A stretch of DNA of 31,888 nucleotides, from positions 1 through 31,888 of IMG/VR virus record IMGVR_UViG_3300035099_000053. One strand, 5' to 3'. Position numbers and translations under genes: made by a program. The DNA is from a virus. Below the pieces are notes generated by a model. It ran no database searches and was not told where the DNA came from. It saw only the letters and a list, made by a program, of their open reading frames with translations. Of this stretch, positions 1-31,888 are shown piece by piece (position 1 is the first letter of the stretch; the number at the start of each line of letters is the position of its first letter).

Positions 1-40
1 AAACATACGATGCTGGTTGTTCGTCTCGTAATAATGCCAT
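1..40 (-). CDS. Start of a phage gene, possibly portal protein (partial)
   Basis: Only the first 13 codons are inside the window; they read MALLRDEQPASYV. The ATG is preceded by AAGGAGT at good spacing, and the gene lies 10 bases past the end of the ATP-grasp gene in the same leftward operon. In tailed phages the portal gene usually follows the large terminase, so portal is a positional guess; the visible residues do not prove it. Confidence 0.5.
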   Translation of the reverse strand, partial: MALLRDEQPASYV

Positions 41-50
41 GCCTTACTCC

Positions 51-1349
51 TTATTCCAAAAGGTCACGCAATTTCGTAGATTGTTTGGGACCAAATGTAA
101 TACCTCGATCTTTTAGCTTCTTCACTTCTTCAATAGCGTCATCCATTGCGTCAGGATAAATATCAATAAAATAACCTTCTACTTTACGCGCATACTCTTT
201 AGCTTGTTCAATTGCATCCTCTAAAGTTTCCGCCACCGCTACAACTGCTCCGATTTCTGGCAAACCCACGACTTGAGGAACAATATAATATTCGTCATCT
301 ACAATGGCCAATTGCCTAAACTTAACATTTTCTCGCATCTCTGGCGGAAATTGGACTGCTAGCCAGTTCTTGTCTGCCCAATCGGAATGAAGCAATATTT
401 CGGCCCCATATTTCCCACGGGATATAGGATCAATAACTTTTCCTTCTGCCCCAAACCACAGTATATCAGGCCAGTTAGTAATCATATATTGATAGAGTTC
501 ACCAGGTGGCGATCCCATTCTCATACATGGATCAATCAAATATGGCGTATCATCCTCTGTTAGTCGTATCTCAGTACTAAAAAAGTTTCGATATTTATAT
601 ACTCGCAATGCATCAGACAAATAAGAATTTACATGCTGCGCAGCTTCTGGCAATTGTGCATATGGCGTGAATACTCCTACATAACCTTTATCTTTGATTT
701 CTATGCCTAGTATTGCTTTACTTGGAAACTGGCCATCAACTGTATAACCATCATAGCCAAGTTCCACCGCATCTTCAATAGCATCCTCTACAATAAACTC
801 TATAATTTTCTTTTTGAGTCCTAAAGTATGTTCTAATTCATCAAGTTTAGGTTCAATAAATTTATAATTCTTAGAGTAAAATGTTTCCATGTCTCCACGA
901 GTAAAGGAGATCTTAATCCATTGATTATCATGTTCTTTTAAATATTCTCGTAATTCATCTAAGCCTTGCACAACAGCATATGGAGATACTGGCAGTCCAA
1001 TCATCTCAAGATATTCTTTAGTTTCTTTCCTATAAAGCTCTAAACTATCTCCGCGGCGGCTACCCCATACACGCTTGCCTAGCTTATCTAAATATAGTTG
1101 CACAGAACTACTATAAATATCCGGAAATACAAATAAGTCTACATCATCTATAATGTCCCAGAATTCGTTAACTCTAGTGACACCCTCAATCCCTGTGCCG
1201 GGCATAATATCATTTGATTTTGGGAAGGAAGATTCCCATGGAGTAAAGTAATACACCTGTCCAAAATATTTAGACAGTAAGACCGCTAGCTCTACAAATA
1301 GGCCATTATCATAAACGCAAACGGACTTAGTACTATAATCCTGAAGCAT
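51..1349 (-). CDS. ATP-grasp ligase, PurD-like
   Basis: The 432-residue product looks like an ATP-grasp enzyme of the phosphoribosylamine-glycine ligase type, which joins a carboxylate to an amine through an acyl-phosphate. The N-terminal third has a Rossmann-like pre-ATP-grasp pattern. A central lysine-containing strand (WIKISFTRGD) stands where the ATP-binding lysine and glycine loop are expected. Near residue 260-285, STEIRL followed by LIDPCMRMGSPPGE resembles the metal-binding acid and Asn/Asp-Pro-Arg region. The substrate is unknown. Its place between the terminase and the next structural gene is odd for a metabolic enzyme. It ends in an acidic/basic helical tail. The start overlaps the stop of the upstream gene by one base, so the two are probably translationally coupled. 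The family is fairly sure, the reaction is not. Confidence 0.75.
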   Translation of the reverse strand: MLQDYSTKSVCVYDNGLFVELAVLLSKYFGQVYYFTPWESSFPKSNDIMPGTGIEGVTRVNEFWDIIDDVDLFVFPDIYSSSVQLYLDKLGKRVWGSRRGDSLELYRKETKEYLEMIGLPVSPYAVVQGLDELREYLKEHDNQWIKISFTRGDMETFYSKNYKFIEPKLDELEHTLGLKKKIIEFIVEDAIEDAVELGYDGYTVDGQFPSKAILGIEIKDKGYVGVFTPYAQLPEAAQHVNSYLSDALRVYKYRNFFSTEIRLTEDDTPYLIDPCMRMGSPPGELYQYMITNWPDILWFGAEGKVIDPISRGKYGAEILLHSDWADKNWLAVQFPPEMRENVKFRQLAIVDDEYYIVPQVVGLPEIGAVVAVAETLEDAIEQAKEYARKVEGYFIDIYPDAMDDAIEEVKKLKDRGITFGPKQSTKLRDLLE

Positions 1350-1711
1350 TATTTATCTTCCACTAATGTTAAGAGTGTGGCAATCATGTTAAGTACTTTC
1401 AAGCCATATCTAGAAAGAATCCCTGTAATAACACCCGCATTGAATGGCACACAAGAACAAAGAATAAGATATCCACCCTTATGATCAAACCAGACATCCC
1501 ATGCAAAAAATGACTCTGCAACTGGCTGAATCATTGTAAATCCATTGCCACCCTTGCCTTCCGTCGGATATGAATAAACTATTTTTTTATGAACTGGCGA
1601 TAAGCCAACCTCATTCATAATATCCAATGAAATTTGATCGCAAGTCTCTTGAGTCAAAAGACCTTTTAAGGCAAAGGCAGCTAATGTAATCTGATCGCCC
1701 AGCTCACTCAT
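1349..1711 (-). CDS. SpeD-like pyruvoyl decarboxylase homologue (tentative)
   Basis: The 120-residue protein has the length of a single-chain bacterial S-adenosylmethionine decarboxylase (SpeD, about 120-130 residues). Without gaps it reproduces the spacing around the self-cleavage site: Glu66-Ser67 (pyruvoyl-forming serine), Trp74 at +7 and Cys87 at +20, which match Ser63, Trp70 and Cys83 of the Thermotoga enzyme as I recall it. The position of His68, needed for processing, is Asp72 here. That suggests a changed chemistry, an altered substrate or loss of activity. Phage SpeD homologues and SpeD proteins turned into ornithine or arginine decarboxylases are known. It overlaps the preceding gene by 8 bases. 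This is motif matching by eye, so the call is tentative. Confidence 0.45.
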   Translation of the reverse strand: MSELGDQITLAAFALKGLLTQETCDQISLDIMNEVGLSPVHKKIVYSYPTEGKGGNGFTMIQPVAESFFAWDVWFDHKGGYLILCSCVPFNAGVITGILSRYGLKVLNMIATLLTLVEDK

Positions 1712-2066
1712 GTCCTAAAGCCTCCTCATATTCCTTCCAAGGAATTCGCAAATAAGATAATAATAAGCGCTCAACTCCTTCCGCCAATAAATGGGCGTCT
1801 CTGTATGGAGCATCTTTTTCTAATCCAGGCTCATCACTTTGGGGATGATCCATATCAAATTGTGATATTTGTTCTTCTTTAATTCCCTGAGCTTCAGTCA
1901 ATAACTGCTCAATTAAAGCGTGAACAAATATAATCTTTTGAAACAATGGATTCCCAACATCAGCAATTTGAAAATGCAGAGTCTGATCTTTAGATATGTA
2001 CCAATCGTCTAGAGTATCATATCTCATTGCTTCCGGTGAGACTGTCTCAACAATTATTTTCATCAA
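1704..2066 (-). CDS. Conserved phage protein, HxxIE metallopeptidase-like
   Basis: The 120-residue product belongs by pattern to a common phage family of unknown function: N-terminal strand MMKIIVETV, a WYISKDQTLHFQIADVGNP segment, a helix FVHALIEQLL, then APYRDAH and a C-terminal WKEYEEAL. In relatives the helix often reads like HELIE, resembling a degraded zinc-protease motif; here it is HALIE, so catalysis is doubtful. It overlaps the large-terminase stop by four bases, so it is co-translated with it. Confidence 0.6.
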   Translation of the reverse strand: MMKIIVETVSPEAMRYDTLDDWYISKDQTLHFQIADVGNPLFQKIIFVHALIEQLLTEAQGIKEEQISQFDMDHPQSDEPGLEKDAPYRDAHLLAEGVERLLLSYLRIPWKEYEEALGHE

Positions 2067-3433
2067 AAGTAGCCTGTCACTCTATTGTGTCGTTCTGGTG
2101 TTTTTGGAGATATACTAAAATTCGGATGACGATATACAACTGGCAGCATCATCACATAGCGAAGCGCGTCAAGCAAGTGGTCATCACGTTTTAGGATACG
2201 TTCCTTCGGATCTCTTTGATTACGGTTGCGTGCCCAGTCGTCCCAAATACAAGAACGAAACTGACGTTTAATATGAACACAATTTGGACTAATTAATAAA
2301 GTCTTATTCTTTAAAGCTGAATTAATTGTCAGAATACCTGACGATATATCTTTATCGGCATCTGTGCAATATATGCCATGTGGAGTCAATAATTGATCTT
2401 TGATACTTTTACCAGAGGTAGCTTGAGTTGCATTAGCTGATGTATCAATTACCGCAAGATTAGCTCGCCTATGTCCTAATTTTTCTTTGATCAAGGGAGC
2501 GATCTCATCAACTGTTCCAGCCTGAAGAATTTCATCATAAACAATATATTTATTTTCCCGGTTCAAAATAACAAACACAACTCCCCATGGATTGCGATCA
2601 TGAGGATCAATCCCCACTAGGATCATATCATCCATAGTAGGTTTCTTGATTGTTGGTAAAATAGATTCATCGACAAAAGCTGGGAAAACTAAATTACTTC
2701 TTGGAATAAATTCTCCACCCAATGCCGTCTCTAAATTATCTCGCATCGCCGGGTCTCTTTTTACGGCCTCAATTTCTTCGGGAGATATGTGTGGATTCTC
2801 TGATGTTTTAACGTGCCAGTATTCTACCGCAGGTGGCACTGCATCAGGATTATCATATAAATTATAATAAAGCCATGTCAATCCCTGAATAGGAGTACAG
2901 GCAATTATTAATTTCCCGCCGCAATCTATTGTACGCATGAAATTGGACTGGTAAACATCTAAAGGTGGTTCCTCATCCATTACAATTAAGTCACGAGAAA
3001 CTCCTTCAAACTTTTCTAAGTCTTGATCGTAAGATGACATTTGTACAGTAGTCTCGTTCTTCAACTCTAAGATTCGATCCTCAGCCCAATATCTTCGCAC
3101 AACTGGTCCATTATCAAAACTGCCCAAAAAACGCCGGAATAATGGCAGGACAATGCCTTTAATTCCATTTGTAAAATCAACCCCACAATAGCGTATCTTT
3201 AGTGGAGGCTCAGGATACGAAAGATATGGATGAATCCCTAGAGCAGCCCAGCACGTCTCAACAACTGAAGCTAGAGACTTGCCAGAACGCTTGCCACCAA
3301 GCAATAATCTCGTCTTTGCGGTAGACTTATGAAAAGCCAGCATTTTAGAATTGTTAGGTTTATAATTTAACAATTCTTTCAATGCCTCTAAATTCCTCTG
3401 AGTTGTAATATCAAAATTAGAAAAATCTACCAT
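2063..3433 (-). CDS. terL: Terminase large subunit
   Basis: This is the ATP-driven DNA packaging motor and headful or cohesive-end nuclease of the phage. The N-terminal ATPase has a Walker A GGKRSGKS at residues 46-53, a Walker B LIVMDEE at 149-155 and the coupling motif ACTP at 178-181. The C-terminal RNase H-like nuclease shows its three acids at D276 (VGIDPHD), D330 (AVIDTSA) and D417/D418 (RDDHLLDAL). At 456 residues it is a normal length. The start is next to the stop of the permuted NlpC/P60 gene, and the stop overlaps the next start. The small subunit lies about 4 kb upstream in the same operon instead of adjacent. Confidence 0.95.
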   Translation of the reverse strand: MVDFSNFDITTQRNLEALKELLNYKPNNSKMLAFHKSTAKTRLLLGGKRSGKSLASVVETCWAALGIHPYLSYPEPPLKIRYCGVDFTNGIKGIVLPLFRRFLGSFDNGPVVRRYWAEDRILELKNETTVQMSSYDQDLEKFEGVSRDLIVMDEEPPLDVYQSNFMRTIDCGGKLIIACTPIQGLTWLYYNLYDNPDAVPPAVEYWHVKTSENPHISPEEIEAVKRDPAMRDNLETALGGEFIPRSNLVFPAFVDESILPTIKKPTMDDMILVGIDPHDRNPWGVVFVILNRENKYIVYDEILQAGTVDEIAPLIKEKLGHRRANLAVIDTSANATQATSGKSIKDQLLTPHGIYCTDADKDISSGILTINSALKNKTLLISPNCVHIKRQFRSCIWDDWARNRNQRDPKERILKRDDHLLDALRYVMMLPVVYRHPNFSISPKTPERHNRVTGYF

Positions 3434-3436
3434 GTC

Positions 3437-4015
3437 TTAATCTTCATTATTTACAATCACTTCAAATAAATCAGGATTGTCAAGACAATAGTCAAGTATA
3501 TCATCGGGGGCTGTGTAATTTGCATCAACTCTAGAGCAAGGCACCCCGATCTCATCTTCATAAAATCTTGCAACAAATTCACTACAAACATCATGTTTTT
3601 TCAAGCTGAAGAGCCTAACAAGCCAACGACTGAAGCTGGAGCCCCAGAATAACCAGAATAGAGCCATTGACATTAACTTCAACCAATCATACGGTTGTCC
3701 TACTAATCTATTACAATAACGATTAAACAATGTTTCAAAATTCAGAGGTTTATTCTTTAATCTAAAGATGGCCTTTCTATGCAGATGGCCCAAATCCGTA
3801 ATTCTCACACAAGGCCACTCTTGACTAATATCCTTCACTAAATTAATATCTTCATTTGGCTCATAAATCATTTCAGCATGATAAGTAGTCGAGGTTTTCT
3901 CGCCTCTCCACCATTCAGTCGTGAAGAAGCATATTAGTCTAGTCAGTAAATAATTAAATGGGCCTTTATACTTATGGCGATACATAACGACAATATCACC
4001 TTTTTGGAATTCCAT
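3437..4015 (-). CDS. Permuted NlpC/P60 (YiiX-type) amidase or peptidase
   Basis: The 192-residue product has the order of a circularly permuted papain-fold enzyme: an opening FQKGDIVVMYR strand, a His in TTYHAEMIYE (about residue 66), and a Cys in DVCSEFVARFYEDE (about residue 144). This is the YiiX/YaeF-like arrangement, in which His comes before Cys. Such enzymes cut amide bonds in peptidoglycan peptides or lipids. A hydrophobic patch (LMSMALFWLFWG) between them could contact membrane. Beside the large terminase, and with M14 and HtrA-like enzymes in the same operon, it may be a lysis or virion wall-degrading enzyme, which is inference. Confidence 0.75.
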   Translation of the reverse strand: MEFQKGDIVVMYRHKYKGPFNYLLTRLICFFTTEWWRGEKTSTTYHAEMIYEPNEDINLVKDISQEWPCVRITDLGHLHRKAIFRLKNKPLNFETLFNRYCNRLVGQPYDWLKLMSMALFWLFWGSSFSRWLVRLFSLKKHDVCSEFVARFYEDEIGVPCSRVDANYTAPDDILDYCLDNPDLFEVIVNNED

Positions 4016-4104
4016 TTAGTTACTCTCCTCAGACTTTGGACAAATAAATGTTTTGTTAAATGGTCTATAATATAATAAAATTTGTATCCAGCACCACAGC
4101 CATC

Positions 4105-4413
4105 TTATTGTACTACAAGATTTGTAGGAGCGGCAGGTGCTTTGAAGTCGAAAGGGAATGTTCCTTCAGCAGGATCACTTTCATTGCCCGCATCATCTTT
4201 AGCTGTAACTCCAAGAGTTAACTGCCCATCAATATCAGGCATTCCAGCTAAAGGAAGTTTTACGGAAGTTACCTTACCAACATCAACACCAGGATTTACT
4301 GCGGCGTCATAATTAATGATCTCAGGCGGAATTGCCCATCTAATAACATATGACACAACATCAGGATCGGACGATGCGCCCCACATCATGGTTTTAGGTT
4401 TAATATAAGCCAT
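4105..4413 (-). CDS. Fibronectin type III-like domain protein
   Basis: A 102-residue protein that is essentially one beta-sandwich: DVVSYVIRWAIPPE, then GQLTLGVTAKDDAGNESDPAEG and an ending FKAPAAPTNLVV. The phrase pattern of alternating strands and AKDDAGNESDP is typical of fibronectin-III or Ig-like phage decoration domains. AGGAGGAAAAATT precedes the ATG. No catalytic residues are evident. It is likely a virion surface or tail accessory protein. The 90 bases between it and the next gene hold no convincing ORF. Confidence 0.6.
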   Translation of the reverse strand: MAYIKPKTMMWGASSDPDVVSYVIRWAIPPEIINYDAAVNPGVDVGKVTSVKLPLAGMPDIDGQLTLGVTAKDDAGNESDPAEGTFPFDFKAPAAPTNLVVQ

Positions 4414-4425
4414 AATTTTTCCTCC

Positions 4426-4824
4426 TTAATAAATTATAATTGGACCTGTTGGTCCTGATAACTTAAAATATACTTTCCACTTTCCTCTTACGCCTGTCAT
4501 CAACATAGCGTTATCATCAATTGATGAATGCCACTCAGAATATTGTCCTTGTCTATAGCCTCGCACTCTTACTTCATACTTACCAGATTTCGGTCGCTGA
4601 ATCGTGATACCTTTGGACGTAACCTGATAAGGACCATAAATTGTTCCCGTAACATCCCTGATCAAAATTACCTCATAATATTCAATATCTGTTTGGTCAT
4701 CATCCCAAGCTAACTTTACTGATGATCCAGCTGGATAGAGAACAACTGCCCAAGCAAAAGTAGGCAAAAGGACTAATAAGGCAATAAATAATAATTTATT
4801 GAGATGTCGTACCATTTTTACCAA
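4426..4824 (-). CDS. Exported fibronectin III-like protein
   Basis: The 132-residue product begins with a clear Sec signal peptide (hydrophobic LLFIALLVLLPTFAWA, cleavage probably after the last Ala). The mature part is a single beta-sandwich with GSSVKLAWDDDQTDIEYYEV and GKYEVRVRGYRQGQYSEW, a fibronectin-III pattern. It overlaps the preceding membrane-protein gene by 29 bases in another frame. A phage protein exported from the host cell is unusual; it may sit on the cell surface or in the periplasm. Confidence 0.6.
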   Translation of the reverse strand: MVKMVRHLNKLLFIALLVLLPTFAWAVVLYPAGSSVKLAWDDDQTDIEYYEVILIRDVTGTIYGPYQVTSKGITIQRPKSGKYEVRVRGYRQGQYSEWHSSIDDNAMLMTGVRGKWKVYFKLSGPTGPIIIY

Positions 4825-5035
4825 AAACAGCCTTGACTCCCTTGTAGGCTAGCCAACTACCAAAACTCAAAGGATAAATAGTTTTAAGATAATCACTAAT
4901 ATTGATTAAAGAAGCCTGTAAATTTTCACCACCAATAAAAGCAATGACTGGTAATAAAAAGGCTATAGCCGTTGTACACAATGCAACAAACCAGCCTTGT
5001 ATGCTGCCATCATCGTTAATAATTTTTATTTTCAT
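4796..5035 (-). CDS. Small membrane protein, holin candidate
   Basis: The 79-residue protein has a polar N-terminus, a strong membrane segment (WFVALCTTAIAFLLPVIAFIG, about residues 15-35), a possible second one around YPLSFGSWLAYKGV, and a basic tail. Size and topology fit a class II/III holin. It lies among wall-degrading enzymes and exported proteins in the late operon. There is no holin signature that can be read directly, so the lysis role is inferred. Confidence 0.45.
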   Translation of the reverse strand: MKIKIINDDGSIQGWFVALCTTAIAFLLPVIAFIGGENLQASLINISDYLKTIYPLSFGSWLAYKGVKAVFGKNGTTSQ

Positions 5036-5065
5036 TTTGTAACTCCTGTTATCCCAGTTTTCATA

Positions 5066-5422
5066 TTATTTCACAAAATATAGCACAACAGTTGCATCAA
5101 CATCAATTGTTCCGCTACTCCCACTTGGGATAGCACTAAGTACTAATTTCACAGTTTCTCCACCAGTAAACGGAAATTCTCCACCAGTAACAATTGTAGT
5201 CGTATTCTGAGTTTTACTACCGCTATTCCACAATTCATTTCCGTCTGGATCTAAAAAGTAAAAAGTTCCACTTGCAGAAGTATTTGCAAAAGATGGCATT
5301 TTAAGCTTCCATGTCTTAGCCCATCCATTAACTTCCCAGGAATTAAATTGATGTTCAACGGCGATTGTAGCAGAAGTTGTAAATGTCAACGTCACGGGAA
5401 CTCTATCAATATTAATTGCCAC
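5066..5422 (-). CDS. Beta-rich virion-type protein
   Basis: A 118-residue protein of alternating strands and Ser/Thr/Gly loops (VPVTLTFTTSATIAV at the start, SGTIDVDATVVLYFVK at the end), with no charged catalytic cluster. It reads like a decoration or head-fibre domain. The start is GTG, preceded by AGGAGGTAAAGACT, and lies 11 bases inside the preceding small ORF. Function is inferred only from composition and neighbours. Confidence 0.5.
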   Translation of the reverse strand: MAINIDRVPVTLTFTTSATIAVEHQFNSWEVNGWAKTWKLKMPSFANTSASGTFYFLDPDGNELWNSGSKTQNTTTIVTGGEFPFTGGETVKLVLSAIPSGSSGTIDVDATVVLYFVK

Positions 5423-5567
5423 AGTCTTTACCTCCTATTAATTTATTTAAAGCATCAATAATTTCTTCAACTTTTAATTGAAGCAAATAAACTCTATCAG
5501 CAAGCTCATTAAGAGCAATTGTATCCTCATTTAATTTACTTTTCTTAAAGTCATATTTCTCTATCAT
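5412..5567 (-). CDS. 51-residue coiled-coil miniprotein
   Basis: An open frame starts at ATG 5567, one base beyond the stop of the glycine-rich gene, and runs 51 codons. The product is helical and heptad-like (LNELADRVYLLQLKVEEIIDAL). Both junctions overlap or abut neighbouring genes, as expected for a real operon member, and its end carries the ribosome binding site of the next gene. Function unknown. Confidence 0.55.
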   Translation of the reverse strand: MIEKYDFKKSKLNEDTIALNELADRVYLLQLKVEEIIDALNKLIGGKDCGN

Positions 5568-6830
5568 TTATCTTCCTTCATACGGAGGTGTGGCCGTTAG
5601 TTGTTCTACAGGTATTCCTAGCATTTCTGATAATCTTGCCACATTAACTCCTGCTGGTACATTTGTATGAGGATCATAGATGTCTTGTGGCCCTTGAAGT
5701 TCTCCGCCCGCGAGTACTCCTCTGCCCACTCCTGGTGAAACAAATGGGTTATAATCTCTAAACGATCCCAAATTAACATCTGGCAAATCTACAGTGCGCT
5801 CATGAACGGCGCCCCCACCAACAGTCATTAGACGTTGTGGGTCTATCATAGCACTTTGTACAAGAGCGCGCAGAGTAGGATTATCATTTAATTTCTCAAT
5901 AGTCTCCCAGTCCATGCCATATTCTTCTGGTTTCTTAGTAGTAATATATTCAGCAAGTGTTTTCACGGCAGGAGCGGTCTCTTGTAACATCTGCGTCTCA
6001 GCGGCGCGTTCTTTCCTTCCGGCTTTCCGCTCAGCTGAACTACCAATAAGCGTATCATACAGAGAACCAATCATAAGTCCTGCCATAGCCCCTACAGGAC
6101 CCAGATACGATCCTAGTCCTGCTGCGGTTGCCAAACCTCCTAATCCAGAGCCTATATTCAAACCTGTAGATGCTCCTTGCGCGCCTTCTTTACTTAAAAG
6201 ATATGATAAACCAGCTGTCCCTATGCCTGTCGCTAAAGATGGAAGACTAGCACCAATATTAGATATACCAGTTGCAGCTCCTTGAGTTAAGGCCGAACCA
6301 ATATCAGTTCCTTTCAAAGCCGCCTGCACTGCATTACTCAATGCTGGAGCTGCTATTCGCCCAGCAAGACCACCTGCTGCTGAACCTATTAAAGTTCCAG
6401 GTAACCCATATCGTCGTCCCAGATAGCCGCCTAGAGTAGTGCCGGCAACATTACCAATGCCACCAGTCATAGAGACGGGAGCATTGCCCGCCAATCGAGA
6501 TACGCCGTATCCTCCCAATTGTCCAGCTATATTTCCAAAACCCGCTCCTAGCGGTCCATATTTTGATCCAAAATATGAACCTATACTACCGCCAAGGCCA
6601 GCCAAACTAAGTGGGCTTGTTAAAGCCTGAGTAGGCGTACTCCTACCCGATAATATATTATATAGTGCTGAACCAGCATATCCGCCAAATGGCGCGTAAA
6701 GACGACCGTATCGTGTTCCTCCTAAATATCTACCTAAAGCCGAACCAGCGCCACGTGCTAACGACGGGCTTAGCAAATTCTGGGCAACGTTTGATATGGC
6801 CGTACCATAATCAGGAGATTGAATCGCCAT
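5568..6830 (-). CDS. Glycine-zipper-rich virion or ejection-type protein
   Basis: The 420-residue product has about 270 residues of glycine/alanine-rich repeats (GxxxG and GGYxG patterns such as YGPLGAGFGNIAGQLGGYG and GAMAGLMIGSLYD). A more ordinary C-terminal region follows, with KTLAEYITTKKPEEYGMDWE and a proline-rich end. Glycine zippers of this type pack into membranes or pores. Phage internal virion proteins ejected into the envelope often look like this, so a DNA-ejection role is plausible. Low-complexity repeats make homology by eye unreliable. Confidence 0.55.
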   Translation of the reverse strand: MAIQSPDYGTAISNVAQNLLSPSLARGAGSALGRYLGGTRYGRLYAPFGGYAGSALYNILSGRSTPTQALTSPLSLAGLGGSIGSYFGSKYGPLGAGFGNIAGQLGGYGVSRLAGNAPVSMTGGIGNVAGTTLGGYLGRRYGLPGTLIGSAAGGLAGRIAAPALSNAVQAALKGTDIGSALTQGAATGISNIGASLPSLATGIGTAGLSYLLSKEGAQGASTGLNIGSGLGGLATAAGLGSYLGPVGAMAGLMIGSLYDTLIGSSAERKAGRKERAAETQMLQETAPAVKTLAEYITTKKPEEYGMDWETIEKLNDNPTLRALVQSAMIDPQRLMTVGGGAVHERTVDLPDVNLGSFRDYNPFVSPGVGRGVLAGGELQGPQDIYDPHTNVPAGVNVARLSEMLGIPVEQLTATPPYEGR

Positions 6831-6832
6831 TA

Positions 6833-7162
6833 TTAGAATTTTACTCCAGTAGATTTAGATAAAATTTTATCAATAATTGTAGACATAAATTGAAATAGTT
6901 GCAATTGATTCCATCGCAAGAATTCTAAAAAGTCGCTTAAATTAAAGGATTCTTTTAAATGTTTGGTCACAATGTTTGCTAACTTAGTATCAGCAGAATT
7001 CCTCAAGCCCAAGCTCCATCGTTTATACGCCGACTCATAATTAGAATCCCACGCATCACCAAAATCATTTGTTCGGGATATTTCTAATTCCTCATCTGGT
7101 ACTGGTTTATGGCCCAATACTTCTTCAAGTGTAAATTTTAATCTTTTATTTTCTTGTGGCAT
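6833..7162 (-). CDS. Hypothetical phage protein
   Basis: A 109-residue helical protein, two bases upstream of the glycine-rich gene. It has a charged N-terminal half (LTEEVLGHKPVPDEELEISRTNDFGDAW is approximated by TLEEVLGHKPVPDEE) and a hydrophobic C-terminal half rich in Phe and Leu (FLEFLRWNQLQLFQFM). I do not recognise the family. Position suggests a partner or chaperone of the ejection-type protein, which is a guess. Confidence 0.5.
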   Translation of the reverse strand: MPQENKRLKFTLEEVLGHKPVPDEELEISRTNDFGDAWDSNYESAYKRWSLGLRNSADTKLANIVTKHLKESFNLSDFLEFLRWNQLQLFQFMSTIIDKILSKSTGVKF

Positions 7163-7201
7163 TTTTCCCCTTGTCTGTCCTATAATATTTAGAATATGAT
7201 A

Positions 7202-7432
7202 TCAAAATACCTCATGATAATAATTATAAGATAAGCTAGTTCGATTAGCCCATGCTTGCGTATAGTTTGTATTAGAATCACCACGCGCATACCGGGCCGT
7301 AGTGTCTGTCATCTGCAATATATACCAATTACCATATCGATCTGTAAAGCCATAATATTTTGTAGCACCAGACTCATCCAGATCATTAATACGATATTCG
7401 CCAATAGTGCCATCCAAGTTAACACGCGGCAT
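7202..7432 (-). CDS. Conserved small phage protein
   Basis: A 76-residue protein with a recognisable phage pattern: aromatic DRYGNWYILQMTD, then TARYARGDSNTNYTQAW and a final NRTSLSYNYYHEVF. Proteins of this type recur next to terminase genes in phage genomes, but no function is known to me. Its start overlaps the small-terminase stop (TAATG). Confidence 0.55.
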   Translation of the reverse strand: MPRVNLDGTIGEYRINDLDESGATKYYGFTDRYGNWYILQMTDTTARYARGDSNTNYTQAWANRTSLSYNYYHEVF

Positions 7433-7890
7433 TATGCTTTTGCCTCTTCTACTTCTACTTTATTATCTGTTGACTCTTCTAGATTCTTCCGGATTGCTTC
7501 ACGAATATCATCTACAGACGCACTACCAAAGATGCCAGTTGTTGTTAATTTAACTTCTTCCGCAGGACGTAATCCTGCCCCGTACAATATCTCTTTATTG
7601 GCTTCTAGCCTAACTTTTTCACTCTCAGCATTATTTGCCAAGTTCCACAAATTCTCTAAAGCCTCTGGAGACATCAGTATAAACTGAGCGCGCATGGCCT
7701 GCTGGATCTCATTAATCAAGGCTTTCACATTGGGATTCTGCAATTTATGATAAGCATTGCTCTTTAACCATTTTACGTTATTGGCTCGCTCTTCGCCATA
7801 TGCTTCTTTATAGGCCTTGATTGCATCACCAGTTTCCGCGTATATTTTTGCGAAAGCAATTTGCTGAGCTGTAAGTGCTTTATTACTCAT
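7432..7890 (-). CDS. terS: Terminase small subunit
   Basis: The 152-residue product begins with the DNA-binding helix-turn-helix pattern of small terminases: LTAQQIAFAKIYAETGDAIK, then AYKEAYGEERA and YHKLQNPNVKALINEI. A middle helix (MSPEALENLWNLAN) and SEKVRLEANKEILYGAGL fit the oligomerisation region of the family. It selects phage DNA for packaging and feeds it to TerL. The ATG at 7890 overlaps the upstream stop as ATGA, so I prefer it to the GTG at 7905. It is separated from terL by about 4 kb of virion-type genes, which is unusual. Confidence 0.85.
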   Translation of the reverse strand: MSNKALTAQQIAFAKIYAETGDAIKAYKEAYGEERANNVKWLKSNAYHKLQNPNVKALINEIQQAMRAQFILMSPEALENLWNLANNAESEKVRLEANKEILYGAGLRPAEEVKLTTTGIFGSASVDDIREAIRKNLEESTDNKVEVEEAKA

Positions 7891-8081
7891 AAAAGATCCG
7901 ACCACTTCTCTCGTTTTGGATTTGTTGGTTGTGTAGATGGTTTAGACTCAGACTTCTTAGCTCGCTCTGAAGGTTTGGCAAACTTTAGCAACGATGTAAC
8001 TGTCACAGGAATGGGCGGCACAAATTCCGTCGGTGTACGGATAGGCAAACGCCCTGCTGGATCTCTATAAACATCACGCAA
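7887..8081 (-). CDS. Small basic proline-rich protein
   Basis: A 64-residue frame starting at TTG 8081 and ending in ATGA overlap with terS. It holds LRDVYRDPAGRLPIRTPTEF followed by a Lys/Ser/Pro-rich tail. The same frame stays open upstream to 8153 without an ATG (IKASKIPIKKAHSK), so a non-standard start there is possible. Similar DVYRDPAGR segments occur in small phage proteins beside terS, in my recollection. Function unknown. Confidence 0.45.
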   Translation of the reverse strand: MRDVYRDPAGRLPIRTPTEFVPPIPVTVTSLLKFAKPSERAKKSESKPSTQPTNPKREKWSDLL

Positions 8082-8166
8082 TGTGCATGGATCCAGGGGC
8101 TGCCGTGAAACCTTAGAGTGGGCTTTCTTAATCGGTATTTTAGAAGCCTTAATCTAAATCACAACC

Positions 8167-8307
8167 TTAAATAGTTTTAACTTTTGGGAATTTAAAAGGA
8201 CGTACCTTTGGAGAGATTAAAACAGGAAGTTTCTCTTTTTTGGTAAGTTTAGAAACTGTAGGCCATTTAATTTTCAATGGTTTAATAGTTAAACCTTTCG
8301 TCGCCAT
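8167..8307 (-). CDS. 46-residue lysine-rich miniprotein
   Basis: ATG at 8307 overlaps the stop of the upstream gene (TAATG), and the frame runs 46 codons. The product is very basic with alternating Lys/Pro and hydrophobic residues (GLTIKPLKIKWPTVSK). It is one of several tiny basic proteins in this stretch. It could bind nucleic acid, but no motif is present. Confidence 0.5.
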   Translation of the reverse strand: MATKGLTIKPLKIKWPTVSKLTKKEKLPVLISPKVRPFKFPKVKTI

Positions 8308-8522
8308 TATTTCTTTTTTCGCTCCTTATATTTGGACTCGACAGTTTGCCAATAAGCAGATCCTGCAACTTTCTTTGCTCTAGCTTTACTTAATCCCTGG
8401 GCTTCGGCTTTCTTCATAATCTTTTCAAAAGTTTCAGGCTTCATAATGGCCCCAGGCGCTTGCCTACTGCGCCATGCTAACATATCAGAACCTTCTCGTC
8501 GTTTTGGTTTTCCTCTTGGCAT
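8307..8522 (-). CDS. Small basic phage protein
   Basis: A 71-residue product starting at ATG 8522, six bases downstream of AAGGAG; a TTG two codons earlier is less likely. It begins MPRGKPKRREGSDMLAWR and continues with the helical MKPETFEKIMKKAEAQGLSKARAKKVAGSAYW. The second half resembles a small conserved phage domain of unknown role. Strongly basic C-terminus (ERKKK). Confidence 0.5.
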   Translation of the reverse strand: MPRGKPKRREGSDMLAWRSRQAPGAIMKPETFEKIMKKAEAQGLSKARAKKVAGSAYWQTVESKYKERKKK

Positions 8523-8534
8523 AATCAAACTCCT

Positions 8535-8717
8535 TTAAACTCTTGGATTTTTAACGATAGTTTTCCTTTTTGCTGATCGGCTTAATATCTGCATGCCTTT
8601 TTCTTTGGATTTGCGCGCCTCTTCTCGTCCTCCAGATAAATCCGGCCAATGAGGTTTAGATGTAGTTAGAGGCGTTCCCCTTGTACCAAGTCCAGCGTAT
8701 CCTAATCTACTGCCCAT
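8535..8717 (-). CDS. 60-residue basic protein
   Basis: The product is rich in Gly, Arg and Lys with no recognisable domain (MGSRLGYAGLGTRGTPL at the start, SAKRKTIVKNPRV at the end). The start codon overlaps the stop of the protease gene by one base. It belongs to the run of small basic proteins between the protease and terS. Function unknown. Confidence 0.45.
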   Translation of the reverse strand: MGSRLGYAGLGTRGTPLTTSKPHWPDLSGGREEARKSKEKGMQILSRSAKRKTIVKNPRV

Positions 8718-9664
8718 TATTTGTCCAATCCTGATGTTGTCAGATAACGCAGCACAACATCATTAATGCGTGTAAAATAAGAATAGAAGCCACGCACTTC
8801 ATAAGTATACTCATCAATGTCTAATGAGTATGCGCGCATCAAGCCAATCAATATAGGTTTACCGTTAACAAATGCAAAAACAGGTGAACCCGAGTCGCCT
8901 GGATAAATTTTAATATCAGTTGTTACATCTCCGGGATTAAACCAGGGCAATGCTTCAATTTTAAATGTCTTAGGAGAACAACTAATAATTTTTCCATAAC
9001 GCGCCTCATAGTACCATTCACGCTCTGGAACAATGCCTAATGGCCAAAATTCCTTTGATGGATCTTTATCTCTATATCCTGTCACAACAACAATTGCGTC
9101 ACCAACCGCGTATCCTGGCAAGTCCAAAAAAGACACAACATCATAGGGAATAGGCTTCAATAACACCTGTGAGTATAGTGGTGTCAAGATTGCAATATCG
9201 TCTTCCTGTGATATCCAAACGATCTTACATTCTATACGGAACGGCTCATTCCACGATCCAACCACAGTTATCTGATGTGTAACTTTCAAAATAGGAGTAA
9301 TTAATGAAGTTGAATTGCTAAGAAATATCTCAATAGCTTCTGGTGTTACAACATGAGCATTAGTAAGAATGTAAAGATTGCCATCGGCACCACGAACTAC
9401 AACCCCACTGCCTTGTTGTCCAAAAACGCCCTGTGCAGCTATCCACTTTGACCCGTCATCATTAAAAGTTCTTCCAAGCCCTGTGCCCCTTGTCACGACA
9501 GATACAACGGATTCAGATAAATCAACATATCTATCGGGAGCCAATCCGAACTTATCAAGCTTCCCCGGAGTCTTATCAAAAGGCCAACCACATACAGGAA
9601 AGAGCAACGCACCTCCAATCAACAAGATTGCAAGTAGACGTTTCATCTTTCCAAATACTTTCAT
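8717..9664 (-). CDS. Exported trypsin-like (HtrA/DegP-type) serine protease
   Basis: The 315-residue product carries an N-terminal signal sequence (LLAILLIGGALLFPVCG; a Cys at 25 leaves lipoprotein processing possible) and a chymotrypsin-fold protease. The triad is visible as His104 (LTNAHVV), Asp156 (EDDIAIL) and Ser258 (YPGDSGSP). There is no PDZ domain; the protein ends soon after the catalytic domain, so it is shorter than DegP. It would act in the periplasm or outside the cell. In a phage operon it might mature exported virion or fibre proteins, damage envelope proteins, or alter the host surface. The start overlaps the upstream miniprotein stop (ATGA) behind a GGAGG. Confidence 0.85.
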   Translation of the reverse strand: MKVFGKMKRLLAILLIGGALLFPVCGWPFDKTPGKLDKFGLAPDRYVDLSESVVSVVTRGTGLGRTFNDDGSKWIAAQGVFGQQGSGVVVRGADGNLYILTNAHVVTPEAIEIFLSNSTSLITPILKVTHQITVVGSWNEPFRIECKIVWISQEDDIAILTPLYSQVLLKPIPYDVVSFLDLPGYAVGDAIVVVTGYRDKDPSKEFWPLGIVPEREWYYEARYGKIISCSPKTFKIEALPWFNPGDVTTDIKIYPGDSGSPVFAFVNGKPILIGLMRAYSLDIDEYTYEVRGFYSYFTRINDVVLRYLTTSGLDK

Positions 9665-9801
9665 CTTGTTCGCCTCCTATTTTTTGACTGCTTGCCTTTC
9701 TTCTTGCGCTTCGATATGGCATGTTTCCAGTCAAGATCGGAGACACGTAAGTTAGGCAAAATGTTGGCTGTGCTAGTTAGTCCGCTTATTATTGTTGGCA
9801 T
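9661..9801 (-). CDS. 46-residue protein with polybasic tail
   Basis: The frame from ATG 9801 runs 46 codons and stops in an ATGA overlap with the protease start. It begins MPTIISGLTSTANILPNLRV and ends in a polybasic stretch (KRKKKGKQSKNRRRTR), which also contains the protease ribosome binding site. Function unknown; nucleic-acid binding is possible from charge alone. Confidence 0.45.
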   Translation of the reverse strand: MPTIISGLTSTANILPNLRVSDLDWKHAISKRKKKGKQSKNRRRTR

Positions 9802-9860
9802 AATTAAGTTCCCTCTACCCACCCTCGCGCTTTCCATTACTCATCGCGCTACGCTCTATC

Positions 9861-10034
9861 TTATTTCCTAGGTTTCTTGGGCTTCTTATTACCGCGCCAG
9901 CCGTGCTCACCTGCAAGTCTAGCCCGGATAGATGCCCTAGCCTTTTCCTGGCTATCTGAGTGACCGACGACTTTGCCTGTATCTCGTCGATATATCACCC
10001 ATTTTCCGCCTTCTTTTTTCAGTCCGTAAGGCAT
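9861..10034 (-). CDS. Small conserved phage protein (MPYGLKK type)
   Basis: The 57-residue product MPYGLKKEGGKWVIYRRDTG, then KVVGHSDSQEKARASIRARL, follows a small domain widespread in phages and some bacteria, in which a Lys/Gly beta-hairpin is followed by a helix. The chosen ATG at 10034 sits behind GGAGGAAAAATT. It overlaps the 3' end of the HTH gene in another frame by 83 bases. Biochemical role unknown. Confidence 0.6.
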   Translation of the reverse strand: MPYGLKKEGGKWVIYRRDTGKVVGHSDSQEKARASIRARLAGEHGWRGNKKPKKPRK

Positions 10035-10404
10035 AATTTTTCCTCCCATTAATATAAGATTTCGTGGCCTTTTTATGCTTTCGTATTAGGTCTCGCACAT
10101 TTTCTCTTGTAATTCCTAATAGTTGTGCAATCTCCTTTCTTGATAGTCCAGCTCTTAAAAGCGTGGCCACTTTTTGATGTTTCTTTAACATTTCAAAGGC
10201 TTGCAAAGCTTTTTTCTTATTCTCAAATATTTCTTTATCCGCCGTGGATGGTTGCCAACCAATCCCTGGCTCATGACGTAAAAGTTCGGCAATATCTACA
10301 TTATCTTGCTCAACATATAATAGTGCTTCTGGGCAAAGAGATATACACCATTCTCGCTTTGAGCATTCTACACAAAATTTATTGTCTAAAGTTGCCATAC
10401 TCAC
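9952..10404 (-). CDS. HTH regulator, sigma-70 region 4-like
   Basis: The 150-residue product has a Cys-rich N-terminus (CVECSKREWCISLCPEA) that may bind a metal. At about residues 85-115 is a helix-turn-helix LSRKEIAQLLGITRENVRDL of the sigma-70 region 4/LuxR type, followed by a long Arg/Lys-rich tail. It is probably a DNA-binding regulator of phage transcription. The start is a GTG overlapping the upstream stop (GTGA) or an ATG two codons later. The tail overlaps the next gene, so its last residues are less certain. Confidence 0.65.
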   Translation of the reverse strand: MSMATLDNKFCVECSKREWCISLCPEALLYVEQDNVDIAELLRHEPGIGWQPSTADKEIFENKKKALQAFEMLKKHQKVATLLRAGLSRKEIAQLLGITRENVRDLIRKHKKATKSYINGRKNYALRTEKRRRKMGDISTRYRQSRRSLR

Positions 10405-10658
10405 GCTGGTAGAATCAATGGACTAGATCGAGCTTTAACCTTCCGTCTCCTAATAGAATCTGGGCAAAATACATTGCCACAAGTTGGACATTCAAGCCAA
10501 CCCATTGGAGGAGGAAGCATAACAACATATTGGAAATCTTTAGTCAATGTCCCACAGAGAGGACATTTATCATTTTCCATTTCCTTGCTCATAGCAAGTT
10601 CTTCTTCCTCTAATTGCTTAATATCTTCTTCTTTCTTCTTTGCCATTTCTTCTGACAT
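10401..10658 (-). CDS. Zinc-ribbon miniprotein
   Basis: Starting at ATG 10658 behind AAGGAGATTATT, the 85-residue product has an acidic coiled segment (MAKKKEEDIKQLEEEELAMS) and then a zinc ribbon, CPLCG and, about 33 residues later, CPTCG. A longer reading to 10754 lacks a ribosome binding site and would run over the upstream gene. Function unknown; adaptor-like zinc ribbons are common in phage operons. Confidence 0.6.
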   Translation of the reverse strand: MSEEMAKKKEEDIKQLEEEELAMSKEMENDKCPLCGTLTKDFQYVVMLPPPMGWLECPTCGNVFCPDSIRRRKVKARSSPLILPA

Positions 10659-10668
10659 AATAATCTCC

Positions 10669-10830
10669 TTAAGGTTCGGGTTCAATATCACTCCAATGTG
10701 AGGAATCCTCACGTCGCCCTTGATGCCATCCAGACATATCCTGCCACCTATCATATCTTATAGCTTGGTAGGCCGCCCATGCCATCGGTAAAACCAAAGT
10801 TATTAATAAAAACAAGATTACCCAAATCAT
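10669..10830 (-). CDS. Single-span membrane miniprotein
   Basis: Start ATG 10830 follows GGAGGAACT directly. The 53-residue product has one N-terminal membrane helix (MIWVILFLLITLVLPMAWAA) and a charged tail with Asp/Trp/His. An in-frame start at 10863 would need to overlap more of the upstream gene. It could be a spanin-like or envelope-anchored accessory protein, but no lipobox or partner was recognised. Confidence 0.5.
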   Translation of the reverse strand: MIWVILFLLITLVLPMAWAAYQAIRYDRWQDMSGWHQGRREDSSHWSDIEPEP

Positions 10831-11009
10831 AGTTCCTCCACAATAATTTCCACCACTGGACAATCAGAATAATATTCAAGATCAGGAATCCTGCATTTCA
10901 AATAAGAACACCAGAAGTCAAATAGAAAAGGGCAATTAACACACTTTCTGTTAGGATGAAAAGTTTTCTTATTCTTAAAGTCCAATGTTCCTAAAAGTTT
11001 AGTTTTCAT
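10827..11009 (-). CDS. Cys-rich miniprotein
   Basis: The 60-residue product holds six cysteines in the order CVNCPFLFDFWCSYLKC and DCP, a likely metal-binding or iron-sulfur-like knot, with an acidic C-terminus. The start overlaps the carboxypeptidase 3' end and the stop overlaps the next start. I do not recognise the family. Confidence 0.5.
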   Translation of the reverse strand: MKTKLLGTLDFKNKKTFHPNRKCVNCPFLFDFWCSYLKCRIPDLEYYSDCPVVEIIVEEL

Positions 11010-11805
11010 AAAACTCCTTCACCGTCATTTCAATGAATTTATCTATAATGGCTGTATTAGCATTTATTCGTTTGTTAAGCTGAACGCCTTTGGCAGGCGT
11101 CTCAGTAGCCAAAGCATGTCTACAACCTTGATGCATTCTAAAATCTTCATAAGAACCATCACATAGATTAAAGACAATTCCTTCTTTAACGGTTACTGGT
11201 TCTGTTTGGCCATATAGGACTACACTGCTACCATTTGTTACTACTCCGTTACCATCTCCATATCTCGGAAAGAACCTATCTTCTACATCTCTAATAGCCA
11301 GCGCCAATGGACTGGGCTGGGTACCATTTTCATAATCATAAATATAATATTCATTGGCTGTCACATCTTCATGCAAATCCAGGAATCCATCCCGCGATAA
11401 CCTTCTCAATATTACTTCATTAGCCAATAGAATCTGACCTTCCTCTGAAGGAGCATCACCTAATTCGGGATGGCAGAAGCCACAATTAGTCTTTTGATTT
11501 TTATTATTATATCTCTGCCCGATATTAAAACCAACCGGATTTACAACTGGAATAAAAGAAATATCAATATTCGTTGGAATTGATTTTGATTCTAACCATC
11601 GTATAATTGTCAATGGTCCCGCCTTTTCTTCCCCATGAAAACCCGCACATATTAAAATATGTGGCTTACGCTTATCATAAATCATATTAGTCCGGATCAA
11701 CCAAATAGGCAAATCTTCGGCTGTACCTAAAATATAGAGCCATAGATGCTTAATAGGAGCAATCCTTAACAATCTCTTATTAAGAGAGGGAAACAACGCG
11801 CTCAT
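10999..11805 (-). CDS. M14-type zinc carboxypeptidase
   Basis: The 268-residue enzyme has the zinc ligands of the M14/succinylglutamate desuccinylase fold: HGEE with His57 and Glu60, and His145 in FLDLHED. The likely catalytic Glu235 lies in ATETPA. The motif IPVVNPVGFN between them matches the family's substrate region. Such enzymes remove a terminal amino acid or acyl group. In a phage operon with a permuted NlpC/P60 enzyme, a peptidoglycan-peptide cutter (endolysin or virion lysin) is the most natural reading, although no wall-binding domain is present. The start overlaps the upstream stop as ATGA with AAGGAG a few bases ahead. Confidence 0.8.
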   Translation of the reverse strand: MSALFPSLNKRLLRIAPIKHLWLYILGTAEDLPIWLIRTNMIYDKRKPHILICAGFHGEEKAGPLTIIRWLESKSIPTNIDISFIPVVNPVGFNIGQRYNNKNQKTNCGFCHPELGDAPSEEGQILLANEVILRRLSRDGFLDLHEDVTANEYYIYDYENGTQPSPLALAIRDVEDRFFPRYGDGNGVVTNGSSVVLYGQTEPVTVKEGIVFNLCDGSYEDFRMHQGCRHALATETPAKGVQLNKRINANTAIIDKFIEMTVKEFYEN

Positions 11806-11930
11806 ATACTCTCCTTATAACATTCAGCACAAGCTGGATATTCATTTAAAAACTTGAACCAATCCCGGCCATAAGCTTGGTACTTCTTGCCACAGAATAT
11901 ACACTCAACCTGCCAATCAGAATTCTTCAT
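11802..11930 (-). CDS. 42-residue zinc-finger miniprotein
   Basis: ATG 11930 lies inside the end of the upstream gene and the frame ends in ATGA overlap with the carboxypeptidase. The product has two CxxC knuckles (CIFC at residues 10-13 and CAEC near 34-37), with aromatic residues between them. The four-cysteine pattern argues that it is real despite its size. Function unknown. Confidence 0.55.
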   Translation of the reverse strand: MKNSDWQVECIFCGKKYQAYGRDWFKFLNEYPACAECYKESI

Positions 11931-12267
11931 CTTTTAATACCCCAGCAGATCGTAAAGCTGCCCCAATCTTAGGACCCAAGCCATCCAAGTAATCATGATC
12001 AAATACAAATAAATATCTGTCATTAACTCCATGAGGGCTACTATCTTTATAACGTTTATAATCTTCTACTAATATGGCCTCTAAAATCTCATGTATTAAC
12101 ATATTGACCTGATGAGCTTTGTCTTTCCATTGTGTTCCAATTGTAATAACACCATGACCACTATGGCCCCTAGTAGAAAATTCGGCTCCTAATGTCCTCG
12201 GATTCTTTTTTAATATCCACTGCTTAGAACAAATTTCAATGTGTCGATGTCCTTTTTTATTTTTCAT
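11917..12267 (-). CDS. HExxE metallopeptidase-like phage protein
   Basis: The 116-residue product has NMLIHEILEAILVEDYKRY at about residues 54-72. That is an HEILE helix like the zinc-binding helix of a gluzincin, but with Glu in place of the second His. Late His/Asp residues (DHDYLD) might complete a site. Proteins of this pattern recur in phages without proven activity. It overlaps neighbours by four and fourteen bases. Confidence 0.55.
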   Translation of the reverse strand: MKNKKGHRHIEICSKQWILKKNPRTLGAEFSTRGHSGHGVITIGTQWKDKAHQVNMLIHEILEAILVEDYKRYKDSSPHGVNDRYLFVFDHDYLDGLGPKIGAALRSAGVLKDEEF

Positions 12268-12572
12268 CTAATGTCCTTATTTAAGACCTCATCTAATGTA
12301 GCATTGGCAGAATCCACATAATAGTGAGCTACCACCTTGCCCATAGCCAACACATGATACTTCACATTATGTCTGTGAAGCCAGCCAACTGTCATATCAT
12401 AATTATACCAGCCCCTGCCAGTATATATAATAACTTGCCAGCCCTTATCATATAACCTATTGACTTTCATAATATTTTCTGGCATAGGCTTGGCTGACGA
12501 ATAATGTTCGGGAGAAACCGGCTCACATAGTGTGCCATCTAAGTCAACGGCTACTGTCCATTTTAGCTTCAT
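12264..12572 (-). CDS. HAD-like phosphatase
   Basis: A 102-residue minimal HAD-fold protein. Motif I is VAVDLDGTL with Asp10 and Asp12, motif II is IIYTGRG, and VDSANATLDE stands near the place of the acidic motif IV. There is no cap domain, so a small or polymeric phosphorylated substrate is possible. HAD proteins of this size are frequent in phages, where they may trim nucleotide or polynucleotide 3' phosphates; the substrate here is unknown. It starts with ATGA overlap with the upstream gene. Confidence 0.75.
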   Translation of the reverse strand: MKLKWTVAVDLDGTLCEPVSPEHYSSAKPMPENIMKVNRLYDKGWQVIIYTGRGWYNYDMTVGWLHRHNVKYHVLAMGKVVAHYYVDSANATLDEVLNKDIR

Positions 12573-12745
12573 AATATTTTTTTAATCCAAGTCGAAAGCC
12601 TACTTTTGAAACCTTCTTTTTCTGTCATTCCCTTAAGAGTTGAAACAATATGCTTTACCAAATCAGTACACATTGCACATCTATCAGGAATCGGCAACTC
12701 AAAAGCTAATTCTTTTCTACACCATTTTTCTAGTTTACAGTTCAC
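12569..12745 (-). CDS. 58-residue Cys-containing miniprotein
   Basis: A GTG start overlaps the preceding stop as GTGA and the frame ends as ATGA on the HAD start, so both junctions look coupled. Cysteines at residues 3, 9, 23 and 26 (CAMC) could form a small metal site. The remainder is basic and helical. Function unknown. Confidence 0.5.
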   Translation of the reverse strand: MNCKLEKWCRKELAFELPIPDRCAMCTDLVKHIVSTLKGMTEKEGFKSRLSTWIKKIL

Positions 12746-12927
12746 TTCGCTTTACCATCCTCTGTGGCATATCCATATAAATCCGTATGCCGCCTATATT
12801 TATTAAAGCATTCCATACAAATATACCAATCAAATATTTTAACTTTCTTAGCCCCACAGATCTCACAAATCTTTGCATATTTGGTATCTAGCCTAATAAT
12901 CTTTCCCAGATTCGTCTGATTATCCAT
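12742..12927 (-). CDS. Zinc-ribbon miniprotein
   Basis: Starting at ATG 12927, the 61-residue product has CEICG and CMEC separated by about 16 residues with a basic/aromatic stretch between them, a typical small zinc ribbon. A longer in-frame reading to 12993 is open but has no ribosome binding site and would lie mostly inside the upstream membrane-protein gene. Function unknown. Confidence 0.5.
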   Translation of the reverse strand: MDNQTNLGKIIRLDTKYAKICEICGAKKVKIFDWYICMECFNKYRRHTDLYGYATEDGKAK

Positions 12928-13022
12928 TCTATTGTGACCCATAGCATAAATCCAAATATAGAAATGAGAATAAGGAACATTAATATTAGGCATCCAATAA
13001 GAATATATTCATGGCCTGTCAT
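12888..13022 (-). CDS. 44-residue membrane miniprotein
   Basis: The frame from ATG 13022 encodes one hydrophobic helix (YILIGCLILMFLILISIFGF) and a short amphipathic Arg/Trp tail. It starts in ATGA overlap with the TRASH-like gene stop, which supports translation, and overlaps the next gene by 40 bases in another frame. Function unknown. Confidence 0.45.
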   Translation of the reverse strand: MTGHEYILIGCLILMFLILISIFGFMLWVTIEWIIRRIWERLLG

Positions 13023-13192
13023 CGTCCCATCTCCTCGTACCTTTTAATAAATTCCTTTACACAATCTGAAGAACATAAATAGAACCGTTGGCTATAATAG
13101 ACTAACTGATGCTGAGTCTTATCCTGACTCACAGGCCTTCCACAGTTTATACATTTTTGTCCATCAGCAGCCTTAGCTTTTTTATCGTTCAT
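13019..13192 (-). CDS. TRASH/YHS-like zinc-binding miniprotein
   Basis: The first gene of the leftward operon encodes 57 residues with CINCGRPV near 14-21 and then YSQRFYLCSSDCVKEF. The spacing of Cys pairs with FYLCSxxC matches the TRASH/YHS metal-sensing zinc finger. It may be a transcription adaptor or metal carrier. The ATG lies about 12 bases downstream of the predicted transcription start, with only a weak GGGA ahead of it. Confidence 0.55.
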   Translation of the reverse strand: MNDKKAKAADGQKCINCGRPVSQDKTQHQLVYYSQRFYLCSSDCVKEFIKRYEEMGR

Positions 13193-13207
13193 AATTATCC
13201 CTATATA

Positions 13208-13243
13208 TTATATATACCAAAACTTGGAAATTTGTGACAAATT
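13208..13243 (-). promoter_or_regulatory. Leftward promoter with palindromic operator, copy A
   Basis: On the minus strand TTGTCA (13240-13235) and TATATA (13216-13211) are 18 bases apart; an overlapping TATAAT lies at 13213-13208. The -35 box is inside a near-perfect palindrome AATTTGTGACAAATT. The same arrangement recurs at 26659-26692 and 28264-28293. It should drive the whole leftward operon. Confidence 0.65.
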
Positions 13244-13279
13244 ATTTTATTTATGAAATTTCCCCGAAATCCCCCTCAA

Positions 13280-13303
13280 AATACCCCCCAAGTGACGGAA
13301 TTT
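13280..13303 (+). repeat. 24-base direct repeat, copy 1 (core TGACGGAATT)
   Basis: Bases AATACCCCCCAAGTGACGG followed by AATTT recur at 13359-13382 with one difference (A to G). A related inverted version, TTCCGTCAGGTGGGGG, lies at 27558-27574, directly before the HNH gene. A protein-binding iteron or operator is the likely meaning. Confidence 0.6.
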
Positions 13304-13358
13304 TTACATAGTCTATGAGCCTCTCTCATAAGTTTTATAGGGAACCCCCTGGTTGGGA

Positions 13359-13382
13359 AATACCCCCCAGGTGACGGAATTT
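13359..13382 (+). repeat. 24-base direct repeat, copy 2
   Basis: Second copy of the ACCCCCCA(A/G)GTGACGGAATT repeat, starting 79 bases after the first and in the same orientation. The spacing is between seven and eight helical turns. Confidence 0.6.
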
Positions 13383-13425
13383 CCGCAGGTTTCGTAAGTT
13401 GGGGGGGAAATGACATCTTTGTTTT

Positions 13426-13446
13426 GGTAGGGTAGGGGGTAGGGGG
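13426..13446 (+). other. G-quadruplex-like run
   Basis: Four G tracts of 2, 3, 5 and 5 are separated by TA each time, with a further run of seven G at 13401-13407. The layout could fold as an intramolecular quadruplex on the plus strand; folding itself cannot be shown from sequence. Confidence 0.4.
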
Positions 13447-13551
13447 CTTAATAGTGGTATAGTCTTGTCAGACTTCTCATCTCTCTGTATCCATTTTAAT
13501 ACAGAGATTTGACATTCCTTAAAGGTTTTAAAGACTTAACCCTTGTCTGAC

Positions 13552-13580
13552 TTGACAAAGCCCGCCGTCATGATTATATT
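13552..13580 (+). promoter_or_regulatory. Rightward sigma-70-type promoter P1
   Basis: TTGACA (13552-13557) and TATATT (13575-13580) are separated by 17 bases, an almost ideal promoter. Its -10 surroundings (ATGATTATATTT) are repeated in the second promoter 113 bases downstream. Confidence 0.65.
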
Positions 13581-13604
13581 TCCGTCAAAATTGGATAGGT
13601 TTAA

Positions 13605-13655
13605 AAAGATTTGGCAGATTTAATTGCCATTTCTTTAAAGATTTCGCAGATTTAA
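13605..13655 (+). repeat. Two 19-base repeats between the tandem promoters
   Basis: AAAGATTTGGCAGATTTAA (13605-13623) and AAAGATTTCGCAGATTTAA (13637-13655) differ in one base and are 32 bases apart, about three helical turns. They lie just upstream of promoter P2, a natural place for an activator or repressor pair. Confidence 0.55.
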
Positions 13656-13665
13656 AAGATTTTAC

Positions 13666-13693
13666 TTGACAAATTGAAAAAAATGATTATATT
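13666..13693 (+). promoter_or_regulatory. Rightward sigma-70-type promoter P2
   Basis: TTGACA (13666-13671) and TATATT (13688-13693) are separated by 16 bases, placing a transcription start near 13700. This is immediately upstream of the hairpin-dense block and is the best candidate promoter of the large structured RNA. Confidence 0.65.
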
Positions 13694-13997
13694 TTCGTGC
13701 AAGGAGGTAAAAAGTTGAGAAGATTTTGATGACAGATAGGATGAAGAAGAGGGTTATTTTAGCCTTTTCTTCATTCTCATAACGAGGTTTTAGAATTTGC
13801 ACCTCAAAGCAAGCAGATTGTCGCCGCGTTGCCTTGATATGGCAAGGCAGTTGCGGTGCTGGCACGCTTCAACCCACTACGGGAATTTACGCGTGACTAT
13901 CCAGCATAGACGATGGTAGGATAGTCGTCAAGAAGGGTCCAACATGACCACTGGACATTTAAGCCATACATTACCATCTGGGTCATGACGAGATGGT

Positions 13998-14505
13998 TAT
14001 CATATGGGTTCTCGGATGGAGGCCGGTTAATCCATTCAGACGGAGGTCCAAAAACATGAAAACCATTCGAGTAGTCTACAATGGGATCGAGATGGAGGGG
14101 ACAATTCCCCAAATCTCGAAACTCATCGTTAGCCTTAACCAAAATGCAGTGACCGCACAAAAACCGGCCCCGGCCGCAAGACTTAAAGACAGGAAGGAAT
14201 TGCAGGAAGTCTTTAAGTCTGTCAAGGCGGATAACGCGGAAGACTTCGTCGTTTCCGCGTTAGTAGCCGCGGGTCAACCGATTCATACCGTCTTTAGTGG
14301 TATGAACGAGGTTATCCGTAGCAAATACGGAAAAGACCCGAAAGACGTCATCCGAGTTTCTGTCGATGAAACTGAAACCGGTCATCGCTACATTCGGAAA
14401 GTGACGGTTGGTTCAAGAGAATTGAAAGGCCATTTCAGTAAAGGCGGCCTTACAATTTCTTTGTAAACTTTTCAAACCGGCCTCCATCCGAGGACCTGTA
14501 TGATA
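13998..14505 (+). repeat. 31-bp long-range inverted repeat enclosing an ORF
   Basis: Bases 13998-14028 pair without interruption with 14475-14505: 28 Watson-Crick pairs and three G-U pairs. The inner 18 pairs (left arm CTCGGATGGAGGCCGGTT) are perfect. The enclosed 446 bases contain a ribosome binding site and a 136-codon gene, so the gene occupies the loop of one helix. G-U pairs in place of an exact repeat suggest selection on RNA pairing. Confidence 0.85.
14056..14466 (+). CDS. Unknown protein encoded in a loop of the structured RNA
   Basis: The 136-residue product starts at ATG 14056, nine bases after GGAGG; a longer frame to 13993 would begin inside the helix and is not preferred. It begins MKTIRVVYNGIEMEGTIPQI, a pattern like other small phage proteins, has a Pro/Ala-rich linker near residues 36-42 and ends in GHFSKGGLTISL. 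No family was recognised. The coding sequence is less AT-rich than its neighbours and holds perfect inverted repeats: 12 bp (14179-14190/14209-14220), 10 bp plus 3 (14232-14262), 8 bp (14282-14289/14299-14306), and 6 bp at 14315, 14364 and 14426. It therefore seems to serve as both protein and RNA structure. The alternative is that it is not translated at all. Confidence 0.6.
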   Translation: MKTIRVVYNGIEMEGTIPQISKLIVSLNQNAVTAQKPAPAARLKDRKELQEVFKSVKADNAEDFVVSALVAAGQPIHTVFSGMNEVIRSKYGKDPKDVIRVSVDETETGHRYIRKVTVGSRELKGHFSKGGLTISL

Positions 14506-15122
14506 CAAGGGTAATTGTTTAGGATAGCACTGTATGCTATCCGAACACTTGTTTCTTACCCAGGGCAGAGTACACGTGCAAGTCGTGTAACTATACCCGC
14601 AGTATCTTGCCTCAGGTTTCATGTTACAAGGCAAGATGGGTATAGGTTCAACACTTAGGGACAGGGTTTTGACGTCCCTAAGGTTAAAATGGTAAGAGGC
14701 AAGCGTTCAGCAATAGCCTTAAGTGTGACACTAAACAAGTATCCATACATTCCATGCCAATCTGTAATAGATTGGACGAGAAATTCCTATGTGAATAGGG
14801 ATATTTACATAGAAATTCGGTAGTCTAATCTATAAGCAGACCAGGGCGCGGATGCGCTGGTATAGTGACCGTTCCGCGTTAACAAAAGCGTATTTGGACA
14901 GGGATACTAACTCGGTCTTACGACCGAGCACTATAGAAAAACGTTGACTGTCCTAAGTCGTCCTCCATGAATTCGGAATAGACCGAATAAGGGACTGCTT
15001 CGGGGCGTGAAGCGCGGAAGAAAACCGCGAACGCCGCCCTAAGCTATGTAGTAAAGGCCCAGGGACAGCTATGTCCTGGTTGGGAGATACACTGACTATA
15101 TAGCTTATAAAACCTACTAGCT

Positions 15123-15161
15123 AAAATGGGATGGCTTCATTATTCAAAGCCATCCCATTTT
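15123..15161 (+). terminator. Terminator hairpin ending the structured RNA
   Basis: AAAATGGGATGGCTT (15123-15137) pairs perfectly over 15 bp with 15147-15161, leaving a nine-base loop, and ends in TTTT followed by AATAT. Because the other arm starts with AAAA it could work in both directions. Confidence 0.75.
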
Positions 15162-15165
15162 AATA

Positions 15166-15335
15166 TATGTCCTGGGCATGACAATAAACGGCTTCGCGAT
15201 GGACACATCTCGCGTTAAACTCAAAGTGTCTATATGGGACGGAAGGTAAGGTAGAAGAAAAGAGGAGTGCGATTTCTCTTTCTTTGCCTTACCTTCCAAT
15301 ACCTGAAAAGTTCAAAATGGAAAGAGGTGAGAAAA
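15166..15335 (+). other. Leader region with a long hairpin before the rightward operon
   Basis: No gene or clear promoter is seen here. The main feature is a hairpin at 15241-15297: 11 perfect pairs (GGAAGGTAAGG with 15287-15297) and about ten more inside, with one bulge and a loop of about 11 bases. It ends 38 bases before the first gene and could be an attenuator, a processing site or an mRNA-stabilising stem. Confidence 0.5.
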
Positions 15336-15710
15336 ATGGAAATGGTTAGAGATGTATATAAGAAAATGGCTTTTTTGATCGATGCTCACAAACGTTGTCT
15401 TGAAAAAGATACGGAAGAGGCAAAGGAATGGGCCGATAAACATGCGCAGGCCATTGAAGACTTGCTCCAGGAATTGCCTCATGGTGGTGGAATTGGGAAT
15501 TGGATATTTGATTATGGGCGATCTGATGGCGAAAAGCTAGTACTTTACAATGGGATTACTGTCATGGATAACAATGGATGTGGAACAAAAACAAGATATT
15601 TTCAAGTCATTGTCAAAGGCAGTTTAATGTTTGGTATTGCTATCCACATCATTGGTAATTTCGGAAAAGACCAAGATGTCAAAGAGTATCTTTATCAGAT
15701 CCTACAATGA
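15336..15710 (+). CDS. Conserved phage protein of unknown function
   Basis: The 124-residue product starts at ATG 15336 behind AGAGGTGAG. It has a helical N-terminus and then LPHGGGIGNWIFDYGRSDGE, a long beta segment and KDQDVKEYLYQIL at the end. The LPxGxGx pattern followed by an aromatic beta region is recurrent in a phage family that I know only as hypothetical. First gene of the rightward operon. Confidence 0.6.
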   Translation: MEMVRDVYKKMAFLIDAHKRCLEKDTEEAKEWADKHAQAIEDLLQELPHGGGIGNWIFDYGRSDGEKLVLYNGITVMDNNGCGTKTRYFQVIVKGSLMFGIAIHIIGNFGKDQDVKEYLYQILQ

Positions 15711-15722
15711 AAGGAGGCCAAA

Positions 15723-15932
15723 ATGAAGGCATATCATAAGGCTTGTAATTCCAATAGGTTAAATAAAAGTTTCCTCATCGCAGGCAAACGTATTCTTTCG
15801 GTCACAAGATGCCTTAATTGTGGACGCCTAGTAGAAGACTGGGAAATCGCGCGCCCTAGTTTCCGGTTCGATGCCTGTGTTTCAAAACTCATGTCTGGTA
15901 AGAAGGTGTTCGACTTACAAAAAATTCTATAA
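15723..15932 (+). CDS. Small Cys-containing protein
   Basis: A 69-residue product with a strong AAGGAGG ahead of its start. CLNCGRLV in the middle and single cysteines elsewhere may form a partial metal site. It begins MKAYHKACNSNRLNKSFLIA. Function unknown. Confidence 0.5.
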   Translation: MKAYHKACNSNRLNKSFLIAGKRILSVTRCLNCGRLVEDWEIARPSFRFDACVSKLMSGKKVFDLQKIL

Positions 15933-15943
15933 AGGAGATACTC

Positions 15944-16108
15944 ATGAACGCCAGACAAACATTCAAAACGTTATGGAAATACAATAAATGGGAAGCCATT
16001 AGATTCTTCTTTCCCTTGCATATCTATAAGGGTCAATTGTTCATTATGCTGCCTCACTGGTATAATGGACATTTTAGCATGACAAGCATAAATAAAATGA
16101 AAGAGTAA
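15944..16108 (+). CDS. 54-residue hypothetical protein
   Basis: AAAGGAGATACTC precedes ATG 15944. The product is basic and aromatic (TLWKYNKWEAIRFFFPLHIY) with a HWYNGHFSM segment. It has no recognisable domain. Tight spacing to both neighbours supports it as an operon gene. Confidence 0.45.
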   Translation: MNARQTFKTLWKYNKWEAIRFFFPLHIYKGQLFIMLPHWYNGHFSMTSINKMKE

Positions 16109-16120
16109 AAGAGAGTAAAT

Positions 16121-16288
16121 ATGTATTTAGTCCCAAATAAAACTTGTAAACGCAAAGCACTTCTGCGCCTTATCTCAGCATGTCCAATTGTCGAAAAAGT
16201 AAAGCGTAAGTATAAGCTATATCAGTTGCCAAATGGCAATTTTATCAAAATAGAACGATGTAAAAAAGTAACTTTATTGCTAAAATGA
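16121..16288 (+). CDS. 55-residue basic protein
   Basis: ATG 16121 follows GAGAGTAAAT. The product is highly basic with three cysteines (KTCKRKALLRL at the start, IERCKKVTLLLK at the end) and no known motif. Its stop overlaps the ribosome binding site of the next gene. Confidence 0.45.
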   Translation: MYLVPNKTCKRKALLRLISACPIVEKVKRKYKLYQLPNGNFIKIERCKKVTLLLK

Positions 16289-16300
16289 AAGGAGAGAAAA

Positions 16301-16486
16301 ATGAAAGAGCCCGATTTCCCTGAATTCTATGATTTACCGCCAGGAACAATAATAAATGGGAGGTTTGTGAAATTAGAGAATAGAGAAGACTATCCTTTTG
16401 CGGATTGCGTAGTGGACATTCGGAGTGGAAAAATTATCCATTTCACAAAAATACCGAAGATTGAAGAAGAAGAGAAGAAAAAATAG
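16301..16486 (+). CDS. 61-residue hypothetical protein
   Basis: AAAGGAGAGAAAA precedes the start. The product has a proline-rich N-terminus (MKEPDFPEFYDLPPGT), then a beta-hairpin-like DCVVDIRSGKIIHF and an acidic/lysine tail. No family recognised. Confidence 0.5.
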   Translation: MKEPDFPEFYDLPPGTIINGRFVKLENREDYPFADCVVDIRSGKIIHFTKIPKIEEEEKKK

Positions 16487-16511
16487 ACGAAAGATAACTC
16501 ATGAAAATGCT

Positions 16512-16988
16512 ATGCAAATCAGAACAAAAGCCATTATATTGAGTTCATTTTTCTTTTTACTTGTCCTAAGCAGCGCAATAGGACAAGATTTTTACCTTTG
16601 CACTCGTGTAATTGACGGCGATACTATTATTGTTAGCATAAATGGTAAGCAGGAAAGGGTTAGACTTATTGGAGTAGATACTCCGGAAACCGTCCATCCT
16701 AACAAACTGGTAGAATATTTTGGCAAAGAAGCCTCTGAATTTACAAAAAAGATGGTTGAAGGAAAAAGGGTAAGGCTTGAATATGATTGGCAAAAACGAG
16801 ATAGATATGGCCGGCTTTTAGCTTATGTCTACCTTAAAGACGGAACGTTCTTAAATGCGGAGATTATAAAACAAGGATACGGTTTTGCATATACAAGATT
16901 TCCGTTTAAGTATCTTGAAGAATTTAGGCAATACGAAAAAGATGCAAGAGAAAATGAGAAGGGACTATGGAAAAATAGGAAAGGATAA
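16512..16988 (+). CDS. Exported staphylococcal-nuclease-type nuclease
   Basis: The 158-residue enzyme has a signal peptide (AIILSSFFFLLVLSSAIG) and a complete SNase fold: VIDGDTI at 33-39, RLIGVDTPE with Arg51, Asp56 and Glu59, and RDRYGRLLAY with Arg101 in the place of catalytic Arg87. It would cut DNA or RNA outside the cytoplasm with calcium, perhaps to degrade competing DNA or nucleic acids from lysed cells. The longer open frame to 16425 overlaps the upstream gene and would bury the signal sequence, so ATG 16512 is preferred although its ribosome binding site is weak. Confidence 0.85.
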   Translation: MQIRTKAIILSSFFFLLVLSSAIGQDFYLCTRVIDGDTIIVSINGKQERVRLIGVDTPETVHPNKLVEYFGKEASEFTKKMVEGKRVRLEYDWQKRDRYGRLLAYVYLKDGTFLNAEIIKQGYGFAYTRFPFKYLEEFRQYEKDARENEKGLWKNRKG

Positions 16989-16991
16989 ATC

Positions 16992-17147
16992 ATGAAAATG
17001 CGATTAGACTTATCTGATTTAGACAATAAAACAACAGATAAAGAATATTGGCAAGATTGGTGGAAAAGCGCGAAAAGGAAATTACTTCTTTTAGTTGAAT
17101 TTCTTATAGTTGTGGCCTGCATTAGGGCCTGCTTATTAATATTTTGA
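16992..17147 (+). CDS. 51-residue tail-anchored protein
   Basis: A charged N-terminal half (DLSDLDNKTTDKEYWQDWW) is followed by one membrane helix at the C-terminus (LLLLVEFLIVVACIRACLLI). The start lies three bases after the nuclease stop with GGATAAATC ahead. It could sit in the membrane with its N-terminus inside. Function unknown. Confidence 0.5.
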   Translation: MKMRLDLSDLDNKTTDKEYWQDWWKSAKRKLLLLVEFLIVVACIRACLLIF

Positions 17148-17158
17148 AGGGAGGACAT

Positions 17159-17251
17159 ATGGACATAGGACTTGCAATAGGATTATGGTTCGTTGCTTTT
17201 TTGTTGGGAGCAATTGTAGCGCTTATTTTAGTAAGGGGAGGTAAACCATGA
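17159..17251 (+). CDS. 30-residue membrane peptide
   Basis: A GGAGGAC lies just ahead of ATG 17159 and the stop overlaps the next start (ATGA). The product is one membrane helix (LAIGLWFVAFLLGAIVALIL) with a basic end. Very short, but the signals around it are good. Confidence 0.45.
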   Translation: MDIGLAIGLWFVAFLLGAIVALILVRGGKP

Positions 17252-17610
17252 TAATTAAAAATGCAGCGCCAATCGATCTTGAGGAGGCCTTGAGTAGGGT
17301 CAATCTGAAATATGGGAATAACATTGTATGGAATCGGAAACCTGAACCAATAGGTAGACGATTTCGATGTACATTGAGAGTTATATCCTCTCGTGGGCCT
17401 GGACATCGCATTGGTTTTACAGGACGTCATCTTATATCAGCTTGCTGGCATGTTCATGGCGATTTCTTCGATGCGTTATTTGACATTAACCCCAATATTG
17501 TTATAGTAAGTCGCGGCAAAGAGATAACACGCGCCACAAATTGGGAAGACTATAACGTAGGGTCACTATTGTACCCGATGTATGCAAGTGAAGCCTGCGA
17601 GTGCCATTAA
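17248..17610 (+). CDS. Conserved phage protein with ACWHVHGDFF motif
   Basis: The 120-residue product carries RFRCTLRVISSRGPGHRIG and SACWHVHGDFFDALF, then GSLLYPMYASEACECH. I recall this combination from a phage protein family without a known function. The His and Cys residues (CWHVH, CECH) suggest a metal site. AGGGGAGGTAAACC is the ribosome binding site. Confidence 0.6.
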   Translation: MIIKNAAPIDLEEALSRVNLKYGNNIVWNRKPEPIGRRFRCTLRVISSRGPGHRIGFTGRHLISACWHVHGDFFDALFDINPNIVIVSRGKEITRATNWEDYNVGSLLYPMYASEACECH

Positions 17611-17622
17611 AGAGGAAGGGCA

Positions 17623-17805
17623 ATGCTACGACTAGCAACCAATACCAAAGACGCCACGATAGAATGTTTAGGAACTATCCATAGGATTGTTTGTCCTCGC
17701 TGTCAACCAAATGTGTTCAAATGGTGTAAGGATTGCACAAAAATAGTGGGTTACGAGAGAGTTATAAAAAACTTAAGCAACGAACTGTGGGCATCGGGAA
17801 ATTGA
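17623..17805 (+). CDS. Zinc-finger miniprotein
   Basis: A 60-residue product with CPRCQPNVFKWCKDC, a four-cysteine zinc knuckle, after a short beta region. AGAGGAAGGGCA precedes the ATG. Its end overlaps no gene; the GIY-YIG gene follows 11 bases later. Function unknown. Confidence 0.5.
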   Translation: MLRLATNTKDATIECLGTIHRIVCPRCQPNVFKWCKDCTKIVGYERVIKNLSNELWASGN

Positions 17806-17816
17806 AGGGAAAACTG

Positions 17817-18074
17817 ATGGTTTATTTACTACATTTCAATAGGAAACTACATCATGCCGGCCATTATTTGGGGGCCACAGCTAATTTAGATAGAAGGATC
17901 AGGCAGCACAGAGGCGGAACAAGCAGTGCCTGCCTAATGCGGGCTATCTATAAGGCCGGCATTGGATTTGAATTAGTCAGAACCTGGACTGGAGATTTCG
18001 AGTTAGAACGGCAATTGAAGAGACGTAAGAATAACAGTAAGTTATGTCCTATTTGTCAAAATGGGAAGGGATAA
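17817..18074 (+). CDS. GIY-YIG nuclease domain protein
   Basis: The 85-residue product is a minimal GIY-YIG domain: VYLLHF and HYLGAT stand for the GIY and YIG strands, ANLDRRIRQHRGG gives the catalytic arginine, and ELERQLKRRKNN the metal-binding glutamate. A CPIC ends the domain, as in many phage versions. It may cut branched or flap DNA. There is no DNA-binding extension, so it is not clearly a homing enzyme. ATG 17817 is preferred to the longer frame at 17733, which lies inside the upstream gene. Confidence 0.8.
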   Translation: MVYLLHFNRKLHHAGHYLGATANLDRRIRQHRGGTSSACLMRAIYKAGIGFELVRTWTGDFELERQLKRRKNNSKLCPICQNGKG

Positions 18075-18076
18075 AA

Positions 18077-18364
18077 ATGACGCGAGTTGTTCATTGTAAA
18101 AGAGAATCTTATGATGTTTATATTGGACGGCCTAGTAAATGGGGCAATCCATTCCGAATTGGCATTGATGGAAATAGGAATGAAGTTATTGAGAAATATA
18201 GGCAGTATATCCAGCGACGCCCTGATCTGCTCCGGGATCTTAAGGAATTAAAAGACAAAACTTTAGGTTGTTGGTGCAAACCAAAAGCATGTCATGGAGA
18301 TGTTTTGGTAGAATTAATAAATGCGGGAGATCTAAATGACCATGGAAAAACCAGAGCAAACTGA
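18077..18364 (+). CDS. DUF4326 family protein
   Basis: The 95-residue product shows both signature blocks of DUF4326: YIGRPSKWGNPF and LGCWCKPKACHGDVL, the latter with a Cys-Cys-His cluster. The family is common in phages and its biochemical role is not established. GGGAAGGGATAAAA precedes the ATG, and an earlier in-frame start at 18044 would overlap the GIY-YIG gene. Confidence 0.8.
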   Translation: MTRVVHCKRESYDVYIGRPSKWGNPFRIGIDGNRNEVIEKYRQYIQRRPDLLRDLKELKDKTLGCWCKPKACHGDVLVELINAGDLNDHGKTRAN

Positions 18365-18413
18365 GCAACGGGAAGGCATATTACAAGCAGCCAGGCGCCT
18401 CCATTCACCATAA
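18336..18413 (+). CDS. Possible 25-residue peptide
   Basis: An ATG at 18336 follows GCGGGAGATCTAA and opens 25 codons (MTMEKPEQTEQREGILQAAR at the start), overlapping the DUF4326 end. It fills part of an otherwise empty 104-base gap. Evidence is only the ribosome binding site and spacing. Confidence 0.25.
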   Translation: MTMEKPEQTEQREGILQAARRLHSP

Positions 18414-18468
18414 AGAAGATGATATTTTGACTCTTACGACAGAAATATAACAAGAAGGGGAAAGTAAA

Positions 18469-18678
18469 ATGCAAAGGTTCGATTACATCTGGGTTTCTAC
18501 ACGCGAATGGACTGGGGCCTTTAGCTTAAATGAGCTGGGCTTTATAACTGAAACCCCACCCATCGCTTACTGGGCAAAGGGTATGCATTATCATAATCTT
18601 TTAGCTAACTTACAGGAAGCTAATCAACTAGTCGATTGGAACATACGCTACAAGGAGGAAAGAAATGAGAAAATATGA
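18469..18678 (+). CDS. 69-residue hypothetical protein
   Basis: AAGAAGGGGAAAGTAAA precedes the start. The product is aromatic and mixed in charge (FDYIWVSTREWTGAFSLNEL) without a known motif. It overlaps the next gene by 14 bases. Confidence 0.45.
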   Translation: MQRFDYIWVSTREWTGAFSLNELGFITETPPIAYWAKGMHYHNLLANLQEANQLVDWNIRYKEERNEKI

Positions 18679-18952
18679 AATAGAAGAACTTAAATGGTTT
18701 GATCTTGTTCGAGAGTATTCAAAGAGACATCCAGATAAGTATTGTGTTTTCCTAGAAACAGCGAATCTTAGCTTTGATCAGGAAGAAAGGTTAAAAAAAT
18801 GCGTTGGTCTACGCTATTTCTTTAGTTATTGTATCCTCCTTCTCTTTTCTTCAGACAAGGCGGTTGACTGGGTGAACCGCCATCATGAGGAAAAATTGGG
18901 AGCGTATGCCGTCTGTATCAGAGATGGCGAAATCTTAGCTGAGAACACATAG
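18665..18952 (+). CDS. 95-residue hypothetical protein
   Basis: Starts behind AAGGAGGAAAGA. The sequence is helical with a hydrophobic block (YFFSYCILLLFSS) and a C-terminal GAYAVCIRDGEIL that reads like a beta-hairpin. No family recognised. Confidence 0.5.
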   Translation: MRKYEIEELKWFDLVREYSKRHPDKYCVFLETANLSFDQEERLKKCVGLRYFFSYCILLLFSSDKAVDWVNRHHEEKLGAYAVCIRDGEILAENT

Positions 18953-18961
18953 GAGGACAAC

Positions 18962-19216
18962 ATGGAGTCTTACGAGTTACTCGCGAAAGCTCTGTCCCAT
19001 CCTAGAGTTACGCCGCTTACTATTGCAGCGGGAATTGTTGTATGGGGAATGAGTATTACTCAGGAAGTCCTACTTAAGAAAGGAACAAAGGAAGAACTGG
19101 CGATGTTTGCTAACTTATCTGAACTCTACCGTTTTTATAGAAGGTTCAAAGTTGTAGAAGTTTCAGAGAAAACAATGAAACACATGGAGGCTACGCACCA
19201 ACTGGCCGATGTATAG
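18962..19216 (+). CDS. 84-residue hypothetical protein
   Basis: AGGAGGACAAC precedes the ATG. The product has a hydrophobic stretch (LTIAAGIVVWGMSI) followed by charged helices. No domain recognised. Confidence 0.5.
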   Translation: MESYELLAKALSHPRVTPLTIAAGIVVWGMSITQEVLLKKGTKEELAMFANLSELYRFYRRFKVVEVSEKTMKHMEATHQLADV

Positions 19217-19259
19217 AGGAAAGGCGCATGAAAATTTAAGAAAGGAAAAAGTAAATACT

Positions 19260-19502
19260 ATGGAAACAACTAAAAATACTGAACTAACCTCAAATGGGAC
19301 AACAGGGAAAATGGGTTATGGGAAATTAGGTGTCCGGAAAACTTATGGAGAGAAACCTACATTTGTGCTCTTCGATGAACACGGGATACCGAAAGACATT
19401 AGTTTTGATCTTACTGAATGGCTTGCACCAAGATTGGGACATCGAATAGATGTTCTCATTGTTGGCAATATCTTTAGAATTTACGATGAAGGAGATGAAT
19501 AA
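19260..19502 (+). CDS. 80-residue hypothetical protein
   Basis: Start ATG 19260 is behind GAAAGGAAAAAG; the longer reading to 19209 is in frame but overlaps the upstream gene. A Thr/Lys/Gly-rich N-terminus leads to a beta-rich end (PTFVLFDEHGIPKDISF). It overlaps the next start by one base. Confidence 0.45.
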   Translation: METTKNTELTSNGTTGKMGYGKLGVRKTYGEKPTFVLFDEHGIPKDISFDLTEWLAPRLGHRIDVLIVGNIFRIYDEGDE

Positions 19503-19666
19503 TGTTTATTAAAGGACAATTAGTTCGGCACAAATTGACGGGAGATGTATTTATTGTCATCACAGAATCGGGACTTGCGGAGGAAATAGTATGCAAGGGA
19601 AAAGATTATAATGTATACTATTTCCAGCCCGAAGAGTTGGAACTAGTGCTAGCCACGGACGAATAA
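19502..19666 (+). CDS. 54-residue beta-type protein
   Basis: The frame shares one base with the upstream stop (TAATG). The product GQLVRHKLTGDVFIVITESG followed by FQPEELELV looks like a small SH3-like barrel, a pattern seen in many phage miniproteins. Function unknown. Confidence 0.5.
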   Translation: MFIKGQLVRHKLTGDVFIVITESGLAEEIVCKGKDYNVYYFQPEELELVLATDE

Positions 19667-19667
19667 A

Positions 19668-20033
19668 ATGAAAAGAATAATAGTCATCATAATTATCAGT
19701 TTAATCTTTACAGTACCCATTTGCTCATTTGCCCAAACAATCTCACTAACATTACCAGAAACTGAAGTAATGTTAGTCAAAAATAAAATGGAATGGGCGA
19801 AACTATGCAGAGAATACTTTCCTCATGATAACCCGGCCATCATTACGGGAATGGCCATAATGAAATATTATTCTTTTACAAAGAGAAAATATATTATAGC
19901 TATTCCATATTGGAAAGGTTCCTTTGAATACTTCTATCAGATTGAAGCAGTATTAGGACATGAAGCAATGCATATCTTGGATTACCATAATGGAATCACT
20001 TTCGACCCGGACCATAGAATGCTTATGCCATAA
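19668..20033 (+). CDS. Exported HExxH zinc-peptidase-like protein
   Basis: The 121-residue product has a signal peptide (RIIVIIIISLIFTVPICSFA, cut before QTISL) and the zinc motif GHEAMHILDYH near residues 97-107, i.e. HExxH with further His after it. A third ligand could be His116 in DPDHRML. If active it is a small exported zinc protease acting outside the cytoplasm. With the SNase and the HtrA-like enzyme it makes a third exported hydrolase in the window. Confidence 0.65.
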   Translation: MKRIIVIIIISLIFTVPICSFAQTISLTLPETEVMLVKNKMEWAKLCREYFPHDNPAIITGMAIMKYYSFTKRKYIIAIPYWKGSFEYFYQIEAVLGHEAMHILDYHNGITFDPDHRMLMP

Positions 20034-20045
20034 GAGGATAATAAA

Positions 20046-20309
20046 ATGAGAGGAAAATATTTTGAGGAATCACAAGAAAATCCAGTAGAGGAGATATTTA
20101 TTGATTTTGACAAACACGAAGCATTTATAGAGTTAGGCGCAGCTAAGTCTCCTATACATCTCGGAATGGCATTGATTGATTTTGGCAACTTCCTAATGAA
20201 AATGCCTTTTCCTGAATTTGTGAGATATGCTAGCTATAATGAAGGAGAGATGGCGTCCGACTATCATTGGGAAGAAATTATTGCTAAAAAAGGAGAGCAG
20301 CATGTATAG
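20046..20309 (+). CDS. 87-residue hypothetical protein
   Basis: AAGAGGATAATAAA precedes the start. An acidic protein (ENPVEEIFIDFDKHEAF) with a hydrophobic helix (HLGMALIDFGNFLMKM) in the middle. No family recognised. Overlaps the next gene by eight bases. Confidence 0.5.
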   Translation: MRGKYFEESQENPVEEIFIDFDKHEAFIELGAAKSPIHLGMALIDFGNFLMKMPFPEFVRYASYNEGEMASDYHWEEIIAKKGEQHV

Positions 20310-20511
20310 AGGATACGCGGATCTCTGCCCTTTAGATCACACAAAGGGCGGAATTCCCACTAGCAATCAAGTCAAAAATCGTCAAGCCCTGATTGTGATT
20401 GACCGCAACAAGGATATTCCTGAAGATATAATGGGAGAAGTTGCGCGATTAATGTATGATTTACTTGACGGAAAGATTGACACAATCACTATTGACGCAA
20501 GGAGAAACTAA
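20302..20511 (+). CDS. 69-residue hypothetical protein
   Basis: Start ATG 20302 is behind AAAGGAGAGCAGC. The product starts MYRGYADLCPLDHTKGG and continues as an alpha/beta pattern (QALIVIDRNKDIPEDIMGEV). A longer in-frame start at 20227 lies inside the upstream gene. Function unknown. Confidence 0.5.
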   Translation: MYRGYADLCPLDHTKGGIPTSNQVKNRQALIVIDRNKDIPEDIMGEVARLMYDLLDGKIDTITIDARRN

Positions 20512-20514
20512 ACT

Positions 20515-20712
20515 ATGATTAAAATATTTGGGAGTGACGAACCAATCGAATTTATTGTGAATCTGGAACTACAAATATTTACGGTTACTTACATAGACTT
20601 TGACCCCATCAAGTCTAAAGCAAAGGAACGCCGAGCCAAGCGTCGGATGAACGGGGCAAAGTATGTACAATCTCTATCAAATGAGGATATGACATGGATG
20701 ACCAAATTGTAA
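20515..20712 (+). CDS. 65-residue hypothetical protein
   Basis: Four bases after the preceding stop, with GCAAGGAGAAACTAAACT ahead. Beta-rich N-terminus and a basic middle (KSKAKERRAKRRMNGAKYV). Overlaps the next gene by 19 bases. No family recognised. Confidence 0.45.
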   Translation: MIKIFGSDEPIEFIVNLELQIFTVTYIDFDPIKSKAKERRAKRRMNGAKYVQSLSNEDMTWMTKL

Positions 20713-21005
20713 TCAATTTGTTCTTCGATGAGAGTGTACCGGTGGAAACTATCAGAAGTATTTATGGCAAATCGCCGGATATCTTTCCTGCGGTTTCCGT
20801 AGACGGTGAAAAGGGTCATTTGCTTATTGCAGTGCCGGCGGAAACAGCAACAGATAAAATGGCAGAAATTGCACAAAAAATGCCAGCAATTCAGGTTACG
20901 GGATTTGATAATGTTTATATCGCCGGCACTACTATTGTTGTAGAAGCCACGTTTCTATCTAAACTAGGGGAGGATAACCATGAAGTTATCAAGCCAGGAG
21001 AATGA
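20694..21005 (+). CDS. 103-residue hypothetical protein
   Basis: GAGGATATGAC precedes ATG 20694. The product reads as alternating strands and a central helix (ETATDKMAEIAQKM), like a small ferredoxin-like fold. No function is visible. Confidence 0.5.
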   Translation: MDDQIVINLFFDESVPVETIRSIYGKSPDIFPAVSVDGEKGHLLIAVPAETATDKMAEIAQKMPAIQVTGFDNVYIAGTTIVVEATFLSKLGEDNHEVIKPGE

Positions 21006-21216
21006 ACAGATAGCCTCGAAATTGGCCGATACGCTAATTAAGAATCTTGGCGGTGTTGAAACGGCCCAAGAGCTTCTACCAGAGCAAATCATTAATGAAC
21101 TGGTAGAAATGATAGATGCGATTGAAGATAAAGTTGATCGCATTATTCAAAATAAGTTAGCGCAGAAGCCGCCAAAAAAACAGATTTCGGAGCCATGGTG
21201 GACCAAAAAGCCATGA
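20980..21216 (+). CDS. 78-residue helical protein
   Basis: GGGGAGGATAACC precedes the start, which overlaps the upstream gene by 26 bases. Helical and acidic (EQIINELVEMIDAIEDKVDR) with a Lys/Pro/Trp tail. Function unknown. Confidence 0.5.
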   Translation: MKLSSQENEQIASKLADTLIKNLGGVETAQELLPEQIINELVEMIDAIEDKVDRIIQNKLAQKPPKKQISEPWWTKKP

Positions 21217-21231
21217 GCAGAGGAGGAAGAT

Positions 21232-21939
21232 ATGATTTACTTAAACTCTAGTACGTGGGGTGCGTCAACCCGGCGGCTCGCCACTGCGGGCGGATTTGTC
21301 CCTTATGAGGGAATAGCCCGCCCGGGCGATACTATTATTAATTGGGGTGGCGGGACGGGCTATTCATTCCCTCGCAATGTGCGTGTTCTAAATCGGCATC
21401 TAATATACAATAAGCGGGATCAGGGACTAAGGCTCATGCAGGCCAATGTTTCTATTCCTTACATCTACTTGACACATGATGAATGGCTTGAGGCTGGATG
21501 TCCTCAGATATTACAAAAACCTGAATACGGACAAGCAGGCCGGGGTATCAAGCTAGTTGAACCCCGCGCCTTTCAGTATAATTATATTTACCAAAAGTAC
21601 ATTCCTAAAACACGGGAATTCCGGGTTGCTATTGTAGGCAATATATTTGCTTATGCAATGGAAAAACTTCCACCCACCGATGCGGACGAAATCCGCTGGA
21701 ACCAATGCCGTGGGTCAGAATGGACACAAGTTCATGATTTACGATCTCTGACTCCAAAATTTGTAAGGCTAGGTGGCGCGGGGTTGCGAGCTCTAGGCTA
21801 TGACTTCGGTGGCATGGATATTATTATGGATGCAGATGGAACACTGTATATCTTGGAAATCAATTCAAAGCCAGGTGTTGGTGAGGTAAACTCACGGAAA
21901 TTGGCCGATGCCCTCAAGTGCTATATACAGGAAGGTTAA
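21232..21939 (+). CDS. ATP-grasp ligase, RimK-like
   Basis: The 235-residue enzyme has the ATP-grasp sequence signs: a lysine and glycine loop in LQKPEYGQAGRGIKLV (about residues 94-109), YIYQKYIPKTREFRVAI in the place of the adenine-contact region, and an acid-Asn metal site in GGMDIIMDADGTLYILEINS. Such enzymes activate a carboxylate and join it to an amine, often making peptide or amide bonds. The nearby amidoligase and glutamine amidotransferase suggest a joint pathway. AGGAGGAAGAT precedes the ATG. Confidence 0.85.
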   Translation: MIYLNSSTWGASTRRLATAGGFVPYEGIARPGDTIINWGGGTGYSFPRNVRVLNRHLIYNKRDQGLRLMQANVSIPYIYLTHDEWLEAGCPQILQKPEYGQAGRGIKLVEPRAFQYNYIYQKYIPKTREFRVAIVGNIFAYAMEKLPPTDADEIRWNQCRGSEWTQVHDLRSLTPKFVRLGGAGLRALGYDFGGMDIIMDADGTLYILEINSKPGVGEVNSRKLADALKCYIQEG

Positions 21940-21940
21940 G

Positions 21941-22171
21941 ATGAAGTTAGAATTTTTACGAAATCCCAGGCCACGCTGGTACTTAATCTGTCCCAGGTGC
22001 GACACAGAACTATGGACGAAATATTGGGACACCCCTCATCTACAAGCAGACAAGGACGCTGATCGCTGGACCAGGAAATGTAAGATAGATTCTCATGGAG
22101 AAAGGTTTATGTACTGGTATGATGGCTGTGAAGGAAGACCACGGAGGATATTGTGTGTGCGCGATGAATAA
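21941..22171 (+). CDS. 76-residue Cys/His-containing protein
   Basis: Starts two bases after the ATP-grasp stop with GGAAGG ahead. ICPRCDTELW and later cysteines (TRKCKID, DGCEGR, RILC) with Trp and His could bind zinc. Its end overlaps the phosphoesterase start by eight bases. Likely an adaptor, function unknown. Confidence 0.5.
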   Translation: MKLEFLRNPRPRWYLICPRCDTELWTKYWDTPHLQADKDADRWTRKCKIDSHGERFMYWYDGCEGRPRRILCVRDE

Positions 22172-22697
22172 ATTATGGTTTACCAGTGACTGGCACTATA
22201 ACCATGATATGGTTATAGAATATAGTCAGCGTCCTTTTAATCGAGTGAGTGCGATGAATCGCACTCTTGTAGCTAATTACAAAAAATGCGTAGGAGAAGA
22301 GGATATCTGTTACTTCCTGGGTGACCTATGCCTAATCGGTCCTGCAAATTGGCGCTATATTGAGAGTGTTGTTAAAGGGTTACCCGGTCACAAGATACTA
22401 ATTCTAGGAAACCATGACAAGCTAGACCCATTCACTTATGTTGAAATAGGATTTGAATCTGTGCATACTAGTCTAGTATTGCCAGAGTATAACATAGGCC
22501 TAATTCATGATCCAGCTATGGCTTTAGTAGATCCCAATCTTACTTGGCTGGTTGGCCATGTGCACACTCTATTTAAGCAAATAAAAGATCCAAATAGGAA
22601 GGGTAGTATTATCAATGTCTGCGTTGAACAATGGGAATACTTTCCTGTTGAGCTAAATGCATTACGCCAACTTGACGACAATATTAAAGGAGAGTAA
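22164..22697 (+). CDS. Calcineurin-like metallophosphoesterase
   Basis: The 177-residue product has all metallophosphoesterase blocks in order: FTSDWHYNH, FLGDLCL, LILGNHDK, GLIHDP and LVGHVHTL, which hold the Asp, Asn and His metal ligands. Many phages carry this small family; it may remove phosphate from nucleotides, nucleic acids or a cofactor. A longer frame to 22095 runs through the upstream gene, so ATG 22164 is used. Confidence 0.85.
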   Translation: MNKLWFTSDWHYNHDMVIEYSQRPFNRVSAMNRTLVANYKKCVGEEDICYFLGDLCLIGPANWRYIESVVKGLPGHKILILGNHDKLDPFTYVEIGFESVHTSLVLPEYNIGLIHDPAMALVDPNLTWLVGHVHTLFKQIKDPNRKGSIINVCVEQWEYFPVELNALRQLDDNIKGE

Positions 22698-22698
22698 A

Positions 22699-22833
22699 AT
22701 GCGAGAAGCCCATATTAAACGAGAAGAACCTAGGTATCGTATTGAAATATACGACAATGGAGAACTAGTAGATTATATTTATGTTGATATAATAGAAATC
22801 CATTTTCCAGATCTATATGTATATAGGGATTAA
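22699..22833 (+). CDS. 44-residue acidic miniprotein
   Basis: AAAGGAGAGTAAA is directly ahead. The product is a beta-type chain with many Asp, Tyr and Ile (YRIEIYDNGELVDYIYVDII). No family recognised. Confidence 0.45.
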   Translation: MREAHIKREEPRYRIEIYDNGELVDYIYVDIIEIHFPDLYVYRD

Positions 22834-22859
22834 AACAGAAAACTGAAAGGATAGATGAC

Positions 22860-23066
22860 ATGAAATTAAAATTTCTACCTAATCATGAAAAAGAGTGCGA
22901 ACGCAATCTCGTTGTATGTATAACACATCTCCCAGCGTGCCATCGCCGTGTATGTTATCATGCAGAGCCACACGAACTAGATACATCCTGCGTTGCTGAC
23001 TGTACAATTGCAGGCACATCTACACAATGTATCCCAGTAACGCTCTACGGAAGAGGGAGGACATAA
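22860..23066 (+). CDS. Cys/His-rich miniprotein
   Basis: The 68-residue product has seven cysteines and several His (ECERNLVVC, LPACHRRVCYH, SCVADC, TQC), suggesting a metal cluster. GAAAGGATAGATGAC precedes it. It sits directly before the amidoligase gene, so a role with that enzyme is possible but unproven. Confidence 0.5.
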   Translation: MKLKFLPNHEKECERNLVVCITHLPACHRRVCYHAEPHELDTSCVADCTIAGTSTQCIPVTLYGRGRT

Positions 23067-23069
23067 CAA

Positions 23070-24779
23070 ATGCTTCTCTATGAATTTAAGAAAGAGGAAT
23101 GTATAGACGCTTACGTCTATACTAAACAAAACATCAGCAAGATTGAACCATTGTTGCAGGAGTGTGACTTCAAATCAGTTGTTTGCCATCTAGAAGTTAA
23201 AGCGTTTCCAGAGCAAAATCGTCTAAGCAATGAAGAAATAATACAATTGCTTGACGAGGATAAAATTGACGCGCCACCGTTACAGGCCGATACAGTCTAT
23301 ATTTACTGTAAGCTAGCAAATGATTCTGTACCGCCCGGCCCGTTACGCGATGCTTTAACATCCGATTTGCCGCTAGGCTATCGCTCGTTAAGTGTTGCAC
23401 CAACTTTCCCAGGCGGGAACAGCTCTGTATTTGACTACTTCCTCTTTCCATTACCCAACCTATCGAAACATCTGATTTTTAAAACGTCAGAGAATTCTGA
23501 TATTGGATGGTATAATATCCATGCTAATATTCTGTGGCTATCTGATATATGCAATGGAGATCCTAGCTTGCAGGGATTACAAGATATTCTGCAATACGTG
23601 TCCATCTTTCGTCGTACTGGGCATTTAGTTTTACCCAGGCGTATGACAATTGGTATGGACCCTGAATTTGAGATTTTATATTATCGGACATCATCATCGA
23701 AGATAGCCTCAGAGGTATCCATTCCTGCGCACATGTTACTACCAGACAATTTATTGACGGAAGAAATTGGACATGATGGCTGTACTTCTACAGGAGAACT
23801 GCGTCCAAAATATGCAGACCATCCATTACGGCTCGCACGTAACTTAAAGCGCACAGTTCGTAAGCTAGCCCGGCATAAGGAGCTAGAACCGTATGTTATT
23901 TGTGCTGGTGGAGGATTAAGTGCAGGTTTAGGCGGACATATACATGTATCGGTAAATATTCCGACTGCCCTTCGTAATGCTCTGTATGATCTAATTGGGA
24001 AATTTGTCAATAAAGCAACCGGCAATAGTGTGCGACGCTACGCCGACCAGCTAGTTGCCCGGAATGGGTCAGATGCTGTCCGTAAAGCGGGCGGCCACGA
24101 GGGAGACGAATGGCGCAACTTGCCATCATTCATAGTTGATGAAAAGGTTAGCAAAGCAGTGTTATGTACAACCTGGGTGGTAGTAAAGAGCTTCTATGCG
24201 GGTGAGATTACATCAACACGAGAGGATATGACACCTATTGAAGTGGCGAATATCTTACAGAACTTGACATTATATAAACTGTATCAGCAACATATTGATA
24301 ACTTCATCAAGTTATTTGTGCAGGACACTACAAAGGTCAAGTTAGATAGTATAGACATTAGAAAAGGATGGCGTATACAACACAATGTCAATAACTGTAA
24401 CATTGTAATCATTTCTCCAATTGAATGGATTAGAAATAATTTTAAACCCATTTGTGTAGATCTGCCCGTTAGTCTTAAGGTTCTTGTTGAGCATTGCCCA
24501 AGCGCCAAAACACTCGAAATAGTTAGTAAATTTTTGCCAAGTTCCTCCTCTGAACTGATACGTAAGTTTGCTGCGACGCATTTTATTGACTGTTCTACTT
24601 GTTATGCGTCGTACCAATCTTTTGATCTTACAGTCCGCCTCCCAGCGGCCTGGGAAATTATTATTGATGAAGATATTATGCGAGAGCAGTTAGGTCCTTT
24701 TCTTCAAGAGCTTATTGCAGGTGTAGCTAAAAGGAAACTAGAACTCTCACAAGGGGACGAAAATCAAGCAGAAGAATAA
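23070..24779 (+). CDS. COOH-NH2 amidoligase, phiEco32-like type 2
   Basis: The 569-residue enzyme has a central glutamine-synthetase-fold ligase with GMDPEFE at 195-201, HDGCTSTGELRP at 235-246 and GGHIHV at 288-293. These motifs match the phage COOH-NH2 ligase family first described from phiEco32-like phages. The family is predicted to form amide bonds between a carboxylate and an amine with ATP. About 190 residues lie ahead of the core and 200 after it, with no recognised extra domain. A class-II glutamine amidotransferase follows directly, as reported for this family, and a RimK-like ATP-grasp lies 1.1 kb upstream. The natural substrate is unknown; wall or surface peptides are the published prediction. 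Confidence 0.8.
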   Translation: MLLYEFKKEECIDAYVYTKQNISKIEPLLQECDFKSVVCHLEVKAFPEQNRLSNEEIIQLLDEDKIDAPPLQADTVYIYCKLANDSVPPGPLRDALTSDLPLGYRSLSVAPTFPGGNSSVFDYFLFPLPNLSKHLIFKTSENSDIGWYNIHANILWLSDICNGDPSLQGLQDILQYVSIFRRTGHLVLPRRMTIGMDPEFEILYYRTSSSKIASEVSIPAHMLLPDNLLTEEIGHDGCTSTGELRPKYADHPLRLARNLKRTVRKLARHKELEPYVICAGGGLSAGLGGHIHVSVNIPTALRNALYDLIGKFVNKATGNSVRRYADQLVARNGSDAVRKAGGHEGDEWRNLPSFIVDEKVSKAVLCTTWVVVKSFYAGEITSTREDMTPIEVANILQNLTLYKLYQQHIDNFIKLFVQDTTKVKLDSIDIRKGWRIQHNVNNCNIVIISPIEWIRNNFKPICVDLPVSLKVLVEHCPSAKTLEIVSKFLPSSSSELIRKFAATHFIDCSTCYASYQSFDLTVRLPAAWEIIIDEDIMREQLGPFLQELIAGVAKRKLELSQGDENQAEE

Positions 24780-24791
24780 AGGGAGGTTATA

Positions 24792-26096
24792 ATGTGCGGA
24801 ATTATTGGGTTTATTAGCCCAAAACCATCGTCAACAAATGCCAAATATTTGAAGAAACTATTATACTTATCAGCTGATAGAGGGACATCCGCAACTGGTA
24901 TAGCGTACCTTAAAGATGATAAGATTATAATTCGGAAAGAACCGGTATCGGCTAGTCGGTTCTTGGCTGATATTTGGCCACAGTATGAAGAAGATATTAA
25001 CAACACAATGGTAGCTGTTGGGCATACTAGACAACCGACTATAGGACCACCAGAGGACAACAATAATAACCATCCACTAGACGGGAAACGCTGGGTTTTG
25101 ATCCATAACGGCATGGTATCGATGATGCCCCGAATAGCTGGCTATCCATATAAAGGTATTGTAGATTCAGAAGTTCTGTTATCTCACATTGAAGTGCATG
25201 GACTAAACAAGGGATTAGAGAACATTGGCCATGGGACAGCAGCGATTGCTTTAATTGATAAAGAATCTCCACAAGCGATTTATCTGTGGAGAGAATCACA
25301 ACCAATCTTCATGGCTTATGATGAAGCTACGGACGTTATCTTCTTTGCTTCAGAAGAGGAATTTCTAGAAGAAAGTTTGACAAACAAGCTACATTTCTTC
25401 TCGACATTTCTTGTGCGAGAGGTGCCAGAGAATTTACTAATCAAAGTAACAGCTATACCATCATTGTCAATTGAACAAATAGATTATGTCCATCCAAAGA
25501 TTCCAAAACCTGTATCAATATTTCCTTATACTTCTCCTATCGGTTATATGCCAACATCTAATTCAAGTGTTGACTTACAATTTAATGAAGTTACTAAGAG
25601 ATGGGAAAGACCAAAGCTAGCAGAACCAAACATTACAATACCATATACTAGACCAGCTTATGACTCACAAGTCAAAAATGGCTATGCCTTCAACCGTTTA
25701 ATTGAACTAGGCTATCGTGAAGATGAAATAAAGAACTTCTCTATGTCAAGGATTGAAACTATATTGGCTGACAGCATTCCGCCAGATCGTTTCGGCAATG
25801 AGGATGACAATGCAAACATGTGCGATCTTCCCAATAAATATTATTTACCTCCCAAGTCTAATGACTTTAAAGGCTGGCTCAAACTAAGCCCTCCGAACCA
25901 CGGTCATATTACATATGATATGGGACTTGTTAAGCTATGGGATAAAGAGAAGCGTCAACACTATATTATGATGGTAGACGATGCAATAGATGAAGAATTA
26001 ATAGATTTTGACGCGCTACAAGAGGATATGGATAAATGTGAGTTAGACACGACCGCTACATCAGCGGACATTCCTAGAGAATTACTAAATGGATAG
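24792..26096 (+). CDS. Class-II glutamine amidotransferase
   Basis: The 434-residue product starts MCGIIGF; after Met removal Cys2 is the N-terminal nucleophile of the Ntn-type glutaminase. Further blocks are DRGTSATGIAYL, VAVGHTRQPTIG and WVLIHNGMV with VDSEVLL, matching the substrate loop of GFAT/asparagine synthetase-type domains. The domain would end near residue 200; the remaining 230 residues are unknown and contain no asparagine-synthetase or isomerase domain. It should release ammonia from glutamine for the adjacent amidoligase. GGGAGGTTATA precedes the start, 12 bases after the ligase stop. Confidence 0.85.
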   Translation: MCGIIGFISPKPSSTNAKYLKKLLYLSADRGTSATGIAYLKDDKIIIRKEPVSASRFLADIWPQYEEDINNTMVAVGHTRQPTIGPPEDNNNNHPLDGKRWVLIHNGMVSMMPRIAGYPYKGIVDSEVLLSHIEVHGLNKGLENIGHGTAAIALIDKESPQAIYLWRESQPIFMAYDEATDVIFFASEEEFLEESLTNKLHFFSTFLVREVPENLLIKVTAIPSLSIEQIDYVHPKIPKPVSIFPYTSPIGYMPTSNSSVDLQFNEVTKRWERPKLAEPNITIPYTRPAYDSQVKNGYAFNRLIELGYREDEIKNFSMSRIETILADSIPPDRFGNEDDNANMCDLPNKYYLPPKSNDFKGWLKLSPPNHGHITYDMGLVKLWDKEKRQHYIMMVDDAIDEELIDFDALQEDMDKCELDTTATSADIPRELLNG

Positions 26097-26105
26097 GAGA
26101 TGTTG

Positions 26106-26489
26106 ATGAATAACAGTATAACAATTACCATTCAACGTCCTATAGATCTGGCTGTTTTCCTAGACGCCAACAATAATGTCTTAGGCTATCAGCTAGGTCC
26201 TGAAACATTGATAGCACTGGCTATACAATCACCATTCCCAGAAACTCCTCCTGATGGTACAAAGACAGTCATCAATGTCCAGCTGTATGGACACGTTAAA
26301 TATATTTTACATATGGAGGACAGGCACGGCGAACTACTTACTTATTCTACAAGTCAAATTGAGCTTCAAAAAACTGTACAGGATAAGTTAAAAGACTGTG
26401 ATGATAAAATGTGCGTAGTGTATAACCCTCTTGACCCAAGCAATGACATGGATTGTCGCAATTGTTCATATCAAACATACTGCTTGTAG
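26106..26489 (+). CDS. Hypothetical protein with C-terminal Cys cluster
   Basis: The product of about 127 residues is beta-rich and ends in a four-cysteine cluster with CRNCSYQTYCL. A GGAG lies just before ATG 26100; ATG 26106 has better spacing, so either start is possible. The last gene of the amidoligase group; function unknown. Confidence 0.5.
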   Translation: MNNSITITIQRPIDLAVFLDANNNVLGYQLGPETLIALAIQSPFPETPPDGTKTVINVQLYGHVKYILHMEDRHGELLTYSTSQIELQKTVQDKLKDCDDKMCVVYNPLDPSNDMDCRNCSYQTYCL

Positions 26490-26508
26490 GAGGATTAAGA
26501 GATTAATT

Positions 26509-26658
26509 ATGCCACACAAGAATTACCATCGGACTATCAAGTTCCGGAAACCCATTTTGCAGAAACCAAATAGAATAATTGACCCGGACACTGCGTATAA
26601 TCGAACAAAATCAAAACGAAATTTACAAAAATTGATTAAAGATTACTTAAATCGATAG
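26509..26658 (+). CDS. 49-residue basic protein
   Basis: GTAGGAGGATTAAG lies ahead of ATG 26509. The product is Lys/Arg-rich (RTIKFRKPILQKPNR) with a basic end (KSKRNLQKLIKDYLNR). Possible nucleic-acid binder by charge only. Confidence 0.45.
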   Translation: MPHKNYHRTIKFRKPILQKPNRIIDPDTAYNRTKSKRNLQKLIKDYLNR

Positions 26659-26692
26659 AATTTTGTCACAAAATTGGTGGTTTTGGTATATA
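26659..26692 (+). promoter_or_regulatory. Rightward promoter with palindromic operator, copy B
   Basis: TTGTCA (26663-26668) and TATATA (26687-26692) are 18 bases apart. The -35 box lies in a 17-base palindrome AATTTTGTCACAAAATT. It matches copy A at 13208-13243, read on the opposite strand, and should restart transcription toward the HNH and helicase genes. Confidence 0.65.
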
Positions 26693-26712
26693 TATAAGTG
26701 AAAGGAGAAGTC

Positions 26713-26805
26713 ATGGCAGAACCAAGAGATAGACAAAATAGCACGGACATCGAAAGTTCGGACTATTACCTGATTGTTTTTGGAACTATAAAAATCTACC
26801 AGTAA
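26713..26805 (+). CDS. 30-residue peptide after promoter B
   Basis: AAAGGAGAAGTC precedes ATG 26713. The product starts MAEPRDRQNSTDIESSDYYL and has no recognised motif. It is the first possible gene of the transcript from promoter B. Confidence 0.4.
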   Translation: MAEPRDRQNSTDIESSDYYLIVFGTIKIYQ

Positions 26806-26841
26806 ATTGCGAAGCGGATTGATAGTTCTTACCAGGAGGCC

Positions 26842-26910
26842 ATTCCCTCGTCAGGGTAGTGCGTAACAGCGGGCCACGTATATTAGGTGGGAAGCGTGGG
26901 GCGAGGGAAT
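26842..26910 (+). ncRNA. Compact structured RNA element
   Basis: Nine perfect pairs (ATTCCCTCG 26842-26850 with CGAGGGAAT 26902-26910) close a 69-base element containing smaller possible stems such as CCACG with CGTGG. It stands alone between two genes, 35 bases before a membrane-protein gene, and is more GC-rich than its surroundings. No known riboswitch or ribozyme was recognised. Confidence 0.5.
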
Positions 26911-26944
26911 AGAATAAATGAGAGTAGCGGGAAGGAGAAATGAC

Positions 26945-27136
26945 ATGAAAATGAGAAAAATATTTGGATGGGCTATTTGTCTTTTGTTAGGTGTAGGATT
27001 GGTAGGTCTAATAGGTCTGATAGTGGCAGTATTTATGTGGAAACCCATGATATTACTTATCACTATCGTGGGCTTCATCTGTGCTATATCAATCCTCTTT
27101 GCTAGCTTCATCTTCTATGAGATTCTTTTCATGTGA
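26945..27136 (+). CDS. Two-span membrane protein
   Basis: The 63-residue product starting at ATG 26945 (GGAAGGAGAAATGAC ahead) has two membrane helices: IFGWAICLLLGVGLVGLIG and ILLITIVGFICAISILFA. A short basic N-terminus and topology fit a small holin-like or envelope protein. Not enough for a firm role. Confidence 0.5.
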   Translation: MKMRKIFGWAICLLLGVGLVGLIGLIVAVFMWKPMILLITIVGFICAISILFASFIFYEILFM

Positions 27137-27191
27137 TGATGGGGTGTCATAAATAGGTATTGCTGTTCAAACAATGAGTGGAGGAATAAGA

Positions 27192-27341
27192 ATGGAAGAT
27201 CAAGATAAGCTATTAAAAGAAGCATTAGCATGGGAACCAAAAGCTGGGCAGAGAGTAAGACCCGAAAGATATTGGCGAGCTATAATGGAAATGCCATGGG
27301 AGCAAAAAGAAGAAGATGATAAAAAGGCAATTGGACGTTGA
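27192..27341 (+). CDS. 49-residue hypothetical protein
   Basis: AGTGGAGGAATAAGA lies ahead of ATG 27192. The product is charged and tryptophan-containing (LAWEPKAGQRVRPERYWRA). It overlaps the next gene by 26 bases. Function unknown. Confidence 0.45.
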   Translation: MEDQDKLLKEALAWEPKAGQRVRPERYWRAIMEMPWEQKEEDDKKAIGR

Positions 27342-27549
27342 AGAAGGAGAAGCGTCTATTACTTACATAATAGGCGAAGAGTTAATTCCATTATCAGATC
27401 ACTGGACTACTAAGATTATTAGTGATTTACCTATCTTATTTGATGAGGCCTGGAATAAGATTACTGGTGGCATATACCACTATGGGCATGGAAAAGGTAA
27501 AATGACTATGACTATAAATATAAAGGTAAAAGTAGAGGAAGGAGAGTGA
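27316..27549 (+). CDS. 77-residue hypothetical protein
   Basis: The ATG at 27316 lies inside the upstream gene. The product has a beta-type N-terminus (GEASITYIIGEELIPLSD) and ends in MTMTINIKVKVEEGE. No family recognised. Confidence 0.45.
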   Translation: MIKRQLDVEEGEASITYIIGEELIPLSDHWTTKIISDLPILFDEAWNKITGGIYHYGHGKGKMTMTINIKVKVEEGE

Positions 27550-27579
27550 AGGAAAAAATTCCGTCAGGTGGGGGAATTA

Positions 27580-28176
27580 ATGTGGAGTGGAATTGACGAT
27601 TTAACATGGAGTGAAGAGGAAATAAAAGCTTGGTATAAAGCTTATTCTAAAGTTTATTACCAGAACCATAAGGAAAGGCTAAAAGCTTATATGAAGACTT
27701 ACTATCAAGCGCATAAGAAAAGAATAAAAGCTTACCAAAAAGCTTACTCTCAGACAAACAAAGGAAAAGCTGTCTTAAAAGCACAGAAAATAAAACGTCG
27801 AAAGATAATAAATAATACGGCTATTGAACTTATTTCTCTTAAAGAGATATTCATAAGAGATGTAGGAATTTGTCAGTTATGTTCTTATCCAGTGTTGTGG
27901 TATTTAAAGTATCCACATCCATTAAGTCCTAGTCTTGACCACATTATTCCTTTAAGCAAAGGCGGTACACATATTAAAGATAATGTTCAATTATCCCATC
28001 TCGTCTGTAATAAACAAAAACAAGATGATCTAGATATTGTACTTCATTATTCAAATAAAGAATATATAAAATGGCTAGAAGAGGTAAAGAGGGGGTTGCC
28101 TTTGGTCTATAGTCTAGATAATCTATATGGAAATATATCGGCTAGGATATGGTCTAGATACCTAGAGGAGGTATAG
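27580..28176 (+). CDS. HNH endonuclease with basic repeat region
   Basis: The 198-residue product has an N-terminal region of about three tandem 12-13-residue repeats (KAYxKxYYQxHKxR type, residues 12-55), basic and helical, likely for DNA contact. The HNH core follows: CQLC, then LDHIIPLSKGGTHIKDNVQL and HLVCNKQK. It nicks or cuts DNA and may be a phage-borne homing-type enzyme. ATG 27580 is behind GGTGGGGG. The ribosome binding site region coincides with an inverted copy of the control-region repeat, and a promoter copy lies after the gene. Confidence 0.85.
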   Translation: MWSGIDDLTWSEEEIKAWYKAYSKVYYQNHKERLKAYMKTYYQAHKKRIKAYQKAYSQTNKGKAVLKAQKIKRRKIINNTAIELISLKEIFIRDVGICQLCSYPVLWYLKYPHPLSPSLDHIIPLSKGGTHIKDNVQLSHLVCNKQKQDDLDIVLHYSNKEYIKWLEEVKRGLPLVYSLDNLYGNISARIWSRYLEEV

Positions 28177-28338
28177 ACTAGGTGATGTACAGGTACAAAG
28201 GTACAAAGTATAAAATAATATTTATTTCCTTTCTCTTTTCTTTTTCAAAGCCTCTTATTTATATATATACCAAAATTTAGAAATTTGTGACAAAAAAGAA
28301 AAGATTCACAAAGTGTGTAAAATGATGTAAAAGAAATT
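28177..28338. other. Intergenic region before helicase
   Basis: 162 bases with AT-rich tracts, short GTACA repeats (28191-28208) and copy C of the promoter sequence. No rightward promoter is convincing, and no ORF was found. Confidence 0.4.
28264..28293 (-). promoter_or_regulatory. Promoter/operator sequence, copy C, reading leftward
   Basis: On the minus strand TTGTCA (28293-28288) and TATATA (28269-28264) are 18 bases apart, as in copies A and B; the palindrome core TTTGTGACAAA is kept. It points away from the helicase and toward the 3' end of the HNH gene, so it would make an antisense RNA or act only as an operator. Confidence 0.5.
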
Positions 28339-29778
28339 ATGTTTAAGACCCGCTTATATCGACATCAAATTAACTCATTAAAGTTCCACATGGCCAGGGA
28401 CAGATCGGCTGATTGGTCCGAGATGGGATTAGGAAAAACCATTATAGCCTTAAAAAAGATAGATCTCCTGATCCGTCTTGGCATTATTGAGAACGCCCTG
28501 GTTGTCTGTCCCCTTTCAGTTGTAGAAACCTGGGTGACGGAAATAGAGAGGCATACAACTTTAACATACACTAGGTTAAAAGGTAGTGTTCGAGATAAAA
28601 TTAGGGCTTTGAAAAAGGATAGCCAAATCTTTTTAATATCTTATGATAGTATTCCTGGTCGGAAAAGTACTTTGGGTATTCTTCTAAAAGCTCTTTTTAT
28701 TAAGAATTTTGGATTCATTGTCCTAGATGAAGTAACATATGTTAAGAATTACAGGGCTTTACGGACTAAAGCCATAACAATTTTATGTGATAAAATTAGC
28801 CGTTCAATGGCTCTGTCCGGTACACCGATTACTAATTCACCAGAACAGGTCATTACATTGTATCGGATTGTTGATGGAGGACAGACATTCGGAAAGAACT
28901 TTTTTGCTGCCAGAAATAAGTTCTTTGAGAACAGAGGTTATGCGTTCCCGGATTGGCGACTACGAGAAGAAACAAAAGAGGAATTCAAACAGCGTCTATT
29001 CCTTAATGCTATCCGAGTATTAAAATCTGAAGCATTAGACTTGCCTGATAAAATATTCACAGAACGATATGCCGATATGACAGCGGAACAGCTTAGTCTA
29101 TATATCCCAATTGCAGAAGAATTATTGCATGAAATCCGATTACCCGCAGGTAAAGTTAAGATCCAGAATGCGCTGGTAAAAGTTGCCAAGTTATCTCAAA
29201 TAACCAATGGCTTTATCTATACTGACAATAGTACGCAAGTATTTACCAATAATCCAAAACTCCAATTATTACAAGAGGTTATCAATGAGATTCCTCAAAA
29301 CAAGAAGATTATTGTATTCGCCAAATGGGTACAAGATATCAAAAGCATTAAACAATATCTTCTTGACAATGCTATTGGGCATGCTGCTATTGATGGCTCT
29401 ACCACACATCGTGAGAATATTATTAAGGAATTTCTCAATGATGAAGATAAAAAGATATTACTCGCCCAAATAACAGTCGGAGCCTATGGTTTAAATTTAG
29501 CAGTTGCTAGCTATGTTATTTATTACAGTACAGGATTTTCTGTTAATGAGTGGCTTCAGTCACAGGATAGAGTACACCGCATTGGCCAGACAGAGCCTTG
29601 TGTGTATATCTCTTTACTATGTAGCAATAGCATAGACGCCTATATTTACCAAAGTTTAAAGGAGCATACCGATTTGGCGCGGTCGTTATTGAACGAAAAA
29701 TCTATCCTACGACTAAAGGATAATCTACAGTTACAGATTTCCCGGGCCAGAAAGCCCCTGAATTTATTCAAGGGATGA
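28339..29778 (+). CDS. SNF2-family DNA helicase/translocase
   Basis: The 479-residue product has the SNF2 helicase motifs: MGLGKT (Walker A, residues 29-34), VLDEVTYVKN (motif II, 128-137), ALSGTPITNS (motif III, 158-167), and near residue 410 LQSQDRVHRIGQT (motif VI). Length fits a minimal phage SNF2 protein used in replication or recombination. Its last residues (about 473-479) come from sequence that looks like the left end of the tnpB element, so the original C-terminus may have been replaced. No strong ribosome binding site is seen before ATG 28339. Confidence 0.9.
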   Translation: MFKTRLYRHQINSLKFHMARDRSADWSEMGLGKTIIALKKIDLLIRLGIIENALVVCPLSVVETWVTEIERHTTLTYTRLKGSVRDKIRALKKDSQIFLISYDSIPGRKSTLGILLKALFIKNFGFIVLDEVTYVKNYRALRTKAITILCDKISRSMALSGTPITNSPEQVITLYRIVDGGQTFGKNFFAARNKFFENRGYAFPDWRLREETKEEFKQRLFLNAIRVLKSEALDLPDKIFTERYADMTAEQLSLYIPIAEELLHEIRLPAGKVKIQNALVKVAKLSQITNGFIYTDNSTQVFTNNPKLQLLQEVINEIPQNKKIIVFAKWVQDIKSIKQYLLDNAIGHAAIDGSTTHRENIIKEFLNDEDKKILLAQITVGAYGLNLAVASYVIYYSTGFSVNEWLQSQDRVHRIGQTEPCVYISLLCSNSIDAYIYQSLKEHTDLARSLLNEKSILRLKDNLQLQISRARKPLNLFKG

Positions 29779-29840
29779 ATGGCCTTTGGGAATGTCAGCA
29801 ATGCCATTATCCAGAAATATATTGAGGCACAGAGCAAAAA

Positions 29841-30962
29841 GTGAGAAAGGCATTTCTTTATCGGGCGAAGATAAGTAAGCAAACTGAGACCAACTGCAAC
29901 CAGTGGCTTGAGCTTTGCCGTCAAGTCTACAACCTTGCCCTTGAACAAAGGAGACTGATTTATAAGCAAAGAAAGAAGAGCGTCTCCTCCGTTTTTCAAA
30001 TGGCCCAACTGCCAGAGCTGAAAGAGGGATTTCCCGAATATAAGATGGTTGGTTCCCAATGCCTTCAGGATGTGATTCAACGGCTTGATCGTGCCTTTCA
30101 ACGGTTCTTTCAGAGAATTAAAAATGGCCATTGTAATATTGGGTTGCCCCGGTTCAAATCTTTTAACAGGTATGATTCCTTCACTCTGAAACAGACTGGA
30201 TGGAGACTTGAGGGAAGGTATCTCACCATCAGGAACATCGGTCGCTTTAAGCTCTTCCTCTCCAGACCTATCGAAGGCCAGATCAAGACCGTGACAATTC
30301 GCAGGGCCTCTTCGGGCAAGTGGTTTGTGGCATTTGCCTGCGAGGATGTGCCAAAGAAGTCCTTTCCCGAAGTATCCGCTTCTATCGGTATTGATGTTGG
30401 GCTTAAGTCTTTTGCCACCGACTCCGATGGGAGACAGATCCAGAATCCCATGTATCTCAGGCAATCCCTGAAACTTCTTCGGAGAAGGCAACGGTTTCTT
30501 TCCAGAAAGAAGAAGGGCTCTGAGCGAAGGAAGGATGCTCGCATTCTTGTTGCCAAAACCCACGAGAAAGTTTCCAATCAGAGAAAGGACTTTCTTCATA
30601 AGCTTGCTAATTTCTACATTAAATCGTATCAGACCATTTTCCTTGAGGATTTGAATATCAGGGGCATGGTTCGTAACAAGCATCTTTCCAGAAGTATCTC
30701 TGACAGTTCCTGGGGAATGTTCTTTAATCTGCTTTCGTACAAGGCGGAAGAAGCCGGGCGAATGGTAGTTAAAGTTCTCCCCAACGGAACATCTCAGATC
30801 TGCTCTGGATGTGGTGAAAAGGTTCCGAAATCTTTGGCCGTGCGTATCCATTGTTGTCCTTTTTGTGGTCTTGTGATTGATCGAGACCATAATGCGGCCC
30901 TAAATATCTTAGCCCTCGGGCAGAGGGTTCAGGCGTTAACGGCGCGAGTCGCCGTTGTCTGA
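29841..30962 (+). CDS. tnpB: TnpB RNA-guided nuclease
   Basis: The 373-residue product is a typical TnpB: N-terminal VRKAFLYRAKISKQ, a RuvC nuclease split as Asp185 (GIDVGLKSFA), Glu269 (FLEDLNIRG) and Asp349 (DRDHNAALNI), and a zinc finger CSGCG plus CCPFCG. All catalytic residues are present, so it is probably active. It cuts DNA next to a transposon-adjacent motif, guided by an RNA from the element's right end. GTG at 29841 is the only start near the family N-terminus. The codon choice and GC content differ from neighbours, indicating recent transfer. Confidence 0.92.
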   Translation: MRKAFLYRAKISKQTETNCNQWLELCRQVYNLALEQRRLIYKQRKKSVSSVFQMAQLPELKEGFPEYKMVGSQCLQDVIQRLDRAFQRFFQRIKNGHCNIGLPRFKSFNRYDSFTLKQTGWRLEGRYLTIRNIGRFKLFLSRPIEGQIKTVTIRRASSGKWFVAFACEDVPKKSFPEVSASIGIDVGLKSFATDSDGRQIQNPMYLRQSLKLLRRRQRFLSRKKKGSERRKDARILVAKTHEKVSNQRKDFLHKLANFYIKSYQTIFLEDLNIRGMVRNKHLSRSISDSSWGMFFNLLSYKAEEAGRMVVKVLPNGTSQICSGCGEKVPKSLAVRIHCCPFCGLVIDRDHNAALNILALGQRVQALTARVAVV

Positions 30963-30994
30963 GAATCTTCCGAATTTATTCGGGAGAGTGTCAA
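30930..30994 (+). ncRNA. Predicted 3' part of TnpB guide RNA (omega RNA)
   Basis: In related elements the guide RNA spans the tnpB 3' end and the right end and continues outside as guide. Here the right-end hairpin 30966-30987 and the following GTGTCAA fit the scaffold end; the guide would begin at about 30995. The 5' limit is unknown. Confidence 0.45.
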
Positions 30995-31014
30995 TGTGTA
31001 AAGGTAGATAACTT

Positions 31015-31173
31015 ATGGAAAAGAAAGATAAAAATAAATTTTATCAAGAGTGGACATGCGGGTATTGTGAAAAGGTTTGGCTCGTGGAAATCAGCCAAGG
31101 TCGATGTCACTGCTGTCCCTTCTGCGGGGGTGTGTTTGGTGAGGTTATATCTCAAGGTATGGCAAATGGGTAG
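31015..31173 (+). CDS. Zinc-ribbon miniprotein
   Basis: The 52-residue product starts at ATG 31015, just outside the tnpB element. It has CGYC and CHCCPFCG separated by about 12 residues, a compact zinc ribbon. AGGTAGATAACTT lies ahead. Function unknown. Confidence 0.5.
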   Translation: MEKKDKNKFYQEWTCGYCEKVWLVEISQGRCHCCPFCGGVFGEVISQGMANG

Positions 31174-31238
31174 ACGAAATGAAAAGTCTTGTCTAAACGC
31201 ATCCTGTGTAACTACAGGGGTATAAATAAGGGGGTTTT

Positions 31239-31888
31239 ATGAGTACATTTCCTGAACTTTTAACATCATATGAACAGGCAGTAAAGCTAGCAAAGACAGA
31301 TCCAAGCCAGGCAGTCGCAATCTTGCAACAGATTATCGCAGACCCTAACTGTCCGAAGCAATTGAGCTTGACGGCTGAAAAGTTTCTAGCCAACATCTTG
31401 CCGGCCGTCCAAACATCAGAACCACAGCCAGCGGCCTCGGTTCCATCATTGAAAGATAGCATAGTCTGGGTAGACGTTTTCGGAATTGAGCTAGTCAAAG
31501 AGATTGCTGATAGGATGCCTATAACGGATGAGCAGTACCAGCGTCTAAAAGCTGACATCAAAAAACGAGGCATTCAAGTGCCCTTGATTGTTACGCCAGA
31601 CTTTAAATTACTTTGTGGGTATAATAGGTTAAAGATTGCAAAAGAACTGGAAATTAAGACTGTACCAGTCATCGTTAAAGATATTCCTCCAGACAAGCAG
31701 ATTGAATTTGCTGTCCGGGACAATGTAGTCAGACGCCATTTGTCCTTAAAAGAAATTGCAGATTATATTGTAGCAGAAAATCTTCAATCTGTAGGGCGTC
31801 CTAAAAAGTATGCAAGAACTAAAACGACAGCGGAAATAGCCGAAACTCTTGGGGTTTCTGAAAAGACCGTAGAAAGAGCTAGGACATT
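31239..31888 (+). CDS. ParB-like DNA-binding protein (partial)
   Basis: The frame opens at ATG 31239 behind AAGGGGG and is still open at the window end (216 codons seen). After a helical N-terminus of about 80 residues comes a ParB/sulfiredoxin-like domain: MPITDEQYQRLKADIKKRG, then QVPLIVTPDFKLLCGYNRLK and a FAVRDNVVRRHLS segment. An HTH region (TTAEIAETLGVSEKTVERAR) follows. It may take part in phage DNA segregation, replication or gene control. The missing C-terminus prevents a closer call. Confidence 0.8.
   Translation, partial: MSTFPELLTSYEQAVKLAKTDPSQAVAILQQIIADPNCPKQLSLTAEKFLANILPAVQTSEPQPAASVPSLKDSIVWVDVFGIELVKEIADRMPITDEQYQRLKADIKKRGIQVPLIVTPDFKLLCGYNRLKIAKELEIKTVPVIVKDIPPDKQIEFAVRDNVVRRHLSLKEIADYIVAENLQSVGRPKKYARTKTTAEIAETLGVSEKTVERART

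Follow-up and report, generated by a model that had tools for sequence, protein, structure and literature searches.

A predicted large structured phage RNA that holds an early gene in the loop of a long stem

We consider it fairly probable that positions 13700–15165 of the window, the whole 31,888-base stretch of IMG/VR virus record IMGVR_UViG_3300035099_000053, serve as template for a single early transcript of the phage, which doubles as an mRNA and a large structured RNA with a conserved gene-in-stem. The comparison of three phages, made at the level of sequence and predicted pairing, suggests that the gene-in-stem is a conserved trait of this genome position in the phage lineage.

The block lies at the point (about 13200–15300) from which the genes of the window diverge. 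The leftward genes include the terminase large subunit (2063–3433), a small-subunit-like protein and peptidase-like genes, and the rightward ones encode an SNase, an ATP-grasp protein, a COOH-NH2 ligase, a glutamine amidotransferase, an SNF2 helicase and TnpB. The features of the block and its borders are the following.

13552–13580, plus strand: upstream promoter-like site, TTGACA-17-TATATT, sharing ATGATTATATTTYCGT with the proximal promoter
13666–13693, plus strand: proximal promoter-like site, TTGACA-16-TATATT, with the start expected near 13700
13700–14055, plus strand: 5′ structured non-coding part, z −5.4
13738–13777, plus strand: 15-bp 5′ hairpin
13811–13816 with 14995–15000, plus strand: long-range helix, pair probability 0.83
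13909–13926 with 14946–14962, plus strand: 16-bp helix spanning about 1 kb, p 0.99, closing the central multibranch domain
13998–14028 with 14475–14505, plus strand: 31-bp gene-enclosing stem of 28 Watson-Crick and 3 G-U pairs, no other mismatch
14056–14466, plus strand: nested ORF P0001 (136 amino acids), Shine-Dalgarno GGAGG at 14042–14046, first gene of the rightward operon
14506–15119, plus strand: 3′ structured non-coding part with several branched arms, z −8.7
15122–15162, plus strand: terminator-like hairpin, 16 bp perfect (15122–15137 with 15147–15162)
15172–15192, plus strand: element CTGGGCATGACAATAAACGGC / CTGGGCATSAYRWWAAACNGC, just 3′ of the terminator-like hairpin

The sigma-70-type promoter of the original prediction is present as the proximal site, to which the upstream site adds a second one; a 16-nt repeat around the −10 is common to both. 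Upstream of the promoters, a 25-nt direct repeat, AAATACCCCCCARGTGACGGAATTT, occurs at 13279–13303 and 13358–13382, and is possibly an operator. Within 13701–13782, the expected 5′ end of the RNA carries a Shine-Dalgarno sequence, AAGGAGGT, after which tiny overlapping ORFs (TTG 13715, ATG 13729, 17 codons) are found in the first hairpin.

The minimum free energy of the plus strand of 13700–15165 (1466 bases) is −572.9 kcal/mol, or −0.391 per nucleotide, versus −272 to −454 kcal/mol (−0.186 to −0.310 per nucleotide) on the plus strand of 20 other window tiles of the same length, among which it is by far the best fold. With the ORF cut out, the joined non-coding parts (1009 nt) fold at −400 versus −285 in dinucleotide shuffles (z = −13), a fold excess that bears out the proposed block of about 1.47 kb in which hairpin follows hairpin. 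The high-probability helices form one connected predicted fold. Inside its multiloop are the 31-bp stem, a branched arm (14509–14744), a second arm (14755–14848) and a UUAC hairpin (14911–14928), and outside is a 12-bp arm (15041–15106). The GGGA (GNRA-type) and UUAC loops to which the original prediction had drawn attention are both there, at 14798–14801 on an 11-bp helix and at 14918–14921 on a 7-bp helix, respectively, with pair probabilities of 0.97–1.00. The most striking feature of the block is the 31-bp stem that encloses the ORF, which was absent from that earlier list.

At the 3′ border, a 15-bp terminator had been proposed. A perfect hairpin is indeed present and is 16 bp long with a loop of 9, but it has a weak U tail and was not called by the terminator scan. 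The element CTGGGCATSAYRWWAAACNGC is found at the 3′ edge of the unit that holds the first early gene: in the window, at about 14290 of L041 (phage G015) and at about 15271 on the minus strand of L240 (phage G020); in 2.8 Mb of sequence scanned, the CTGGGCATGACAATAAACGGC/CTGGGCATSAYRWWAAACNGC element occurs in these three places only, two of them with a hairpin. Farther downstream, a 23-nt imperfect inverted repeat (GGAAGGTAAGG.../...CCTTACCTTCC, 15241–15297) lies just 5′ of the P0003 gene (15336–15710).

The sole gene within the 31-bp stem, P0001 (ATG at 14056, stop at 14466), is probably a real gene. Its ORF has the best codon score of the six frames and an elevated GC3 (0.50). The structure of its mRNA has a z score of −5.9 against synonymous shuffles, and 35 tiles of other genes give a mean of −0.8 (sd 1.2, minimum −3.9). 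P0001 has no match in Pfam, PHROG or NCBIfam and no significant match in the PDB; a candidate paralogue in the window at 20745 was rejected as a chance match.

Two relatives, G020 (102.6 kb) and G023 (112.9 kb), were brought in by a terminase profile search; their terminases are 51–52% identical to that of the window. Shared genes map the divergent region of the window to 30.8–39.2 kb of G023 and to the first 21 kb of G020, and a further phage, G025, carries the same locus as G023. In all three phages (the window, G020 and G023), the rightward early operon begins with a gene that a long RNA stem is predicted to enclose in its loop. The equivalent features of the two relatives are the following.

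L247:15840–16208, minus strand: ORF P0004 of G023, enclosed by a 33-bp stem (16302–16269/15791–15758), on the strand of the rightward operon
L240:16209–16643, minus strand: ORF P0005 of G020, in a stem of 25 bp plus one mismatch (16699–16674/16194–16169)
L240:16153–16084, minus strand: tRNA-Ile(GAT) of G020, directly after the stem-enclosed P0005 and inside the structured unit

The P0004 stem unit is followed by a terminator-like hairpin, and its flanks are structured too (z −6.7). In G020, about 800 structured non-coding bases (z −5.1) lie 3′ of P0005 and the tRNA, and the 5′ flank (z 0.3) and ORF (z −0.5) are not unusually structured. A second tRNA of this phage, tRNA-Ala, is located at L240 402–327. 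The folding statistics of the window, together with the stem kept in both relatives, uphold the proposal of a large structured RNA that encloses a gene.

In single pairwise tests, P0005 aligns with P0001 near IHTVxSGxN (E 1e-4) and with P0004 near HTVY...LNDxLR (E 2e-4). When P0005 is compared to 7,256 ORFs, the two syntenic ORFs take ranks 1 and 3 after P0005 itself, with weak E-values of about 1, and P0001 and P0004 have no direct match to each other (E 1.0). The three enclosed proteins are therefore probably, if not provably, members of one diverged family. Structure prediction was too weak both for P0001 (pLDDT 61) and for P0005, run with its alignment (pLDDT 44), and a PDB fold search gave no significant match.

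The score of each gene-enclosing stem far exceeds the maximum of 300 dinucleotide shuffles (73.4 vs 44.5 in the window, 59.6 vs 48.5 in G020 and 71.7 vs 44.9 in G023). In comparable phage sequences at GC ≤ 0.55 (4.0 million bases, counted per strand), the stems of the window and G023 rank 1 and 2, and that of G020 about 8th; the others ahead of it are L156, a locus with long inverted repeats rich in AT, and alignments that are longer and contain many mismatches, of which L143 was read and is unremarkable. The sequences of the three stems are unrelated, and pairing is kept nonetheless; this suggests that what is preserved in evolution is the fold of the gene-in-stem and not its sequence.

A possible, if on the whole unlikely, alternative is that the transcript is a structured mRNA and nothing more, whose fold controls the translation or stability of P0001 (e.g., if the P0001 protein bound the leader of its message), the RNA having no separate function. 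P0001 comes first among the early genes and is preceded by a Shine-Dalgarno sequence, and in phages G007 and G015 the first early gene has a structured leader that is conserved, with 89% identity compared to 62% for the protein. Against this, (i) the 650 nt of highly structured RNA that follow the stop codon in the window (z −8.7) are more than a leader needs, (ii) long-range helices span the P0001 gene, and (iii) in G020 about 800 nt and a tRNA come after the gene. The loci of the two leaders (L033:17720–18018 in G007 and L041:12966–13257 in G015, z −6.6) had been candidate homologues of the giant RNA and were rejected as such, since they consist of ordinary genes with a structured leader; we keep them as a related locus.

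The Rfam scan of the window returned no family at threshold and, at E ≤ 10, just miRNA-like and other sub-threshold matches. The covariance search against the Rfam models of GOLLD, ROOL and OLE was run, and none matches at E ≤ 10 in the cmscan of the window; the GOLLD model has no match in the relatives either, and a separate ROOL search was empty, but the control genomes were silent in it as well. Neither the group II intron D1–D4 and domain V models (E ≤ 10) nor a tRNA search produced a match in the window. DNA or protein relatives of the RNA and P0001 were absent from the phages, plasmids, IMG/VR and genome contigs, the collections searched contain no homologue that can be aligned to the body of the RNA (13700–15165), and no equivalent of a giant RNA with a gene in a stem is described in Rfam or the literature searched. 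Neighboring proteins used as bait yielded one relative at 31% or none. A 15-mer junction pattern gave chance matches only in IMG/VR, and a portal-gene match in L006 was also due to chance.

The suggestion that the RNA is a divergent member of GOLLD or ROOL finds no support in these results: the covariance models give nothing at E ≤ 10, the window lacks a tRNA, although tRNA genes are often close to GOLLD or inside it, and there is no sequence in common. Like GOLLD (RF02032), the window RNA is a giant branched phage RNA whose inner segment can hold another gene (a tRNA in GOLLD), and a tRNA-Ile is found within the G020 unit. It differs from GOLLD in carrying a protein gene within a 31-bp stem and in standing at the start of an early operon, and no multimer is known for it as one is for GOLLD. 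With ROOL (RF03087) it shares large size, a complex fold, a phage origin and what appears to be a transcription unit of its own, but it is more than twice as long and encloses an ORF. GOLLD and ROOL form nanocages, the internal linker of GOLLD can hold tRNAs, and GOLLD expression rises during lysis (PMC12286853). An RNA that assembles in their manner into a multimer or cage, with the gene as an internal linker, would agree with the size, phage location and branched fold of the block and with the tRNA-Ile of G020; given the absence of model matches in the window and relatives and of sequence kinship, we regard it as improbable.

It is likewise doubtful that the block acts as DNA, i.e., as a hairpin-rich origin or as a packaging or recombination site made of inverted repeats. 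The z score of the non-coding window RNA is equal on both strands, as a DNA element would have it, and its deviations from pairing are balanced (8 G-U vs 5 A-C, p 0.58), that is, without strand bias. The evidence for a strand hence rests on the gene-enclosing stems. Their deviations in the three phages comprise 9 G-U, one A-A and one T-T but no A-C (on the sense strand, G-U vs A-C gives p = 0.004, with the excess of G-U favored by a stem definition that allowed G-U), and the sense strand scores higher than the opposite one (73.4/60.5 in the window, 71.7/55.3 in G023 and 59.6/51.0 in G020). Both observations point to selection on RNA pairing. A DNA element is also at odds with the promoters and hairpin terminator being in register, and with a sense strand of P0001 that folds more strongly than its synonymous shuffles do.

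A mobile intron or insertion (a ribozyme of a new type or an inverted-repeat element carrying its ORF) is highly improbable: a structured RNA with an ORF in one of its peripheral loops has the layout of group I and II introns, but the window RNA has no Rfam intron core, exons or interrupted gene, and a probable P0001 relative occupies the same place in the relatives with unrelated flanks.

Other structured loci were met in other phages. A structured RNA of about 430 nt occurs in two more distant ones, G006 (L031:7380–7760, minus strand) and G016 (L049:1600–2030, plus strand), with 62% identity, z scores of −5.5 and −8.4, and both sides changed with pairing kept in 11 of 66 predicted pairs. The L031 copy has no Rfam match; as a relative of the window RNA, this real-looking RNA was set aside with no detectable link. 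The structured region of L259 (about 11130–11760, G026) was rejected as group-I-intron-like, with a homing-endonuclease-like ORF, and appears to interrupt a structural gene of G026 (both by eye). The structured region of L251 is coding.

Returning to the transcript that is both mRNA and structured RNA, we propose the following model. P0001, the only gene of the unit, would be held in the loop of a stem of about 30 bp, with its flanks forming a multibranched body; helices between sequences 1 kb apart would close this body. The long stem may set the coding segment apart from the folded body as a lobe of its own. A duplex of about 30 bp is a classic RNase III substrate, and in rRNA precursors the leader-trailer stems let a segment be cut from a folded transcript. 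The window stem resembles those of the 16S and 23S precursors in being a long, sequence-variable stem that joins the ends of the enclosed segment, and differs from them in that a protein gene is enclosed, the stem is inside a larger structured RNA, and the RNase III site is putative. By analogy, the coding segment could be cut out at this stem, so that one transcript would supply both a message from which P0001 can be translated and a stable structured RNA; the long-range helices may hold the two flanks of the latter together after cleavage. Transcription and processing are parts of this model, and the function of the structure could be that of a processing stalk, a scaffold or cage, or a means of expression control.

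To our knowledge, the structures of the ornate phage RNAs GOLLD and ROOL have been solved, and their function is not known. A bolder reading, which we think rather unlikely, is that the RNA founds a new class of possibly multimeric giant phage RNAs that display or package their own message, with the layout under selection and complete turnover of sequence. If true, the class would be defined by a folded RNA body with a protein gene in a dedicated stem-lobe. Such a gene-in-stem design would give a genetic handle on ornate RNAs, as gene, stem and body could be altered separately, and the combination of synteny and gene-enclosing stems would offer a way to find such RNAs where sequence and covariance models fail.
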